From assembly GCF_032341995.1 (NCBI RefSeq), contig NZ_CP135439.1:2749501-2813500 (forward strand): a stretch of 64,000 nucleotides of DNA. Direction: 5' to 3'. Under the pieces are notes generated by a model. It was not told the DNA's origin, did no database searches, and saw nothing but the letters and a program-made list of their open reading frames with translations. This document shows, piece by piece, positions 1 to 64,000 of the stretch. Position numbers and translations under genes: made by a program. Position 1 is the first letter of the stretch. The number at the start of each line of letters is the position of its first letter. Source of the DNA: Domibacillus sp. DTU_2020_1001157_1_SI_ALB_TIR_016. Lineage in GTDB: Bacteria; Bacillota; Bacilli; Bacillales; Domibacillaceae.

Positions 1-2
1 TC

Positions 3-137
3 GGTGTTGTTTATCACCCTGGAAGAGAACGATTTGGCAATTATGTTCCGTCGCGCTTATCCGAACGCTATAACGCTTTTATCCATATCGACAAAACGCA
101 CGCTTTGTCGCCTCACTTTTTTCATGGACTGCTTTAA
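3..137 (+). CDS. Erythromycin esterase family protein, C-terminal end (partial)
   Basis: An open frame runs from the window edge to TAA at 135-137 and encodes 44 residues. It contains the motif GNYVPSRLSERYNAFIHIDK followed by THALSPH, which resembles the conserved C-terminal end of erythromycin esterase (Ere-like) proteins. Members hydrolyse the macrolide lactone ring or act on unknown esters; the substrate cannot be told from this tail. The gene starts outside the window. It converges on the M50-like peptidase gene, with a perfect hairpin between them. Confidence 0.7.
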   Translation, partial: GVVYHPGRERFGNYVPSRLSERYNAFIHIDKTHALSPHFFHGLL

Positions 138-152
138 CAAAATAAAATTTTC

Positions 153-809
153 CTACCCGGCAAGCAGCTTGCCGGGTAAATAAATGCCGAAATACAAAGC
201 CTGAATCAAAAAAAGCAGTCCCCAAACGCGGCTTGAAATCCCGGTAGAGCGCTTTAAAGCAGAAGCATCCCCCGCTTTTTGAGGAGAAATAAGGCTTAAG
301 TAAAAAATGACCCAGCTGCTACGGACAGATTCCACCAGCAAAACCGCTGTAATTACATACATATATGCCTGCTGAACAGCCCCGGATGCGTACATATAAA
401 TGGCCGCGGTTCCTGCGAAAAACGCTACAAGCCAAAGAAAGCCGAACCAGTTGCGCACCCATAACACTAAACTGACCGCTAAAATCATAAACAAGCCGTA
501 ATACAGCCAGCCGGTATAACCATTCAGCGATGCCCAGGCAACAAAAAACGCAGAGGCAGATGCGAACGGATAGCCGGCAAGCGATGTAACAATCGCAGCG
601 AGCCTGTTGGCATGCGTTGTATAGGCCACGCCGCTCGTATCCCAAAACAGCTGGACGTGGTGGATGCCGCCGCCCGACAAGAGACTTGCGAGTACGTGGC
701 CAATCTCATGCAAAAGCGTATTTAACACACGAAAATATTTCCCCGCTATCGGAATACACGTTAAAAGGATTGCTGCTCCAACGAACAACATCGCCTGGCT
801 GATTGTCAT
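153..809 (-). CDS. M50-like membrane metallopeptidase
   Basis: The 218-residue protein is very hydrophobic, with several membrane segments. Near residue 34 it has the zinc-protease motif LLHEIGHVLASLLSGG (HExxH inside a membrane helix), typical of M50B-like peptidases found widely in Firmicutes. This suggests a membrane-embedded zinc protease, but the substrate is unknown and some family members lack proven activity. The start ATG lies just after the purine-rich GAAGGGGATG. It stands alone, convergent with the esterase fragment. Confidence 0.75.
   Translation of the reverse strand: MTISQAMLFVGAAILLTCIPIAGKYFRVLNTLLHEIGHVLASLLSGGGIHHVQLFWDTSGVAYTTHANRLAAIVTSLAGYPFASASAFFVAWASLNGYTGWLYYGLFMILAVSLVLWVRNWFGFLWLVAFFAGTAAIYMYASGAVQQAYMYVITAVLLVESVRSSWVIFYLSLISPQKAGDASALKRSTGISSRVWGLLFLIQALYFGIYLPGKLLAG
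154..178. terminator. Hairpin between convergent genes
   Basis: An 11-bp perfect inverted repeat (TACCCGGCAAG / CTTGCCGGGTA) with a 3-nt loop overlaps the stop codon of the leftward peptidase gene. On the minus strand it is followed by an AT-rich run with several T residues. It probably terminates the leftward gene. Confidence 0.7.
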
Positions 810-921
810 CGCATCCCCTTCTTTATCCGCTTATTTCACACGTATAAAAACTGATTACATGCTTCAATTTATTTACTTTATCATGCACGAATAAAGTCCA
901 CCAACTTTCGGATGACTGGTG

Positions 922-949
922 AAAAAGCGATGCGGGTGCATCGCTTTTT
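922..949. terminator. Bidirectional terminator hairpin
   Basis: Perfect 12-bp stem (AAAAAGCGATGC / GCATCGCTTTTT) with a 4-nt loop and T-runs on both strands. It lies downstream of the 28-residue minus-strand ORF. The roughly 110 bases between the peptidase start and this hairpin hold no recognisable gene. Confidence 0.8.
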
Positions 950-1021
950 ATTCGAGCCCGGCTCTTACATGAGTGGACTGTACGATCATTTATCTCCATG
1001 CTGCTGCTTTTCTAGTCTTCA

Positions 1022-1108
1022 TTAAAAGAACAGCATGTTTAATACGATCGTTAAAACAATCGATAAAACAATGGAAATGAGAATGCTTCCCATACAGGAC
1101 ATACGCAT
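1022..1108 (-). CDS. 28-residue hydrophobic peptide
   Basis: A short ORF starts ATG CGT ATG and encodes a single hydrophobic segment of alternating I, V and L residues (motif SIVLSIVLTIVLNMLFF at the C-terminus). It is preceded by a purine-rich AAAGGCGGG sequence at ribosome-binding distance and followed by a strong terminator at 922-949. Such one-helix peptides are common in Bacillus but mostly unnamed; a toxin-like or membrane-regulatory role is possible but not shown. The support comes from RBS, composition and terminator, not homology. Confidence 0.5.
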   Translation of the reverse strand: MRMSCMGSILISIVLSIVLTIVLNMLFF

Positions 1109-1342
1109 AGTTTATAACCCGCCTTTTGTAGTAGTGCCTTTCTTTTACCCCCTTCTGTCAACGCTTTAAACAAGCTTTATCCGTCCAGCCAGAAAAGCCT
1201 CTGCCTCCACTCTTTACTATGAGCATTTTCCGAAAAAAACCTCTAATAAAATCCTATCTCTTCTGTCGTAATGAAATTTTATGAGAAAGAAGCGACTATT
1301 TTTCTTTTCTTCATTTATCCTTTTTACGGAGCGGCTCGCAGC

Positions 1343-1392
1343 AGTCCAAACAAAAGAAGGCGTCTTCATAAGACACCTTCTTTTGTTTGGAC
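1343..1392. terminator. Long bidirectional terminator
   Basis: Two 22-base arms (1343-1364 and 1371-1392) pair almost completely, with one G-T wobble, around a 6-nt loop. It is a strong transcription barrier downstream of the coiled-coil gene at 1451-1783. The interval 1109-1342 upstream contains nothing else I can support. Confidence 0.8.
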
Positions 1393-1450
1393 TTTATATT
1401 CATCTGGCTATATAAGCAGCAGGTATACCACAGCCCTGAATGAATCTTTC

Positions 1451-1783
1451 CTACCATCCGCGGTGCTGGTTATTTGTTTGGATATGGTCTGTTTCAGAAT
1501 CAATCGTGCGTGCCATTTCTTTTATTTTAGCTAAACCATCATCAATCTGGCGCTTACTTGTACCAATACGGCTCGCTAACTGGGACAGTTGTGACGATTG
1601 TGGTGGATACGGTGCATTCGCCAATGCATTCAATTCTTGCTGGGCGGACTCTAAACTGATGGCAGCGTTATTTACCATATCTACTGCAAATTGAATTTTA
1701 TCGGCAATATGATCCACTTTATTCGCCACATCATTTGTATGCTGGTTTCCCCAGCCGTTTGAGTTGGAGTTAATATAGCTCAT
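1451..1783 (-). CDS. Hypothetical helical protein, second gene of a coiled-coil pair
   Basis: This 110-residue protein has a Gly/Asn-rich N-terminus followed by a mostly helical, polar body with heptad-like spacing (for example ANKVDHIADKIQFAVDMVNN). It has no signal peptide, membrane segment or cysteine. It lies 17 bases downstream of the other coiled-coil gene (1801-2217), with GGGAG before its ATG, so both are probably co-transcribed leftwards. I do not recognise the family. The length and helicity recall WXG100/LXG-associated or structural helper proteins, but the WxG signature is not convincing. Confidence 0.65.
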   Translation of the reverse strand: MSYINSNSNGWGNQHTNDVANKVDHIADKIQFAVDMVNNAAISLESAQQELNALANAPYPPQSSQLSQLASRIGTSKRQIDDGLAKIKEMARTIDSETDHIQTNNQHRGW

Positions 1784-1800
1784 GACAGTACTCCCTTCTT

Positions 1801-2217
1801 TTAGCCTTGAACTTTATCTGTAATATCGTCAATTTCTTTAACCTTATTGTTGATCCGGTCTGTTAATGTATCAATTTCATCTGTAAGCTTATCGACGTCT
1901 TTCACATTTTTCTGTACTTCAGCTAAGTTGTTTAATGTGTTTCTAACTTTGCCGGTAATCCCGTCTGAAATGGTTCCGACCAATACCTTGATATGATCTG
2001 GGGCATCCTTGCCAACTTGAGCCACAAGTGAATCGATAAGCGGCTGAATTTCACCTAACGTTGTTTGCGCATTGATCAGCTCACGCGAGCAAGAATTTAA
2101 CTCGTTGTCAATTTTATCAGAAGAACGGTCAATATCCGATTGAATATCTTTAATCTCTACCAAAACCTTATCAATATTGTTTCCAATTTCCCTTACTGAA
2201 CTTTTGCTTTTAAACAT
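1801..2217 (-). CDS. Hypothetical coiled-coil protein
   Basis: This 138-residue, nearly all-alpha protein has repeated I/L-heptads and a C-terminal run of KxxDxIDxLTDRINNKVKEI type, which strongly suggests a coiled coil. It has one cysteine and no membrane segment. The start ATG follows GGGAGG at good spacing. It is the first gene of a two-gene leftward unit with the 110-residue helical protein, and the pair may form a heteromeric bundle; this is inference. An inverted repeat and an AAAT repeat tract lie immediately upstream. Confidence 0.65.
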   Translation of the reverse strand: MFKSKSSVREIGNNIDKVLVEIKDIQSDIDRSSDKIDNELNSCSRELINAQTTLGEIQPLIDSLVAQVGKDAPDHIKVLVGTISDGITGKVRNTLNNLAEVQKNVKDVDKLTDEIDTLTDRINNKVKEIDDITDKVQG

Positions 2218-2231
2218 AGTCAGTTCCTCCC

Positions 2232-2278
2232 TTAAATAAATAAATAAATAAATATATAATTATGAAGGCATAATTATA
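2232..2278. repeat. AAAT tract plus inverted repeat upstream of coiled-coil genes
   Basis: About five tandem copies of AAAT (2232-2253) are followed by a perfect 10-bp inverted repeat with a 4-base spacer (TATAATTATG-AAGG-CATAATTATA, 2255-2278). Both lie in the presumed promoter or leader of the gene starting at 2217. The palindrome could be an operator and the tandem tract could vary in length. Confidence 0.5.
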
Positions 2279-2597
2279 AACGATCACAAACACTATAATG
2301 CCTGCCCTTTGAGTGGGCGGAGGCCTCTTTTTGTGTGCATTACAAAAGGTTCCAATTGCCTTATTTACCAGTATGCGTGATACGTACTAGGTAGATAAAG
2401 TGAAAAATGACCTATCTCAGTAAAAACGACATTTTTATGAAATGCGATAAAAAGGTTCCTGTTTCGCCATTTCAAAACAAGCCTTCCACTTTTCTCTCAT
2501 ATATACGGATAAATATATAAATGGTTTCGTTCCTTTTTCTCATTCAGATATTTATTTGAACTCCAGCGTCTTCCATGAAAAATCAACGGCTGAAAAC

Positions 2598-2631
2598 AAA
2601 AAGAGATGCCTTATTAAGGCATCTCTTTTTT
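2598..2631. terminator. Original queF terminator
   Basis: A hairpin of AAAAAGAGATGCCTT and AAGGCATCTCTTTTT lies about 60 bases beyond the displaced queF 3' end at 2689. By position it is the native terminator of queF, now separated from the working gene by the inserted element. Confidence 0.75.
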
Positions 2632-2688
2632 GCACATGTTATGATGGCGAATCGCTTGATTCCATTTTAAACGAATACCCTGCGCCTC

Positions 2689-2906
2689 TTACCGGTTATC
2701 CACCGTTTCTGGATACAGGTCATGGTTCATCATGCGGTACTCGGCCATTTTTTCGTATTTCGTGCCAGGCTTCCCGTAGTTCGTGTACGGGTCAATGGAA
2801 ATCCCGCCACGAGGCGTGAATTTGCCCCATACTTCAATGTAGCGTGGATCCATAAGTTCAATAAGGTCATTCATGATAATGTTCATGCAGTCCTCATGAA
2901 AATCAC
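2689..2906 (-). pseudogene. queF: Displaced native 3' end of queF
   Basis: The last 65 codons encode exactly the same residues as the C-terminus of the intact queF at 8306-8803, from [10 protein letters not shown] to YPETVDNR. The DNA differs at scattered positions, apparently all silent (for example 2812 versus 8429). The segment has no 5' part of the gene. The nucleotide match stops abruptly at 2906, next to the integrase remnant. The natural reading is that an element recombined into queF and brought its own queF tail, leaving this original tail stranded on the far side. Confidence 0.85.
2813..2906. other. Candidate attachment-site core, left copy
   Basis: A 94-base block identical to 8430-8523. 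Silent differences appear on one side (first at 2812/8429), and unrelated sequence begins on the other (2907/8524). The recombination crossover should lie inside this block. Confidence 0.65.
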
Positions 2907-2951
2907 TGCCTGCAAGCCCAGTTATATCAAGGGCTGAGCGGCTTCATTCAA

Positions 2952-3287
2952 TCATTGGTCACCACTATGGTCACTAGACTTGAACAGTTCATCAAACGTG
3001 CCAGCCGCTTCAAGCTGCATCGACGGTAATACGTGGCTGTATGTGTTCAATGTCACCGTTACATTCTTGTGGCCAAGCCGCTCCTGAATGATCTTAGGAT
3101 TCACCTTATTTGCCATCAAGAACGTAGCGTGCGTATGTCTGAGATCATGAAGACGAATTTCGGGAATGCCTAGCTGCTGAACTGTCACTTTAAACGCTCG
3201 TCTAAAGTTATTTGGATGCACCCAGTTTCCGTTTTTCGTACAAACAACTAAATCATATTGAAGGTACTCATCTGCCAGCACCTCTCG
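2952..3287 (-). pseudogene. Tyrosine recombinase (integrase), C-terminal remnant
   Basis: About 109 residues of a phage/ICE-type integrase catalytic domain remain. They carry the box-II motif LRHTHATFLM, LGHKNVTVTLNTYSHV with the nucleophilic tyrosine, and a normal C-terminal tail. The arm-binding and core-binding domains and the first catalytic arginine are missing. Upstream of about 3287 the frame runs into DNA that codes in the other direction. The gene ends right beside the queF attachment block, the usual place for an integrase. It cannot make an active enzyme. Confidence 0.85.
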
Positions 3288-3515
3288 CTCACGATAGAAG
3301 ACTTTGAAGTCACTTATCTTGAAACCTTCAAAAAAGAAACAGAACCGATGGGCGAGGAAATATTTCGTATCTTAAATAATGTGTTCGAATCAGTTGATTG
3401 TTATTGGCACGAGTGTCTTCCAGGTCAAGAAACTGCCTTTGAAATTTCCGAACAGAAATTAAGAGAAGAAGTATATCAGGCATTAACGAAACTAACCAAT
3501 GCACTCAACTTTTAA
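3285..3515 (+). pseudogene. Colicin-immunity-like protein, N-terminally truncated
   Basis: An open frame encodes TIEDFEVTYLETFKKE, then IFRILNNVFESVDCYW, then FEISEQKLREEVYQAL. The order resembles the bacterial self-protective colicin-like immunity family: an E-x-F-x-x-x-Y helix, a 'vDxY' helix and a terminal E-Q-L-R-E-x-V helix. The N-terminal part is absent because the frame begins inside the broken integrase at about 3285, so this is a fusion junction. The family call is by motif memory and moderately certain. It belongs with the immunity genes to the right. Confidence 0.55.
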
Positions 3516-3695
3516 GAATGTTATTAATCAGATTCGGTCAACTGCCGCTTAATCTAGAATTATTCCTGCTTGTCTGTATGGACGTACTGTTTAGTAAGAT
3601 CGGTTTTCGGTTTGTAAAAAACTTTCTGATTTTCTCTTCTTTTTTGATTAATCACTGTCAAAACGGGTATACAGTTGTGAAAGGGAGGGCTTTAT

Positions 3696-3896
3696 ATGAA
3701 CTCAGCAAACATCTATCTAGAATTGCATAAAGAATACCTACTCAGCATAAGTGGACAAAACAGACCAGGCCAAATCAATCAGTTTGAAGTACTCCATCTT
3801 GATCTGCAAGGTTGGCTACAAAAGGAACAAGGGCTATCTTCAGCACAAGCAAAAGCCGTGATTGAAGATTCTATCATGACAGAAGTAGTCGCATAA
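3696..3896 (+). CDS. Small hypothetical protein of the element
   Basis: The 66-residue acidic, helical protein starts at ATG behind GGGAGGG and ends just before a short hairpin with an eight-T run (about 3897-3915). The sequence (for example GWLQKEQGLSSAQAKAVIED) has normal coding character. I do not recognise the family. It is the only apparently intact rightward gene in the element. The interval 3516-3695 upstream contains only AT-rich DNA and presumably its promoter. Confidence 0.55.
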   Translation: MNSANIYLELHKEYLLSISGQNRPGQINQFEVLHLDLQGWLQKEQGLSSAQAKAVIEDSIMTEVVA

Positions 3897-4077
3897 GCCT
3901 TTAGGCTCTTTTTTTTGCTTTCTTATCAATGTGAAACCATAATAAACCTGCTTCTTCCGTATGTTTTAAAGTTGAATGATTGGTTTCATCAAAATAACAA
4001 CTTTACAGTTTCGGTCTACTGCTTCATTTCATTCGAAGAAAAAGAGATAGTTCAAAGCATGAAATCTTGTATATAGC

Positions 4078-4101
4078 GTGATAAAAACAGAATTTTATCA
4101 C
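4078..4101. repeat. Inverted repeat GTGATAAAA-N6-TTTTATCAC
   Basis: A perfect 9-bp palindrome with a 6-base spacer in the non-coding stretch 3916-4147. It has no adjoining gene on either side with an obvious terminator role, so it may be an operator or a relic of a promoter of the element. Confidence 0.4.
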
Positions 4102-4147
4102 ACGTTAAGCACACGCAAAAACCTTGTCTATTGAGAGGATTCTAGGC

Positions 4148-4249
4148 ATGCCGCTAACGTCTTTCGTACGTACAAAAAATGAAGCTGAGTGTGGGGATGA
4201 AGGTACATACACTGCTTTTAAAAAAGCAGTGCGAGCATCTGGTGATTAA
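4148..4249 (+). CDS. Possible 33-residue peptide
   Basis: An ATG with GAGAGG about ten bases upstream opens a short frame ending at TAA 4247-4249 (contains KNEAECGDEGTYTAFKKAVR). A CACTGC/GCAGTG inverted repeat lies within it (4210-4231). There is no homology I recognise; it may be the stump of a larger gene. It is listed because composition and RBS are reasonable. The remaining stretch 4250-4368 holds nothing I can support. Confidence 0.25.
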   Translation: MPLTSFVRTKNEAECGDEGTYTAFKKAVRASGD

Positions 4250-4368
4250 CACCCCCCACTTACGTATATGCTCCCCTCTACTTACAAAACGCACATCCCT
4301 AGTTGACGTTTTTAAAAACAGGAGCTGCTTAGGCAAACTCTTCTTCTAGGCTTATTATTTTTAGCTAA

Positions 4369-4725
4369 TCACCTTCTCCAGAACTTTCTTGCGTTCGCAT
4401 ATCTTCTTGCTGACGTAGAAGGGGAAAATTTTATTTTGTGCTTTCCTTCTAATTCCTTCTTTGCTTTTTCAGTTAGTTCCATTCCCTGCCTATTATGCTC
4501 TACTTCAAATTCGATTCCGTTAGGCAGCAGCTTGTCTTTATCCCAATCAATCCATTCTCCATATCTTGTCATCCAATCCCAAAGTTCTTCTTTTAATCCC
4601 TCCGAAATTGAAATTTCATCTATATCAAGGTTGCTGCCACAATGACTACACCATATAGGGTCACCACCCATATCCCCTTCGATTATCAATTCATAAGGTA
4701 TGTTTTGTTCACAAGAGCATTCCAT
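4369..4725 (-). CDS. Zinc-ribbon-like hypothetical protein of the immunity island
   Basis: The protein is about 117 residues. It opens with CSC and WCSHCGSN, a probable zinc ribbon, followed by an acidic Trp-rich centre (ELWDWMTRYGEWIDWDKDK) and a basic C-terminus with RRYANARKFWRR. The preferred start is the ATG at 4725, ten bases after AAGGAG; a TTG at 4734 is the alternative. Similar unnamed proteins occur in Firmicute mobile regions. Its place among immunity genes suggests, but does not prove, a protective role. Confidence 0.6.
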   Translation of the reverse strand: MECSCEQNIPYELIIEGDMGGDPIWCSHCGSNLDIDEISISEGLKEELWDWMTRYGEWIDWDKDKLLPNGIEFEVEHNRQGMELTEKAKKELEGKHKIKFSPSTSARRYANARKFWRR

Positions 4726-4768
4726 TTTCTTCAAGCTCCTTCACATTCAAGTTTTACTGAACGACTTG

Positions 4769-5055
4769 TCATAATTCAAACGTGTCAAAGTCCTTCTCAA
4801 TTTCCTCTGCTGTAATTCCAATATAATCTAGTATGATGGCTGGATGGGAATAATTTAGTATCTTTCTCAATGTTGCTACGTCATGGAATTGTTTGTAATG
4901 CCAGTATCCGAACGTTTTACGCATCGTGTGTGTTCCAATCCCTGTACTTATATAGCCATGTCTGCTGCTTTATTCAATTGTCTGTACGCTTGTATGTGTG
5001 TTCATTCAACGCCCATTTTTACAAACAAAAAAGGCACGTGATGGATCACCACGAA
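4769..5055 (-). pseudogene. Second tyrosine recombinase remnant, frameshifted
   Basis: Joined across frames, the minus strand reads DPSRAFFVCKNGR, then QAYRQLNKAADMAI, then GIGTHTMRKTFGYWHYKQ and HDVATLRKILNYSHP, ending FDTFEL and stop at 4769. This is the C-terminal half of a Bacillus-type integrase: THTMRKTFGYW is box II and the LDYIGI tail carries the tyrosine. At least two frame changes (near 4945 and near 5000) and the lack of an N-terminus make it a pseudogene. It is distinct in sequence from the 2952-3287 remnant. Confidence 0.75.
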
Positions 5056-5130
5056 CCTTGATGCTTTATTTTAATCTCTAGCTAACAGTAGACCAGTAGT
5101 GTTGGTTAAACAACCAAGTCTTTGGGAAAC

Positions 5131-5814
5131 TCACTCTTCGTCCTGTTTTTCAAAATCACTCCATGTCCAGTTTGACCAATGAGTGTTTGGATTTTCTTCA
5201 TGTATTACATTTTTATCATTTAGCTCAATAGCGTTTGCAAGGCTTTGAAAGAAATGATTTTCACTTGGTTTTTCCTCATCTATGTGTTCCCACCCTTCCG
5301 TTTGGTAAAATAAAGTAAGGGAAGGGACAGCATCAATCTCTTGAAACATGTCCGAAGTGCTCAGCCAAAATTTTTCTTTGCAATGAGCACTCAAAAAGCG
5401 AGCCAGTTTGGTTGGATTAAAGGATTCGGGTTCAATTCCTAACTGTGCGTAATCTCCAGCCTGAGATTCTAGGACAACTGTCTCTTTGTTTACAATCAAA
5501 TCTAAGTGGAAGGGATTCACTAAAAATTGATCGTCATCATCAAATAGTTCTCTATTGTCTGCTAAAGTCACAATATCGTCTAAACTGATAATAAACCCTT
5601 GTTCCTCGGCATCCTTCCCGTAAACATAAAGATCATTAGCAATGTTTTGGTTTTTATCGACACCTACGATTTCGAATACAATAAGCCAGTTTTCTTCATC
5701 TTTAAAAACCGATAGCCTGCATTGAGCTAAATCGAAATTGTAATTATCCAATACTGGAAAATCAAAGTCTTCTGAATAGCTGTCTAATGTTTGAAGTATT
5801 TCTTTTGCTTTCAT
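5131..5814 (-). CDS. DUF7003-like protein, probable immunity or stress partner
   Basis: This soluble, strongly acidic protein has 227 residues. The opening (KEILQTLDSYSEDFDFPVLD, then LSVFKDEENWLIVFEIVG and DLYVYG) resembles the DUF7003 proteins that occur near polymorphic-toxin immunity genes; this family call is from memory. There are no cysteine motifs or membrane segments. The start ATG follows GGAGAG. It is the last gene of a leftward run with the HEAT-repeat and SMI1/KNR4 genes. The acidity fits a toxin-neutralising role, which remains inference. Confidence 0.6.
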   Translation of the reverse strand: MKAKEILQTLDSYSEDFDFPVLDNYNFDLAQCRLSVFKDEENWLIVFEIVGVDKNQNIANDLYVYGKDAEEQGFIISLDDIVTLADNRELFDDDDQFLVNPFHLDLIVNKETVVLESQAGDYAQLGIEPESFNPTKLARFLSAHCKEKFWLSTSDMFQEIDAVPSLTLFYQTEGWEHIDEEKPSENHFFQSLANAIELNDKNVIHEENPNTHWSNWTWSDFEKQDEE

Positions 5815-5851
5815 TTCTAATTTCGCTCTCCAATAAAGTTAGTCAACCAAG

Positions 5852-6355
5852 TTAGGTAAAACTTGAAATAGCTTCATTTAATTCTTCAAGAACCTCTTCG
5901 TCTTCTTCTATGGCTAACCGTTCTTGAAGCAGTGGAAGAATCTTTTTGTTTCCAATGCAATGTAAAGCATAAATAGAATATGCTCTAATTTCTTCATTTG
6001 GATCGTTAATACATGATGATAAAGAATCGACTAATCTTTCATCAGGAAAAGATTTGGCTATCTGTGTACCCCAATACCTCTTTCCTTCATTTTCGCTTTG
6101 TATGATTTCAATCAACTGTGGCACTACTTGGTCATTAGAAAAACTTTCCAATACCGCTACAGCATGGTCATGTATCCCATAACTCTCACTTAAACTAAAG
6201 GTCATCATAATAGGTTTAATACAGACTGTGTCTGGATGTTCGCTAAAATAGTCAATTGATTCAGCGTATTCATTCAGCATTTCTTCCGTCATGCACTCCT
6301 CATTAGGCATCGGAGAATATTTTTCAAGTATCAATAAAGCCTGTTCTTTATTCAT
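5852..6355 (-). CDS. HEAT-repeat protein
   Basis: The 167-residue protein has repeated amphipathic helix pairs such as HDHAVAVLESFSNDQVVPQL, CINDPNEEIRAYSIYALHCI and LPLLQERLAIEEDEEVLEEL. These are HEAT-like units covering residues about 55-165. HEAT scaffolds of this size are frequent among immunity proteins of toxin systems. ATG 6355 is seven bases behind AAGGGG and is preferred to the TTG one codon earlier. It lies between DUF7003-like and SMI1/KNR4 genes, all leftward. Confidence 0.7.
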   Translation of the reverse strand: MNKEQALLILEKYSPMPNEECMTEEMLNEYAESIDYFSEHPDTVCIKPIMMTFSLSESYGIHDHAVAVLESFSNDQVVPQLIEIIQSENEGKRYWGTQIAKSFPDERLVDSLSSCINDPNEEIRAYSIYALHCIGNKKILPLLQERLAIEEDEEVLEELNEAISSFT

Positions 6356-6457
6356 CAAAGTTCCCCTTCTCTTTAATTTATTGGATATCTTTTTATGTTT
6401 TTGAAAAAGGAGTTGGAAGAATAATAAGTATTTTAAATCATCAGTTGGCTATGATTG

Positions 6458-7162
6458 CTAGAACCACATATTTAGCTTCGCAGGCTCTGATTCTGTTTCG
6501 CTAATACTTCTTTTCCAGTTTACACCGCATAACAAACCATCTTTTTGCATTCCTGAAATCCATTTTTTTAGAAAATCTGATAACGAAATTTCAAGAATCG
6601 TATACCCTTTCCACTCTTCAGTCCACTGGTTTGCAGTGGTTTCATTAGACCAAAACAATAACACATCTGTATCTTCTTCGGCAGAAGCTGCACACGCTAA
6701 CCCACCTTCTTTTTCGTCAATAAGTGTGTAGATAATTTGGCTGGCTTTAACTTCTTTAGCGAACTGCTCTAATCTGCTTTCTTCCGTTTGATGAATCTCA
6801 CGAATCCAGTCGCCTAATGAAAAAGATTCCAATGAAAGTGTTTTTGTTTCATGATTCCAATAATACAATGCATTTGTAACATACCCTTCAGCGTTTATAT
6901 ATCCTAGCTGATTTAATGTTCCGTTATCTGCAATTGCAACAAAACCCGAAGGAAGCAATTCTTTTAATTCTTGGTTATTCCTGACGATATTATCCCACGT
7001 TTTTTTAATAAACTCTTCATCTTTAATGGGATAAAACGCCCAATCACCAATCTCAAATTTGTTTTGCGTAAGCAAAAGTTGCTTGTAATCTTCTGGGAGC
7101 GAAATACCTAAATCTTGTTCTGCTTTTTGAACGGCTGTCTGTTTAGCACCTGGTAGGCTCAT
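6458..7162 (-). CDS. SMI1/KNR4 (SUKH) family immunity protein
   Basis: The N-terminal half matches the SUKH fold: KAEQDLGISLPEDYKQLLLT, then a strand-rich region with GFVAIADNGTLNQLGYINAE and LESFSLGDWIREI. This order is the SMI1/KNR4 signature. The roughly 90 C-terminal residues form an extra domain that I do not recognise. SUKH proteins commonly neutralise nuclease or other toxins of contact-dependent and polymorphic systems. No cognate toxin gene is adjacent. Start ATG follows GGGG at good distance. Confidence 0.8.
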   Translation of the reverse strand: MSLPGAKQTAVQKAEQDLGISLPEDYKQLLLTQNKFEIGDWAFYPIKDEEFIKKTWDNIVRNNQELKELLPSGFVAIADNGTLNQLGYINAEGYVTNALYYWNHETKTLSLESFSLGDWIREIHQTEESRLEQFAKEVKASQIIYTLIDEKEGGLACAASAEEDTDVLLFWSNETTANQWTEEWKGYTILEISLSDFLKKWISGMQKDGLLCGVNWKRSISETESEPAKLNMWF

Positions 7163-7340
7163 GACTGTTACCCCTTTTGCAGGTTAAATAGTAAAGTGAA
7201 TTTCCACTATCTGTTGTCTTTATTCTAGTTTAACCATACTCTTTATTCAAATTGACTAATCAACAGTTCGAGGATACAAATGAACAACACTATTCTCGGA
7301 TTGGGAAGCAGCTGGCCGTTGTACTAGCAGGGTCGTCAGT

Positions 7341-7826
7341 TCAATAAGGCATTTCCGCTTCTCTAAATACATTTTCATAAACGTCATCACTTGGCTTTTC
7401 AACACCGTTTTGAAGCAACTTTTTTCTAGCGGTATTAAATAAACCACTTGGGATATTCGGAAATTCATTTTCCCAACCATCTCTTTCATCCAACTGACTT
7501 AGAGATTCAACAATAGCAAGATAAATGTTTGGGTATTGCTTCTTAATGTTAGAAGAGTAGGTTAAAAACTCTTGAAGATATTTATCAAAATGATGACAGT
7601 CTTGTTCTTCAATACCTGTGCAAAACGGAAATCCACTTTCTTCTTCCCAATCTAAGAGAAGACCCCAAAAAGCAAGAAGTGAACCTGCTCTATATCTTGG
7701 GTGATTATCATTAAAATGTTCATAATATGTGTACAACAATTTGCCACACCAATCCAAGTCTATGATCCCGCCCATTTCCTTTATTTCATTATGTAATAAG
7801 TCCAATTTTTCTTGAATGGAATACAT
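7341..7826 (-). CDS. Hypothetical protein of the immunity island
   Basis: This 161-residue soluble protein is helical and rich in acidic and aromatic residues (LYTYYEHFNDNHPRYRAGSL, FWGLLLDWEEESGFPF). The family is not recognised. The start ATG is preceded by GAAAGGAAA. It is the most upstream gene of the leftward immunity-like run and separated from the SMI1/KNR4 gene by about 180 bases, so it may have its own promoter. An immunity role is suggested only by context. Confidence 0.55.
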   Translation of the reverse strand: MYSIQEKLDLLHNEIKEMGGIIDLDWCGKLLYTYYEHFNDNHPRYRAGSLLAFWGLLLDWEEESGFPFCTGIEEQDCHHFDKYLQEFLTYSSNIKKQYPNIYLAIVESLSQLDERDGWENEFPNIPSGLFNTARKKLLQNGVEKPSDDVYENVFREAEMPY

Positions 7827-8011
7827 TAATAAATTTCCTTTCCAAACATAGATTTCATAATTATTGTATCAGGTTTCATGTCCTACTTAGACTAATCTAA
7901 CCCATTGGTTTAACAAGAGATTCAACAACGAAGCTTAGGAAAGCTTAAATAAAAGCCCCCATGCTACCTTTAACAAGGAAAACATGAAGGTCGTTTTGCT
8001 CTTGGTGTTAA

Positions 8012-8107
8012 TTAAATATCTAGAGGGTTAAGTGGATCATATTTATCATTTTGCTCTCTTAGTTCATTCCCCCACATTGCAAAAGCACTCATGCCAAGAC
8101 ATGACAT
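8012..8107 (-). CDS. Possible 31-residue peptide or gene remnant
   Basis: A short frame encodes SAFAMWGNELREQNDKYDPL near its C-terminus and ends at TAA 8012-8014. The frame stays open a few codons upstream of the ATG, and no strong RBS is seen. It could be the 3' tail of a lost gene of the element. The rest of 7830-8135 holds nothing else I can support. Confidence 0.25.
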   Translation of the reverse strand: MSCLGMSAFAMWGNELREQNDKYDPLNPLDI

Positions 8108-8135
8108 GAAGAAATATATAACGGAACAATAAAAC

Positions 8136-8171
8136 AAAAAGAGATATCTCCAGGTAGAGATACCTCTTTTT
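8136..8171. terminator. Terminator brought with the element
   Basis: Arms AAAAAGAGATATCTC and GAGATACCTCTTTTT pair with one mismatch around a 6-base loop. The hairpin lies about 135 bases beyond the queF stop at 8306, so it can end queF transcription in place of the stranded native terminator at 2598-2631. Confidence 0.6.
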
Positions 8172-8185
8172 AACGTATAATGCGT

Positions 8186-8288
8186 GGTCACATCACTTTA
8201 TTTTCAACTTCTATTGGTCACACATTTGGTCACATCTTTTGAAAAAAGACTGTATTTCTGGTCACATTTCAGCTAATTTCGTGTGACC
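8186..8288. repeat. Cluster of GGTCACA repeats, candidate integrase arm sites
   Basis: GGTCACA occurs directly at 8186, 8216, 8228 and 8260, and inverted (TGTGACC) at 8282-8288, all within 103 bases next to the queF attachment block. Two more GGTCAC motifs (2957 and 2969) lie at the other element end, within the end of the integrase gene. Short repeated motifs beside both ends of an element are typical of recombinase arm-type sites. Confidence 0.55.
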
Positions 8289-8305
8289 ACGCTCTTTCTT
8301 TATCC

Positions 8306-8803
8306 TTACCGGTTATCGACTGTTTCTGGATACAGGTCATGATTCATCATGCGGTACTCAGCCATTTTCTCGTATTTCGTGCCAGGCTTCCCGTAGTTCG
8401 TGTACGGGTCAATGGAAATCCCGCCACGCGGCGTGAATTTGCCCCATACTTCAATGTAGCGTGGATCCATAAGTTCAATAAGGTCATTCATGATAATGTT
8501 CATGCAGTCCTCATGAAAATCACCGTGATTGCGGAAGCTGAACAAGTACAGCTTCAACGATTTACTTTCGACCATTTTCACATCGGGAATGTAACTGATG
8601 TAAATAGTCGCAAAGTCCGGCTGACCCGTCATTGGGCAAAGCGACGTGAATTCCGGGCAGTTGAATTTTACAAAGTAATCACGGTTTTGATGTTTATTGT
8701 CAAACGTCTCAAGAACGGATGGGTCATAGTCAAATATATAGTTTGTTCCCTGATTGCCAAGCAGCGTAATGTCTTTTAGTTCTTCTTCTTTTCGTCCAGC
8801 CAT
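8306..8803 (-). CDS. queF: NADPH-dependent 7-cyano-7-deazaguanine reductase
   Basis: QueF reduces preQ0 to preQ1 in queuosine tRNA modification. The 165-residue protein is the usual length of the short (YkvM-type) enzyme. It shows the active-site Cys in [18 protein letters not shown] and the [13 protein letters not shown] segment with the substrate-binding Glu and His. The 3' third of the gene comes from the integrated element (identical residues, silent DNA changes relative to 2689-2906), so the gene was repaired rather than broken by insertion. Start ATG follows AAGGAGG. It is divergent from the thioredoxin-like gene. Confidence 0.95.
8430..8523. other. Candidate attachment-site core, right copy
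   Basis: A 94-base block inside queF identical to 2813-2906. The chromosomal half of queF lies on its right, and element-derived queF 3' sequence lies on its left. Confidence 0.65.
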
Positions 8804-8880
8804 GCCGGAGCCTCCTTATAAATCATATTCTTTTTTATTATAGCAGAGACAGTTTACAATGAGAAAAAGGAGTGGTACAA

Positions 8881-9201
8881 ATGCAGCATGTAACCTCATA
8901 CACGGAATTTTCAGATATTATTTCATCCAGCGAAGCCGTGCTGCTTTATGTTTCAAGCCCTGGCTGTTCTGTTTGTCACGCCCTGCTGCCTCAGGTCAAA
9001 GTACTTATGCAGGAGTTCCCCCGTGTCACAATGGTTTACGCAAATACGGGAATCGCGCCGGATATTGCCGGCCAGTTGACTGTTTTTTCTGTGCCAGCTG
9101 TTCTTTTCTTTTTAAAAGGCAAGGAGCAATTCCGCGCGGTACGTTTTGTTCCGATCGGAGGCTTAAGAGAAAGTATTGGCGATGCTTTAAAAATCATTTG
9201 A
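8881..9201 (+). CDS. Thioredoxin-like protein
   Basis: About 106 residues with a thioredoxin fold: LLYVSSPGCSVCHALLPQ carries a CxxC (CSVC) active site, and SVPAVLFFLKG holds the cis-proline. It is cytosolic, with no signal peptide. The active-site dipeptide SV rather than GP suggests a specialised thiol-disulfide role. ATG 8881 is chosen because AAAGGAG ends eight bases upstream; an in-frame GTG at 8872 overlaps that RBS. It is followed 56 bases later by the carbonic anhydrase gene on the same strand. Confidence 0.85.
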   Translation: MQHVTSYTEFSDIISSSEAVLLYVSSPGCSVCHALLPQVKVLMQEFPRVTMVYANTGIAPDIAGQLTVFSVPAVLFFLKGKEQFRAVRFVPIGGLRESIGDALKII

Positions 9202-9257
9202 CAAAAAATTATGAAATCCTTCACAATAATAAGGGAGTATGGAAAGGAGAGAATACA

Positions 9258-9833
9258 GTGACATTATTAACAAACATTTTAGCGTTTAACGAAACGTTTG
9301 TAGAAAACAAAGAATATGAAAAATTTGAGACAACAAAGTTCCCGGATAAGCGTGTCGTCATTTTAACATGTATGGATACACGTCTTGTCGAACTTGTAAC
9401 TGAAGCCATGAATTTTAAAAACGGAGATGTAAAAATCGTTCGTAACGCCGGCGCGATCGTCAACCATCCGTTTGGATCGATTATGCGAAGCCTGCTGGTT
9501 GCAGTGTACCAGCTTCAAGCGGATGAAGTATTGGTCGTAGGGCATCATGATTGCGGTATGGGTTCTCTTTCAAGCGATGTCATTATCGATGCAATGAAGG
9601 AACGGGGCATCCAGCAGGAAGTAGTCGATACACTTCGCAACGCTGGAATTGAAGTAGATAAATGGCTGAGCGGCTTTAACAGCGTAGAAGAAAGTGTCGA
9701 GCACAGCGTGAAAATGATTAAGTCTCATCCATTGATGGTGAATTCTATTCCTGTACACGGGCTTGTTATTGACCCTTCAACGGGCAAATTAGATCTTGTG
9801 GTTGATGGATACAAAAAAGAAGAGGCTCTTTAA
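9258..9833 (+). CDS. Beta-class carbonic anhydrase
   Basis: The enzyme interconverts CO2 and bicarbonate. The 191-residue protein has the zinc ligands and dyad of beta-carbonic anhydrases: CMDTRL near residue 40 and GHHDCGM near residue 97. The GTG start at 9258 sits nine bases after AAAGGAG; the frame is open further upstream through the thioredoxin-like gene, but that is a shadow. The stop codon lies inside the terminator hairpin at 9821-9843. It is probably a short operon with the thioredoxin-like gene. Confidence 0.9.
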   Translation: MTLLTNILAFNETFVENKEYEKFETTKFPDKRVVILTCMDTRLVELVTEAMNFKNGDVKIVRNAGAIVNHPFGSIMRSLLVAVYQLQADEVLVVGHHDCGMGSLSSDVIIDAMKERGIQQEVVDTLRNAGIEVDKWLSGFNSVEESVEHSVKMIKSHPLMVNSIPVHGLVIDPSTGKLDLVVDGYKKEEAL

Positions 9834-9843
9834 AAGAGCCTCT
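9821..9843. terminator. Terminator hairpin, left copy flanking repeat A
   Basis: Perfect 10-bp stem AGAGGCTCTT / AAGAGCCTCT overlapping the carbonic anhydrase stop. An A-run lies on its outer (left) side, but there is no T-run on its inner side. Its near-twin is at 9994-10016. Confidence 0.7.
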
Positions 9844-9993
9844 GAGAGTGTAGGCAAAGTAAGAAAGCAGGCTGATTGAAAACGTCTGTCTTTCCAGAAA
9901 TGCCGCCGGCTGGGAAGCGGCGTGACCTTTTTAGGATCATGAGCATTCACAGCTGGCAAGTGACGCCGAAAGCGGGCGTTTGCGGGCAGCCTG
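9844..9993. repeat. Dispersed foldable repeat, copy A
   Basis: About 150 bases closely similar to 32796-32945 and 45436-45583. Shared parts are GTGTAGRCAAARTAAG at the left, CAGGCTGATTGAAAAC, CGCCGCCGRCTG, TCATGAGCATTC, GGCAAGTGACGCCGAAA and CGTTTGCGGGCAGCC at the right. Its ends are imperfectly complementary (CAGGCTG.. with ..CAGCCTG), and GTGACC/GGATCAT form an inner stem. No coding capacity is seen. It lies between two near-identical terminator hairpins. Confidence 0.8.
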
Positions 9994-10016
9994 AGCGGCT
10001 CTTTAAAAGAGCCGCT
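9994..10016. terminator. Terminator hairpin, right copy flanking repeat A
   Basis: Perfect stem AGCGGCTCTT / AAGAGCCGCT followed by six T residues. It equals the 9821-9843 hairpin except for one base pair changed on both arms (A-T to C-G), a compensatory difference. On the minus strand it lies next to the adhB stop. Confidence 0.75.
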
Positions 10017-10019
10017 TTT

Positions 10020-11156
10020 TTATGGCTTTAACACTACTTTTATACAGTCATCCGTTTTTGTATCAAACAATTCATAGCCTTTTTTTGCTTGATCGAGCGG
10101 CAAAATGTGCGTCACGACATCACCCGGATCCACTTTTCCTTCCGCAATCAGCTTATATAAATAAGGCATGTAGTGAATAACAGGAGCCTGGCCGCCCCGA
10201 ATATTAACGTTGCGCTGAAAAATGTCACCGAGCGGAAAAGCGTTATAGATTCCACCGTATGCACCTGTTATTTGAATCGTACCGCCTTTGCGGACAGCCT
10301 GGCTGGCTGCCACAAGAGCACTTAAAGCACCGCCCTGAAGCTTCATGCCCACTGCAAGAAATTCGATTGGTGTCATTTTGGCATCCATTCCAACACAATC
10401 CATGACTACCTCTGCCCCGCCGCCTGTCATTTCTTTCAGATGATTGCCAATGTTTTGCTCGTCTTCAAAGTTCACAATTTCTACTTTATTTGTTTTCTTC
10501 GCATGCTCAAGCCGATATCTCACATAATCAGCCGCAATGACACGTTTTGCTCCTTTTAACCAGGCAAATTTTTGAGCAAGCAGTCCAACTGGGCCGCAGC
10601 CGAAAATAATCGCTGTATCTCCCTCTTTTAAGCCGGAATTGTCGACGGTCCAGTAAGCCGTTGAAGCGGCGTCCGCCAGCAGGACGAGTTTCTCATCCTC
10701 CACCTCACTGTCTTCTGGAATTTTAAACGGTGTAAAATTCCCATACGGAACACGCATATATTCGGCCTGCCCGCCAGGATATCCCCCTGTCGTGCCGCTA
10801 TATCCAAAATAAGCGCCCATCTCGTCATTATCATTAGAATTGTCACACTGACTTTCCAGGTCATGCTTACAAAACCAGCACTCTCCGCAGCTAATGTTAA
10901 ACGGAACAATGACACGGTCTCCTTTTTTTACTTTTGTAACAGCCGGACCGACTTCTTCTACACTCCCCATCGGTTCATGCCCGATAATATAATCTTGTTG
11001 AAGATTCGGAATCATGCCATGAATCAAATGCAGATCGGACCCGCAAATAGCTGTTAATGTAGGCTTGACGATAATATCGTCCGGTTTTTGAATGCTGGGT
11101 GCTTCTACTTCTTTTACAACCACATTTTTCACACCTTGATATGTGACGGCTTTCAT
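10020..11156 (-). CDS. adhB: Zinc-dependent alcohol dehydrogenase, AdhB-like
   Basis: This medium-chain dehydrogenase of 378 residues belongs to the formaldehyde-dehydrogenase-like group. It has the catalytic zinc site CGSDLHLIHG and GHEPMG, structural zinc cysteines in CGECWFCKHDLESQC, and an NAD-binding GCGPVG. The ATG at 11156 is six to eight bases behind GGAGGAG; an upstream GTG is less likely. Flanking coat-F-like genes on both sides reproduce the Bacillus subtilis yraG-yraF-adhB-yraE-yraD set, so expression during sporulation is likely. It shares a leftward operon with the two genes to its right. Confidence 0.85.
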   Translation of the reverse strand: MKAVTYQGVKNVVVKEVEAPSIQKPDDIIVKPTLTAICGSDLHLIHGMIPNLQQDYIIGHEPMGSVEEVGPAVTKVKKGDRVIVPFNISCGECWFCKHDLESQCDNSNDNDEMGAYFGYSGTTGGYPGGQAEYMRVPYGNFTPFKIPEDSEVEDEKLVLLADAASTAYWTVDNSGLKEGDTAIIFGCGPVGLLAQKFAWLKGAKRVIAADYVRYRLEHAKKTNKVEIVNFEDEQNIGNHLKEMTGGGAEVVMDCVGMDAKMTPIEFLAVGMKLQGGALSALVAASQAVRKGGTIQITGAYGGIYNAFPLGDIFQRNVNIRGGQAPVIHYMPYLYKLIAEGKVDPGDVVTHILPLDQAKKGYELFDTKTDDCIKVVLKP

Positions 11157-11185
11157 TTTTAAAATCTCCTCCACGATTATGGCAT

Positions 11186-11545
11186 TTATTTAGGCGGGGT
11201 TGGAAATAACCCTTTTCGATTTGTATTGGTCGGGAAGAGCGGCAGCCGGGCAATGTCGACAGTCGTTTCAGCGGACTTAATGTCCAGCTGCATTTGTTTA
11301 TCCACGTCATACGGATAGAGCCAGCCTTTATGCAGCATTAATTCTGTTACTTCACCATGAAGGTCGATACCTTGTTCCAGATGCTTAATCAGCACAGAAC
11401 GGACTTCCGGCGTAGCCGCTTCTGTTATAGCGATCGCACAGTTTCTTACTCCATTTTTTACAGAGGTCAAAAATTCAAGCGCAATAGCAGAATCAGCAAG
11501 TTCTGGCATTCCCACTGAATTGATCGGATCTAAATAATCGTTCAC
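11186..11545 (-). CDS. Coat-F-like spore coat protein, YraF-like
   Basis: The protein has 119 residues. The core SAIALEFLTSVKNGVRNCAI and ITEAATPEVRSVLIKHLEQG, then MLHKGWLYPYDVDKQMQLD, is the coat F domain. A GTG start at 11545, eight bases after GGAGG, is favoured over an upstream TTG. It lies between the AdhB-like gene (30 bases downstream) and the small YraG-like gene. Length and order fit YraF of the B. subtilis cluster. Expected location: forespore-derived layer of the spore. Confidence 0.8.
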   Translation of the reverse strand: MNDYLDPINSVGMPELADSAIALEFLTSVKNGVRNCAIAITEAATPEVRSVLIKHLEQGIDLHGEVTELMLHKGWLYPYDVDKQMQLDIKSAETTVDIARLPLFPTNTNRKGLFPTPPK

Positions 11546-11563
11546 ATCTTCTACCTCCAAAAA

Positions 11564-11770
11564 TTAAAATGTTCTGGCTCCCTTATAAAGCTCTAACAAT
11601 TCGTTCGTTTGGTGAATCGACTGCTGTGCGTCTTTTTCTAGCATCGCTTTTAAATCACTGTCAAAGCAGGCACCCTGCATGAGTTTTGATTTGAGCATGC
11701 AGCTCGTTTTAAAGTTAATCATCTCATGGAGCTCCATTGTTTCATGAAAGGCCAACTTTTTTTGGTCCAT
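11564..11770 (-). CDS. Small coat-F-associated protein, YraG-like
   Basis: The 68-residue helical protein has the HETMELHEMINFKTSCMLKS signature of the small partner proteins found beside coat F genes in Bacillus. ATG 11770 follows GGGGTGAT. Its paralogue of equal length is encoded divergently at 11924-12130, so the two subfamilies face each other across a 150-base promoter region. Confidence 0.75.
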   Translation of the reverse strand: MDQKKLAFHETMELHEMINFKTSCMLKSKLMQGACFDSDLKAMLEKDAQQSIHQTNELLELYKGARTF

Positions 11771-11923
11771 ATTTATCACCCCTATAGTTAGTCACAACAT
11801 TCATTTTCCCTTTCATTTTTTTCATTTATTCAGAGGGTTCATTCAATCCGTGCATATTTGAATAAGGAACAGATGAAAAGCCAAAATAAGAAGCATGTAT
11901 GAATAACTGAAGAGGTGATAAAT

Positions 11924-12130
11924 ATGAGGAATCATTTAGGTCAGCACGAGTCTCTGGAGCTGCATGAATTAGTCGTTTTTAAAAGCCTCTGTACGACAAA
12001 ATCAGCGATGATGAGCAAACTTGCACAGGATCCGGAATTAAAAACCCTGCTTGAAGCAGACACACAAGCGGGCCAGCAGCACCTTCAACAGCTGAAGCAG
12101 CTTTTGCCGGGAGGTGGCGTGACACAATGA
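11924..12130 (+). CDS. Small coat-F-associated protein, YraE-like
   Basis: The 68-residue protein has the HESLELHELVVFKSLCTTKS signature, paralogous to the divergent 11564-11770 product. ATG 11924 lies behind GAGGTGAT; the in-frame GTG at 11915 is part of that ribosome binding site. Its stop overlaps the ATG of the next gene (ATGA), so the pair is translationally coupled. It is probably expressed in sporulation by analogy to yraE. Confidence 0.75.
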   Translation: MRNHLGQHESLELHELVVFKSLCTTKSAMMSKLAQDPELKTLLEADTQAGQQHLQQLKQLLPGGGVTQ

Positions 12131-12423
12131 ATGATTTATTTAAAAGCATAGCAGGCATGGGCGGCATGACGGATCAGGTGATTGCAACGGACTTTTTGAT
12201 TTCTGCCAAATCCGGTGTGAGGAATGCAGCGTTCGCGCTTACGGAAGCCGTAACACCTGAATTGCGTTCGGCCCTGCGTGAACAGCTTATGGCCACTGTT
12301 TCAACTCATGAAAGCATCAGCAAATATATGATGGAAAAAGGATATTACCATCCTTACAACCTGGAAGAACAGACGAAAATCGATCTGGCTGTCGCACAAA
12401 CAAGCCAGGACCTTGTAAGATAG
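12127..12423 (+). CDS. Coat-F-like spore coat protein, YraD-like
   Basis: This 98-residue coat F domain protein contains IATDFLISAKSGVRNAAFAL, TEAVTPELRSALREQL and EKGYYHPYNLEEQTKIDL. Length matches YraD. Its ATG overlaps the stop of the preceding small gene. It is paralogous to the 11186-11545 product but lacks the C-terminal extension. A terminator at 12496-12528 separates it from katE. Confidence 0.8.
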   Translation: MNDLFKSIAGMGGMTDQVIATDFLISAKSGVRNAAFALTEAVTPELRSALREQLMATVSTHESISKYMMEKGYYHPYNLEEQTKIDLAVAQTSQDLVR

Positions 12424-12495
12424 CAGCCCATCCCTCCTGCTTTGTTTGCTTCTACTAAGTGAAAGACGAGGCTTTTATTCACCTTTAAAACCATA

Positions 12496-12528
12496 AAAAA
12501 ACTGCCGACATCCCATTCGGCAGTTTTT
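12496..12528. terminator. Bidirectional terminator
   Basis: Stem ACTGCCGA / TCGGCAGT with an A-run before and a T-run after. It is shared by the convergent coat gene and katE. Confidence 0.8.
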
Positions 12529-12538
12529 ATTTCTTGCT

Positions 12539-14575
12539 TTATACAGAGCGGTTCCAGTGACGATGTTCAGCAAGAGCAGCGAGGAAGGTGTCTGCATAGC
12601 CCTCAGATGGAGATGCTTCCGCTACTACGCCCGGATCACCAGGCAGATCCGCGATCAAATCCACGCCGTCATCTGTCGCTCCTACGGTTTTAAAGTGTTC
12701 ATATGCTTCTGTTAAAAAAGCTTTTGCCTGCTTTTTCGCTTTTGGATCGGCACTCAATCCGCCTGCTGCGTAAACGGCATCAAATAAAACCGAGTCGGCT
12801 GTCAGGAAAGTATGGTCTACTTCAAGCTCCGCTCCGTCATCGCCTTTGATTATTCCCTGCTTTGTGCTCACCACTTCGGGACGGGTGCCGGCTTTTTCAA
12901 AGGCTTTGTAAATATCGGTCATCGTTTTGCCCGAGAAGCCCTCGCCTGCTAAGACTGCAATTTTGCGGGTTGCCACCCCTTTAACCGGGTTTGTTTCCTG
13001 GCTTAGTGCGGGCGAAGATTTGGTAATGGACGATTCCTCTACACCAGATGGTGCCTGCACGCCAATGGCATCAGCTACTTGTGCCGCCAGGCCTGCATTG
13101 ACATTCGCAAACATATTCACAACCTGCTGGCGAATATCTTTGCTTTTTACTTTGCCCAGTTCAAAGCTGAACGCTTCAATAATATGCTTTTTTTCAACCT
13201 CTGTCATACTGTTCCAGAACAGGGCGGCCTGTGAAAAATGATCTTTAAAGCTATCGCTGCGGCGCGCTACTTTACGGCCTTCTACTTTTTCCTGGTAATG
13301 AGCGTAGCCGCCTTCTTCTTCCTTGGCCGGTGCCGGCGTATTTTGAGCCAGCGAGTTTTGATGGTAGCTCACCTGCCCGACGTTAATCGTCTGGCGCCCG
13401 TATCCATCACGCTGGTTGTTAAAAAACGGGCAGACAGGGCGGTTAATCGGCAGCTCATGGAAGTTTGGCCCGCCGAGGCGGATAAGCTGTGTATCGGTAT
13501 AAGAGAAAAGCCGTCCCTGCAGGAGCGGATCATTGGTAAAATCAATTCCTGGTACAACGTGGCCCGGATGAAAAGCCGCTTGTTCTGTTTCGGCAAATAC
13601 ATTATCGACGTTACGGTTAAGCGTCATTTTCCCAATGATTTTTACCGGTACGTCTTCTTCCGGCCAAATTTTAGTCGGATCCAGCACATCAAAATCAAAT
13701 TTAAATTCGTCTTCTTCGTCAATCATCTGCACGCCAAACTCGAATTCTGGATAATCCCCCATTTCGATCGATTCCCATAGGTCGCGGCGGTGGAAATCCG
13801 GATCTTTACCGGCAATTTTTTGCGCTTCGTCCCACACAAGTGATTTAATACCGAGAACCGGCTTCCAATGAAACTTTACAAACCGCGCTTTTCCTTCTTC
13901 GTTCACAAAACGGAATGTATGAACACCGAATCCTTCCATCATCCGGTAGCTGCGCGGAATCGCACGATCGGACAAATGCCACATAACCATATGAGCTGAT
14001 TCCTGGTTGTTAGCAATAAAATCCCAGAATGTATCATGGGCACTCGCTGCCTGAGGCATTTCGTTATGAGGCTCTGGCTTGACGGCATGAATCAAGTCTG
14101 GAAACTTGATCGCATCCTGGATAAAAAAGACCGGGATGTTATTACCGACAAGGTCGTAGTTTCCTTCCTCCGTATAAAACTTCGTTGAGAATCCGCGCAC
14201 ATCACGAACCGTATCTCCTGAACCCCGGGAGCCCGCTACAGTCGAATAACGGACGAAAACCGGTGTTTTCTTCGATGGATCCTGTAAAAAGCCGGCTTTT
14301 GTATATTCTTTCATAGACTTATACACTTGAAAGTACCCATGCGCTGCAAACCCGCGTGCATGAACAACCCGCTCTGGAATGCGCTCATGGTCAAAATGGG
14401 TCATTTTTTCACGAAAATGAAAATCTTCCATCAATGTAGGCCCGCGGTCCCCTGCTTTCAACGAATGTTCATCTTCTGACACGCGAAGTCCCTGATTCGT
14501 TGTTAATTTTTCTCCTTGATCGCTTACACGGAACTCATCCAGCTGTTTGTTTTTGCTGTTTTCGTTAATCGCCAT
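12539..14575 (-). CDS. katE: Large-subunit catalase (HPII/KatE type)
   Basis: At 678 residues it is close to B. subtilis KatE. The catalase core carries [11 protein letters not shown] (distal His), the Asn-containing [20 protein letters not shown], and the proximal heme Tyr in [11 protein letters not shown]-terminal DJ-1/flavodoxin-like domain from about residue 530 ([12 protein letters not shown]) is diagnostic of large-subunit catalases. The enzyme breaks down hydrogen peroxide in the cytosol. In B. subtilis katE is a sigma-B general stress gene; I could not assign a clear sigma-B promoter here. Confidence 0.95.
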
Positions 14576-14863
14576 GCTTTAGCCCCCTTATTGATACATT
14601 CACTAAAAGTTCATTACTTACTATCCGTACCACTTTTTAAATGAACTAAAACAAAAAAAGACAACATATTCATCCAAAACAGGCAAAGGTTGTGGATTCC
14701 ATTGCCATATTCGACCCAATTATTCAAAATATCCTGCTCAAACAGGGAAATTTTTCTTTTATTCAGACCAATTTTCTTACAAAATGAATCATTATTTTTG
14801 CGGATGTGACGCTTTCTTCCAGATGATACGATAGAAGTGAAATGAATGAATAGGCGGTGGATT

Positions 14864-15904
14864 ATGGAAAAAGCAAGGCTCGGCATTTTACTTCTTTTTT
14901 TACTCGGCTTTGCCGGACTGGCAGGACAGCCGGCTTCAGCCCACGCTCAAACGGGCTCTATCACAGGAGACCGCGTAAATGTACGTGAAAGCCCTTCTCT
15001 TTCGGCTTCGGTTCTTGGACAGGTACATACGGGAGACCGTGTCTCTATTCTTTCATCCCAAAATGGCTGGGTGCAGATCTCCTACGGAAGCCAAAAAGCC
15101 TGGGTTAGCGGACAATTTGTCGGAGGAGCAGCTGAAAAAACAGCTTCTTCAGGAGAATTTGTCCGCATTCAAACAGAGGGGACCAATTTGCGAAGCGGCC
15201 CTTCAACATCTTCCTCTGTCATTGTTCAGGGATCTGTCGGTGAGCGTTACCCGGTTACAGGACGAAGCGGAGATTGGATTCGCATTCGCCTTGCAAGCGG
15301 AAATGAAGCTTATGTAGCCAGCTGGGTTGTATCTGGACAAGGCCAAGGGACCCATGCCTCTACTTCTGCTTCTTCTTTACAGGGCAAAGTGATTGTTCTG
15401 GATCCCGGTCATGGGGGAATGGACGGCGGAACGTCTGGTTTATACGGCACCATTGAAAAAAATGTGACGCTTCAAACAGCTTGGAAGCTGCGTGATACAT
15501 TGGCTGCAAGTGGAGCAACCGTTGTATTAACCCGGACGGGCGATCAATATGTACCGCTGCCAGCCCGGACAGCTGACTACGGAGCAGATGCTTTTATCAG
15601 CCTGCATTATGACGGAGCACAGAGCCAGCAGGCAGCCGGCCATACAGCTTATTACTATCATGCGGGGCACCAAGAGCTTGCCCGTTCTTTAAATGAAGGG
15701 CTAAATGGAACACTGCCGAATGCAAACCGCGGGACACAGTATGGCGATTATTTCGTTCTTCGTGAAAATCAGCGGCCCGCTGCCCTGCTTGAGCTTGGTT
15801 ATTTAACAAATCCAGCTGAAGAATCTTCAATCGTGTCAGCTGCCTACCAGCAGCAGGCAGCAGCCGGGATTCGAGACGGCTTAGCCTCTTATTTTTCTCG
15901 TTAA
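14864..15904 (+). CDS. Secreted N-acetylmuramoyl-L-alanine amidase with two SH3b domains
   Basis: A signal peptide (LLLFLLGFAGLAGQPASAHA) is followed by SH3b domains (VNVRESPSLSASVLG; TNLRSGPSTSSSVIV) and an Amidase_3 domain. Zinc ligands are seen in LDPGHGG, GTIEKN and SLHYD, with the catalytic Glu in LLELGYLTN. It cleaves the peptide-glycan amide bond of peptidoglycan outside the cell. ATG 14864 follows AGGCGGTGG; an upstream ATG at 14846 is possible. The 290 bases before it, shared with divergent katE, hold only promoter DNA. It is transcribed alone and ends at a hairpin. Confidence 0.9.
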   Translation: MEKARLGILLLFLLGFAGLAGQPASAHAQTGSITGDRVNVRESPSLSASVLGQVHTGDRVSILSSQNGWVQISYGSQKAWVSGQFVGGAAEKTASSGEFVRIQTEGTNLRSGPSTSSSVIVQGSVGERYPVTGRSGDWIRIRLASGNEAYVASWVVSGQGQGTHASTSASSLQGKVIVLDPGHGGMDGGTSGLYGTIEKNVTLQTAWKLRDTLAASGATVVLTRTGDQYVPLPARTADYGADAFISLHYDGAQSQQAAGHTAYYYHAGHQELARSLNEGLNGTLPNANRGTQYGDYFVLRENQRPAALLELGYLTNPAEESSIVSAAYQQQAAAGIRDGLASYFSR

Positions 15905-15914
15905 CAGCATAAAC

Positions 15915-15939
15915 AGCGCCCGGCTTTTTGCCTGGCGCT
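15915..15939 (+). terminator. Terminator of the amidase gene
   Basis: Stem AGCGCCCGG / CCTGGCGCT (one mismatch) followed by a run of nine T residues. Confidence 0.8.
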
Positions 15940-15948
15940 ATTTTTTTT

Positions 15949-16938
15949 TCAATATATTAGGTCAACAAGATCCTCGGTCGTAACATTTCCGAAGTAATGC
16001 TTCATATCCAGCGGCTCAAGCGCCTGGCGAATAGCACCCTTTTCATATTTTGTTCCAAGGAGCGCCTTTTCCACTTCGGCTACATCTCCTGCACCAAAAA
16101 AGTCACCGAAAACACGTGCTGTTTGAATGTCTCCTCCTTTTACATGGAGGCGCACATCAATAAGCCCGACTGGAAATCGATGAGAGCGTTCGATATTAAA
16201 AGCCGGCGATTTGCCGTAGTTCCAATCCCAATTTCCGTAACGCTCGGCTGAAATCTGGTGAATGACTTTCCAGTCTTCTTCCGTCAGCACATATTCTTTT
16301 ACTTGCTCTTCACCATTAAAAATTTGGGTTAAAATAAATTGTTTAAACTGGGTAATAGACATTTTTTGCTCAATCAAGTCAGATATATTTGCCACACGGC
16401 TGCGAATCGATTTAATGCCTTTAGATTCAATTTTGTCTTTACGCACCTTAAGGGCAGCCACGACATCATTCATGTTGGTATCAAACAGGAGCGTCCCATG
16501 TGTAAACATACGTCCTTTTGTGGCAAATTGGGCGTTTCCTGAGATCTTAAACCCGTTAGCTGTTAAATCATTGCGCCCGCTCATTTCTGCATTCAAGCCC
16601 AATTTGTTCAATGCTGCTACAACAGGCTCGGTAAACTTGTGGAAGTTATGAAAGCTGTCTCCATCATCTTTTGTAATAAAGCTGAAATTTAAATTGCCAA
16701 GATCGTGGTAAACCGCGCCGCCGCCGGACAGACGGCGGACAACGTGAATACCGTTTTCCTCGACATAATCTACATTTATTTCTTCAATGGTATTCTGGTT
16801 TTTACCGATAATGATAGAAGGTTCGTTAATGTAAAAAAGCAGATAAGATTCTTCAATATTCAAGTGTTTAACGGCATATTCTTCAATCGCTAAATTAATG
16901 CGCGGATCGATAATCCCTTTGTTGTCAATAAAAAGCAT
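15949..16938 (-). CDS. lplJ: Lipoate-protein ligase
   Basis: The 329-residue protein matches LplJ length. It has the lipoate-ligase motif RRLSGGGAVYHDLGNLNFSF, the substrate lysine region NGFKISGNAQ and GTLLFD. It activates free lipoate with ATP and attaches it to E2/GcvH domains. Two adjacent ATG codons exist; the second (16938), six bases from GGAGG, is preferred. It stands alone on the minus strand, convergent with the amidase gene. Confidence 0.93.
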   Translation of the reverse strand: MLFIDNKGIIDPRINLAIEEYAVKHLNIEESYLLFYINEPSIIIGKNQNTIEEINVDYVEENGIHVVRRLSGGGAVYHDLGNLNFSFITKDDGDSFHNFHKFTEPVVAALNKLGLNAEMSGRNDLTANGFKISGNAQFATKGRMFTHGTLLFDTNMNDVVAALKVRKDKIESKGIKSIRSRVANISDLIEQKMSITQFKQFILTQIFNGEEQVKEYVLTEEDWKVIHQISAERYGNWDWNYGKSPAFNIERSHRFPVGLIDVRLHVKGGDIQTARVFGDFFGAGDVAEVEKALLGTKYEKGAIRQALEPLDMKHYFGNVTTEDLVDLIY

Positions 16939-16999
16939 CATACACCTCCGAATTGGTTTAGTTCAAATGTAGCATATTGAGATTCGTTCTCAAAGAAAA

Positions 17000-17019
17000 A
17001 GCACCCGATTCCGGATGCT
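17000..17019 (-). terminator. Terminator of the DUF1206 gene
   Basis: Hairpin AGCACCCG / CGGATGCT (one G-T pair), followed on the minus strand by TTTTTCTTTG. It abuts the stop codon at 17020. Confidence 0.75.
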
Positions 17020-17850
17020 TCATTCTCTGCCGAAATTCATGCGCTGGTAACGGCCGCGAATCATTTCGTATATGCCATATAATAGAAGCCCTGCTGCGGC
17101 AAGGCCGAGTAAAAACTGTCCGTACGGCTGCGAAGCAAGCTCTGCCAACGCTCCATCAATGCCTTTTGTTTCATTCGGATTGGCTGTAACAGCCGTTTTA
17201 ATAAAGAAAAAACCAATCATCGCAAGCACAATTCCCCTTGCAAGGAGTCCAGCTTTTCCTGCTCTTCGGGCAAGACCTATTTCTTTTTTATTCATTTCAT
17301 TCATTTTAAAATATTGCATAAATTTCCCCTTAAAGCCCCGGTATAATTCTATACATCCATACACAATAATGATAAGTCCAATACAGCCAATGATCCACTG
17401 CCCAAACGGCTGAGACAGAAGCTTTGCGGAAATAGTTTTCTCCGAGTTTCCTCTTCCGCCGGCATGGATAGCAAGCCGGATGGCAGTGAGAGCCAGGCTG
17501 CCATAAATAACCGCACTGATCATGTAACCAATCCGTTTTGCCGTTCCTTTAGCTCCAGTGCCTTCATGCTGGACATCTTTTATCGACTTGATGAGTTCCC
17601 ATATCACATATCCAATCAGACCAATGCCAATAAGCCAGAGCAGTGTCTGGCCAAATGGTTCGTCAGCTACAGTCACGAGGGCGCCGCTTGTATCGGTCGT
17701 TCCTCCGCCGGCGCCTGCTGCTGCCATCAGGGCAAGGAGGCCAACGAGTGCATACACCGTTCCTTTTGCCATATGCCCCAGCCGCCCGAATCTCCGAATC
17801 CACGGTTTGGCTTCATGTACTTTTGATCGCATGCTTTCTTTTGCTGTCAT
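17020..17850 (-). CDS. DUF1206 membrane protein
   Basis: The 276-residue integral membrane protein has three repeated units. Each begins with a G-(R)-x-(A)-(x)-G-x-(V/I)-Y segment followed by two membrane helices (RLGHMAKGTVYALVGLLAL; AKRIGYMISAVIYGSLAL; GLLARGIVLAMIGFFFI), each ending in QPFGQ or QPYGQ. This is the DUF1206 pattern. Function is unknown. ATG 17850 lies behind GGAGGAAG; the frame is open further upstream but that extension is low-complexity and unlikely to be translated. Confidence 0.85.
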   Translation of the reverse strand: MTAKESMRSKVHEAKPWIRRFGRLGHMAKGTVYALVGLLALMAAAGAGGGTTDTSGALVTVADEPFGQTLLWLIGIGLIGYVIWELIKSIKDVQHEGTGAKGTAKRIGYMISAVIYGSLALTAIRLAIHAGGRGNSEKTISAKLLSQPFGQWIIGCIGLIIIVYGCIELYRGFKGKFMQYFKMNEMNKKEIGLARRAGKAGLLARGIVLAMIGFFFIKTAVTANPNETKGIDGALAELASQPYGQFLLGLAAAGLLLYGIYEMIRGRYQRMNFGRE

Positions 17851-18037
17851 CTTTTCTTCCTCCCTCCGCTTTCGTTTTCCTTTCTCATTCCCGTTTTTTG
17901 TTTTTACGCAAACTGGTATTTTTTTGATCCATGAGCCCTTTTGGGTACGCAGCCATAGAAAAAGAACGAATAAAGTTATGCAGTCCTGCTCAGCTTTCTT
18001 TTCTGCCATTTAAGCGAAGCATGCAGCAGAACGAAAA

Positions 18038-18059
18038 AAGCACCCTTTTTGGGGTGCTT
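18038..18059. terminator. Hairpin, left copy flanking repeat D
   Basis: Stem AAGCACCC / GGGTGCTT with an A-run on its outer side. It lies upstream of the DUF1206 gene, where no terminator is needed. Its near-copy at 18372-18392 is the expected terminator of the GGDEF gene. Confidence 0.6.
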
Positions 18060-18371
18060 CAGTGTGTAGACAAGGTCTTTCGCTTTTAAAAAAGAGCCGA
18101 TAAGTGGTGTTGAAGATCCATAAGCAAGAACGGAATAGAAAGTTCTCTTTTTTAAGCAGAAACATACGGCCTTATTAACTCCATACTACCTTGTCGCAAG
18201 CCACTTGACGGTGGGAGGGCAGCGCAGACTCCTATGGGACTAGCGGGCAGCTGAGACCGGTAGATCCGTCAGGCGAAGCCCGGGCTTAGCGCCTGCCCCA
18301 TGGAAAGCGGAGCTGCCCGGACGCCGCCGATCCATCCCATTCATGTGCACGGCCCGGTCATCCATATAATG
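18060..18371. repeat. Repeat D, related insertion between duplicated hairpins
   Basis: This 312-base non-coding stretch opens with TGTGTAGACAAGG, the same left motif as repeats A-C. Its second half (about 18205-18330) contains GACTCCTATGGGACTAGCGG and TGGAAAGCGGAGCTGCCCGG, which resembles the widespread Bacillales GACTCCTGCGGGA-type structured repeat. No ORF is supported. It lies between two hairpin copies. Confidence 0.6.
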
Positions 18372-18392
18372 AAGCACCCTTTTTAGGTGCTT
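18372..18392 (-). terminator. Terminator of the GAF-GGDEF gene, right copy flanking repeat D
   Basis: Stem AAGCACC / GGTGCTT just beyond the stop codon at 18395; near-identical to the hairpin at 18038-18059. Confidence 0.65.
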
Positions 18393-18394
18393 TC

Positions 18395-19339
18395 TCAGAT
18401 AGATACGCGGCAGCCACCGTTTCGCTTTGATTGATACAACAGTCCATCTGCTTCTTTCATTAAAGACTGAACCGGTACTCGTTTTGTGTCAGCGATCCCA
18501 GCCGATAAAAGAACGCCATATGTACGGAGTTCTTGATTCCGCTTGCTTTCATCGATTATTTCCTGGGCGAATAGAGATGCTTCCTCTGCTGACCGGTGCA
18601 AAAAGAGCACACCAAATTCATCACCGCCAAATCGAAAACCATAGGCATCGTCAGGAATGATTTGCTTGATAACTAAAGCAACCTCCATTAAAACATGGTC
18701 TCCCGCTTCGTGTCCAAACCGGTCATTTACTTGTTTAAACTTATCCAGATCGATCATTAAAAGGGCATGTGCCTCTTTTTCAATCCAATCAGATGTCAGG
18801 ATCCGCTTCCAGTAAACACGGTTGTACAAGCCGGTTAATCCGTCCTGGATAAGCAGCCGCTCGGTATCAATGGCATAAGACAGAAAGGAAGCAAGCTTTT
18901 TGAGAATTTGAACTGTTTTGTTGTCATATCGATTTAAGCATGTAGTCATAGAGCAAAGCGTGCCGAATGTGCTTCCGTCTCTTAAAGAAATAGGTACCCC
19001 CGCATACGAACCAATATTCAGCGAGTACGTAAAATCATTATGCTTTGTACGCTCATCTTCCTTAGCATTTCCAACCAGCATCGGCTGTCCGCTTGCATAA
19101 GGGATTTGGCAGTATGTATCCTGCAGCCGGACATTTTTCCCTTCTTGAACCAAAATATCACTTTTAGAAAGGGTCTGTAATACCTTCAGGCGATCCCTTT
19201 CAACCAAGCTGATATAAAACGTTTCATCTCCGATTAAATCGTTGGCTATCGACAAAATATCCGCAAAGACGCGGGAAAATGCTGCTGTTTCCAGCCAGTC
19301 TGTTTCCACTTCTTCACCTTCTTTCATCCATGCAATCAT
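18395..19339 (-). CDS. GAF-GGDEF diguanylate cyclase
   Basis: The 314-residue cytosolic protein has an N-terminal GAF domain (about 20-160; YAGVPISLRDGSTFGTLC) and a GGDEF domain (about 165-314). The active-site RFGGDEFGVLF is intact, with DQDGLTGLYNR-like and LLMIDLDKFKQVND motifs. It should make cyclic di-GMP from two GTP in response to a GAF ligand. No RxxD inhibitory site is visible before GGDEF. The start is uncertain because the RBS is weak; an internal GTG about 11 codons later is possible. It is followed by a terminator. Confidence 0.88.
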   Translation of the reverse strand: MIAWMKEGEEVETDWLETAAFSRVFADILSIANDLIGDETFYISLVERDRLKVLQTLSKSDILVQEGKNVRLQDTYCQIPYASGQPMLVGNAKEDERTKHNDFTYSLNIGSYAGVPISLRDGSTFGTLCSMTTCLNRYDNKTVQILKKLASFLSYAIDTERLLIQDGLTGLYNRVYWKRILTSDWIEKEAHALLMIDLDKFKQVNDRFGHEAGDHVLMEVALVIKQIIPDDAYGFRFGGDEFGVLFLHRSAEEASLFAQEIIDESKRNQELRTYGVLLSAGIADTKRVPVQSLMKEADGLLYQSKRNGGCRVSI

Positions 19340-19363
19340 TCATTTCAGTATAACGATGAAACA

Positions 19364-19393
19364 GCAAAAAGTCAGCCTTGGCTGGCTGACTTT
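19364..19393. terminator. Terminator between ycsG and the GGDEF gene
   Basis: Perfect 12-bp stem AAAAAGTCAGCC / GGCTGACTTTTT just past the ycsG stop; ends the pxp operon. Confidence 0.85.
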
Positions 19394-19403
19394 TTGGGGT
19401 ATT

Positions 19404-20618
19404 TTATTTGAATAATGTTGGGAGCTGGTTGATTAATGTGTAGCCGCCCATAAAAGTCATGAGTATAACGACAATAGCCCCCGCGATTGTCATCCAAATC
19501 GGGTGACGGTACTCACCAACAATCGATTTTTTATAAGCTGCAATGAGCATAACCGTAAGTGCAACCGGCAGAATAAGACCGTTTAATGCTCCGGCTAAAA
19601 TAAGCATTTTCACCGGCTGGCCAATGGTCGTAAAGATACCAGTTGATACTAAAATAAAGCCAACAATAATTGCTTTATCATACTTTGCAATCATGGGATG
19701 GAACGTGCGGATAAACGAAACAGATGTATAAGCTGCTCCGACAACAGACGTTATTGCCGCAGCCCACATCACCACACCAAACAGGCGGTATCCGATATTA
19801 CCTGCGGCCTGCTGGAACACAGACGCCGGCGGGTTTTCCGGATTAATCGGCAAGCCCTGTGCCACAACACCAAGTGCAGCAAGGAAAAGAAAAATACGCA
19901 TGATTGAAGCAATTCCGATAGCAGACACTGAGCTCTTCGTCACCTGTGGAACTGCGCCGACTCCTTTTATTCCCGCATCTAAAAGACGATGTCCTCCAGC
20001 AAATGTAATATAGCCGCCCACTGTACCGCCAACAAGGGTAACGATCGCAAGCAGGTCAATCGTATCCGGGGCAAATGTTTTGATTACCGCTTCCCCGACC
20101 GGAGGGCTTGCTTTAAAGACAACAAACAGGGTAAGGCCAATCATGACAAACCCCATTATTTGTGTAAACTTATCCATTAATAGACCGGCTTCTTTTACAA
20201 GAAAGATGGCGACGGCAATTACAGCACTGATAATAGCACCCATCACCGGGTCTATCCCGAAAATAACATTGGCACCAAGACCGGCACCGCCAATATTACC
20301 GATATTAAAAGCAATGCCGCCCAAAACAATCAGCGCAGCAAGCACGTAGCCCAGACCCGGGAAAACGAGGTTTGCAATATCCTGTGCCCGCTTTTCCGCC
20401 ACAACAAGAATTCTCCAAATATTCGTCTGAGCGCCAATATCCAGCAAAATCGAAACTAAAATAACAAAACCGAAGCTGGCGGCGAGCTGTTGAGTAAAAA
20501 CCGTTGTCTGCGTTAAAAAGCCGGGGCCAATGGCGGAAGTCGCCATTAAAAAGGCAGCGCCTAATAATATACTCCAATTTGATTTTTCCTGCTGTTGAAG
20601 CTGTTTTTGTTTTGACAT
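19404..20618 (-). CDS. ycsG: NRAMP-family divalent metal/solute transporter, YcsG-like
   Basis: The 404-residue protein has about 11 membrane helices and carries the NRAMP first-helix motif SAIGPGFLTQT. It belongs to the YcsG branch, which sits beside pxpA in Bacillus. Some of these are thought to serve 5-oxoproline metabolism rather than manganese uptake, which is inference. It is the last gene of the leftward pxp operon, two bases after the pxpA stop. ATG follows GGAGG. Confidence 0.85.
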   Translation of the reverse strand: MSKQKQLQQQEKSNWSILLGAAFLMATSAIGPGFLTQTTVFTQQLAASFGFVILVSILLDIGAQTNIWRILVVAEKRAQDIANLVFPGLGYVLAALIVLGGIAFNIGNIGGAGLGANVIFGIDPVMGAIISAVIAVAIFLVKEAGLLMDKFTQIMGFVMIGLTLFVVFKASPPVGEAVIKTFAPDTIDLLAIVTLVGGTVGGYITFAGGHRLLDAGIKGVGAVPQVTKSSVSAIGIASIMRIFLFLAALGVVAQGLPINPENPPASVFQQAAGNIGYRLFGVVMWAAAITSVVGAAYTSVSFIRTFHPMIAKYDKAIIVGFILVSTGIFTTIGQPVKMLILAGALNGLILPVALTVMLIAAYKKSIVGEYRHPIWMTIAGAIVVILMTFMGGYTLINQLPTLFK

Positions 20619-20620
20619 AT

Positions 20621-21385
20621 TTATTCCTCCCTGGCGATTGAACGCACGTCAATCCCTTCTTCCTGCAGCTTTGTCCGGATCAGCCGGGCAAAAGAAAGCG
20701 CGTGAGGTCCGTCGCCATGTATACATACCGTGTCCGCTTGAATATCGACTTCTGTCCCGTCTGCTGCCCGTACTTTCTTTTCTTTCGCCATACGGATTAC
20801 CTGAGATACCGCTTCTTCCGAGTCCTCAATTAATGCATGGGGCAAACGCCGCGGCGTCAGCATCCCTTCCCGGGTATAAGTACGGTCCGCAAAAACTTCA
20901 CTGGCTGTTTTCAGTCCTGCTTTTTGGCCGGCTTCAACCAGTTTGCTTCCCGCCAGACCGTATAGAATAAGAGATGTATCCACATCTTTAACGGCTGCCG
21001 CAATAGCAGACGCCATCTCTTCATTTGAAGCTGCCATATTATAAAGTGCACCATGCGGCTTCACATGATGCAGGGCAGTTCCTTCTATTTGCACGAACGC
21101 CTGAAGAGCGCCGATTTGATACACAACAAGTGAGTATACTTCTTCTGGCGAAAGTGCCATGTTCCGGCGTCCAAAACCGGCTAAATCTTGAAAGCCTGGA
21201 TGGGCGCCCATTTTGACGCCATGCTCCATCGCTAAATGAACCGTTTTTTTCATCACATCCGGATCGCCTGCATGAAATCCACAGGCAATATTCGCCGATG
21301 TAATGTATGGCATGATGTCCTTATCATGGCCGATAGAGTATGCTCCAAAGCTTTCTCCCATATCACAGTTAATATCTATTTTCAT
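20621..21385 (-). CDS. pxpA: 5-oxoprolinase subunit A
   Basis: This LamB/YcsF-family protein has 254 residues. It opens with [16 protein letters not shown] and carries [27 protein letters not shown] and VKPHGALYN, the conserved metal- and substrate-binding stretches of PxpA. With PxpB and PxpC it cleaves ATP to open 5-oxoproline to glutamate. ATG 21385 is placed eight bases after GGAGGTG. In B. subtilis the order ycsF-ycsG is the same. Confidence 0.93.
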
Positions 21386-21402
21386 AAGCCGCACCTCCAA
21401 AA

Positions 21403-22155
21403 TCAGCGATCTACGGCACCGAGTTCAGCGGAAATCTGCCGTGATGCTTCTGTTAGCTTTTCAATCATTTCTTTTGCATGTGTTTCATCCTGAAAGCGGA
21501 CTTCAGGTCCTACCAGGCTGATCCCGGCTACTACGTCTCCTTTGTGATTAAAAATAGGAGCAGCAATAGCCGAAGAATGATCTTCTAATTCAGAATGGCT
21601 GATCGACCAGCCATTTTTCCGTGTTTCCTCAATAAGCTGCCGCAGTTCTTCTTTGTTTTTCGGTGTTCCCTTTGCATAACGTACAATCTCGGATGACTCA
21701 ATGAACCGCTCCTGTTCGGCATACTCCATAAAAGACAGCAGGATACGCGGGCATGCCCCTCCATATAGCGGGGCACGGCGGCCAATTTGTGTGTAAACAC
21801 GGACACGTTCCTGCGTATCAACCTTCTCAATGTAAACCGCTTCATCTCCGTCCCGGATCACAAGATTCACAGCTTCCCCTGTTTCTTTCCGGAGTTTTTG
21901 CATGTAGGGCAATGCAATGGAGCGGATATCCAGCCGTTCAGCGACAAGATTGCCGAGCGCCAGGAAAATTAACCCTAAACGGTAGGTACCTTCCTGGTCT
22001 TTCTCGAGAAATCCGAGTTCAAGCAATGATTCTGCCATTCGGTAAGCAGACGTTTTCGGCAGCCCCGTTTTTTCTATCATTTGCAGCAGCGTTAATTTTT
22101 CTTCTGTAAAAAACAATTGGATGATTTCCATTGATTTAAGAACGGTTTTATTCAC
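21403..22155 (-). CDS. kipR: IclR-family regulator, KipR-like
   Basis: The 250-residue protein equals KipR in length. It has an N-terminal winged helix ([20 protein letters not shown], then [20 protein letters not shown]) and an IclR effector-binding domain ending [24 protein letters not shown] start at 22155 behind GGAGAAGGAAG is preferred. In B. subtilis KipR represses the kip operon. A palindrome in the operon promoter region (26652-26668) is its likely target. Confidence 0.88.
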
Positions 22156-22252
22156 TTTTCTTCCTTCTCCCTGTTCCGATAAATGGAATAACTTCTCCAT
22201 TTATGATTTTGCTCCATTATATATGAAACAGTGGACAGAGGAGCAGCCAAAT

Positions 22253-23032
22253 TTATAAAACGGAGTACTGGCTGTCTTTCTGATCAGTAATAAACATATG
22301 TCCAGGCGCATGGGTAATCATCAATGCCGGCTTGCTTGACATGGCAATAGATTGCGGGGTTGCACCGCATGCCCAGAAAACAGGCGTCTCACCTTCTTTT
22401 ACTGTTACAGCATCGCCAAAATCCGGCTTGTCTAGCTGGGCAATGCCCATTTGCTCCGGCATGCCGATATGTACAGGTGAGCCGTGCACCGCCGGGAAGC
22501 GGGACGTTACTTCAACTGCGCGTATCACATCTTTTGATTGAAACGGCCGCATGCTGACCACGAGATTCCCATGAAACACACCAGCCGGTTCACATGGCTG
22601 ATTTGTAATATACATCGGTACATTTCGCTGTTCATCAATGTGGCGAATTGAAAGGCCGTTTTCCAGCAGGGCATGCTCAAATGTAAAGCTGCAGCCGATT
22701 AAAAAGGAAACAAAATCGTCCTGCCAGTAGGATTCGATGCTCGTTACTTCCTCAACAAGCTCCCCATGCCGGTAAATCCGGTATTTTGGTGTGTCATAAC
22801 GTAAGTCAGCTGTTGGTGCCGTCAATCTTGGAACCGGCGAGCCAACATCTGTGACTTCGAGGAGCGGGCACGCTTTTGGATTTCGCTGGCAAAACAGCAA
22901 AAAGTCATATGCCTGTTCTTTCGGCAAAATCACAAGATTGGCTTGTGTATATCCAGGGGCCAAACCGGCTGTTAGCTTCGTCCATTTGTTTTCCCGAATC
23001 TCTTTGCGAATCCATTCCAATGATGTTTTCAT
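22253..23032 (-). CDS. ycsI: DUF1445 putative hydro-lyase, YcsI-like
   Basis: This 259-residue DUF1445 member has the family motifs GLAPGYTQANLVILP, CPLLEVTDVGSP, YWQDDFVSFLIGCSFTFE and FWACGATPQ with ITHAPGHMFITD. Relatives are annotated as putative hydro-lyases or D-glutamate-cyclase-like proteins, so an ancillary role in 5-oxoproline/glutamate chemistry fits the operon. It lies between kipR and the biotin carboxylase gene. Confidence 0.88.
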   Translation of the reverse strand: MKTSLEWIRKEIRENKWTKLTAGLAPGYTQANLVILPKEQAYDFLLFCQRNPKACPLLEVTDVGSPVPRLTAPTADLRYDTPKYRIYRHGELVEEVTSIESYWQDDFVSFLIGCSFTFEHALLENGLSIRHIDEQRNVPMYITNQPCEPAGVFHGNLVVSMRPFQSKDVIRAVEVTSRFPAVHGSPVHIGMPEQMGIAQLDKPDFGDAVTVKEGETPVFWACGATPQSIAMSSKPALMITHAPGHMFITDQKDSQYSVL

Positions 23033-23046
23033 TTTTACGCCCCCTT

Positions 23047-24399
23047 TTACTTCTCTGGAAAAAGCTGAACCTCTTCTAAAAAACGTGTTGTGAACGTTCC
23101 TTTTTGGAACTGTTCCTGATCAAGAAGCCTTAAATGAAAGGGAATCGTCGTTTCAATTCCTATGAGGACCATTTCATTTAACGATCGTTTCATTTTTTGA
23201 ATCGCTTCCTCCCTTGTTTCTCCCCACACAATCACTTTTGCAGCCATTGAATCATAAAAAGGAGGAATGGCATACCCGGTATAAACGGCACTGTCCACCC
23301 TTACCCCAAAACCGCCTGGCGGAAGATATTCCGCTACGCGTCCCGGAGACGGCCGAAAGTCATGTTCAGGGCTTTCCGCATTAATCCGGCATTCAATAGC
23401 CCAGCCCGTTATCCGGATATCTTCTTGTTTATACGAAAGCGGCAGACCGGCTGCAATCTTTATTTGTTCTTTAATAATATCTACTGTAGTCACAAGTTCC
23501 GTTACAGGATGTTCGACCTGAATGCGGGTATTCATTTCCATAAAATAAAACTGGCCATGCTTATCAAGCAAAAATTCAATGGTTCCCGCACTGTGATATT
23601 GAACTGCTTGAGCTGCTTTTACCGCTGCTTCACCCATTTGGCGGCGAAGCTGTTCACTCAGCGCTGGTGAGGGCGCTTCTTCCACCAGCTTTTGATGCCT
23701 TCTTTGAATGGAACAGTCTCGTTCGCCCAGATGAATCACCTGTCCTAAGCGGTCTGCCAGCACTTGAATTTCAATATGGCGCGGTTCCTCGATGTATTTT
23801 TCAAGGTAAACAGCAGCATTGCCAAAGGCTTTTTCCGCTTCAGACTGCGCCTGATGAATCGCCTGCTGCAGGCCCTGCTCTGTTTCCGCCAGGCGCATCC
23901 CTTTGCCGCCGCCTCCTGCTGTCGCTTTGACCATAACCGGGTAGCCAATTTCTTTTGCCACATTTAAGGCGTCATCCTGACTTTGGATGATGCCTTCTGT
24001 TCCCGGCACCGTTGGCACTCCTGCTTTTTTCATCGTTGAGCGCGCTACCGCTTTTTCGCCCATTTTGCGGATCGCTTCCGGCTCGGGTCCAATGAACACG
24101 ACATTGCATGCACGGCACATTTCCGCAAAATCTGCATTTTCGGCCAAAAACCCGTACCCCGGATGAATTGCATCTGCCTGCGTCACCGCGGCAGCACTCA
24201 TGATATTATGCATATTCAAATAACTGTCTTTAGCCGGTGTTTTCCCGATACAAAGCGCTTCGTCCGCAAGCTTTACATGCAGCGACTCGCGGTCTGCTTC
24301 GGAAAAAATTGCAACCGTCTGGATGCCCATCTCTTTGCAGGCGCGAATAATCCGTACCGCGATTTCCCCTCTGTTTGCAATCAATACTTTTTTAAACAT
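23047..24399 (-). CDS. accC: Biotin carboxylase, AccC paralogue in the pxp operon
   Basis: The 450-residue, full-length biotin carboxylase has the N-terminal [18 protein letters not shown], the ATP-grasp glycine loop [32 protein letters not shown] and [18 protein letters not shown]. It carboxylates the biotin on the BCCP encoded immediately upstream. No carboxyltransferase genes (accA/accD) are present, so its acceptor may be different. PxpC belongs to the same superfamily as the urea amidolyase and carboxylase-associated domains. The house-keeping accBC pair is presumably elsewhere. Confidence 0.88.
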
Positions 24400-24412
24400 G
24401 TGAATGCTCCTT

Positions 24413-24874
24413 TTACGATCGCTTCTTCAGCTTAAAAAGCGGCTGCCCATACTCCACTACGTCTCCATCTTCCACCAGCACTTCAACAATTTCACCATCT
24501 ACACCCGCCTGAACTTCATTAAACAGCTTCATCGCTTCTACAATGCAGACAACTTGTCCTTTTTGGACAGTGTCTCCCACTTGAACGAGCGGTTCTTCGC
24601 TTTCGTTAGCACGTGTGTAAAAGGTGCCCACCATGGGAGAAGTAATAACTTCATCCTTCGATACAGCTTCATCCTTCGCTGCTTTATCTGTTTGTTCATT
24701 TGATAGCAGCTGATCAGGTACTGATACACTGACCTCTTCCTTTTGAATCTTATTTTGAAGGACTGGCTGTTTTTCAAGCTTCATTTTCATTCCTTCATAT
24801 TCAAACGTGAAGACATTGACACTCGACCGGTCAATAATGTTCACCATTTCCTGAAAGTCACTCATTTTAATCAT
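24413..24874 (-). CDS. accB: Biotin carboxyl carrier protein, AccB paralogue
   Basis: The 153-residue protein has a C-terminal biotinyl domain with the biotinylation site EAMKLFNE (the typical site is EAMKMMNE) and [19 protein letters not shown]. The N-terminal segment [20 protein letters not shown] is AccB-like. ATG 24874 behind AAGGAGA is chosen over 24901, which overlaps pxpC without a convincing RBS. It works with the adjacent biotin carboxylase. Confidence 0.88.
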
Positions 24875-24893
24875 GGGCTGTCTCCTTATCCAT

Positions 24894-25898
24894 TCATTCA
24901 AATGACCATTTCTTTAACAAAAGAGCGGTACGAATTTGTTTGATTTCCTGTTCGCGTTCCATGTAAAGCTGTTCTGCTTCATAAAGCGAAATTTCTTGAA
25001 AGCGGACGCGGTCTCCCGGCTTCCTTTGAGCGATGATCGGTAAATCGGCCGCTGCAATTTGTCCGATTCTCGGGTAGCCGCCGGTTGTCTGCCGGTCTGC
25101 AAGCAGTACAATTGGGTTGCCATCGCTCGGCACTTGAATCGTTCCATTCGATACCGCTTCAGACAATAATTCAAACGGCTGTTTTAGCCCAAGAGACGTA
25201 CCTGAGAGGCGGTATCCCATCCGGTCCGACTGCGGGGTAATTTGAAATTCCTGTTCGAAAAACTGCTTTTGGGAAGATTCCGAAAACTCCTCGAATTCGG
25301 TTCCTTTTAAAACACGGACAACACTTCCGTTGATATAATGTTCAAACGGCACATACCAGTCAGTTGACGCAAATGACCTTTGTTTCAGCTTGCTTTGAAG
25401 GACTTTTTTTATTTTCCGGGAAAAGCTGGTTTCCTCTCCCGGCGGAATCAAATCACCTTCCTGAAGAGCGCGCCCTTTAAAGCCGCCAATTTCCCCACGT
25501 ATATAAGTACTTTTGCTGTTCATCACATTTGGAATGGAAAAGCCGCCTGCCACAGCAACGTACGCGCGGCATCCCACTTTACAGCCGGTGAACGAAAGAA
25601 CCGTATTCTTTTGTACAAAAACAGGCCTCCATAAAGGAACGGGATTTCCATCGATGACCGGGTTTAAGTTTCCGCCCGTAATGGATATCAATGTGTCTTC
25701 GTTAAACTGAAGAGATGTACCCATCATTGTTACTTCAATGGCTGCTTCTCCCTCTTCATTTCCGACTAATACATTTGCGAGACGAAGCGAAAGCGAATCC
25801 ATTGCGCCGCCAACCACAACTCCGTACTGTTGAAATCCGTAGCGCCCTAAATCTTGAATCGTTGCCAAGAGTCCCGGGCGGATGATTTGTACACTCAT
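24894..25898 (-). CDS. pxpC: 5-oxoprolinase subunit C
   Basis: The 334-residue KipA/PxpC-family protein has IIRPGLLATIQDLGRYGFQQ, GGAMDSLSLRLAN and ADRQTTGGYPRIGQIAAADL, all conserved in the family. It forms the large subunit of prokaryotic 5-oxoprolinase with PxpA and PxpB. ATG 25898 overlaps the pxpB stop (ATGA) and follows GGAGA. The B. subtilis orthologue KipA counters KipI inhibition of the sporulation kinase KinA, so a second role is possible. Confidence 0.92.
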   Translation of the reverse strand: MSVQIIRPGLLATIQDLGRYGFQQYGVVVGGAMDSLSLRLANVLVGNEEGEAAIEVTMMGTSLQFNEDTLISITGGNLNPVIDGNPVPLWRPVFVQKNTVLSFTGCKVGCRAYVAVAGGFSIPNVMNSKSTYIRGEIGGFKGRALQEGDLIPPGEETSFSRKIKKVLQSKLKQRSFASTDWYVPFEHYINGSVVRVLKGTEFEEFSESSQKQFFEQEFQITPQSDRMGYRLSGTSLGLKQPFELLSEAVSNGTIQVPSDGNPIVLLADRQTTGGYPRIGQIAAADLPIIAQRKPGDRVRFQEISLYEAEQLYMEREQEIKQIRTALLLKKWSFE

Positions 25899-26638
25899 TG
25901 CCATCTCTCCTGATACTGGTCATATTCTTCCTTGGTGATCGGCACAAACTTCACGATGTCACCCGCCGACAGAACACTTGGCTGATCCCGGTCCGGACGG
26001 AAAAGAGCCATCGGTGTCCGTCCGATCAGCTGCCATCCGCCCGGTGTAGAGATCGGATATACGCCTGTTTGGCTGCCTGCTATTCCAACACTGCCGGCCG
26101 GGATAGACGTACGCGGTGACGGCCGGCGCGGGGCATGTATTTTTTCTGAAAGGCCGCCCAGATAAGGAAAGCCCGGCGCGAATCCGATCATGTAAACGGG
26201 ATACTCGGCTGATGCATGTAAATGTATTACTTCATCAGCTGAAAGGTTGTTATGCGCTGCTACAAAATCAAGATCCGGTCCAAAATCATTGCCGTAGCAA
26301 ACGGGAATTTCTACAATCCGCGGTTTACTCTCTTCGTCTTCAACAAGTACCTCTAACATCCGTTCTAAGATCGCATGAACAATTTGAAAGGACGTTTTTG
26401 CTTTTTCCCCATATGCCTGTTTAACGATCAATGGGTCATAAAAAACCGTTACACTGGCAAAAGCAGGTGTACATTCAATAAATCCGGAGAATGATTCATA
26501 TTGAAGCTTTGATGCTAGCGCTTTCACTTTTTTATTGATAGACGGGCTGATTTCGGCTCCAAATTGAACAGTTATCGCCGACTCCCCTAACGGTTTCATT
26601 TGGATTTCTTCCAGATTATTTTTCATCGTTTGAATCAA
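25895..26638 (-). CDS. pxpB: 5-oxoprolinase subunit B
   Basis: The KipI/PxpB-family protein is about 240 residues, with EIPVCYGNDFGPDLDFVAAH, YMIGFAPGFPYLGGLSEKIH, RTSIPAGSVGIAGSQTGVYP and STPGGWQLIGRTP. It is the first gene of the operon. The start is uncertain: a TTG at 26638 lies close behind AGGTGG, an ATG at 26626 is also possible, and another ATG follows at the conserved MKPLGES. In B. subtilis KipI also inhibits KinA. Confidence 0.9.
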   Translation of the reverse strand: MIQTMKNNLEEIQMKPLGESAITVQFGAEISPSINKKVKALASKLQYESFSGFIECTPAFASVTVFYDPLIVKQAYGEKAKTSFQIVHAILERMLEVLVEDEESKPRIVEIPVCYGNDFGPDLDFVAAHNNLSADEVIHLHASAEYPVYMIGFAPGFPYLGGLSEKIHAPRRPSPRTSIPAGSVGIAGSQTGVYPISTPGGWQLIGRTPMALFRPDRDQPSVLSAGDIVKFVPITKEEYDQYQERWQ

Positions 26639-26651
26639 TCTCACCACCTCT

Positions 26652-26668
26652 GTTCCAAATATCGGAAC
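26652..26668. promoter_or_regulatory. Candidate operator GTTCC-N7-GGAAC
   Basis: A short perfect inverted repeat lies between the pxp promoter and the first start codon. Its position suits repression, and KipR (IclR family), encoded in the operon, is the likely binder. Confidence 0.5.
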
Positions 26669-26697
26669 CTCAATTCTTATTTTCGGAATATAGAATC

Positions 26698-26726
26698 ATT
26701 ATAATTATCAGAAAAATGAAATGCAA
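26698..26726 (-). promoter_or_regulatory. SigmaA-type promoter of the pxp operon
   Basis: On the minus strand: TTGCAT (26721-26726), 17 bases, TATAAT (26698-26703). The first gene begins about 50 bases downstream. Confidence 0.7.
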
Positions 26727-26734
26727 GAAAAATT

Positions 26735-26766
26735 AAAAGCGATCAGAATCTTTTCTGATCGCTTTT
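26735..26766. terminator. Terminator of the beta-amylase gene
   Basis: Perfect 14-bp stem AAAAGCGATCAGAA / TTCTGATCGCTTTT with a 4-base loop, five bases past the beta-amylase stop; works in both directions. Confidence 0.85.
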
Positions 26767-26770
26767 AGTA

Positions 26771-28396
26771 TTACCATTCGCCGCTAAAAAACGCTTCCCC
26801 GGCTGAAGGAGTTGTGTACTGATTGTTTTCGCCGCTCTGCCAAATGCGTTCACCTGCTGCATTTTTATACAAAAACTTAAACGAATATGAACGATCTGCC
26901 GCAAGATTTACGGAACCGCTCCAGCTGCCATCCATATTTTTAGTCAGCTCATATTTATACAGATCTGGATTCCAGCGGCCCATTTCTCCCCGGTCTCCAA
27001 TCACGTATACATGATTTGCCTCTTTCGGAACATTTGAAACCGTAAATGTGACGGGCATGTGCACTAACGCCAGCTTATCCTTCATCATATGGAATTCATT
27101 CGTTGGATTGCCTGCTTCATCAAATAAATAATTCATGCGGAGCAATGTAAAACCATCAAAGCCGTAGTTAAATACCATTTCTGCTGCGTTGTTAAAGCCC
27201 CACTCATTATTAATCAGTGCCAGCGCGTTTTCGCCATTCAGCGAAATACCCCGCTCATTCGCGAGTGTGGCAATTTGAGCTACAAGTGTTTTGGGCGCGC
27301 TGTAGTAAGGGGGAACCTGCGCATTGTTGTCATCCATCTCTAAGCAGGTGAATGTAAGGGCCAGATCTGCTTTTTTCACATGATCGAGCAGCCTGCCATA
27401 CTGATAGTAGCCTGTGCTGTATTCCGCTGCATGCGGCATTTCTGGGTCATTCATTTTCCAGTGTATACCTGAAATTTTAATACCGATCGGCACATTAAAT
27501 GTACGGTCAAACTGTTTATGGGCCGCTTTTGAAATGTTCTTCATATGTTTTTCTAATGCACCCTGATACCAGCTCATAAAGTCCTGACCGTATCCCGGCT
27601 TATAAGCATCGCCGCTCTCAAAAAATGCATCTCCATTTGCTGGAGGCTCAATTTCAGCCCAGCTCTTGTACGCTGTGCCCCACGCTGCGTTAAGCTTTTT
27701 CACATTTTTATATTTCGTTTTCAAATAGTCTTGATAGTCTTTTTCTGCTCCTTCTGTATAAGCCTGCAGCTGCCCTCGCTCAGGCCATTCCCATTCGTCC
27801 GCAAATTGATAAGACGGATAACGAAGTTCACCGGCTGGTCCGCCGCTCAAGTAAATTTTTACAATCAAGTCCTCCTCATCAGCAAACTGCCTCGCAAAAG
27901 CACGGTAAAATTCCTCATACTGCTTAGCTGTCCCTTCCCACCACGGAGCCAGCGCTTCTTTATTTAAGTAACCGCTTTCACTTTTGAACGCCATATTTTC
28001 AACACTGTCTTTTTTCCACAGCCAGGATGGAATAGGATAATTACAATCATCTCCGACATTGCCGCCGCACTGGTGGGTGGACATAATCGGTACCCATTTT
28101 AATCCGGACGCCTGGACAGCCTGCGCATACTTCTCATAATAAGACCAGTCGAATTGATTATCCCCTTTGCCTTCTACCATTCCCCACCAAATGTCTGTAG
28201 TGAGGGCATAAATACCGTTTTCCTTCATCGTTTTAAGCTTTTCTTCAAATGCTTCCCAGTCGGTAATTTCCGTTAGCGGTGCCATCACATAAAGCTTGTA
28301 CTCTTTCTGTACATCCGCCTGAGCCGGCTGTACACCCCCAACCGCAGATACAAACAGTAAACTGAACAGCAGCCATCCGTACCCTACTTTCCTCAT
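26771..28396 (-). CDS. Secreted beta-amylase with C-terminal starch-binding domain
   Basis: The 541-residue glycoside hydrolase family 14 enzyme opens with a signal peptide (VGYGWLLFSLLFVSAVGG, then AQA). The catalytic acid is in SGGPAGELRYPSY and the catalytic base in LNGENALALINN. Residues about 445-541 form a CBM20 starch-binding domain (FTVSNVPKEANHVYVIGDRG, then LGRWNP-like GRWNPDLYKY). It releases maltose from starch outside the cell. ATG follows AAAGGAGG. A cre-like palindrome lies just upstream. Confidence 0.93.
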   Translation of the reverse strand: MRKVGYGWLLFSLLFVSAVGGVQPAQADVQKEYKLYVMAPLTEITDWEAFEEKLKTMKENGIYALTTDIWWGMVEGKGDNQFDWSYYEKYAQAVQASGLKWVPIMSTHQCGGNVGDDCNYPIPSWLWKKDSVENMAFKSESGYLNKEALAPWWEGTAKQYEEFYRAFARQFADEEDLIVKIYLSGGPAGELRYPSYQFADEWEWPERGQLQAYTEGAEKDYQDYLKTKYKNVKKLNAAWGTAYKSWAEIEPPANGDAFFESGDAYKPGYGQDFMSWYQGALEKHMKNISKAAHKQFDRTFNVPIGIKISGIHWKMNDPEMPHAAEYSTGYYQYGRLLDHVKKADLALTFTCLEMDDNNAQVPPYYSAPKTLVAQIATLANERGISLNGENALALINNEWGFNNAAEMVFNYGFDGFTLLRMNYLFDEAGNPTNEFHMMKDKLALVHMPVTFTVSNVPKEANHVYVIGDRGEMGRWNPDLYKYELTKNMDGSWSGSVNLAADRSYSFKFLYKNAAGERIWQSGENNQYTTPSAGEAFFSGEW

Positions 28397-28419
28397 TTAA
28401 CACAACCTCCTTTGTTTTG

Positions 28420-28433
28420 TGCAAACGTTTGCA
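28420..28433. promoter_or_regulatory. cre-like palindrome upstream of beta-amylase
   Basis: TGCAAACGTTTGCA is a perfect 14-base palindrome matching the LacI/CcpA-type operator core (AAACGTTT). It lies 24 bases before the start codon, a position that would give catabolite repression. A dedicated LacI-family maltose regulator is the alternative. Confidence 0.75.
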
Positions 28434-28538
28434 TTTCGAAGCAAAAAAAGAAGCCCATTCCTTCTTTTCAAAGAAAGTATAGTAAATGAACTTCTATTCA
28501 GTCAATCCTGTTTTCAAAAATGAATCTTTATAGCTAGA

Positions 28539-29762
28539 TTAAGAGAGCACTTTCCGCTCTATATCTGCGCCTTTTGACTTTCGGACGATTTTTCCATACC
28601 GATAGTAAACAAACGCCGCGGCTACAAAGCCGATCACGGCTAAAAAAGCATCAAAAATAAAAATAATCGCGATGTTGCCCGTTTCGGATAAAAGTCCAGT
28701 CAATAGGGGCATTACAATGGCTGCCAGCCCTCCTGCTGTCGCAACAATTCCCGTAACCGTACCTTTTTTCTGCCAAAAAAGCTCCGTTATGATCGTAATC
28801 GCAAGCTGGAAAATACCAGCTGTTGAAAAGCCGATAAAAAAAGCTGTTACAACGGCGACGGCCGGAACTTTCACCATTAAAATCGTTGTGATCGCGATAA
28901 GCGTCATAATCGGGTAAATGACAATCACAGTGACCGGACGAACCATTTTTTTCAACAAAATAGATAAAGAGAGAACGGAAATAAGCGCTCCGATACTGTA
29001 GTAGCTCAACAATTTTACCGCACTGTCTGCGGCCATTCCGAGCACTTCCTCCCCGTAGCTTGGCAGCCAGATTTGCGCGACTGTAAACAATCCGGTCGAG
29101 GTAAACCCGATGATTACAAGCGCAATTCCTTCACGTGAAAATTTCGGTTCTGATAAAAACTTCGACTGGCCGGCGTTTTCAGCTGCCTGGCTGGCCACAA
29201 TGGCCCGGTGATCCGGAAATGTAACCGTCATGAGAAACAGCATATTAAAAAAGAAAATAGCCGCCGGCACAAAAAAAGCATAGCTGTACGATGCGCCCTG
29301 ATTGGCAAAAAACAAAATCATAAATGGCAGCAGCGCCGCCCCGAGAGAGATAAATGCCTTCACCATTACATTGGCAGAGCCGCTCGAACGCGGAAAAATT
29401 TCAACCAGGCCAGGATACGAGCCTGCATCCATTGCTGAGTTTGCGACTCCTGCTAAAAGCGCAAACATAAAGGCTACTTCATAAACGGGCGACAGTGGAA
29501 TGCCCACAAGAAAAATCCCCATCGCAAGCGCCGCAAAAATCACAAGCGGCTTCCGCCCAAACCGGTCCGAAAGATGGCCGGATAATGCGTAAGTAAGCAG
29601 CTTCCCGATCCCGATTGCACTGATAATGTAACTGATCCCCGCCTTGTCTGTATCCCATTGCTCGGATAATGAGGCCATATTGGATGATAGAATAATATTG
29701 ACCATACCAAGCAAAAAATAGTTTACATACAGGCCGGAAGCAGCTTTTGTGTATGTATTCAT
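28539..29762 (-). CDS. MFS transporter
   Basis: This 407-residue protein has 12 predicted membrane helices. The loop-2 motif GHLSDRFGRKPLV identifies the major facilitator superfamily. It is cytoplasmic-membrane located; the substrate is unknown, and a sugar or carboxylate porter or efflux role is possible. ATG 29762 follows GAAGGGTGG. It is divergent from the PstS-like gene across a 215-base region holding an operator-like palindrome. Confidence 0.85.
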   Translation of the reverse strand: MNTYTKAASGLYVNYFLLGMVNIILSSNMASLSEQWDTDKAGISYIISAIGIGKLLTYALSGHLSDRFGRKPLVIFAALAMGIFLVGIPLSPVYEVAFMFALLAGVANSAMDAGSYPGLVEIFPRSSGSANVMVKAFISLGAALLPFMILFFANQGASYSYAFFVPAAIFFFNMLFLMTVTFPDHRAIVASQAAENAGQSKFLSEPKFSREGIALVIIGFTSTGLFTVAQIWLPSYGEEVLGMAADSAVKLLSYYSIGALISVLSLSILLKKMVRPVTVIVIYPIMTLIAITTILMVKVPAVAVVTAFFIGFSTAGIFQLAITIITELFWQKKGTVTGIVATAGGLAAIVMPLLTGLLSETGNIAIIFIFDAFLAVIGFVAAAFVYYRYGKIVRKSKGADIERKVLS

Positions 29763-29871
29763 CGTAACCACCCTTCTTTCTACAAACTTTTTTCATTATA
29801 GCAAATATTCCAATTTCCTGTTTTTTTATAATTTTTCTTGCTTTACGCCTCTGTTGCCACTAAAATACAAA

Positions 29872-29889
29872 TAGTGTATTATTACACTA
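29872..29889. promoter_or_regulatory. Operator-like palindrome TAGTGTA-N4-TACACTA
   Basis: A perfect 7-bp inverted repeat in the promoter region between the divergent MFS and PstS-like genes. The AGTGTA half-site resembles those of YtrA-type GntR repressors; no such regulator lies nearby. Confidence 0.5.
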
Positions 29890-29977
29890 AATAAAACATA
29901 TATTTATAAAAAGTGAAAATGTACGGAGTGCAATATGACAGAAAGTTAGCTGAATCGAACAGAAAGGATGTGCATGG

Positions 29978-31402
29978 ATGAATACAAACAAAGGAGTTTT
30001 TTATTTTTTAAATTATGGATTGGTTCCATTTTTGCTTGCTTTGCTTGCTGCTGGAGGACTTTTGATCTTTGAGCAGTTAGCAGTGGTTTTTGCTGCCGTC
30101 TTTACAATTGGCGGTTTTGCTGCCGGCATGTGGGCAGGCAGTGAAGCAAGTATCAGACCGCTGGACATATTTCTTTATCCGCTTCTTTACACACTTGGAT
30201 TATGGGCAGCGTGTATGATCATAAGCAAAGGCTTTTACGGAGCAGATGCATGGTCCTTGTTTGCTCTGCTGCATCTTCCGTTTGGGCCCGCATACTTTTT
30301 CTCTTCGCTTTATGGAATTGGCTATTTATTTATTATGATTCCTGCACTGTATGAACTCGCTTTTTTAATCGGCTTTTTGGCCAGAAATCGAAAGCTGAAC
30401 ATTCAAGCTGTGAAAAAAACAATTCTGACAGCAGCAGCGATAGTCCTTTTTGCCGGAACAGGCTTGTTTATTACATGGGAGCGGGCTAAAACGGTCCTTC
30501 CTTCTCATGGATTTGATTATGAAGGAGGCAATTCGAGTACAAATTTAACTCCTTATAACGTGACCAATCCAGACAACATTCTTCCCAAACTGAATGAAAA
30601 ATCTTTGTTTTGGATCGATAAGCGGCAGAATATGCTTGTACTCGACGGTGCTGAAGCGGCGTTTCCTGTTTACTCCGCTTTTGCACAGGCCGTTTATAAA
30701 AATGCAAATCAAAACAGCGATTTTATTACGTTTACCAATACGATCCATGCTTATGAACGGCTGCTTCGAGGAGAGACAGATATTTATTTCGGTGCTGAAC
30801 CGTCTAAAGCTCAGCTGAAAATGGCCAAGGACGCCGGGGTCGAGTTAGTGATGACTCCGATCGGCAAAGAGGCGTTTGTATTTTTTGTTAATCAGCACAA
30901 CCCGGTTCAAAACCTTTCAACTAGACAAATTCAATCCATTTACAGCGGTGAGACGAGAAACTGGAAAGAGGCAGGCGGAAACAGCCAGCATATTCTTGCT
31001 TTTCAACGCCCTGAAAATTCAGGAAGCCAGACGTGGCTGCAGAAAATCATGGCGGGCAAAACGATTATGACTCCTGTAAAAGAAGAAGTTCCGGAAGGGA
31101 TGGGCGGCATTTTAGAAGAAGTCGCTGACTACCGTAATTACAAAGGAGCGATTGGCTTTTCTTTTCGTTTTTTCGCTTCCGGCATGCAAAGCTACGAGCA
31201 GCTTCGCTTTTTGTCTATTGATGGTGTAGCACCTGTTCCACAAAATATAGCAGATGGAAGCTATCCTTTTACCGCTACTCTTTACGCTATTACGCTAAAA
31301 GAAAATAAAAAGCCGTCCTTGGCGCCTTTTCTTCAGTGGATGCAAGGCGAACAAGGGCAGCAATTGGTTGAGAAAACCGGTTATGTGAGGCTAAATCAAT
31401 AA
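29978..31402 (+). CDS. Membrane-anchored PstS-like substrate-binding protein
   Basis: The 474-residue protein has four or five N-terminal membrane helices (residues about 10-165), then an extracellular phosphate-binding-protein-like domain (about 210-474). This domain contains LDGAEAAFPVYSAFAQAVYK, IGKEAFVFFVNQHNPVQNLS, QIQSIYSGETRNWKEAGG and RPENSGSQTWLQKIM, which are the ligand-binding stretches of PstS. No ABC permease or ATPase is adjacent, so it may sense or deliver an anion rather than form a transporter. It converges on a GGDEF gene two bases from its stop. Confidence 0.8.
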   Translation: MNTNKGVFYFLNYGLVPFLLALLAAGGLLIFEQLAVVFAAVFTIGGFAAGMWAGSEASIRPLDIFLYPLLYTLGLWAACMIISKGFYGADAWSLFALLHLPFGPAYFFSSLYGIGYLFIMIPALYELAFLIGFLARNRKLNIQAVKKTILTAAAIVLFAGTGLFITWERAKTVLPSHGFDYEGGNSSTNLTPYNVTNPDNILPKLNEKSLFWIDKRQNMLVLDGAEAAFPVYSAFAQAVYKNANQNSDFITFTNTIHAYERLLRGETDIYFGAEPSKAQLKMAKDAGVELVMTPIGKEAFVFFVNQHNPVQNLSTRQIQSIYSGETRNWKEAGGNSQHILAFQRPENSGSQTWLQKIMAGKTIMTPVKEEVPEGMGGILEEVADYRNYKGAIGFSFRFFASGMQSYEQLRFLSIDGVAPVPQNIADGSYPFTATLYAITLKENKKPSLAPFLQWMQGEQGQQLVEKTGYVRLNQ

Positions 31403-31403
31403 G

Positions 31404-32504
31404 TTAAAAGCAGACCGCCGTCGGCTTTGCGCAGACGATCCGGTTGCGGCCTGCCTGCTTCGCTTTATAAAGCGCATGGTCCGCTTCTTTGAGCAGCTGT
31501 TCAGAGGTAAATTCATCCGATATAGCCAGTCCTGCTGAAAATGTAACGGGCACTTGGACATTGTTCACAGCGACTGGCTGGCTGGCAACCATTTCACGAA
31601 TTTGTTCAATGGCAGCCAGCGCATTTTTCTTTGTGCAGTCCGGCAGAATGATGACAAACTCTTCACCACCGTACCGGGCTACAATATCCACGCTGCGCAC
31701 ATTATTCAGCAGCCTCCCGCTCACTGCCTTTAGTACGCAGTCTCCGACAATATGTCCGTATGTATCATTTACCTGCTTAAAATGATCAATATCAATGAAA
31801 ACTAAAACAAATGGCTTTTTTCCACGCTTTCCAGTTGAAAACTGTTGAAAGTAAGCCATAAATGCCCCGCGGTTATACAGCTTCGTTAATGGATCTCTCC
31901 TGGCTGACTCGAGCAAATGCTGTTTGGATAGAAATTCACGGCGCAGGTCGCTGATCATCCAGACGATTAAAAAGCTGAGCAGGATGCTCGTCGGCAGAGC
32001 AATTGGTGTTATTTCAACTAAATAGGTCCGGGCGGGAATGACACCTAAAAAAGCAATAAACAAAACATTTACACTGTTTAAAGTTAAAACTGTCCAAATC
32101 ACTTGCTTGGCCGGAGCCCAGTTTGAAAAAATAGTACGTAAAATAACGCCTGCTGCTGAAACAGCCATTACCGTCCAAAAACCTGAGAGGGCTGCTTCAT
32201 TTACACCAAAAAATAAACGGGCCAGGCCAATTCCCAGTCCGGCCAGTAAAATAAGTTCTTTTTTCCCCATAAACAACACGGCAATAATAAGAGGCACAAA
32301 CCGAAGATCAAAAATAACCTGGTCATTTAGATGGATGCCAAAAAACATGGAGGCCCATCCTGAAAACACCACCATGGCTGTCAGCAGGCTGTTTTTCAGC
32401 CTCGGCCCGGTGTTGACTAAAAATTGTTTATATACCAAGCCGCCCATCGTAATAATAGCCATCAATACGGATGCATTCATGACAAATTCTTTGATGTTCA
32501 TCAT
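31404..32504 (-). CDS. Membrane diguanylate cyclase (5TM + GGDEF)
   Basis: The 366-residue protein has five or six N-terminal helices resembling a 5TM-5TMR_LYT sensor (FFGIHLNDQVIFDLRFVPLI). A cytosolic GGDEF domain follows with LTKLYNRGAF, VFIDIDHFKQVNDTYGH and RYGGEEFVIILP. An RSVD inhibitory site lies five residues before GGEEF, so product feedback is likely. It should synthesise cyclic di-GMP. Two adjacent ATG codons exist. The 260 bases upstream (32505-32765) contain no gene and no c-di-GMP aptamer that I recognise. Confidence 0.88.
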   Translation of the reverse strand: MMNIKEFVMNASVLMAIITMGGLVYKQFLVNTGPRLKNSLLTAMVVFSGWASMFFGIHLNDQVIFDLRFVPLIIAVLFMGKKELILLAGLGIGLARLFFGVNEAALSGFWTVMAVSAAGVILRTIFSNWAPAKQVIWTVLTLNSVNVLFIAFLGVIPARTYLVEITPIALPTSILLSFLIVWMISDLRREFLSKQHLLESARRDPLTKLYNRGAFMAYFQQFSTGKRGKKPFVLVFIDIDHFKQVNDTYGHIVGDCVLKAVSGRLLNNVRSVDIVARYGGEEFVIILPDCTKKNALAAIEQIREMVASQPVAVNNVQVPVTFSAGLAISDEFTSEQLLKEADHALYKAKQAGRNRIVCAKPTAVCF

Positions 32505-32770
32505 ACCGTTTCCCCATCTCTCTTTGTATCATTGCTTCACGTGCTTTACAAACGGTTTAAGGTGCCGCTCCCGGGTGAGGCGTATTTTGCTTTTTAGCCA
32601 GCCGTCCTTTACATTCGCCTTCCTTATAACAAGCAGGTCCTATTTCATGGAAATTGTTATTTAATTCTTCACATCCAATTCTTTAGGATTAATATATTAG
32701 TCCCGTTTATGCACGTTTCTCTACCTTATACCCCCTTTTCAGTTATTTAGTACTAATAAACACAAAAAAA

Positions 32771-32794
32771 GACACCCGGAATGTACCAGGTGTC
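32771..32794. terminator. Terminator hairpin, left copy flanking repeat B
   Basis: GACACCCGG / CCAGGTGTC stem, followed by seven T residues on the minus strand. It is the functional terminator side for leftward transcription from the YciI gene. Its twin is at 32946-32969. Confidence 0.75.
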
Positions 32795-32795
32795 T

Positions 32796-32945
32796 AAAAG
32801 TGTAGACAAAGTAAGAAGCAGGCTGATTGAAAACGTCTGCTCTTCAAGGAACGCCGCCGGCTGGGAAGCGGAGTGACCTTCTGTGGGTCATGAGCATTCA
32901 CAGCCGGCAAGTGACGCCGAAAGCGGGCGTTTGTCAACAGCCGGA
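32796..32945. repeat. Dispersed foldable repeat, copy B
   Basis: It begins AGTGTAGACAAAGTAAG and ends CAACAGCCGGAG, and is closely similar to copies A and C over its whole length. It has no ORF. It separates two copies of the same hairpin. Confidence 0.8.
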
Positions 32946-32969
32946 GACACCCGGAATGTGCCAGGTGTC
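32946..32969. terminator. Terminator hairpin, right copy flanking repeat B
   Basis: Same 24-base hairpin as 32771-32794 with a single loop-region change (A to G). It lies nine bases beyond the YciI gene stop. On the minus strand it lacks a T-run, which is kept only by the outer copy. Confidence 0.65.
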
Positions 32970-32977
32970 TCTCTCTT

Positions 32978-33235
32978 TTAATTTTTCAGCCACTCTTTTA
33001 ACTCAAGACGGCGTACCTTGTGCGTAACAGCCGGATCATTTTCAGCCAGCTGAAGTGCTTCTTCATATGTATCGGCTACATATACAACCATTCCGCCGGA
33101 GCCGTCAGCAAAAGGCCCTTTCCCAAACACTTTATTTTCTTTTTCAAGCTCCGCCAGATACTCCAGGTGAAGCGGGCGTACTTCCTTGTTTTTCTCTGGA
33201 TCGATCATGTGCAACAACGCTGCATAATATCCCAC
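32978..33235 (-). CDS. YciI-like protein
   Basis: This 85-residue YCII-related protein has the family's conserved His-Asp region (RPLHLEYLAELEKEN), KGPFADGSGGMVVY and the acidic helix EEALQLAENDP. These small enzymes or dimeric scaffolds have ill-defined roles. A GTG start lies behind GGAGGAATAAAC. It is single, leftward, downstream of gabP in the same direction but separated by its own RBS and 60 bases. Confidence 0.85.
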   Translation of the reverse strand: MGYYAALLHMIDPEKNKEVRPLHLEYLAELEKENKVFGKGPFADGSGGMVVYVADTYEEALQLAENDPAVTHKVRRLELKEWLKN

Positions 33236-33299
33236 GTTTATTCCTCCATTCGATTCTGAATACTCTGTCAGTATAGCAGAAAAAAAGGAAAGAAAACTG

Positions 33300-34694
33300 T
33301 TACGAGTTTAAGATTTTTTGCTCTGCTGTTTTATAGCTCTCCTGCTCCTCGACCGGTCTTTTTTTCTTGAAAAAGAAAGAAAGGATCAGCCCGCCGGTAA
33401 TAAGCAGAGTCAATAAGAGCTGAGACTTCATAGAATCGATAAAGATCATGGAGATTAAAATAATGCCAATGCCAGCAATCACCGCATACGTGATATACGG
33501 AAAAAGCCACATTTTCATTTCAAGCTGAATATGTTCACGCTCTGCTTTCTTTCTCAGCCGCAAATGGGACACCGCAATAGCCAAGTACACAAGTAAAGCA
33601 ATGGCCCCCGATGCATTCACCAGGAAAAGAAACAATTTATCCGGAGACACAAAGCTGAAAACAGCGCACACATAAGCAAGAACGGTGCTGAGCCAGACTG
33701 CGCGAACCGGTACGCCATGCTTGTTCAGCTTGAGCAGCATTTTTGGCGCATCTCCTTTTTTCGCCAACGAATACAGCATTCTGGAATTGGTATAAAGCGC
33801 CGAATTTAAGCATGACAGGACCGCCACAAGCACGACTGCGTTCATAATTTGAGCGCCGCCAGGAATCCCTGCCATCTTCAGCATCGTCACATACGGGCTT
33901 GTTAACAGCTCCGCTGAATTCCACGGCAGAAGCATGACTAAAATGGATACAGAGCCCACATAAAAAATTAAAATACGCCATACGACACTGTTGATCGCCA
34001 TCGTTGTAGACTTAACAGGATCCTTCGATTCACTTGCCGCAATAGCCGCAATCTCCGCGCCAAAGTAAGAAAAAATAACTGTTACGACTCCAACAAAAAC
34101 CGAGCTGAATCCATTTGGCATAAATCCGCCGTTTCCTGTTAAGTTAGATAAACCTGGTGAATTGGTTCCCGGAATCCATTGAAATAAAATAGCGAGGCCA
34201 ACAAGCATAAACACAACAATTGCTATTACTTTAATCATGGCAAACCAATACTCAAATTCACCAAACGACTTTACTGAAAAAATATTTGTTAACGTTAGAA
34301 GGAACGTCAGAATCAAGCTCCAGGCCCAAATCGGCACGGCAGGCACCCATTGATTCATAATGGCACCGCCTGCTGTTGCTTCAATCGCAATGACAATCAG
34401 CCAGAAAAACCAGTAGAGCCAGCCGACCGTATACCCCGCCCACGGGCCAATTGCCTGGCGGGCGTAGGTAGAAAACGAGCCACTGTCCGGATTTGCCGTT
34501 GCCATTTCCCCAAGCATTCTCATTAGAAAAATAACGAGAAGGCCGGCAACCGCATAGGACACAATCGCCCCCGGCCCAGTCGCATTAATTACGGAGCCGC
34601 TCCCGACAAACAAGCCGGCTCCAATAATGCCTCCGATTGAAATCATGGAAATATGCCTTGTTTTTAATTGATTCGTTAACTGCTGCTCTTTCAT
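33300..34694 (-). CDS. gabP: GABA permease (APC family)
   Basis: The 464-residue permease has 12 helices and the APC signature KTRHISMISIGGIIGAGLFV, then GPGAIVSYAVAGLL. It fits the AAT/GabP branch of amino-acid permeases. Its place behind gabT and gabD makes GABA the likely substrate; other amino acids cannot be excluded. ATG 34694 follows GGAGGG. It is the third gene of the sigma-54-controlled unit. Confidence 0.85.
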   Translation of the reverse strand: MKEQQLTNQLKTRHISMISIGGIIGAGLFVGSGSVINATGPGAIVSYAVAGLLVIFLMRMLGEMATANPDSGSFSTYARQAIGPWAGYTVGWLYWFFWLIVIAIEATAGGAIMNQWVPAVPIWAWSLILTFLLTLTNIFSVKSFGEFEYWFAMIKVIAIVVFMLVGLAILFQWIPGTNSPGLSNLTGNGGFMPNGFSSVFVGVVTVIFSYFGAEIAAIAASESKDPVKSTTMAINSVVWRILIFYVGSVSILVMLLPWNSAELLTSPYVTMLKMAGIPGGAQIMNAVVLVAVLSCLNSALYTNSRMLYSLAKKGDAPKMLLKLNKHGVPVRAVWLSTVLAYVCAVFSFVSPDKLFLFLVNASGAIALLVYLAIAVSHLRLRKKAEREHIQLEMKMWLFPYITYAVIAGIGIILISMIFIDSMKSQLLLTLLITGGLILSFFFKKKRPVEEQESYKTAEQKILNS

Positions 34695-34714
34695 TCTTGT
34701 CCCTCCTCTGCTTT

Positions 34715-36106
34715 TCAAAGATGCATAGAAATGTACTTTACTTCCACGTATTCATCGAGCCCATAATGCCCGCCTTCACGGCCAAGCCCGCTTTGTTTCC
34801 AGCCGCCGAATGGCGCTTGGCTCACAGATGGCAGTCCATCATTGATTCCGACGATTCCATATTCAAGCCCTTCACTGATCCGGATCGCATCGGACAGATT
34901 TTTCGTGTATAGATAAGCGGCTAATCCGTATGGCGTATTGTTCGCCCGGCGAATCACTTCATCCATCGTTTGAAACGTGGCGACAGGAGCAAGTGGGCCA
35001 AACGTTTCTTCCTTCATGCACAGCATATCATCTGTTGCGCGGGCAATCACTGTCGGTTCAAAGAAAGTCCCCTGTTCCCCGTGCTCACGGCCGCCAGAAA
35101 GAAGAACAGCTCCCTTCGAAACAGCGTCTTCCACGTGACCCCTTACTTTTTCGAGGGCAGCTTGATTAATAACAGGACCGATATCGGTACCAGCATGGAG
35201 CCCATTTCCTACTTTCAGCTTTGAAACGGCCTCAGCGAGTTTTCCTGTAAACGCCTCGGCGCATGACTCATGAACAAATACACGGTTTGTGCAAATGCAC
35301 GTCTGTCCTGCATTGCGATATTTCGAGGCAACCAGTCCTTCAACGGCCTGATCGAGATCCGCATCCGGCATCACGATAAAGGGAGCGTGGCCGCCAAGCT
35401 CTAGTGACAGCTTTTTCATCGTATCTGCCGCTTTTTTCATCAATAGCTTACCAACACTCGTCGAACCCGTGAAAGACAGCTTACGGATACGGCCGTCTTC
35501 CATCCATGTATCACCGATTTCTGCTGGATCGCCCGTTACAACAGCAAGCACATCACGGGGAATGCCTGCCTCATAAGCCAGTTCGGCCAGCTTGAAGGCA
35601 GTCAGAGGCGTGAATTCAGATGGCTTTACAACGACCGTGCATCCGGCTGCAAGCGCCGGTGCCACTTTCCGGGTAATCATGGCGGCCGGGAAATTCCATG
35701 GTGTAATCGCTGCAACTACGCCGACTGGCTGCTTTTGAACGATAATGCGCTTGTTCCGGTCTGAAGCCGGAATGGTCTGCCCATACAGGCGTTTCCCTTC
35801 TTCCGCATACCAGGAAATGTAACTGTTCGCATACCGGATTTCTCCGAGGGCTTCTTTCAGCGGTTTTCCCTGCTCTTTTGTCATCAGCTCTGCGAGTTCC
35901 TTCTCTGACTGGCTGATCAGGCGGTGCCAGTTCATTAAAAGAACGCTGCGTTCTTCCGCTGTCCGCCCTGCCCATTCCGAAAAAGCATTGTACGCAGCGT
36001 CTGCTGCCTGCTTCGCTTCCTTTCGTCCTTGTTTTGGCACCCGGCCAACGATTTGGCCGGTTGCCGGGTTGATCACTTCGATGATGTCAACAGCGGCTGC
36101 GTTCAT
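34715..36106 (-). CDS. gabD: Succinate-semialdehyde dehydrogenase
   Basis: This 463-residue aldehyde dehydrogenase has the catalytic Cys in GQTCICTNRVFVHE, the general-base Glu in LELGGHAPFIV, the NAD fold motif FTGSTSVGK and PWNFPAAMITRKVAPALAAG. The CxC pair near the active site (CIC) is typical of SSADH/GabD. It oxidises succinate semialdehyde to succinate in the GABA shunt. ATG 36106 (second of two) fits the GAGGGATA ribosome site. The first ATG abuts the gabT stop. Confidence 0.9.
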   Translation of the reverse strand: MNAAAVDIIEVINPATGQIVGRVPKQGRKEAKQAADAAYNAFSEWAGRTAEERSVLLMNWHRLISQSEKELAELMTKEQGKPLKEALGEIRYANSYISWYAEEGKRLYGQTIPASDRNKRIIVQKQPVGVVAAITPWNFPAAMITRKVAPALAAGCTVVVKPSEFTPLTAFKLAELAYEAGIPRDVLAVVTGDPAEIGDTWMEDGRIRKLSFTGSTSVGKLLMKKAADTMKKLSLELGGHAPFIVMPDADLDQAVEGLVASKYRNAGQTCICTNRVFVHESCAEAFTGKLAEAVSKLKVGNGLHAGTDIGPVINQAALEKVRGHVEDAVSKGAVLLSGGREHGEQGTFFEPTVIARATDDMLCMKEETFGPLAPVATFQTMDEVIRRANNTPYGLAAYLYTKNLSDAIRISEGLEYGIVGINDGLPSVSQAPFGGWKQSGLGREGGHYGLDEYVEVKYISMHL

Positions 36107-36108
36107 CA

Positions 36109-37431
36109 TTATCCCTCACTTCCCATTACCTTTTCTATTTCCTGCAAAGCCGTATTTAAGCTTACAATCAGTTCCTTGATTTCTATTTCGTTAATGATCA
36201 GCGGCGGTGCAAACACAAGCGTGTCCTGCCCATCAAATGTGACGGACCGGCAAATCAATCCATGCTTTGCTGCCTCGGCCACCACTGTTGGCGCAAGCGG
36301 CTCGCTACCGGCTGGCGTGGCCAGTTCGATCGCACCCATTAATCCGCGTGCCCGTACGCTGCGGACAATAGAACGCTCTGCTTTGATCGTCTCAAATCCT
36401 TTCAGCAGCTCCGCTCCCATTCTTTTTGCATTCGCAACAAGCCCTTCCTGCTCAATGATTTGGATGTTCTTTAAAGCAACAGCACAGGCCATTGGATGTC
36501 CGCTGTATGTGTATCCATGCAGAAGCGTGCCTGTAGAAAGATCACCCATTTCTTTATAAAGAGACTCAGAAAACACGACGCCGCCAAGCGGTGCATATCC
36601 GCTTGTAACCCCTTTTGCAAAACACATCATATCCGGGACAACTTCATCGTGTTCAATACCGAAAAATGTACCCGTGCGGCCGAAGCCGGTAATGACTTCA
36701 TCTGTGATAAACAAAATGCCATATTCGTCACAAATGCGGCGCACCTCTTTGAAATATCCGTCCGGCGCAATATGAACGCCGCCTGCACCCTGAACGGGCT
36801 CAGCCACAAATGCAGCCACCGTTTCCGGCCCTTCTTCTTCAATAACGCGGCGCAGCTCTTCTGTAGACATGTGATCTGCGTAATGAAAGTCCGGCGCGAG
36901 TGAATTCGTAAAATCACGGAATGGCTTTAAGCCGGTTGCGCTGGTCGCCCCAATATTGACGCCATGGTACGCTTTTGTTCTGGAGATAATTTTCTGGCGA
37001 TCGGGCTGCCCTTTTAACACCCAGTAGTGGCGTGCTAGTTTATAAGCTGTGTCATTGGCTTCTGATCCGCCCGAAGTGAAAAACACCGCATTTAAATCTC
37101 CGGGTGCAAGCTCCGCGATTTTGGCCGCCAGACGGATAGCCGGTTCATTGCTAAAGGAAGCGAAAGACGAACTGAATGCAAGCTTTGACATTTGTTCTAA
37201 CGCTGCTTCCCCCAGTTCTCTTCGTCCATGGCCGACATTTACATTCCAAAGCGAAGACATTCCATCAATTACTTTTCTGCCGCTTTCATCATACAAATAC
37301 ACGCCTTTTCCTTCTGTGAAAATAAAAGCAGGCCCGCTTTCCTGCTGTGATTTCACAGCGGAGGTAGGATGAAAAAAGTGCTTTTTATCTAATTCTGCTA
37401 GTTCCTGTAATTTTGATTTTTCTTGAATCAT
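36109..37431 (-). CDS. gabT: GABA aminotransferase (class III)
   Basis: This 440-residue PLP enzyme has the cofactor lysine in MMCFAKGVTSGYAPLGG, FTSGGSEANDTAYKLAR, FVAEPVQGAGGVHIAP and ITDEVITGFGRTG. It is of the omega-amino-acid:pyruvate type, so pyruvate may be the amino acceptor. It produces succinate semialdehyde from GABA for GabD. It is the first gene of the gabT-gabD-gabP operon and is preceded by a sigma-54 promoter. Confidence 0.88.
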   Translation of the reverse strand: MIQEKSKLQELAELDKKHFFHPTSAVKSQQESGPAFIFTEGKGVYLYDESGRKVIDGMSSLWNVNVGHGRRELGEAALEQMSKLAFSSSFASFSNEPAIRLAAKIAELAPGDLNAVFFTSGGSEANDTAYKLARHYWVLKGQPDRQKIISRTKAYHGVNIGATSATGLKPFRDFTNSLAPDFHYADHMSTEELRRVIEEEGPETVAAFVAEPVQGAGGVHIAPDGYFKEVRRICDEYGILFITDEVITGFGRTGTFFGIEHDEVVPDMMCFAKGVTSGYAPLGGVVFSESLYKEMGDLSTGTLLHGYTYSGHPMACAVALKNIQIIEQEGLVANAKRMGAELLKGFETIKAERSIVRSVRARGLMGAIELATPAGSEPLAPTVVAEAAKHGLICRSVTFDGQDTLVFAPPLIINEIEIKELIVSLNTALQEIEKVMGSEG

Positions 37432-37649
37432 TGCGATCTTCCTTCCGTGTTTAAATGACTTGAATTTATTATTTCAAAAAATCTAAATTTTGAAATTACT
37501 ATTGTCAGATTTTATAACAAACTTTCTTTAAACCCTTTTAAATTAATAAAAATACCTCTAATTGCAATCGCTTACAATATTAGTTAAATAAAATTTTGTT
37601 ATTTTAATATATTTTTATAAAATCTTGCATCTCCTTTGTTTTACTTATT

Positions 37650-37665
37650 GCAAGAAGTGTGCCAA
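37650..37665 (-). promoter_or_regulatory. Sigma-54 (-24/-12) promoter of the gab operon
   Basis: On the minus strand the sequence TTGGCAC-ACTTC-TTGC matches the sigma-54 consensus TGGCAC-N5-TTGC exactly. It lies about 220 bases before the gabT start. The AT-rich leader 37432-37640 has no ORF. Confidence 0.9.
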
Positions 37666-37705
37666 CCGCTGTATATGCTATACATTCGCGTTTGTCATTT
37701 CTTTT

Positions 37706-37773
37706 GATTCAAAATGAATCAAAAAAGAAACGAAAACCGATTCAAAATGAATCAGTTTAATTCATTTTGAATC
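37706..37773. promoter_or_regulatory. Three tandem palindromes, candidate activator-binding sites
   Basis: GATTCAAAATGAATC occurs at 37706-37720 and 37739-37753. A near-copy (AATTCATTTTGAATC) occurs at 37759-37773, overlapping the stop codon of the activator gene. They lie about 40-110 bases upstream of the -24 element. The second and third copies can also pair as one long hairpin, the presumed terminator of the activator gene. Confidence 0.7.
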
Positions 37774-39159
37774 GGTTTTTATTTTTTGAAGCCGGCGGAC
37801 AACAGTCGGCTGGCTGATCCCTAATGTTTTTGCCATTTGATAAGTGGAAAGCCCCTTTTTTTCTGCTTGCCGCAGCCATTGCGTTTCCACATCAGCAATC
37901 ATTTCTTTTAGTGTTTTTCCTCCCTCTTCAAACAGGGAGAGAGAAGGCCATTGTTCAGGCTGATCAGGCGTTTCCGTATGGAATGACAGCAGGCCCGGTG
38001 AAATCACAGGCTGGTCAGACATAATAACAAGGCGTTCGATTGTGTTTTCAAGCTCCCGCACATTTCCCGGCCAGTGATATGAAAGACATTTTGCCATTGT
38101 CTCTGAATGAAGACGCAGCGCTTTATTGTACTTTTGGTTAAACTGTGTTAAAAACAGATCGACAAGCATAGGAAAATCTTCTTTTCGTTCACGCAGCGGG
38201 GGAATTTCTACCGGCACAACATGCAGGCGGTAAAATAAATCTTCGCGGAATTCTCCTTTTTCCACCAGCTGTTTTAAGTCACGATTAGTCGCAGCAACGA
38301 GCCGAAAATCGACTTTTGTGCTTTTGACGGATCCAATTTTTGTGATTTCCTTTTCCTGAAGGACTTTTAACAGCTTCACCTGCATTTCAAGCGAAAGCTC
38401 ACCGACTTCATCCAAAAACAAGGTTCCTTTGTCTGCAGATTCAATCAATCCTTTTTTACCTCTTTGACTTGCACCAGTAAAAGCACCCGGCTCATAGCCA
38501 AACATCTCCGATTCCGCCAGGCTTGCGGGAATGGCTCCACAGTTCACTTCAATAAACGCCCCGTCATGCCGCCCGCTTTCCTGGTGGATGGCCCGGGCAA
38601 AAATGGTTTTACCCACTCCGGATTCCCCAGAAAGCAGAACCGTTGCTTCACTCGAGGCCACACGCCGCATCGTTTCACGTGCTTTTCTCATTTTCGGGCT
38701 GTTTGTGGCCAGACGGCCAAAAGCTGTTTCCTGTTCACGCAGTTTTTCGATCTCCGACTCGTAACGTTCAACTTTTGACTGCAGCTTCTCATAATCTTCC
38801 TTGAGCTTTTGAATTTCTGTTAAATCATGTGAAAGGCTGATTACACGGACGATGTTCCCCTCACGGTCAAATACAGGAATGCCTTTAGCCATGATCGTTT
38901 TCCCGACCGCTGTTTTTTGCATAAGCTGTACTTCCTGTCTCTGCTCAAGCACTTTCACGGTAACGGACGGAGAAAAAATATTCCTTTGTTCCAGCTCGTA
39001 AACGGAGCGGCCGATCATAGATTCCGATGATTCTCCGTAAAATTCATCGCTGTTTTTGATGGCGCGCAACACAATTCCATTACCATCCGTTACAATGATA
39101 TTATCATTGGATGCATGCAATATCGCTTCAAGCTCAAGTTCTAGATGCGTATGGTCCAT
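37762..39159 (-). CDS. Sigma-54-dependent activator (PAS-AAA-Fis), GabR-like
   Basis: The protein has about 465 residues: a PAS domain (about 10-125), an AAA+ domain (about 150-385) with Walker A GESGVGKTIFAR, GAFTGASQRGKKG and FLDEVGEL, and a C-terminal Fis-type helix-turn-helix (TLGISQPTVVRRLQK). The GAFTGA loop contacts sigma-54. It is transcribed towards the gab operon and ends in the tandem palindromes, so it very likely activates gabT-gabD-gabP. ATG 39159 is preferred; a GTG at 39168 is too near the GGAG. Confidence 0.9.
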   Translation of the reverse strand: MDHTHLELELEAILHASNDNIIVTDGNGIVLRAIKNSDEFYGESSESMIGRSVYELEQRNIFSPSVTVKVLEQRQEVQLMQKTAVGKTIMAKGIPVFDREGNIVRVISLSHDLTEIQKLKEDYEKLQSKVERYESEIEKLREQETAFGRLATNSPKMRKARETMRRVASSEATVLLSGESGVGKTIFARAIHQESGRHDGAFIEVNCGAIPASLAESEMFGYEPGAFTGASQRGKKGLIESADKGTLFLDEVGELSLEMQVKLLKVLQEKEITKIGSVKSTKVDFRLVAATNRDLKQLVEKGEFREDLFYRLHVVPVEIPPLRERKEDFPMLVDLFLTQFNQKYNKALRLHSETMAKCLSYHWPGNVRELENTIERLVIMSDQPVISPGLLSFHTETPDQPEQWPSLSLFEEGGKTLKEMIADVETQWLRQAEKKGLSTYQMAKTLGISQPTVVRRLQKIKTDSK

Positions 39160-39238
39160 CGCAATCACTACTCCATTTTTTGTTTTATTGTATCAAATGA
39201 AAAATGGAGCGACTACGGAAGAAATGGATGAATAACAA

Positions 39239-40135
39239 ATGGATATTAAACACTTGCAATATTTTATCGAGGTTTCAAATTTCAACAGCTTTTCAAAAGC
39301 CGCCGATCACTTGTTTATCACGCAGCCGACTATCAGCAAGATGATTAAAAATCTGGAAGCGGAGCTTGGCGTGGAACTGTTTGACCGTTCCCGCAAAAAG
39401 CTGGTACTCACCGATGCAGGCAAAATTTTATTGGAGCAGGCAAAGCTTGTTAACAAAGCATTTCGTAATCTGGAAACCGAGCTCGATAATTTGCTGGAGC
39501 TGAAAACCGGACACATTCGAATCGGCCTGCCGCCTATTTTTGATGCGCACTTTTTTTTAAAGGTCGTCGGATTGTTTCATGAAAAATACCCTGGTATTAC
39601 GTTTCAGCTGAAAGAAGAAGGTTCAAAATCTATTGAAGATGCCGTGGAACAAAACGAGCTGGATGTTGGCGTGATTGTTCTCCCTACACAAGACGAACTG
39701 TTTCATCACTTTGCCTTTATGGAAGAAGATTTAATGCTCGTTCTCCCTACATCCCATCCTCTTGCCGGACGTGCGGAAATCGATCTGGCATCACTTTCAT
39801 CCGAATCCTTTATTTTATTTAATAAAGACTTTGCGCTGAACGATCGGATCATTTCTTTCTGCAATGATGCCGGATTCCAGCCTCGTGTGATTTCTGAAAG
39901 CTCGCAATGGTCATTTATCGAAGAAATGGTCGCTTCAAAGCTTGGCATTTCCCTTCTTCCAGAAAGCATATGCCGGCATTTAAGCGATCACGTTTGTACA
40001 GTGAGAGTGGTAAATCCATCGATTAATTGGAATCTGGCTATTATTTGGAGAAAAAATCAATATTTATCCTATGCAGCCAAGGAATGGCTGTCATTTACTA
40101 AGAAAGAGCTTTCAAAAGCGGCTTCTTCCCAATGA
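39239..40135 (+). CDS. LysR-family transcriptional regulator
   Basis: The 298-residue protein has an N-terminal helix-turn-helix (SKAADHLFITQPTISKMIKN, then LEAELGVELFDR) and a C-terminal periplasmic-binding-like sensor domain (from about 90; HIRIGLPPIFDAHFF). It resembles the CidR/YwbI group but has no target gene beside it. It is divergent from the sigma-54 activator gene across 79 bases. The RBS is weak. The stop lies inside a hairpin. Confidence 0.85.
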   Translation: MDIKHLQYFIEVSNFNSFSKAADHLFITQPTISKMIKNLEAELGVELFDRSRKKLVLTDAGKILLEQAKLVNKAFRNLETELDNLLELKTGHIRIGLPPIFDAHFFLKVVGLFHEKYPGITFQLKEEGSKSIEDAVEQNELDVGVIVLPTQDELFHHFAFMEEDLMLVLPTSHPLAGRAEIDLASLSSESFILFNKDFALNDRIISFCNDAGFQPRVISESSQWSFIEEMVASKLGISLLPESICRHLSDHVCTVRVVNPSINWNLAIIWRKNQYLSYAAKEWLSFTKKELSKAASSQ

Positions 40136-40143
40136 AGCCGCTT
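40116..40143 (+). terminator. Terminator of the LysR gene
   Basis: Perfect 10-bp stem AAGCGGCTTC / GAAGCCGCTT with an 8-base loop, followed by CCTTTTAT; overlaps the stop codon. Confidence 0.7.
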
Positions 40144-40281
40144 CCTTTTATGCTGTTTATTTATGAATGAAAACATTTACATAGACAAAAGCTATACTGA
40201 AAATGAAAAACAACTATTTTACTTACATTGTAAACGGGCGTACACTGAGAGCGTGATTCCAACATGGAAGGATTGAAAACC

Positions 40282-40812
40282 ATGAGCGCAGTAAAAGAAG
40301 CGATCAAAACACGTGAAAGCCGCATCGTCCATACCGACCAAGTATTGGCATGCGATTTAAATAATTATCAAACTTTATTCGGCGGTGTGCTGATGAAAAA
40401 AATCGACAGCGCTGCCTGCCTGTCCGCAAGACGCCATTCTCGCGTAAAACAGTGCGTGACTGCTTCAACCGATTCCATCGACTTTTTAGATTCGATTCGT
40501 GAAACGGATTCGGTTTGCGTTGAGTCGTTCGTTACTTATACAGGCCGGACATCAATGGAAGTGTTCTGTAAAGTGATTGCCGAAGATATCGGCACAGGCG
40601 AACGCCGTATTGCAGCCACTGCTTTTTTAACCTTTGTAGCTATTGGCGAGGATAAAAAGCCTGTCGAAGTACCTGGCGTTATTCCTGAAACCGAAGAAGA
40701 AAAGTTTTTATTTGAAACAGCAAAAGACCGTGCGGAAATGCGTAAAATCCGCAGAACAAAAAGCAAAGAACTTGCTGAATACATGACACTGAAAAAACCA
40801 TGGGACAGATAA
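40282..40812 (+). CDS. Acyl-CoA thioesterase (hotdog fold)
   Basis: The 176-residue protein carries the YciA/BACH-type signature NNYQTLFGGVLMKKIDSAA, then VTASTDSIDFLDSIRETDSV and FVTYTGRTSMEVFCKVIAED. It hydrolyses acyl-CoA thioesters in the cytosol; chain preference is unknown. ATG 40282 follows GAAGGA; an upstream ATG at 40264 is possible. It is followed 13 bases later by a 124-residue gene. Confidence 0.88.
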   Translation: MSAVKEAIKTRESRIVHTDQVLACDLNNYQTLFGGVLMKKIDSAACLSARRHSRVKQCVTASTDSIDFLDSIRETDSVCVESFVTYTGRTSMEVFCKVIAEDIGTGERRIAATAFLTFVAIGEDKKPVEVPGVIPETEEEKFLFETAKDRAEMRKIRRTKSKELAEYMTLKKPWDR

Positions 40813-40825
40813 AGGAGGAACAAGA

Positions 40826-41200
40826 ATGATTGCAACATTGTGCAGTATTGATGAATTAAAAGAAGCGAAAACGGCGCTTGTCGACTTGCAGGATTCTTAT
40901 CCTGCTCTTTGTGAAAAATTCGTTCATGTGGCCGGCTTAACACGCTCACTGCAGTTAAAGTATCAGTATATGGGCTGCTTGATTATGGATGAAAATTCTG
41001 ATGACTGCATTCCAAATATTCCATACAGCTCTGTGCTTCGCCTTTATAAAAAAGAAGTTCAAACGCTGAAAAACGATGAGCATATTGATGCCTTGAAAAA
41101 GCTTTTCCGTTCATTTAAAGACACAGGCTATGCGAAAATCAGCCTGCTTGCTCTTGGCCGTTCACCCGAATCTCTTATCGGGGCATCAAGCGTAAAATAA
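40826..41200 (+). CDS. Conserved hypothetical protein
   Basis: The 124-residue soluble, helical protein has three cysteines and conserved-looking stretches (CEKFVHVAGLTRSLQLKYQY; LKKLFRSFKDTGYAKIS). No family is recognised. It starts at ATG behind AAAGGAGG and lies 13 bases after the thioesterase gene, so the two form an operon ending at a clear terminator. Confidence 0.75.
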   Translation: MIATLCSIDELKEAKTALVDLQDSYPALCEKFVHVAGLTRSLQLKYQYMGCLIMDENSDDCIPNIPYSSVLRLYKKEVQTLKNDEHIDALKKLFRSFKDTGYAKISLLALGRSPESLIGASSVK

Positions 41201-41204
41201 TCAG

Positions 41205-41233
41205 AACCAGGAGGACTCTTCCTGGTTTTTTTG
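41205..41233 (+). terminator. Terminator of the thioesterase operon
   Basis: Stem AACCAGGA / TCCTGGTT followed by seven T residues. Confidence 0.85.
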
Positions 41234-41261
41234 TTTTTCAGCAGGCTTGTATTCAAAAAGC

Positions 41262-41295
41262 AAAAAGAATCTCCTTTTACGAGAGATTCTTTTTT
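41262..41295. terminator. Terminator of the DUF1836 gene
   Basis: Stem AAAAAGAATCTC / GAGATTCTTTTT overlapping the stop codon at 41277-41279; A- and T-runs on both sides. Confidence 0.8.
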
Positions 41296-41828
41296 TCTGC
41301 CAGCTGATCGACCAGCTTTTCTGCTGTTTTGCGGTACATGTTGCTCATATGAACAAGAGCCAGGATCTGCATAATCTGGCCAAGCTCATCGGTACGAGCC
41401 GTAATATCCTCGATCCGGCCGGCAATATCCGCCCTTCCATGCTTTACGTTATCAGCCGCTATCGTTAAAAATTCTTCATAAAAAGAATCCAAATCAATGT
41501 CACCGATCCGCTCATTAATGCCGGAGAGTGTTGTTTTAATGTCATTGATCGACAATGAGCCTTTCAGCTGGTAAATGAGGCTGATCAGCAGCAGGTGCTC
41601 TTTCGAATACTTTTTTTGCTGAATAGGAAACAACAGTTTTCCTTTTGCATAGTTGTTGATCATCGTTTTTGTTAATACTTTTTCTTCTTCATTCCGCGTC
41701 GAGCTTTCAAATGTTCGTTCGAATAATTGAATAACCTGGTCCATGTATAAGTCAATACTCGGTATCTTATCCGGTGTCAACTGGTTATCAAGATGAAGTT
41801 CATTTAAAACGTCTGTCAGTTTTCCCAC
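41277..41828 (-). CDS. DUF1836 protein
   Basis: The 183-residue helical protein matches the DUF1836 arrangement: LTKTMINNYAKGKLLFPIQQ then YSKEHLLLISLIYQLKGSLS, a MerR-like DNA-binding appearance at residues about 50-100. The role is unknown, possibly regulatory. The GTG start lies behind AGGTG. It is divergent from the trhA gene. Confidence 0.8.
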   Translation of the reverse strand: MGKLTDVLNELHLDNQLTPDKIPSIDLYMDQVIQLFERTFESSTRNEEEKVLTKTMINNYAKGKLLFPIQQKKYSKEHLLLISLIYQLKGSLSINDIKTTLSGINERIGDIDLDSFYEEFLTIAADNVKHGRADIAGRIEDITARTDELGQIMQILALVHMSNMYRKTAEKLVDQLAEKKNLS

Positions 41829-41895
41829 ATAAACACCTGCTTTTTAGATCGTAATATTACTTTTATTATAAGGGAATATCCTCCACATGTAAAAC

Positions 41896-41924
41896 TTGAC
41901 TATATAACATAATAACAGTATCAT
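41896..41924 (+). promoter_or_regulatory. SigmaA-type promoter of trhA with overlapping palindrome
   Basis: TTGACT (41896-41901), 17 bases, TATCAT (41919-41924). A 9-bp inverted repeat ACTATATAA / TTATATAGT (41899-41907 and 41926-41934) brackets the spacer and -10 region and may be an operator. Confidence 0.65.
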
Positions 41925-41966
41925 ATTATATAGTTATTAAAACTACATGTAACAGGAGGAACGTTT

Positions 41967-42611
41967 ATGACCTCTCTTATTCGCGAACCCATCAATGCCC
42001 TTACTCACTGGTTTGGAGCGTTTTTATCTGTAGCTGCCCTTGCTGCGATGCTGCTCAAGGCTTCTACAACCGGCTCTGCACTTACGCTTTTAGCTGTGCT
42101 GGCCTTTGGCATCAGCTTAATTCTTTTGTACTCAGCTTCTGCGCTTTATCACTCCGTTATCGCGTCTGACGCGGTGATTGCCTTTTTCAGGCGCTTAGAC
42201 CATTCGATGATTTTCGTGCTCATCGCCGGCTCTTATGCACCCTTTTGCTTGATCAGCCTGCATAACCGGGCCGGATTGATTTTATTTTGGATCGTCTCGG
42301 CTTCAGCTATTTTAGGTATTTTGTTTAAAATGATTTGGTTCACCTGTCCGAGATGGCTGTCAACCGTTCTATATGTATTCATGGGCTGGATGGCCGTGTT
42401 TGTTTTTTCCCCGCTTTCTTCAAGCATGGAAACCGGCGGTCTCGCCCTGCTTATAGCCGGCGGCATTTTTTACACGATCGGCGGCATCATTTATGGGCTC
42501 AAGCCGTCCTGGATGCAATTTGGACAGATGGGCTTTCATGAAATTTTCCACATTTTTATTTTGCTCGGCAGCCTCGCTCACTTTTGGGCTGTGTTTCTTT
42601 ACGTTCTTTAA
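41967..42611 (+). CDS. trhA: Hemolysin III / TrhA family membrane protein
   Basis: The 214-residue protein has seven membrane helices. PAQR/hemolysin-III motifs are present: EPINALTHWFGAFLSV at the start, ALYHSV, FRRLDHSMIFVLIAGSYAPF and FGFHEIFH-like GQMGFHEIFHIFILLGSLAH with the metal-binding histidines. TrhA homologues affect membrane fluidity or energetics; true haemolysis is doubtful. ATG follows GGAGGAAC. Terminator at 42621-42651. Confidence 0.9.
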   Translation: MTSLIREPINALTHWFGAFLSVAALAAMLLKASTTGSALTLLAVLAFGISLILLYSASALYHSVIASDAVIAFFRRLDHSMIFVLIAGSYAPFCLISLHNRAGLILFWIVSASAILGILFKMIWFTCPRWLSTVLYVFMGWMAVFVFSPLSSSMETGGLALLIAGGIFYTIGGIIYGLKPSWMQFGQMGFHEIFHIFILLGSLAHFWAVFLYVL

Positions 42612-42620
42612 CGCTAATAA

Positions 42621-42651
42621 AAAACCACGGGCTCGTGAGTCCCGTGGTTTT
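42621..42651. terminator. Bidirectional terminator
   Basis: Perfect 11-bp stem AAAACCACGGG / CCCGTGGTTTT between convergent trhA and the SLH-amidase gene. Confidence 0.85.
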
Positions 42652-42659
42652 GTCCGATT

Positions 42660-44729
42660 TTATTCAAAGTCCGGTGCCTGACGGTGTTCTGTTCCTTCTT
42701 GATACGAGTAAGCAAGCTTGATCAGCGTCGGCTCGCTAAACGCTGTGCCAAGCATCTCCATGCCAATCGGCAGTCCTTCATCACTGAATCCGATTGGAAC
42801 CGACATTGCTGGATAGCCTGAGAATGGGCTTAATTTAGGATTCGGCCCGCCGCCCTGATCACCGCCAATTTTTTGCGGCAGTATAGCTGAAGTTGGATAC
42901 ACTAAAGCGTCTATATCCTGTTCTTCGTACACTTCCATTAAACTTTCAGTCGTCATTTTAGGACGATTTACGATGATGTCCTGATAAGTGGCATCTTCTT
43001 CTAGAGATACTTTCGCATCACGCGCTTTCATTGATTCTTCCATTGCAGGATGATATTTTCCGCTCGCGATAATCTCACTCAGCGATTTTACAGGTGCATT
43101 TTCTCCAAGCGAAGCTAAATAATCATTTAACTGAAATTTAAACTCATAGGAGCTTAAGCTTGGGTAAGCCATAATTTTATCCAGGTTTGGAATGGTCACA
43201 TCTACTACCTCCGCTCCGAGCGCTTCCATATCATCAATCGCCTGCTCGGTCGCTTCAATAATCTGCTCGTCTTCTCCAAACAGAGCTTTGACAACGCCGA
43301 TCCGCGCGCCTTTTAGCCCATCTTCATCCAGGTAATCAGTGTAGCTGTCCGGAATATGGCCATTGCTTTTTTCCGTGATCGGATCCGCCTCATCGTAACC
43401 AACAATTGCATCCAGCACAACAGCCGCGTCTTCCACAGTTCTAGCCAGCGGCCCGCCCGTGTCCTGCGTCAGTGCAAGTGGAATAATGCCATCCCGGCTG
43501 GCAAGACCCATTGTCGGCCTGATTCCAACCAGGTTGTTGAAAGAAGCCGGTACCCGAATCGAACCGCCTGTATCTGTTCCCAGCCCTGCTGCCGCAAAGT
43601 TTGAAGCAACAGCAGCACCGGTTCCGCCGCTTGAGCCGCCGGGATAACGTGTTAGGTCATACGGATTCAAAGTCTGCCCGCCCAATGAACTGTATGTATT
43701 AAAGCCGAAAGCAAATTCATGCAGGTTTGCTTTGCCGATAATGACGGCACCTTCCTCACGCAGCTTTGCTGTCTGGAAAGCATCATCCGGTGCCATCGAT
43801 CCTTCCAATGATAAGGAACCAGCTGTAGTTGGCATATCGACTGTGTCATAATTATCTTTTAATACAATAGGAATGCCATGCAGCGCTCCGCGGATTTTTC
43901 CTTCTGCCCGCTCTCTATCAAGCTGTTTTGCGGTTTCGATCGCTTGTGCGTTCACGGAGATCATTGAGTTGATCTTTGGCCCCTGCTGGTCAAACTTTTC
44001 GATACGATCCAAATAAAAACGGACCAGCTCTTCTGAAGTCAATTTCCCTTCTTCCATCGCGGCACTCATTTCAGCAATGGTTGCTTCTTCTATATCGAAC
44101 TGCTCAACCAGTTCTTTTTGGAGAAAGTGAAACAGCCGTAAAATGGTTGCGGCAGATTGTTCACGTGTCATATGCAAGGCTGGATTGAACTTGCCGTTCG
44201 TGTCGCCATACATAAATTCAGCTCTTTCAACCGCTCCGATCGAACCGGCAAACGCCCCGTCATCCTTCACATCCTTGAACGATTCGGCTGCAGACGCAAG
44301 CTCCGCGGTTTCGGCTAAAATTCTGGCAGCCTGCTCGCGTGAAACCGGCTCGTTTGGCCGGAATGTTCCGTCGCTGTAACCAGCAATCCAGCCTTTTTCC
44401 GCCGCTTTTAAAATCGCGGGTCCTAATGTGCTCGCGGCAGGAACATCTTTAAATGTTTCCGAGGAACCGTCTGGCAGCTCCTCTCCACCGGCTGACTCGT
44501 ATACAGCTACAACGAGCCGGGCAAATTCCCCTCTCGTCACAGCCTGCTTCGGTTTAAATGTGCCATCTATGTATCCGCTGACTAAACCACGCTCTTTTGC
44601 TTCTGTTACTTCTGCTGCCAGCCGTCCTTCTACATCTGAAAACTCGGCTCCCGCTGTTGTCGCAAACACGCTCAGCCCCATAGTAATACTTGCTGTAAAC
44701 AGTGCAGCTGTTTTACTTTGTTTCTTCAT
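42660..44729 (-). CDS. Surface-anchored amidase: three SLH domains + amidase signature domain
   Basis: The 689-residue protein has a signal peptide (AALFTASITMGLSVFATTAG), three SLH domains (about 30-205; GYIDGTFKPKQAVTRGEFAR, then GYSDGTFRPNEPVSREQAAR and a weaker third), then an amidase-signature domain (about 215-689). The Ser-cisSer-Lys triad is present: PIVLKDNYD, PGGSSGGTGAAV and GTDTGGSIRVPASF. It should hydrolyse an amide while bound to the cell wall; the substrate is unknown. It is a single gene, leftward, with ATG behind GAGGAGG. Confidence 0.9.
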   Translation of the reverse strand: MKKQSKTAALFTASITMGLSVFATTAGAEFSDVEGRLAAEVTEAKERGLVSGYIDGTFKPKQAVTRGEFARLVVAVYESAGGEELPDGSSETFKDVPAASTLGPAILKAAEKGWIAGYSDGTFRPNEPVSREQAARILAETAELASAAESFKDVKDDGAFAGSIGAVERAEFMYGDTNGKFNPALHMTREQSAATILRLFHFLQKELVEQFDIEEATIAEMSAAMEEGKLTSEELVRFYLDRIEKFDQQGPKINSMISVNAQAIETAKQLDRERAEGKIRGALHGIPIVLKDNYDTVDMPTTAGSLSLEGSMAPDDAFQTAKLREEGAVIIGKANLHEFAFGFNTYSSLGGQTLNPYDLTRYPGGSSGGTGAAVASNFAAAGLGTDTGGSIRVPASFNNLVGIRPTMGLASRDGIIPLALTQDTGGPLARTVEDAAVVLDAIVGYDEADPITEKSNGHIPDSYTDYLDEDGLKGARIGVVKALFGEDEQIIEATEQAIDDMEALGAEVVDVTIPNLDKIMAYPSLSSYEFKFQLNDYLASLGENAPVKSLSEIIASGKYHPAMEESMKARDAKVSLEEDATYQDIIVNRPKMTTESLMEVYEEQDIDALVYPTSAILPQKIGGDQGGGPNPKLSPFSGYPAMSVPIGFSDEGLPIGMEMLGTAFSEPTLIKLAYSYQEGTEHRQAPDFE

Positions 44730-44855
44730 GCCATCTCCTCCTCTAGCTATCTACTTTTTAAATTAGCAAATTCAAGTTCTCATTTCTCTTTTCATGTAAT
44801 ATTTCCTCACATGATTTAAAGAAAGCCATTTCTACTTGATTGGGAGGAAATAAAA

Positions 44856-44887
44856 AAAACAAGCGCAAATCGATTTGCGCTTGTTTT
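44856..44887. terminator. Bidirectional terminator of the lipoprotein gene
   Basis: A perfect 15-bp stem around a CG centre (AAAACAAGCGCAAAT / ATTTGCGCTTGTTTT) overlapping the lipoprotein stop codon. Confidence 0.85.
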
Positions 44888-45335
44888 ACTGGCCGAGCTT
44901 TTCTATATTATTCCGGAGCTCCTGAAGTTCCTGGACCGTCTTTAACAGTTCCGTATTTTCTAAAAGAGCAGCCGGGTCAAGTGTACCGTTTTCGATCTTG
45001 CTGTTTACTTCATTTAAACCTGATTCAAGCTGTGCACTGTAATCAAGGAGCTTTTCATGCACGCCTTCCGCAATGACCGGCGCTTCCATTTGCTGTACCT
45101 GGTCAATTTCCTGCTGCATGTTTTCAAGCTGTCCTTGCGCATCCTCCATCAAGCTTGGATTTGATGCAGCATTTTCAAGCAGCGCCGGAATATCACTCGC
45201 AAACTGCTGTGTTTCATCTAAAAAGCCTGATATATCATTGGCATAGGTTAACGTATCATTGGCTTGGTCGAGCAGGCTGCACCCGCTTAATAGAATAGCA
45301 GACAGCCCGGCAGCCGCGGCCCATTTTAACATCAT
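44886..45335 (-). CDS. DUF6376-like lipoprotein
   Basis: The 149-residue protein has a lipoprotein signal peptide with lipobox LLSGC at residues 16-20. A helical, acidic body follows (LTYANDISGFLDETQQFASD; VIAEGVHEKLLDYSAQLESG). It resembles DUF6376 lipoproteins of Bacillus, a call made from memory. It is exported and membrane-anchored, of unknown function. ATG 45335 follows GGAGGAAATG. Confidence 0.75.
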   Translation of the reverse strand: MMLKWAAAAGLSAILLSGCSLLDQANDTLTYANDISGFLDETQQFASDIPALLENAASNPSLMEDAQGQLENMQQEIDQVQQMEAPVIAEGVHEKLLDYSAQLESGLNEVNSKIENGTLDPAALLENTELLKTVQELQELRNNIEKLGQ

Positions 45336-45410
45336 GTCATTTCCTCCCGTTTCTTCGTTATCTAGTATACGAATGATACAAGCAAATGGATTCATTTCTT
45401 TCACAAAAAA

Positions 45411-45435
45411 ATTCACCGGCTTTGAGCCGGTGAAT
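45411..45435. terminator. Terminator hairpin at the left of repeat C
   Basis: Stem ATTCACCGGCT / AGCCGGTGAAT, with an A-run to its left that reads as a T-run on the minus strand. It probably terminates the cobalamin operon after reading through repeat C. Unlike copies A and B, no second copy is found at the right end of the repeat. Confidence 0.7.
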
Positions 45436-45583
45436 GAGGGTGTAGACAAAATAAGAAAGCAGGCTGATTGAAAACACCTGCTCTTCCAGGAACGCCGCCG
45501 ACTGAGAAGCGGAGTGACCGTTTTCGGGTCATGAGCATTCGCAGACGGCAAGTGACGCCGAAAACGGACGTTTGCGGGCAGCC
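45436..45583. repeat. Dispersed foldable repeat, copy C
   Basis: It begins GAGGGTGTAGACAAAATAAG and ends GCGGGCAGCC immediately before the cblS stop codon. It has the same internal motifs as copies A and B and no ORF. On the minus strand it forms the 3' untranslated region of the long cobalamin operon. Confidence 0.8.
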
Positions 45584-46258
45584 TTATTCAACGAGGCGCA
45601 GCCGGTAAAGCCGGCCTGCCGCTTCTTCGATTCGCTGTGCCGCTCCTTCTTCAAAGGCAACTAAAAAACAAGTAGACGGTCCGGCTGATTTTTTCATATC
45701 CAGCTCGCAGCGGCCCTTTTTGCCGGAAAGCTGCTCAAGCTCATAGGCAATTCCTTTTGACCCGACAGGTAAAACGGCCCGGACACCTTCCATTTTGACG
45801 ATTTCATGAAAAACAGCAAGAGGCGCTACATCTTCTGCGCATTCCAGTACTTCATTGCCGACGAGCGGCCTGCCGACAACGCCGTACTGTACTTCGCTTC
45901 CTTCCACACAGCCGGCTTCCCGAGCGGGCAGGCCGATGATGACCATGCCGGCGGCTGACTGAAGCATACTGAAGTTCGATTCTGTACTGCCGGTCACCTC
46001 CAGTGCACAGCCAAGCTCAGCAGCCGCCCGCTGAGCCCCTTCCTTGAGCGGCTTCCATGCCGCATCTCCGGAGAAATTATGAAGAACTGCCGCAAACGGC
46101 TCTCCGCCAGCAGCAATACATTCCATTAAAGCAACCCGGGCTGAAAAGTAACCAACTACTTCATACGGAGCCCGGACGGCATCATGCTCCTTTTCTCCAA
46201 TAGCGCCGCTGTTATCAGCAGCGATAATCAGTCCGTTTGTTCGAATTACATCACGCAT
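45584..46258 (-). CDS. cblS: Alpha-ribazole kinase, CblS-like
   Basis: The 224-residue protein has an AIR-synthase/PurM-like look (NGLIIAADNSGAIGEKEHDA; LVGNEVL; LPVGSKGIAYELEQL). It matches the CblS group, which phosphorylates alpha-ribazole to its 5'-phosphate for the lower ligand of cobalamin. The pairing with an ECF S-component gene (cblT) overlapping its start supports this. It is the last gene of the corrinoid operon. ATG 46258 has only a weak RBS and probably depends on coupling. Confidence 0.82.
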   Translation of the reverse strand: MRDVIRTNGLIIAADNSGAIGEKEHDAVRAPYEVVGYFSARVALMECIAAGGEPFAAVLHNFSGDAAWKPLKEGAQRAAAELGCALEVTGSTESNFSMLQSAAGMVIIGLPAREAGCVEGSEVQYGVVGRPLVGNEVLECAEDVAPLAVFHEIVKMEGVRAVLPVGSKGIAYELEQLSGKKGRCELDMKKSAGPSTCFLVAFEEGAAQRIEEAAGRLYRLRLVE

Positions 46259-46739
46259 AAAAACGTCCATACCGTTTCTTAAATAGAGGTACAAGGCGAG
46301 GAAGCAATATATAAGCGGCTGCACCGTTGATCAAAGCAGCAACTCCAATCGCCGGTACCGAGCTTACATAAAACGCCATACCCATAAAGGGGATAAAGGG
46401 CGCCGGCAGCACGATTCCATTTAAAAAGACAAAGACCGGCAGGGCCAGCCATTTCCAGCCTGATCGGTACATCCTGCCGAACACCCACATAACGGCGGCC
46501 ATTTCCGCTGCCACAATCCCGTGCAGCGGCCCCATCGGAAAGCCGCCGAACAGCGCTGAGACGATATGGCCAAAAGCACCGATCAAGGCACCTGCGGCCG
46601 GGCCCAGCAAAACCGCACCAATCAGTGCCGGAAATGAATCAAGCGCCACACTTGAAACAGGTGCCGGCACTTTTATCATCCCGCCCGCCACAGACAGCGC
46701 AATAAACAGTGCCAGCCAGCTTACTTTTCCCGCTCTCAT
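46251..46739 (-). CDS. cblT: Alpha-ribazole transporter S-component, CblT-like
   Basis: The 162-residue protein has about five or six membrane helices and the ECF substrate-component pattern (KVPAPVSSVALDSFPALIGA; GALIGAFGHIVSALFGGFPM). Together with the adjoining kinase it fits the CblT-CblS salvage pair. It would need energy-coupling EcfA/T proteins encoded elsewhere. Its ATG overlaps the stop of the adenosyltransferase gene (ATGA). Confidence 0.82.
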   Translation of the reverse strand: MRAGKVSWLALFIALSVAGGMIKVPAPVSSVALDSFPALIGAVLLGPAAGALIGAFGHIVSALFGGFPMGPLHGIVAAEMAAVMWVFGRMYRSGWKWLALPVFVFLNGIVLPAPFIPFMGMAFYVSSVPAIGVAALINGAAAYILLPRLVPLFKKRYGRFYA

Positions 46740-47323
46740 GATTTGTCCTCTTTCCGTTTTCCTTTCCGGAAAACATTCGCGCTCCGAACGTACTCCACAT
46801 CTTTCACACCTTCACGAAAGTTAATAACACGGGCAATGGCAAAGAAATAGTCTGATAAACGGTTTAAATATTTCAGCGTCACCGGGTGCACTTCTTCACC
46901 CGTGCGCATAAGCGCGACAACAAGACGTTCCGCCCGGCGTGCTACTGTGCGTGCCAAATGAATATGGGCAGAGCCTTTTGAGCCGCCCGGCAGGATAAAT
47001 CGTTCCAGCTCCGGCGCTTCCTGAATATACGTGTCAATTTTTACTTCCATGTTATCAATCGATTCCTGCTGCAGCTTAAAACCGCGTTTCCCATTGATCG
47101 TAGCTAGATCACCGCCACAGTCAAACAGTTCATGCTGAATGGTTTCCAGATCCGCCAGAATATCATGAAAATTGACCGGGTCAAGCTCAGTCATCGCTAT
47201 GCCGACAACTGAATTTAATTCATCAACTGTGCCATAGGCGTCTACCCGGACATTGTCTTTGCCAACCCGTCCTCCGATAATGCTCGTTTCTCCTTTGTCG
47301 CCTGTTCGTGTATACAGTCTCAT
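46736..47323 (-). CDS. yvqK: Cob(I)alamin adenosyltransferase, PduO type
   Basis: This 195-residue PduO/YvqK-type enzyme shows the N-terminal ATP-binding TRTGDKGETSIIGG, VDELNSVVGIA and the conserved SAHIHLARTVARRAERLVVA. It adenosylates corrinoids with ATP. ATG 47323 follows AAAGGAGGAAAC and overlaps the stop of the CobU-like gene. It is also called cobA/pduO in other annotations. Confidence 0.93.
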   Translation of the reverse strand: MRLYTRTGDKGETSIIGGRVGKDNVRVDAYGTVDELNSVVGIAMTELDPVNFHDILADLETIQHELFDCGGDLATINGKRGFKLQQESIDNMEVKIDTYIQEAPELERFILPGGSKGSAHIHLARTVARRAERLVVALMRTGEEVHPVTLKYLNRLSDYFFAIARVINFREGVKDVEYVRSANVFRKGKRKEDKS

Positions 47324-47745
47324 TCTGTTTCCTCCTTTATTGTTTCGGCAATACCATACCAGACGGTGTCTACACGTCTGGAGGCGGCTGCCGTATCTTG
47401 AAAACACCAGCCCGCTGCATCACGGAAAAAACGGTCAAAAGCATTCATTGGCACAATGCCTTTTGTAATATCCGTCCCAATTAAAATCACTATTCGGTCT
47501 TCTTTTTGCCACTTCTCCAGCTGTTTTCGAAACAGCAGCCGGGCTTCCTCCGGTGTTTCAGACCGCTCCAGCAGGGCACGTATATACCGCTCTATCCCTT
47601 CCAATACAACGATTTCTTCCCTTAATTCAGGTGCTTCCTTTTCTTTATAAAACGAATGCCACTGGTGCGGTTTCTGCTCCAGCCCATAAAAAGCGGTCAC
47701 CCATTTTTTCTTGCCGTTAAAGGCACCGCCCGTAACGAAGTGCAT
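47320..47745 (-). CDS. CobU-like protein with altered P-loop
   Basis: The 141-residue protein opens MHFVTGGAFNGKKKWVTAFY, a CobU-type start in which the P-loop GGxRSGKS is changed to GGAFNGKKKW, losing the usual Ser/Thr after Lys. Later parts (ILIGTDITKGIVPM; RFFRDAAGWCFQDTAAASRR) correspond to the CobU region that binds cobinamide and the R-x-N segment. A true CobU is encoded at 50484-51026, so this one may have another or accessory role. It overlaps cobC by 49 bases. ATG 47745 follows GGAGGGGG. Confidence 0.75.
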   Translation of the reverse strand: MHFVTGGAFNGKKKWVTAFYGLEQKPHQWHSFYKEKEAPELREEIVVLEGIERYIRALLERSETPEEARLLFRKQLEKWQKEDRIVILIGTDITKGIVPMNAFDRFFRDAAGWCFQDTAAASRRVDTVWYGIAETIKEETE

Positions 47746-48308
47746 CGTTTCCCCCTCCTCATGTCGGCCAGGCTTCCCGAAAGCTCGAACCCCTGCCCAT
47801 TTTCTGATGTCCATTCACCAAATCCTTTTGCTTCCGGCGCCCGAACCGATAATAAATGGCGGATCACACCCCCATGGGTCACAAGCGCCGCACGCTGGAT
47901 GTTCCGCTCAGCCATTTCGTTTAATACATCGCGAAACCCTTCTTCCACCCGTTTGGCGAAGGAGGCATACGAATCGCCGCCCGGTACTGGAAGAGAGTAG
48001 TCCTCAAGCCAGCGCTGATAAGCAGGTTCATGCTCCAGCTCAACATGGGTTTTCCCTTCCCACTCCCCAAAATGAAACTCACGCAGTTTGTCGAACACGG
48101 TTTGCGGCTGCGCCCAAAACACTGAGGCAGTTTGCCTGCAGCGCACTAAATCACTTGTTACGATCCAATCATACTCTGCCATTGGCCGCCCAAGCGCCGC
48201 TCTTCCGCTTTCGCTGAGCGGCACATCGGTCCAGCCGCAGAATTGCTTCCTCTCGTTTGCTTCTGTTATTCCATGCCGAAAGAGACCGACAGCCACACAA
48301 TCATCCAT
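47697..48308 (-). CDS. cobC: Alpha-ribazole phosphatase-like histidine phosphatase
   Basis: The 203-residue protein belongs to the phosphoglycerate-mutase superfamily: GLFRHGITEANERKQFCGWT contains the RHG active site, with LREFHFGEWEGKTH and VTHGGVIRHLL. In the cobalamin operon it should remove the phosphate from alpha-ribazole phosphate or adenosylcobalamin phosphate. ATG 48308 lies within the 3' end of cobS (43-base overlap). The RBS spacing is loose, so the start could be a few codons later. Confidence 0.85.
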   Translation of the reverse strand: MDDCVAVGLFRHGITEANERKQFCGWTDVPLSESGRAALGRPMAEYDWIVTSDLVRCRQTASVFWAQPQTVFDKLREFHFGEWEGKTHVELEHEPAYQRWLEDYSLPVPGGDSYASFAKRVEEGFRDVLNEMAERNIQRAALVTHGGVIRHLLSVRAPEAKGFGEWTSENGQGFELSGSLADMRRGKRCTSLRAVPLTARKNG

Positions 48309-49042
48309 AACAGCAGTTCCGCTCCTTCCTGTGAAGCACCGAGTAAATCTCCGGTCATTCCGCCGAATTCTTTTTTCATGGTGCCTTTTATCCATATAAA
48401 ATATATCCACGAAGCACCTGCCATTACCCAAAACATAGGGTGAAGTGTATAAACAAGCACAGCGATTAGGAAAAAACAGCCGTAGACAAATGGCAGTGAA
48501 GCAGAGCGCCCTTGTTGAAAAAAAGCAGCTAAGCCTTCTTCTTTCGCCGGCGGTACGTACTGAAGCAGAAGGCCGGTGAGCGCCTGTGCAAAAAACGGAA
48601 TGAGAACGATGCTGTATGTATATCCGCTGCCAGCACGCACCGTTTCGTAAATAAATAGAAATTTAGCTGCTAAAAGCAAAACAAGGGCCAGGACTCCGAA
48701 TGCACCCATATGGGGATCTTTTAAAATAGCAAGCCTCTTTTCCTTATCACGAAAGGAAAAATGGGCGTCTGCCCAGTCCATCCATCCGTCCAAATGCAGT
48801 CCTCCGGTTAACGCAATGGGCAGCAGCCAGACAAGAAATGCAGCGGACAGCACTGAAAAGGGACTCCATTCCAGCAGCATCCAAAAAGCGCCGGCATAGA
48901 TACATCCTTTCGCAATGCCAAGCAGCGGCAGTAAATGCAGAACAGCTTTTCGCTCAGCCCGCTCCATGGGCAAAGTTCGGTGCAAAGGAACGATCGTAAA
49001 AAATTGCAGGATGATCCCGGCAGCGTATAAGTAGGATTTCAT
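48266..49042 (-). CDS. cobS: Adenosylcobinamide-GDP ribazoletransferase
   Basis: The 258-residue polytopic membrane protein has CobS motifs: ILQFFTIVPL, ALTGGLHLDGWMDWADAHFS and ILKDPHMGAFGV. It joins adenosylcobinamide-GDP to alpha-ribazole (phosphate), the last assembly step of cobalamin. Its ATG overlaps the cobQ stop. Confidence 0.93.
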   Translation of the reverse strand: MKSYLYAAGIILQFFTIVPLHRTLPMERAERKAVLHLLPLLGIAKGCIYAGAFWMLLEWSPFSVLSAAFLVWLLPIALTGGLHLDGWMDWADAHFSFRDKEKRLAILKDPHMGAFGVLALVLLLAAKFLFIYETVRAGSGYTYSIVLIPFFAQALTGLLLQYVPPAKEEGLAAFFQQGRSASLPFVYGCFFLIAVLVYTLHPMFWVMAGASWIYFIWIKGTMKKEFGGMTGDLLGASQEGAELLLWMIVWLSVSFGME

Positions 49043-50496
49043 TGCCGATCCTCCAAAATAGCCTCAAACGCCGGCCAATCAAGATACTTCTCAAGATGAG
49101 CGGCAATCCGGTCATAGGTGCCATCCCGGTTTATATCTGCCGGCGGCCGCTTCGTCAGACCCTTTTCCAGACGAAGCCTATTCAGCCAGTCGGCTCGAAA
49201 AGCATCATTGTAAAATAAATGATGTAAATACGTACCGCAAAGCCGCCCATCTTCTGAACGATAGCCGTCCGCATGCGAAGCCCCCGTTAAAAATGGCGGG
49301 CCGTCTACGGTCGTCCGGCCAAAGTGAATTTCATAACCGGACAGTGGAATCCCATTCGCTGTTCCTGTTGTACGGATGACCGTTTTTTTCTTTTGGAATA
49401 CCGTATCAGCCGGAATCAGGCTAAGTGCTCGTTCAATCGAACCCGGCACCCCGGTGTCACGGCCTTCCGGATCAACCAGCTCTCTTCCCATGAGCTGAAA
49501 GCCGCCGCATAAGCCCATAACCGTTCCTCCTTTTTCGGCAAAGGAACAGATTTTTTGGGCGAGACCGGTGTCTTTTAAAAAGCGGAGATCCGCAAAAGCG
49601 CTTTTTGTACCTGGAATAATGACCGCATCCGGCTGCCCAAACGTATCCGCACTGCCCACCCAGTGCACACTCACATCTTCCTCAAATGCAAACGGTTCTA
49701 TATCACTTCCATTGGATACGTACGGCAGACGGATAACAGCAAGCTTTATATGGGCTCCCTCCCGGTTTACATTGCGGATCGAAAGAGAATCCTCTCCTTC
49801 AAGCGCATGCCCCGGCAAAAACGGAAGAACCGCGAGAACAGGAATACCCGTATAATCTTCTATCCACTTTTTCCCGTCTTCAAAGAAAGCAGGGTCACCG
49901 TGAAACCGGTTTATGATAATGCCTTTTACCCTCCTGCGTTCTTCTTCCTCTAAAAGAGCGAGTGTTCCGACAAGCGAGGCAAACAGGCCGCCGCGGTCGA
50001 TATCTGCTGTTAAAAGAACAGGCACATCCGCAAGCTCCGCCGTTTTCATGTTCACGACTTCCCGTTTTTTCAAATTCATTTCAACGGGACTGCCAGCACC
50101 TTCAATCACAAGTGTATCGCCCAGCCTTTCTGCTTCTGCCAGCCCTGTTTGAATAGCGGAAATGGCCTGCTCATAATAGGACTTTCTGTACGCCATGCCA
50201 GACATGACTTCAAGCCGTTCCCCAAACAGCACAATTTCCGACGAGCCATTGCCCGCAGGCTTTAAAAGCAGCGGATTCATGAAGGGACTGGCCTCAAGGC
50301 CCGCCGCCTCGGCCTGCAGTCCCTGCGCCCGGCCGATTTCTTTTCCGTCGGCTGTCACGTAGGAGTTATTCGATACATTTTGCGGCTTAAATGGAACAGG
50401 CCGGTATCCTTTTTGCAAAAGAAGACGGCAAAGAGCCGTCGCAACGAAGCTTTTTCCCGCATCGGAAGAGGTTCCTTGAATCATCACTCCGCGCAT
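49039..50496 (-). CDS. cobQ: Cobyric acid synthase
   Basis: This 485-residue amidase has an N-terminal P-loop-like GVMIQGTSSDAGKSFVATAL and a C-terminal glutamine-amidotransferase domain with the Cys in GTVMGLCGGFQLMGREL and the later His in GTYLHHLF. It amidates adenosylcobyrinic acid diamide. In a genome with only late genes it can act on scavenged corrinoids made free by CbiZ. ATG 50496 follows GGCGGG; the upstream extension is not likely to be real. Confidence 0.93.
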   Translation of the reverse strand: MRGVMIQGTSSDAGKSFVATALCRLLLQKGYRPVPFKPQNVSNNSYVTADGKEIGRAQGLQAEAAGLEASPFMNPLLLKPAGNGSSEIVLFGERLEVMSGMAYRKSYYEQAISAIQTGLAEAERLGDTLVIEGAGSPVEMNLKKREVVNMKTAELADVPVLLTADIDRGGLFASLVGTLALLEEEERRRVKGIIINRFHGDPAFFEDGKKWIEDYTGIPVLAVLPFLPGHALEGEDSLSIRNVNREGAHIKLAVIRLPYVSNGSDIEPFAFEEDVSVHWVGSADTFGQPDAVIIPGTKSAFADLRFLKDTGLAQKICSFAEKGGTVMGLCGGFQLMGRELVDPEGRDTGVPGSIERALSLIPADTVFQKKKTVIRTTGTANGIPLSGYEIHFGRTTVDGPPFLTGASHADGYRSEDGRLCGTYLHHLFYNDAFRADWLNRLRLEKGLTKRPPADINRDGTYDRIAAHLEKYLDWPAFEAILEDRQ

Positions 50497-51026
50497 AAAA
50501 TCCCGCCTTTCTTGACAATGGGAATACCGTGCTCTACTAAAATAGCAGTCTCGCATTCCTGTACAAGCCGCTGGTGAACCAGGCCGAGCTTTTTCGCATA
50601 CTGCGCCGTCAATTCACCCGGCATCGGCTCGAATGACAGCTCGTTGGAAACAAGAACGACCGCATGCGCCCGGCCAGCCAGCGAAAGCAAATCACTTACG
50701 ATTCGTTCGTCTGCTTCGGAGACTGGCTTGTCCTCACGAAAAAACTCACCGGCCAAAAGCGTTGTAATACAATCGACCAGCAGTATATCAGACGGCGCTG
50801 TCTCGATCTGGCCCAGGTCGACAGATTGTTCCACCGTTATCCATCTGGCACCTGAGTTTGCCCGGCGATCTTGATGGTGCCGGATACGTTCCTTCATTTC
50901 GCTGTCTGTCCGCTGTCCGCATGCTGCATAAACGAGCCGGCTTTCCTCATAGGCCAGCTGCATCGCTAGCTTTTCAGCCAGGCTGCTTTTTCCGCTGCGG
51001 ACACCTCCTGTAATAAAAACGATCAT
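50484..51026 (-). CDS. cobU: Adenosylcobinamide kinase / guanylyltransferase
   Basis: The 180-residue protein has the canonical P-loop FITGGVRSGKSSLAEKLA, RIRHHQDRRA with the guanylylated His, LVDCITTLLAGEF and VLVSNELSFEPMP. It phosphorylates adenosylcobinamide and converts it to the GDP form. ATG 51026 is behind GGAAGGCG. It lies between cobD and cobQ with short overlaps on both sides. Confidence 0.93.
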   Translation of the reverse strand: MIVFITGGVRSGKSSLAEKLAMQLAYEESRLVYAACGQRTDSEMKERIRHHQDRRANSGARWITVEQSVDLGQIETAPSDILLVDCITTLLAGEFFREDKPVSEADERIVSDLLSLAGRAHAVVLVSNELSFEPMPGELTAQYAKKLGLVHQRLVQECETAILVEHGIPIVKKGGILCAE

Positions 51027-52093
51027 TGCGCCTTCCACTCCTTTAAAGCAGTGAGCAGATGCTCATTTTCCACCCTTCCTTTGACCGCGGAACGAAGCCA
51101 TTTTCCATCCAGCCCGCGAAAGTTTTCTGTATGGCGCAGGACGACACCTTTCCCAAGCAAAAAGCGGAGCAGCGGTTTTTGGTCAACGAGTGCCGGATCC
51201 CGCAGCAAATAAAAATTTACAGCAGATGGAAGAACCATAAATCCTGCTTTCGCCAGCTCACTTGCGGTCCAATCCCTTTCCTCTTCAATCCACTTTCTCG
51301 TCTGCTCGGCATGGACCGTATCCTGCGCGATTCTTTCGGCGGTCCGAAGCGCAATCGCATTTACATTCCAGTGAGGCTGGTAAGGTGTAAGGGCATGAAT
51401 GATTTCCTGTGAAGCTGCCACGTAGCCGATGCGCAGGCCGGCGACCGCGTACATTTTCGTCATGGAATGCAGCACCGCTAAATGCGGAAACGAAGCAATC
51501 TCTGTGATCAAAGACTCCCTGCTGTTAAAATCATAAAAAGCTTCATCCACAACAATCCATGTGCCAAACAGGCGGGTCTGGCGAAGCAGCGCAAGCAGCT
51601 CTTCTCTTTGAAACACCTGTCCGGTTGGATTGTTTGGCGTGCAAAGAAACAGTACGGCTGCTTCTTTTGCCTGCTCGGCCAGTTCTTCAATTGGCAGCAC
51701 CCAGTTTTCCGGATCAACCGGCACATGCCGGATCTCGCAGCCGTACGCCCGGCAGGCATCTTCATATTCCGAAAAAGCCGGCGTTGCAATCACCACTTTG
51801 CGGCCGGCCGCATGGCGGGCAATAAAATGAATAATCTCAGCCGCGCCATTGCCGAGCAAAAGATTTCCCGAACCGATAGAAAATCGGGCGGCAATGGCTG
51901 CTTTGGCTGCTTTACCGGACGGGTCCGGATAGTCTTCCACCACTTCAAAAAGAGACGGCCATGTTTCTTTGAGCCAGCGGGGCGGCCCATACGGATTTGT
52001 ATTTACACTAAAATCTATCATGCTTTCCGGTTTTTCTACGCCCGATGCCTGATATAAATGACCGGGGTTAGCCCCATGTGATGGCAGCTTCAT
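51023..52093 (-). CDS. cobD: L-threonine-O-3-phosphate decarboxylase
   Basis: This 356-residue PLP-dependent class I aminotransferase-fold protein has SVNTNPYGPP, CTPNNPTGQVF and the PLP lysine in HSMTKMYAVAGLRIGY. In the corrinoid operon it makes (R)-1-amino-2-propanol phosphate for CbiB. Its start overlaps the cbiB end by 26 bases and follows GGAGTGATC. Confidence 0.9.
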   Translation of the reverse strand: MKLPSHGANPGHLYQASGVEKPESMIDFSVNTNPYGPPRWLKETWPSLFEVVEDYPDPSGKAAKAAIAARFSIGSGNLLLGNGAAEIIHFIARHAAGRKVVIATPAFSEYEDACRAYGCEIRHVPVDPENWVLPIEELAEQAKEAAVLFLCTPNNPTGQVFQREELLALLRQTRLFGTWIVVDEAFYDFNSRESLITEIASFPHLAVLHSMTKMYAVAGLRIGYVAASQEIIHALTPYQPHWNVNAIALRTAERIAQDTVHAEQTRKWIEEERDWTASELAKAGFMVLPSAVNFYLLRDPALVDQKPLLRFLLGKGVVLRHTENFRGLDGKWLRSAVKGRVENEHLLTALKEWKAQ

Positions 52094-53030
52094 AAATGAT
52101 CACTCCTGCAAGGAACAGCAGCACAAATAAATAAGCAGCTCGTTCCATTAATTTAGCGGCTTCGATAATGTGTTCCGCGCGGCGGAGACGAATGGCATCT
52201 CCCATTCGGGCACGGTCTGACACAATACCTTTGTATGTATTTAATCCACCCAGCTCAATTTGAAGCAGCCCCGCTACAGCTGCTTCGCACCAGCCGCTGT
52301 TTGGCGATGGATGCTTTTTCGCATCGCGCCGTACGATATGCCATGCATAGCCCCGTCCTCCCTGCGGCTTTTTGGCCGCTAAAATAAGCAGGACGGCGGT
52401 CAAACGGGCAGGAATAAAATTAACGATATCATCAAAACGGGCAGATGCCGTGCCGAATCTGCCGTACCGTTCGTTTCGATATCCAACCATCGAATCACAC
52501 GTATTGACAGCACGGTACAGGAGGGCGGCTCCGCCTCCGCCAACCATTGCCCAAAACAGCGGAGCGATCACGCCATCCGATGTATTTTCTGCGACGGTTT
52601 CTACCGCCCCGCGCGTAATCTCCCCTTCATCAAGCTTTTCCGTGTCACGCCCGACGATCCACGAAAGCTTATGGCGCGCTTCCTTCATATCGCCGGCAAT
52701 GAGCGGGTGATACACATCCATTCCTGCTTCTTTCAAGCTTCGCGGTGCAATTGATGCCCAGATCATGACGGCTTCTAAAGTAATAGAGAAAAAAGGATGA
52801 ATACGGGCAGCGAGCGCCAGCGCGCCAAATGAACATACGCCGGTCATGAGAAGAACAACGGCCAGCATAGCCAGTCCTTTTTCGAAACGGCGGTCTCCTT
52901 TATTCCACTTTCTATCCAACAAAGCAATCAGCGCGCCAAACCATTTAACCGGATGCGGCCAGCTGCGCGGATCACCAACAAGCCGGTCCAGAAACAGGGC
53001 GATGACGATCGCCGCAGCATGACCGATCAC
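52068..53030 (-). CDS. cbiB: Adenosylcobinamide-phosphate synthase
   Basis: The 320-residue membrane protein has CbiB motifs: FLDRLVGDPRSWPHPVKWFG, ENTSDGVIAPLFWAMVGG, VNTCDSMVGYRNERY and HPSPNSGWCEAAVAGLL. It attaches aminopropanol (phosphate) to cobyric acid. A GTG start at 53030 overlaps the preceding stop (GTGA). Confidence 0.93.
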   Translation of the reverse strand: MIGHAAAIVIALFLDRLVGDPRSWPHPVKWFGALIALLDRKWNKGDRRFEKGLAMLAVVLLMTGVCSFGALALAARIHPFFSITLEAVMIWASIAPRSLKEAGMDVYHPLIAGDMKEARHKLSWIVGRDTEKLDEGEITRGAVETVAENTSDGVIAPLFWAMVGGGGAALLYRAVNTCDSMVGYRNERYGRFGTASARFDDIVNFIPARLTAVLLILAAKKPQGGRGYAWHIVRRDAKKHPSPNSGWCEAAVAGLLQIELGGLNTYKGIVSDRARMGDAIRLRRAEHIIEAAKLMERAAYLFVLLFLAGVIIYEAAITWG

Positions 53031-54499
53031 AGGCCGCCCTTTCTGCGGGCTGTTTTTTCAAGAGACGCCGTCACCGATTGATAGACCGCCCGGCCAATCG
53101 CAATGCCAAGCGGCGTAACCGATCCGGCAAACTGGTGATAGGAACCGTTCTGTGTTGCTGCTATTAATATACTATCTGTTGAGGTGCCCGTTGCCGTTGT
53201 TCCCGTATTCACATCCAACACTCCTCTATCCGCAAGCGCTTTTGTTTTTGCCTCGGTAGCTGTCATAATCCCTTGGACAAAAGCTTCTTCCGATAATTTT
53301 CCGTTTACAAAAACCCATATATTGATCGTTCCTGGCGCAGGATGCTGCTTCCAGCTGCTGCGCGGATGCGTAACATCTACTGCATTGCCGGCACCGGCTG
53401 TTGCCACCGCAAAAACAGAAGCATCTTCCTGCACTTCTTTTCGCCAGTCTGCATCCTCCATATAAACGGCCGTCATCATTCCAACGGTTTCCTGCAGGTT
53501 AAATCCATTTTGCGTAAAATAAGCAGCAGCTTCCTGCTCATAGTTATCGATATTGTAATGCTTGTCCACATGACGGTTTACAAACGTGTTCCGCCATCCC
53601 CATCCGGCGCCAATCACACCGGATGACAGCGATTTAAGGGGGATGGGTGAACGAAGCACCAGGTGCCCGCCATGATGCTCAAGCAAATGCGCATCAATGT
53701 CAACAGCTTCTTTTGACAGGACCCTTTCCGGCAGGATACTGATCTGTGGCTTTGGCACTTCCGGATGCGGCTGCTTTTGCACCTCTGTGCTGTACACATC
53801 CCGAATCTCCTGCTCCACCATCAGATCAGTCGGCTGGCCGAGCGCATGAATTCTTCCTTTGTTCATAAGCAGCAGCCGGTCGCAGTATAAAGAAGATAAA
53901 TTTAAGTCATGAAAAATGGAAACGACCGTTAATCCATCTGCTGTCATTCTTTTCAGCAAATCGAGCAGGTCTTTTTGAAAAGGCAGATCTAAATGGTTGG
54001 TCGGTTCATCAAGCAGCAGGATTTCCGGCTCCTGCGCCAGCGCCTGCGCAAGGAAAACACGCTGCCGTTCACCGCCGGACAGGGCAGACAACGGTTTTTC
54101 AGAAAACGCCGCTGTTCCGGTCCGCTGCATCGCTTCCTGTACCATTTCTTCGTCCCTCTCAGTCCATGATTTAAAAAAACCGGTTTGGTGCGCGTACCGT
54201 CCAAGCGACACCGTTTCTTTTACCGTATAGGCAAACTGGCTGGACGTCATTTGCGGAAGAACCGCTATAATGCGCGCCAGCTCTTTCGGACTGTATGAAT
54301 CAATCGGTCTTCCCTTTATGAGAACTTCTCCCGCAGCCGGCTTGATCAGCCCGCTGATCATATTCAGTAAAGTTGATTTACCACTTCCATTCGGCCCCAA
54401 AATACCGAATAATTCTCCCTGTTTAACAGAAAAGGATACGCCGCGGACAATAAGCCCGCTTCCGTATCCTCCTGAAAGCTCGTTCACTTGCAGCATCAC
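53027..54499 (-). CDS. Corrinoid ABC transporter ATPase fused to CbiZ amidohydrolase
   Basis: The 490-residue two-domain protein is YvrA-like. Residues about 3-250 are an ABC ATPase with Walker A GILGPNGSGKSTLL, signature LSGGERQRVFLAQAL and Walker B EILLLDEPTNHLDL. Residues about 285-480 are a CbiZ adenosylcobinamide amidohydrolase (SPIPLKSLSSGVIGAGWGWR; FNLQETVGMMTAVYM; APGTINIWVFVN). It powers corrinoid import and trims imported cobinamides to cobyric acid for rebuilding. The fusion couples uptake to remodelling. Start GTG 54499 or ATG 54496. Confidence 0.93.
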   Translation of the reverse strand: MMLQVNELSGGYGSGLIVRGVSFSVKQGELFGILGPNGSGKSTLLNMISGLIKPAAGEVLIKGRPIDSYSPKELARIIAVLPQMTSSQFAYTVKETVSLGRYAHQTGFFKSWTERDEEMVQEAMQRTGTAAFSEKPLSALSGGERQRVFLAQALAQEPEILLLDEPTNHLDLPFQKDLLDLLKRMTADGLTVVSIFHDLNLSSLYCDRLLLMNKGRIHALGQPTDLMVEQEIRDVYSTEVQKQPHPEVPKPQISILPERVLSKEAVDIDAHLLEHHGGHLVLRSPIPLKSLSSGVIGAGWGWRNTFVNRHVDKHYNIDNYEQEAAAYFTQNGFNLQETVGMMTAVYMEDADWRKEVQEDASVFAVATAGAGNAVDVTHPRSSWKQHPAPGTINIWVFVNGKLSEEAFVQGIMTATEAKTKALADRGVLDVNTGTTATGTSTDSILIAATQNGSYHQFAGSVTPLGIAIGRAVYQSVTASLEKTARRKGGL

Positions 54500-55551
54500 G
54501 CGACGCCCCCTTTTCGTTTTCGGTTCATTAAAATAAGTGCAAATACCGGTGCACCAATCAGCGATGTAATGACGCCAATGGGCAGCTCTGTCGGTGAAAT
54601 GATCGTACGGGCGGCAAGATCTGCTATAATCAAAAATCCACCGCCGGCAATCATGGACAAGGGCAGCAAATGTCGATGGTCAGGCCCGATCAAAAGCCGT
54701 ACAAAATGTGGAACCACGAGGCCGATAAATCCGATTGTACCGGATACCGCAACGGCCGCTCCAGTTAAAATGGAACCTGCAATCAGTACGAGTATTTTCT
54801 TTCGCTGAACATTCACTCCCAGGTGTTTCGCTTTCTCTTCTCCAAATGACATGGCGTTTAACTCTGGCGCCAAGTACAGCAGAAGGAGTGCACCTCCTGC
54901 AAAAAACGGCAGCATCAGCTGTACATAAGGCCATCCCCGCATTGACACACTGCCAAGCAGCCAATTGATGATTTGCCGGAGCTCTTCCCCCGTAAGGGCA
55001 ATCATGAGCGAAATAAATGAGCCTAAAAACGAACTGAAAATAATACCGGTTAAAATAATGGTTTCAAGTTTCATCGATCGTTCAATGGCCTGCGCAAACA
55101 GCAGTACACAAAAAATCGTCAGCACAGCCGTCACTATACTTACAACGGGAAGCGTAAAGCCGCCCAGAAACGGAATAGATACATGAAAAAACAATACAAG
55201 AACCGCTCCTACCGATGCACCCGATGAAACGCCAAGGGTATATGGATCCGCCAGCGGGTTGCGGAGCAAGCCTTGAAAAGCAGCTCCCGCAATCGCCAGT
55301 GAGGCCCCAATCAGTCCTGCCAGTACAACGCGGGGAAAACGGATTTCCCATACAATATTATCAATGGACGGATCTATATTCCCTTCCGTTCCAACGATAT
55401 GATGTGCTAGAATAGCCGCAATCTGGCTAAATGGTACCCTAATCGTTCCCGCTGCTGTTCCGGCAAATGCGGCAGCAGCCAGAAAAATCAGCGCAATGAT
55501 GTAAGCCGTTTTTTTATTGAGCAAAAACGTCTGGGTAGACCGCTTCCGCAA
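54496..55551 (-). CDS. btuC: Corrinoid ABC transporter permease, BtuC-like
   Basis: This FecCD/BtuC-family permease is about 351 residues with about ten helices: GLIGASLAIAGAAFQGLLRN, PLADPYTLGVSSGASVGAVL and GTIGFIGLVVPHFVRLLIGP. The start is uncertain because the listed TTG lies 38 bases inside btuF and the RBS is poor; a TTG nine codons later is an alternative. It forms the membrane channel with the ATPase encoded next. Confidence 0.9.
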   Translation of the reverse strand: MRKRSTQTFLLNKKTAYIIALIFLAAAAFAGTAAGTIRVPFSQIAAILAHHIVGTEGNIDPSIDNIVWEIRFPRVVLAGLIGASLAIAGAAFQGLLRNPLADPYTLGVSSGASVGAVLVLFFHVSIPFLGGFTLPVVSIVTAVLTIFCVLLFAQAIERSMKLETIILTGIIFSSFLGSFISLMIALTGEELRQIINWLLGSVSMRGWPYVQLMLPFFAGGALLLLYLAPELNAMSFGEEKAKHLGVNVQRKKILVLIAGSILTGAAVAVSGTIGFIGLVVPHFVRLLIGPDHRHLLPLSMIAGGGFLIIADLAARTIISPTELPIGVITSLIGAPVFALILMNRKRKGGVA

Positions 55552-56470
55552 TGGCTTCAGCCCCTTCTACAAGGCGCGGGCCAGTCCGGCTTGTAAGATC
55601 CGCATTTACTTCAAATACTTCTTTATTTTTTACTGCATTTACATTGCTCCAGCCTTCACGCTTCAACACACCATTCACTGCGTTTTCAACATAACCTCCA
55701 TAGTTTAATAGGATAACATCTGGATTTTTTTCAATAACCGCTTCTTCTGTTACCTGCGGCCAGCCCTCTTGGTCGGCCATCGTGTTATTAATATGAAGCA
55801 TGTCGAAGATTTCATTTAAAAACGTACCATTTCCTGCTGTATACAAGGTCGGATCTACTTCAAAGAACACGCTTTTTTCGTTTTCTTCTTTAATAGAAGA
55901 AGCTTTTTCTTCAAGGTCGGCAAAGCCAGCTTTTAATTCTTTTACTTCTGTTTCTGCTTCTGCCGTTGTTCCTGTTGCTTCACCAATTAGCTCAAATGAT
56001 TGATACATTTCATCAATACTGGCTGCATTGTTGATCACAAGTACATCAATACCAGCATCACGAAGCTGTTGAATACCTGTTTCCGCAGCAGCCCCAGCAG
56101 AATCATGCGCCAGCACTAAATCCGGCTTTAAGCTGATGATTTTTTCAACGTTAAACTCCATTCCGCCTACTTTTTCTTTGTTTTTAACATCTTCAGGATA
56201 TGTATCATTATCCGAAACTCCCACAACTTCCTCACCCAGCCCAAGCTCATATACAATCTCCGTATTGCTCGGCGCGAGTGTAACAATACGTTTAGGCGCT
56301 GCCTCAATTTCTACTTTTTGATTGTCGGCTCCTGTAACGGTCACAGGAAAAGCAGCGGTTTCTTTCGCCGGCTCATTTTCTTTGGCTGTATCAGTCGTTT
56401 TTTCTTCCCCGCCTCCGCAGCCTGCTAAGAGTGCTGCTGATAGACCAAGTGTGATCCACGTTTTTTTCAT
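55514..56470 (-). CDS. btuF: Corrinoid-binding lipoprotein, BtuF-like
   Basis: The 318-residue protein has a lipoprotein signal ending in LLAGCGGG. The periplasmic-binding fold has PKRIVTLAPSNTEIVYELGL, VVGVSDNDTYPEDV, KPDLVLAHDSAG and the C-terminal TSRTGPRLVEGAEAIAEAVY. It captures corrinoids at the cell surface. ATG 56470 follows AAGGAGG. It is the first gene of the operon and directly downstream of the cobalamin riboswitch. Confidence 0.9.
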   Translation of the reverse strand: MKKTWITLGLSAALLAGCGGGEEKTTDTAKENEPAKETAAFPVTVTGADNQKVEIEAAPKRIVTLAPSNTEIVYELGLGEEVVGVSDNDTYPEDVKNKEKVGGMEFNVEKIISLKPDLVLAHDSAGAAAETGIQQLRDAGIDVLVINNAASIDEMYQSFELIGEATGTTAEAETEVKELKAGFADLEEKASSIKEENEKSVFFEVDPTLYTAGNGTFLNEIFDMLHINNTMADQEGWPQVTEEAVIEKNPDVILLNYGGYVENAVNGVLKREGWSNVNAVKNKEVFEVNADLTSRTGPRLVEGAEAIAEAVYPDVFAQ

Positions 56471-56513
56471 TTGTATTTCCTCCTTTTTTAACACACAAAA
56501 AAAGCACCTCTGT

Positions 56514-56551
56514 TTAAAAAAAGGCGCATGAAGAACCCGAAATCAGGGTTC
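56514..56551 (-). terminator. Expression platform of the cobalamin riboswitch
   Basis: On the minus strand a hairpin GAACCC-N7-GGGTTC (56533-56551) and a following seven-T run (about 56514-56522) lie between the aptamer and btuF. The T-run is about ten bases from the small stem, so a longer stem reaching towards the aptamer may be the true terminator. Confidence 0.6.
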
Positions 56552-56584
56552 GTCACACCACCTATCCGCGCAGGTTTTTGGTGC

Positions 56585-56752
56585 ATGAGCAGGGCAGGTC
56601 TCCTGGCTTATGTTCATCACACCCGGCGCCTTCCCGTGCTTTTGCACAGTGGCAAGTCTGCCGGATGCTCCCATTTACAGTGGCGGGACCGCGCTGGACT
56701 TTCACCAGCTTCCCTTTTCAGAATCCGCACAAAGCGGCTTCACCTTGCTCAT
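56585..56752 (-). promoter_or_regulatory. Cobalamin (B12) riboswitch
   Basis: The minus strand carries the B12 box GCCAGGAGACCTGCC and the conserved core GAAAAGGGAAGC..GGTGAAAGTCC..GCGGTCCCGCCACTGTAA. The closing P1 stem ATGAGCA / TGCTCAT defines the ends. It should shut off the 13-gene corrinoid operon when adenosylcobalamin is present. Confidence 0.95.
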
Positions 56753-56895
56753 TTCCTATATGTTTTCCGTCATCGCTCATTATACCCGAAGAAGAGTCGA
56801 AACTGAATACTTTTTGAATATTCCGTTTTGAAGAGTGAGATAAAGGTTTATTGTTTAAAATAAGTGGAAGAGAAGGAATAAAGGAGGCGGGCTCC

Positions 56896-57072
56896 ATGAA
56901 CGGACTAACAGTCTTTCTGATTTTGGCCGTTATCATCATTGTAGGTTTTATCCTAATCCGCTTTATCCGAGGCTCATCCTATCCTGCCGATGCGCCTAAA
57001 GTCGACAGGCCGCCAGATGAAGAGGGCCAATTTATTAATCATCGTGACCATTCACATGATGACAAACTTTAA
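56896..57072 (+). CDS. Small single-span membrane protein
   Basis: The 58-residue protein has one N-terminal membrane helix (LTVFLILAVIIIVGFILI) then a polar tail rich in Asp, His and Pro (HRDHSHDDKL end). ATG 56896 follows AAAGGAGGCGG, a strong RBS. The family is unknown. The His/Asp tail might bind metal, which is speculative. It is divergent from the btuF riboswitch and ends at a terminator. Confidence 0.7.
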   Translation: MNGLTVFLILAVIIIVGFILIRFIRGSSYPADAPKVDRPPDEEGQFINHRDHSHDDKL

Positions 57073-57080
57073 AAAAGAAA

Positions 57081-57121
57081 AAAAACGGCTCCACCATAAA
57101 CAATATGTTGGAGCCGTTTTT
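57081..57121. terminator. Bidirectional terminator
   Basis: Stem AAAAACGGCTCCA... / ...TTGGAGCCGTTTTT with one mismatch; between the small membrane protein gene and the convergent RraA-like gene. Confidence 0.85.
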
Positions 57122-57175
57122 CTGCACGTTTAAAAAACATAATAATAAGGAAGAAAAACGATCCACTCCCGAACT

Positions 57176-57658
57176 TTACTTTTCGTGTACCGGTTTTTCA
57201 GCAATCAGAATGCCATCTTCGTCTGCGTACACATATTGCCCTGGCACAAATTCAGCGCCGCCAAATGTGACCGAAATATCCCTTTCTCCCTCGCCTTTTT
57301 TCACACTTTTAAACGGGTTGCTGCCGAGGGCTAAAACACCGATATTTTGTTTAGCAAGCTCTGCTGTATCACGCACACAGCCATTGATAAGGATGCCTGC
57401 AAGTTTTCTTTCTTCCGCAATTGCACCAAGCAAATCGCCAACAAGTGCACAGTTTTTTGAGCCGCCTCCATCCACTACAAGAACATGCCCGGACGGAATC
57501 GTCTGCAACGCCTGCTTTACAAGTACATTGTCTTCAAATACCTGCACGGTTGAAATAGGCCCATGAAATTGCTTTTTGCCCCCGTATGACTTCAGCTCAA
57601 GTCCGACGAGCGTGAGTTCTTCTGCATAATGATCACATAAATCAGCTGTTTTAATCAC
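57176..57658 (-). CDS. RraA-family protein
   Basis: The 160-residue protein has the family core [40 protein letters not shown] and VRDTAEL. Members are either ribonuclease E activity regulators or 4-hydroxy-4-methyl-2-oxoglutarate/oxaloacetate aldolases. The G-x20-R-D catalytic pattern (GDLLGA; NGCVRD) favours the aldolase/decarboxylase type, since Bacillus lacks RNase E. A GTG at 57658, nine bases after GGGAG, gives the usual length; an ATG at 57667 is possible. Confidence 0.85.
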
Positions 57659-57712
57659 CTTTATCATCTCCCTTTTCCTTTAGGTTCGACAAAACCTGGT
57701 TGATCCCTCCAG

Positions 57713-57738
57713 GTTTTCATGGAGAAAACCCAGGGAAA
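57713..57738 (+). promoter_or_regulatory. Possible sigma-B promoter of the YflT-like gene
   Basis: GTTTTC, 14 bases, GGGAAA lies about 35 bases before the start codon and partially matches the sigma-B consensus (GTTT..GGGTAT). The gene product is a general-stress-type protein, which agrees. Confidence 0.4.
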
Positions 57739-57771
57739 AGAATGATAATTCATTTTGCAGGGAGGTTTATC

Positions 57772-58107
57772 ATGAAACAGGTAATTGGCTTATTTGATGG
57801 AGAAATTGATGTGATTCGTAAAATAGAAGATTTAAAAGTAGAAGGATATGATCCCGCTAAAATAACAGCTCTTACAAAGGATGCCGATGTATACTTAACC
57901 ATCCAAAATCGGACGGAAGCAAATGTAGAAACCGCGGGCCCTTCCTTAAAAGAAAAAGTAAAATCGATTTTTACCCGTGAAAAGCCGGTGAAAGACGTAC
58001 TTATTGACTTTGGTTTATCTGAAGAAGACGCGGAAAAGTATCACAAGGAGCTTGCAAAAGAAAAAGTGCTGCTCGTCACTGACGAACAGCACTCCGGTAC
58101 TGTTTAA
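57772..58107 (+). CDS. General stress protein, YflT-like
   Basis: The 111-residue protein has the general-stress 17M/YflT domain: QVIGLFDGEIDVIRKIEDLK, GYDPAKITALTKDAD and ALSEEDA-like GLSEEDAEKYHKELAKEKVL. It is cytosolic, of unknown mechanism, typically sigma-B induced in Bacillus. ATG 57772 follows GGGAGG. Its last 32 bases overlap the end of the convergent pabC gene. Confidence 0.85.
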   Translation: MKQVIGLFDGEIDVIRKIEDLKVEGYDPAKITALTKDADVYLTIQNRTEANVETAGPSLKEKVKSIFTREKPVKDVLIDFGLSEEDAEKYHKELAKEKVLLVTDEQHSGTV

Positions 58108-58912
58108 ATAATAGCTGCACTGCTTCGCCGGCAGCACCCGGAAATGTTTTTTCACCAAGTGCCCGCAGTGGTACGATTTCTTGAATGGAATTGGTTACAA
58201 ACACTTCGTCCGCCGCTTCTGCCTCGGCCGGCGTATACAGGCCTTCCTCAACGCGGAGACCTGTATCACGGGCAATATCCATGACAAATCGGCGGGTAAC
58301 GCCGCCCAAAATACCTGTTTGGAGCGCTGGCGTGTACAGCGTTCCTTTTTCGATCCAAAACATATTCGATACTACGCCTTCTGCGACAAACTCGTCTTCG
58401 GTCAAAAATATCCCTTCTATAGAAGGATCACTCCCGGCTTCCCTTTTCCCAAAAATATTATTTAAATAATGATGGGATTTCAGCCGGCTTTCACCTTCCG
58501 GACGGTTCCGCCTCGTTTCAAGCCAAACACCCCTTTTTTCGGTCATTGGCCCGGCAGGTGCCAGCTTTTTTTGAAACACGATCACATTTGGTTTTTGATA
58601 CGGAGCGGTCTGCAGCCCAATGTCTCCTTCTCCGGCTGACACATTAAACCGGATGTACGCATCACGCCATCCGTTTGCTTCTTCCAGCTGCGCTAAAATA
58701 TCCAGCATTTCTTCACGCGCAACCTGTAGATCAATATGAAGCTCCTGCAAGCTTTGATTAAGCCGGTTTAGATGCTCGCCGAGTAAAAAAGGCCTTCCAT
58801 CATACGTGCGAAACGTTTCAAATACGCCGACACCATATAAAAATCCATGGTCAAACGGAGAAATACGCACTTCACTGTTCGGGATAACCTGTCCATTTAC
58901 GTATGTGAACAT
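58076..58912 (-). CDS. pabC: Aminodeoxychorismate lyase
   Basis: This 278-residue fold-type IV PLP enzyme has [20 protein letters not shown], the PLP lysine in [28 protein letters not shown] and TGILGGVTR. It releases p-aminobenzoate and pyruvate for folate synthesis. It is the last gene of pabB-pabA-pabC; ATG follows AAGGAGCGG within the end of pabA. Confidence 0.92.
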
Positions 58913-59487
58913 GGCCGCTCCTTGTACGTATCCATAAAGTTTTGCAGCATTTCTTTTCCATATTCGGTCATGATAGACTCTGGATGAAACTGGACCGCTT
59001 CCACCGCTAGTGTTTTATGGCGGATGGCCATAATTTCACCTTCCTCTGTCCAGGCCGATATCTCAAAGCAGTCCGGCAGTGTCTCTCTTTTTACAATCAG
59101 TGAATGATAACGGGTCGCCCGAAATGGGCTTGGCAATCCTTTGAAAATGGTTTTGCCATCATGAAAAACAGGCGACGTCTTGCCGTGCATCAGCCGCTCG
59201 GCGCGCACAACATCACCGCCGAAGCTTTGTGCAATCGACTGCTGGCCAAGACAAACCCCAAAAAGCGGAACCCGGCCTGACAGCTTTTCAACTGTCTCCA
59301 GGCTGATTCCCGCTTCATTTGGTGTGCACGGTCCCGGGCTGATCATTACAAAATCCGGTTTCATCTCCTCAATGGCGGCAACGGTTATTTCATCATTCCG
59401 CCGGACAACCAGATCCTCACCAAGTTCTCCAAGATATTGAACAAGGTTATACGTAAATGAATCGTAATTATCAATCATCAAAATCAT
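58897..59487 (-). CDS. pabA: p-Aminobenzoate/anthranilate synthase glutaminase subunit
   Basis: The 196-residue class I amidotransferase has the nucleophile Cys in [18 protein letters not shown] and the His-Glu of [11 protein letters not shown]. It supplies ammonia to PabB, and in Bacillus often also to TrpE. Its ATG overlaps the pabB stop. Confidence 0.93.
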
Positions 59488-60857
59488 GTGTGTGCATCCT
59501 CCGCAAGTTCCATCGCCTTTAACATGGCGGCTGCTTTTTTCAGCGACTCTTTGTATTCATATTCCGGCTTTGAGTCAATGACAATGCCTGCACCGGCCTG
59601 GACATATCCATAGCCGCCCGCACTGAGCATGGTACGAATGACAATGTTTAGTTCCATATCTCCGTTATAGCCAATCCAGCCGATGGAGCCGGTGTAAATG
59701 CCGCGGCGTACCGGCTCAAGCTCTTCAATAATTTCCATCGTCCGCACTTTTGGCGCTCCGGTAATCGTTCCGCCCGGGAAAACAGCGTCAATCACATCAG
59801 CATTTGTTTTCTTTTCCGCCAGCTCTCCGCACACATTAGACACAATGTGCATGACATGTGAATACTTTTCAATGACCATAAATTCATCCACATGAACAGA
59901 GCCGTAGCGGGAAACACGGCCCAGGTCATTGCGCTCCAAATCCACAAGCATTACGTGCTCCGCTCGTTCCTTTTCATTGTCGATGAGCTCTTTTGCAAGA
60001 CGCTCATCCTCAGCGTCATCCTTACCGCGTGAACGTGTCCCGGCAATCGGCCGGGTTGACAGCTTCTGTCCGCTTTTTTTCACCAGCAGCTCCGGCGAGC
60101 CGGAAACGACTTGAAAGTCCGGTGTTTGAATATAAGCCATATAAGGAGAAGGATTCAAGTTGCGAAGCGCCGCGTACACAGCAAGCGGCGGTACGGTGAG
60201 GGGACGGGCACGGCGAACCGATAAATTCACCTGAAACACATCTCCTGCCGCAATATATTCACGAATCCGTTCAACCGCTTCTTTAAACTGTTCTTCCGGG
60301 AAAGAAACGTCTGTTTTATCCGTTCCCTGTCCAGATGTCCAATCTACCGGTCCTGCTGGGTCACCCCATGCTTCAAACCACTCATCCAGTCCTTCTTCCG
60401 TTTCGGCAAGCTGCATCACAAAAAGCTCATTCGTGTGATGATCAAACGCCGCCCACTGATCAAAAAACAAAAAGCATGTATCCGGCAGGCCGGTATCATC
60501 CTCAGCATGATCCGGAAGATCTTCGATAAACCGGACATAGTCATAGCTGATCCAGCCAATAGCGCCGCCTTGAAAATCCGGCAGCCCTTCCTTCCTCGGT
60601 ACTTTGCGTTCGTCAAGAAGCGAAACAAGCGCATGAACCGGATTGCCGGCTATCCGCTTCTCTTTCCCATCTTTTTTTAAAACAAGTCCTTCTTCAGCGG
60701 AAACCGCGATGGCAGAAGGCTGAATACCCGCAAAGCTATAGCGTCCGCCCCGGCCGCTTTCAAGCAGTGCATGATGGGGCTCATTTTTTGAAAGTGCTGT
60801 ATATTGGTGAAAAAATTGTTCATGTGTATATGACGTTTTTCGGTAAAAAATGTTCAC
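59484..60857 (-). CDS. pabB: Aminodeoxychorismate synthase component I
   Basis: The 457-residue chorismate-binding enzyme has [53 protein letters not shown] and [20 protein letters not shown]. It converts chorismate to 4-amino-4-deoxychorismate. A GTG start at 60857 behind GAAAGGTGG is preferred. Unlike B. subtilis, the operon is not followed here by folate genes; pabC ends it. Confidence 0.92.
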
Positions 60858-60920
60858 GTGGTGCCACCTTTCGCATGTTGTTGCCCTTATCATAATACGG
60901 CGGCACCCATTTTGAAAATG

Positions 60921-61433
60921 TTATTTCACAGCGATAAAACGATTGACCGTAACGGGATATTTAGATGATACAAGCTCTGTCCAGCCGTTTAATACAGCTT
61001 CTTGTGCTGACTTGGCGGACAGCTGCTGAAATAAGATCGTGGAAAAGCCGGCCGCTTTTAGTCTCTCCCAGTAACCGGCAAGTGATTCGGCGTATGGATA
61101 GTCTGATGCCGAAGGCAGAGAGCTTGATTCTGCGAAATCCGCAACAAACCGGCCCCCTTCTTTCAGCGCTTCATAGGCTTTAGCGGTCCATTGTGCTCCG
61201 TCCGCATACGGATGAACAGACAGCGGCGCTGCTACTGTATCAAATTCATGCTGCTGAACCTGCGCAAACGAAACGACCGGCAAAACGGCTGCGCCTGCGT
61301 CTGAACACCGCGCTGTCAGCGTTTCAGAGCCGCCGATAATCATGACACGCTCTCCCTGCTGAGGTCGAATAGTAGTATATAAATTTCCTTGTTCAATCTT
61401 TAACGGCTTGTCTGTTTTGTTTTTGACGGTCAT
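60921..61433 (-). CDS. Unknown protein under a SAM riboswitch, methyltransferase-like
   Basis: The protein has about 170 residues. The layout recalls a shortened Rossmann methyltransferase: VMIIGGSETLTARCSDAGAA, EALKEGGRFVADFAES, then YWERLKAAGFSTILFQQL. The usual GxGxG SAM-binding loop is absent. ATG 61433 follows AAGGAGGCG. An S-box aptamer with terminator lies directly upstream, so it should be expressed when SAM is low. Function is not recognised. A role in sulfur or methyl metabolism is inferred only from the riboswitch and nearby metA. Confidence 0.65.
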   Translation of the reverse strand: MTVKNKTDKPLKIEQGNLYTTIRPQQGERVMIIGGSETLTARCSDAGAAVLPVVSFAQVQQHEFDTVAAPLSVHPYADGAQWTAKAYEALKEGGRFVADFAESSSLPSASDYPYAESLAGYWERLKAAGFSTILFQQLSAKSAQEAVLNGWTELVSSKYPVTVNRFIAVK

Positions 61434-61460
61434 GACCGACGCCTCCTTTTTAAAAATAAA

Positions 61461-61495
61461 AAAACCTTTCTTCACGAAATAAGAAGAAAGGTTTT
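61461..61495 (-). terminator. Terminator of the SAM riboswitch
   Basis: Stem AAAACCTTTCTTC / GAAGAAAGGTTTT followed on the minus strand by a T-rich run; located between aptamer and start codon. Confidence 0.85.
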
Positions 61496-61507
61496 CTAGT
61501 TAGTCTT

Positions 61508-61605
61508 CTTATCTCTCAGCTTTCGCTGCAAGAATTAGCACCGTGCCTGCTATAGGTCGGTTGCCGGGTGTCATAGGGCTTGTCCCTCTACCTGCTCTTG
61601 ATAAG
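61508..61605 (-). promoter_or_regulatory. SAM-I (S-box) riboswitch
   Basis: On the minus strand: P1 strand CTTATC, AAGAGCAGGTAGAGGGAC, CCCTATGACACCCGGCAACC, GGTGCTAATTCTTGCAG, and the closing GAGATAAG. All S-box conserved blocks are present. It points at the 170-residue unknown gene, not at the rightward nitrilase gene. Confidence 0.95.
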
Positions 61606-61708
61606 ATGTATGCAATTGTCCGTTTATTTGTTAAGGAGGATTATGACATGTTTCATTTTTCCTGTCAACCATGTTACAATTTTTAAAAAGACAACGGAGA
61701 TGAAAAAC

Positions 61709-62485
61709 ATGAAAATTGCCTGTCTGCAAATGGATATAGCGTTTGGCGACCCGGGAGCAAATTACAGCCGGGCGGCAGACTTTTTAAAAAAAGCAAGCGA
61801 AGCCGGCTGCGAGCTGGCTGTGCTGCCAGAACTTTGGACAACTGGCTATGATTTAACGCGCTTGAATGAAATTGCGGACCGCGGAGCAGAGCGGGCCAAG
61901 CAGTTTTTAACAGAGGCAGCTCAAAAATACGGCATGCACATCGTTGGCGGATCGGTTGCCAATGATACGGGCAGCGGTGTTAAAAATACAATGATTATCG
62001 TTGATAAAGACGGCCGCCTCATTCATGAATACAGCAAGCTGCACTTGTTCCGGCTTATGCATGAGGAAAAATATTTAATTGACGGCGAGGAAGATGGTTT
62101 GTTTGAGTTGGCCGGTGAAAAGATGGCTGGATTTATCTGCTATGACATTCGCTTTCCGGAATGGTTCCGTAAACAAGTTGTAAACGGCGCCCGTGTTTTA
62201 TTCGTTCCTGCCGAATGGCCGCTCGCCCGTGTAGACCACTGGCGCACACTGCTCACGGCGCGCGCGATTGAAAATCAGGCTTATGTGATTGCCTGTAATC
62301 GGTCTGGTTCCGACCCTGACAATCAGTTTGCCGGGCATTCTATGATTATCGGCCCGTGGGGTGAAGTGATTGCTGAAGCAGGCGAAGCGGAGGAAATGCT
62401 TATCGGTGAAATAGATTTTGGTGCGATTGATGAAATCCGCAGCCGCATTCCTGTTTTCGAAGACAGAAGAACATCGTTTTATTAA
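61709..62485 (+). CDS. mtnU: Carbon-nitrogen hydrolase, MtnU/YkrU-like omega-amidase
   Basis: This 258-residue nitrilase-superfamily enzyme has the Glu-Lys-Cys triad in VLPELWTTGYD, YSKLHLFRLMHE and AGFICYDIRFPEWFR. Length and motifs match B. subtilis MtnU, an omega-amidase linked to the methionine salvage pathway. ATG 61709 is eight bases after GGAG. It is divergent from the SAM-riboswitch gene; the frame is open upstream through the aptamer but that part is not coding. Confidence 0.85.
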   Translation: MKIACLQMDIAFGDPGANYSRAADFLKKASEAGCELAVLPELWTTGYDLTRLNEIADRGAERAKQFLTEAAQKYGMHIVGGSVANDTGSGVKNTMIIVDKDGRLIHEYSKLHLFRLMHEEKYLIDGEEDGLFELAGEKMAGFICYDIRFPEWFRKQVVNGARVLFVPAEWPLARVDHWRTLLTARAIENQAYVIACNRSGSDPDNQFAGHSMIIGPWGEVIAEAGEAEEMLIGEIDFGAIDEIRSRIPVFEDRRTSFY

Positions 62486-62487
62486 GC

Positions 62488-62525
62488 AAAAAGCGCCGCC
62501 GGCACATGCCGGCAGCGCTTTTTTT
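62488..62525 (+). terminator. Terminator of the mtnU-like gene
   Basis: Stem AAAAAGCGC..GCCGGC / GCCGGC..GCGCTTTTT with a small bulge, followed by more T residues. Confidence 0.85.
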
Positions 62526-62547
62526 ATGGAGCCAGGGGCAAGCAAAA

Positions 62548-62571
62548 ACCCGCCCATTATGCGTGGACGGT
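62548..62571 (-). terminator. Possible terminator of metA
   Basis: On the minus strand ACCGTCCA / TGGGCGGGT pair with one bulge and are followed by TTTTTGCTTG; ten bases past the metA stop. Confidence 0.55.
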
Positions 62572-62580
62572 CTTGCTCTT

Positions 62581-63489
62581 TCATTTCCATTCGTACGGTG
62601 TTTCCTGGTAGACGTAATAGTTAAGCCAGTTTGAATAAAGCAAATGAGCGTGAGAGCGCCATTTATTTGGCGGACGACTAGCAGGGTTGTTGCCTGGAAA
62701 GTAGTTTTCCGGCATGTCTATCTCAAGGCCTTTCGCACAGTCACGCTCGTATTCTTCCGCTAGCGTAGTTGCATCGTATTCAAGATGTCCGGTAATCATA
62801 ATATTCCGCGCATCTTTTGACATGATGAGCAGCGGGCCTGCTTCTGGTGAAGAAGCGAGCAAAATCAGTTCATCATTCGCCTCAATCGCTTCCTGGCTGA
62901 CATCTGTGTGGCGGGAAACCGGTGCCGAAAATACATCGTCAAACCCGCGCAGTAGTTTTACAGTCGGATCGGTGATTGCATGTTCGTATACACCAGAGCA
63001 TTTTTTAGGCAGTTCAAACTTGCCGATGCCGTAATGGTGATACAGCGCTGCTTGTGCTCCCCAGCAAATGTGCAAAGTAGACGTTACATTTGTTTTTGCC
63101 CAGTTCATAACTTCCTGCAGCTCCGCCCAGTAGCTGACCGCTTCAAACTCCATCAGCTCAATCGGCGCTCCAGTAATAATCAAGCCGTCATAACGGCGGC
63201 TTTTCGCTTCTTCAAGCGTAATATAAAATTGCTCGAGGTGGGATTTACTTACGTTTTTAGATTCATATGTGGCCGTATATAAGAACGAGACATTCACTTG
63301 AAGCGGCGTATTACCAAGAAGACGCAAAAGATGAGCTTCTGTTTTTTCTTTTTCCGGCATCAAGTTCAGAATTAAAATATTAAGCGGGCGAATATCCTGC
63401 GTTCTGGCACGATCCGCGTCCATGACGAATATATTTTCTCTTTCCAGCACTTCGCGTGCCGGCAGCTGATGCGGTATATTAATCGGCAT
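62581..63489 (-). CDS. metA: Homoserine O-acyltransferase (MetA type)
   Basis: The 302-residue MetA-family enzyme has [39 protein letters not shown], the catalytic Cys in [15 protein letters not shown] and the ITGHLEYD histidine. In Bacillus this family acetylates homoserine, opening methionine synthesis. ATG follows GGGAGGAAC. A TATAAT hexamer with a weak -35 element (spacing 18) lies near 63580 in the upstream region 63490-63600. No S-box or T-box is seen there. Confidence 0.93.
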
Positions 63490-63600
63490 AATGTTCCTCC
63501 CTACAAGTCATAATGAATAAACAAACGATACAAACAGTAGCCAAATAGATATCCCCTGCTCTTGTTTCTGAAATCATTATAGACACCTTTTTCAGAAAAA

Positions 63601-63650
63601 AACAACCGTTCCAAATTATTATTCTAAAATAATAATTTGGAACGGTTGTT
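63601..63650. terminator. Long perfect terminator palindrome at the topB end
   Basis: Arms of 21 bases (AACAACCGTTCCAAATTATTA and its complement) around a short loop; T-run on the minus strand. It overlaps the stop codon of the topB tail. Confidence 0.85.
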
Positions 63651-63938
63651 CGAATATAGTTTTAAGTTTTTCAGTGCATCTGCCAGCGCCGTATTCACCG
63701 GTTCATCCTGGTTTTGTTTTTTCAGGTACTGATTCACATCACGCTTCGTTGCCGCACCCTTGCCACTTTTTTGCTTTCTTTTTTCAAATGCAGACAGCTT
63801 CTCCCGATGGCCGCATTTGCATACAAACAAGCGGCCTTCTCCTTCGCCCCGCATTTCCATTTTCTTGTGGCAGTTCGGGCAGCGGGCGTTTGTTACACGG
63901 GCAACCTGCTTGCGGTAGCCGCATTCCCGGTATGAGCG
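63624..63938 (-). CDS. topB: DNA topoisomerase III, C-terminal zinc-finger end (truncated)
   Basis: The last ~105 residues match the C-terminus of Bacillus TopB: ECGYRKQVARVTNARCPNCH, KKMEMRGEGEGRLFVCKCGH and REKLSAFEKRKQKS. Zinc-ribbon cysteines are intact. Homology seems to stop at about 63938. Further upstream, within the last 40 bases of the window, all three minus frames contain stop codons. The gene is therefore either broken at this point (for instance by an inserted element) or this is only a remnant. The catalytic toprim part is not in the window. Confidence 0.7.
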   Translation of the reverse strand, partial: RSYRECGYRKQVARVTNARCPNCHKKMEMRGEGEGRLFVCKCGHREKLSAFEKRKQKSGKGAATKRDVNQYLKKQNQDEPVNTALADALKNLKLYSNNRSKLLF

Positions 63939-64000
63939 AATATAACAGGAACAGACACGCCCGATACAAACTAACTTATCATTTAGTTGTTGTCACAAAA

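Follow-up and report, generated by a model that had tools for sequence, protein, structure and literature searches.

The question raised by this locus is why a short repeat should lie between two almost identical hairpins, and where the second hairpin came from. The window, by which is meant the whole 64,000-nt stretch of Domibacillus DNA that was analysed, holds at 9821–9843 a left hairpin copy (AGAGGCTCTTTAAAAGAGCCTCT) and at 9994–10016 a right copy (AGCGGCTCTTTAAAAGAGCCGCT), each 23 nt long with a 3-nt loop, which differ by a single A-T/C-G pair that is changed on both arms. Between them, on the plus strand, is element A (about 152 nt, 9843–9994), which consists of a left terminal repeat (TGAGAGTGTAGGCAAAG), a structured body and a right terminal repeat (CGGGCAGCCTGA), with a predicted conserved fold, CAGGCTGA ... 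CAGCCTGA, at the approximate limits 9868–9994 of the same strand. An A-run is found only outside the left hairpin, where minus-strand transcripts could terminate, and a T-run (10017–10021) only outside the right hairpin, where the same could happen to plus-strand transcripts. An earlier note had described these hairpins as alike in length and loop, with one stem pair differing on both arms and with the two runs on the outer sides only; re-reading of the sequences agrees with that description, and the same design, as the note had also stated, recurs in the window at 32770–32970 (the same repeat) and at 18038–18392 (a different, longer repeat).

The second A element (L021; 32794–32945, plus strand) lies between hairpins at 32770–32795 and 32945–32970 whose only difference is a single base in the predicted loop. 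The longer repeat is a B-type element (18061–18371, plus strand) with a left terminal repeat, AGTGTGTAGACAAGG, and a right terminal repeat that was not recognised; its hairpins at 18038–18059 (22 nt) and 18372–18392 (21 nt) are separated by one base change and one missing base. For a third A element (L024; 45435–45584, plus strand) a right-hand hairpin was looked for, and only the left one (45411–45434) was recognisable. The window also contains 219-nt direct repeats, 97% identical, at 2688–2906 and 8305–8523, together with Cobalamin and SAM riboswitches (Rfam) on the minus strand at 56576–56762 and 61506–61607.

Hairpins at occupied and empty sites

Of 20 prepared loci, 10 were queried in relatives and paired flanks were read for eight of these (none for L009 and L019). 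The 21 sites read comprised 12 that were plainly empty, six with element A, one with another element and two that were unexplained. A single hairpin was found at all 12 plainly empty sites, which represent six loci, and two tandem hairpins predating insertion were seen at none of them. The window site holds the element in G061, which belongs to the same species, whereas G008 and G010 lack it and have one hairpin each; as this single hairpin has C-G where the left copy of the window has A-T, the double change to A-T happened in the left copy, after insertion. The earlier note was therefore right that one terminator had been doubled around the repeat; the cause, which it did not name, is taken here to be the target-site duplication of a transposon. 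At the L006 site in G010, a different element with the end CAGACTGTAGACAAAT lies inside the same terminator. Two G010 sites depart from the simple picture, those of L004 (127 nt between the flanks) and L005 (567 nt between the flanks); the 567-nt stretch at the latter (L249) carries a hairpin with a T-run at both ends, and the pattern described here does not explain it.

The genome of the window (G000) contains about 60 short elements of sets A and B. Element A is present in about 30 copies (35 matching stretches), and the B set, which is heterogeneous and 192–582 nt long as delimited, has an end motif in common with the A set, approximately TCAG-NN-TGTAGACAAA; the right end of element A is diverged (TCAGGCTGTTGACAAAC or more degenerate). 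Flanks were compared for 59 own-genome elements (30 A, 27 B-type and 2 very short A forms), with L043, L054 and L138 left out as their right end was not found, and with the left-end-only or fragmentary places L095, L097, L147 and L148 not counted. The left and right flanks of the same locus gave a median score of 19, against a mean of 6.5 for cross-locus pairs (sd 1.7, maximum 16), and 43 of the 59 elements scored above the 99.9th percentile of the cross-locus pairs. Chance likeness of same-locus flanks is excluded. Since flanks are alike within a locus and unlike across loci, what is duplicated around most elements is the sequence native to that locus, and for the same reason the idea that the hairpins are an integral part of the repeat was ruled out. 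Sixteen of the 59 elements fail the duplication test, perhaps through decay, nesting, truncation or another outcome. Amongst A copies in relatives, 13 of 20 had a flank similarity above every cross pair. By a cruder local self-complement score, only 14 left and 21 right flanks of the 59 stood out from 2,000 random windows at the 99th percentile, and folding reveals the flank hairpins better than this score. Sets A and B have the marks of MITEs, in that they are short, carry no transposase, have terminal repeats like those of insertion sequences and are flanked by a target duplication. Two very short A forms of about 44 nt in the same genome, L145 (C2:593000-594000) and L146 (C2:1855200-1856100), keep both ends with the hairpins adjoining, and neither passes the duplication test.

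The gene context bears on a different origin, namely that two pre-existing or independently evolved terminators of convergent genes happen to flank the repeat, or that the hairpins belong to the repeat. Using mechanical open frames as genes, 54 loci had a gene on each side, of which 23 were convergent, where two terminators could indeed be expected, 31 were tandem and none was divergent; the expectation that most copies would lie near terminators rather than away from them is thus upheld. The tandem majority, the hairpins that are alike within a locus but unlike between loci and, above all, the single hairpin at plainly empty sites, which contradicts it, make this origin extremely improbable.

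A probable IS1182-family source and a proposed mechanism

Full insertion sequences were found through pairs of the end motif lying 1–2 kb apart in other members of the genus, and the A/B end motif matches full IS1182-family insertion sequences. In L094, the terminal inverted repeats are CAGACTGTAGACAAA at both ends with the transposase gene between them, NF033551, the IS1182 transposase model with a cut-off of 270, gives the protein 475 bits, and the layout consists of an A-run, ACCTTAGGAATCATCCTAAGGT, the insertion sequence, the same 22 nt and a T-run. In L092 (terminal inverted repeats CAGCTTGTAGACAAAG and CAGACTGTAGACAAAG), the frame is interrupted, its open piece scoring 360 bits against the same model and cut-off, and a hairpin of 26–28 bp is duplicated. 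The transposase is present in G061 and in other members of the genus; the IS1182 transposase model has five matches in G061, of which one exceeds the cut-off, and a search of G000 with this model gave no match. As G000 has no transposase match and its elements have their ends in common with the insertion sequences, mobilisation in trans is what we infer. The locus L111 of G061 is identical over 2,987 bases to L221 of Domibacillus indicus MSL 225.1.2, and G061 appears to be D. indicus. An IS30-family transposase, the first guess as driver by analogy with IS1630, was rejected: G000 holds only two partial HTH_38 matches, one over the cut-off, and full elements with the same ends encode an IS1182 transposase.

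Very probably, A and B are non-autonomous elements that depend for their movement on an IS1182-family DDE transposase acting in trans; this enzyme targets terminator hairpins, and the whole hairpin is duplicated. What the sequences give directly is one hairpin in empty relatives as against two at occupied sites, common end motifs, and a transposase of the family in full copies that show the same duplication; from these we infer mobilisation in trans, attack on a cruciform and working double terminators. The transposase would target the hairpin of an intrinsic terminator, strand transfer would take place at the 5′ feet of the extruded cruciform, and gap repair would then leave a complete hairpin on each side of the element. 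Because insertion would duplicate the whole hairpin, it would be the palindrome, rather than a constant number of bases, that sets the length of the target-site duplication. With the A-run kept to the outer side of the left copy and the T-run to that of the right, transcription from either side would be expected to encounter an intact terminator once it has crossed the element. In the scheme of Wan et al. 2017 (PMC5678879), 5′-feet attack is drawn as the hypothetical pathway b, which leads to stem-loop duplication, and 3′-feet attack with loss of the hairpin is given as the path of IS1272.

How general duplication of the whole hairpin is was surveyed by scanning named genomes with the transposase, taking the best 80 of 197 relatives among the matches listed; the query was biased to one branch and several loci could come from one genome. 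Both flanks were present at 69 loci from these best 80 of 197 relatives, and at 48 of the 69 a direct repeat scored at least 15, against a control maximum of 14.5. Removal of L150, L199 and L227 left 45 of 69 analysable loci with hairpin duplications of 18–42 bp (L220 reads 43 bp because the alignment ran into the end of the element), and 24 of the 69 fail the duplication test, perhaps through decay, nesting, truncation or another outcome. The outermost pair lay at the very ends of the duplication at 23 of these 45 survey loci, and within one base of both ends at 33. Hosts of survey loci include Bacillus, Neobacillus, Cytobacillus, Lysinibacillus, Ureibacillus, Sporosarcina, Saccharibacillus, Exiguobacterium, Enterococcus and Clostridia; in Enterococcus, a hairpin duplication was found at seven of 10 survey loci (again from the best 80 of 197 relatives). 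These lengths also bear on a reading without a cruciform, in which the transposase reads the palindrome as ordinary double-stranded DNA, binding its two arms as a dimer and cutting at its ends with a stagger. Dimers are the acting form of many DDE enzymes, and such a path is equally compatible with all of the sequence evidence for duplication; but the distance between the two cuts would then have to range from about 18 to 42 bp and follow the hairpin base each time, a difficult demand on a rigid dimer, and there is no obvious common sequence among the hairpins listed. It is regarded as unlikely, and cruciform attack remains the preferred path.

IS1630, reportedly described from Mycoplasma fermentans by Calcutt and colleagues in 1999, is the nearest precedent, being a known duplicator of inverted repeats. 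Four of its seven complete copies are flanked by duplications of 16, 23, 25 and 26 bp (PMC3317919). As with IS1630, a whole inverted repeat of variable length is duplicated around A and B, but the transposase of IS1630 belongs to the IS30 family and that found here to the IS1182 family. Within the IS1182 family itself, IS1272/TnSha1 of staphylococci targets hairpins, several of which have been shown to be terminators (PMC4923244; PMC5678879), and deletion of the hairpin was reported by Furi et al. 2016 (PMC4923244). IS1272/TnSha1 and the present elements thus have the same transposase family and a hairpin target, but with the former the hairpin is replaced or lost and no duplication results, whereas the present branch duplicates the whole hairpin; deletion without target duplication is not what was seen at the 45 of 69 survey loci and 43 of 59 own-genome elements that are duplicated. 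A further outcome is found at L104 (G002:C8:80660-82078), which belongs to another IS1182 branch, with the ends GCTGAAAAAGTC, and has a 10-bp non-palindromic duplication; a table in PMC3281130 gives a 4-bp duplication for ISPse1, also of the IS1182 family. Together L104 and ISPse1 indicate that hairpin duplication is a property of a branch and not of the IS1182 family. The IS1182-like ISEfa7 of Enterococcus faecium is an annotated relative, with 57% identity to the L102 transposase; the passage on ISEfa7 in PMC9041417 concerns a composite structure.

That the IS1182 family targets hairpins, and that inverted repeats are duplicated by an element of another family, was therefore already known. 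Long direct repeats for the IS1182 family are reportedly allowed for in the ISfinder tables. Duplication of a hairpin by an IS1182-family element was not found in a literature search (two IS reviews and the IS1630 paper lay outside it), except as the hypothetical pathway b. As far as was searched, what is new is the combination of both on this scale, and the fold of element A was compared with Rfam alone. As read from the sequences, the present case is one of structure-defined target-site duplication by a branch of the IS1182 family, and two sets of short elements make use of it. Numerous natural instances of the stem-loop duplication that Wan et al. 2017 drew as a possible branch are thereby available, part of them together with empty sites. 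One transposase family would then include hairpin deleters (IS1272, from the published work), hairpin duplicators (the present branch) and ordinary duplicators (L104), and with three outcomes within one family the deciding rule can be tested.

Retention of the duplicated hairpins

The flanking hairpins are putative intrinsic terminators: a stable hairpin followed by a T-run was found downstream of a gene end, though not for every copy, and at least six T occurred in a stretch of eight past the right copy at 35 of 54 loci. Hairpin copies that face a gene end are more stable than the others (median −14.5 versus −9.9 kcal/mol, p = 2e-5). Since convergent sites may differ from the start, the tandem loci are the fair test, and here the copy facing the gene end was the stronger in 20 of 31 (p = 0.02). 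Better retention of the gene-facing copy is thus supported. The doubled arrangement suggests how an element could occupy terminators cheaply, provided that an intact terminator remains for each direction.

Stem pairs were compared at 47 loci (455 pairs; 12 of the 59 elements were left out for weak similarity), with 34 changed positions on each arm. Nine double-sided stem changes were observed where 2.5 were expected, a number reached in 4 of 20,000 shuffles; with shuffling confined to loci, the expectation was 3.2 and 10 of 5,000 shuffles reached nine. Seven of the nine, in five loci, keep pairing. One-sided changes numbered 50, of which 29 have cost one copy the pairing at that position. The claim of the earlier note that pairing has been kept since the duplication accordingly stands only in part: covariation between the arms of the flanking hairpins is above chance, but one-sided breaks are commoner. 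The double-sided changes need not reflect selection, as each could be the product of a single template switch inside the hairpin (quasi-palindrome correction), and this has real, if not quite even, weight. It fits with the small number of double changes that keep pairing relative to the 29 that break it on one side, and with the concentration of three double changes in L142 alone, but the tendency of the gene-end-facing copy to be the stronger points to some selection on termination. Such selection is likely but modest. The same pairs of natural terminators, being of equal age, make decay measurable. At L142 (own genome, C2:3004000-3005300), the three stem pairs changed on both arms have kept pairing, and there is one further, one-sided change.

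The predicted fold of element A

The body of element A is predicted to adopt a fold that is conserved and strand-specific. In 35 copies, with an alignment that was not fitted to structure, the consensus energy was −39.0 for the sense strand and −12.0 for the other strand, with a mean of −0.8 in column shuffles of the sense strand. In the model-fitted alignment, double-sided change was found in 16 of 34 pairs and in 107 cells, where shuffles gave 40.6 and none of 500 came as high; these shuffles, like all of those used for the body, ignore the relatedness of copies. In the same fitted alignment, 33 of 34 retain a G-U pair at the end of one helix. When 20 copies were aligned without fitting, the structure being derived from that very alignment, 10 of the 34 pairs and 35 cells showed such change; the shuffles gave 11.1 cells, and none of 500 equalled the observed number. 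The number of pair types was less telling (24 of 500 shuffles).

Copies were collected beyond the genome of the window by sampling 249 genomes of an order that contains more, and the fold model matches 40 of these and 23 of 105 genera in the order; at most 12 candidates were scored per genome, which makes copy numbers lower bounds. Eleven of 17 distant A-type copies had a flank similarity above every cross pair. Searches of Rfam gave no match over element A of the window, only sub-gathering matches on L001 (the best being suhB at 24 bits versus 41) and no match at E up to 0.1 on four distant loci. The proposal that element A is an internally deleted copy of an insertion sequence is unsupported, since a search of 56 IS loci with the fold model found nothing convincing (best E 0.54). 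Similarly unsupported is a sense 3′-end element of the upstream gene: full-length A lies along the gene direction at seven tandem loci and against it at seven, a balance of orientation which argues against a role in the sense 3′ untranslated region.

Bacterial MITEs and the bcr repeats of the Bacillus cereus group are short, non-coding and present in many copies, with an end motif like that of an insertion sequence. Element A differs from such MITEs in its strand-specific conserved fold, which the fold model did not find in the 56 IS loci. The conserved fold is, for the account of insertion given above, an unexplained extra. A tentative and rather doubtful proposal is that element A is a mobile RNA gene nesting in terminators, that is, a conserved, strand-specific structured RNA of about 125 nt, found in at least 23 genera, with IS1182-type ends and with termination spared, which may serve its own transposition or a host function. 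In the first case the RNA might hold the ends together or recruit the transposase; in the second it might be maintained for the host. In G059, at loci L070, L078 and L086 (around 1378–1750), the A body occurs as a head-to-tail array of units of about 127 nt from which the usual left end is absent.
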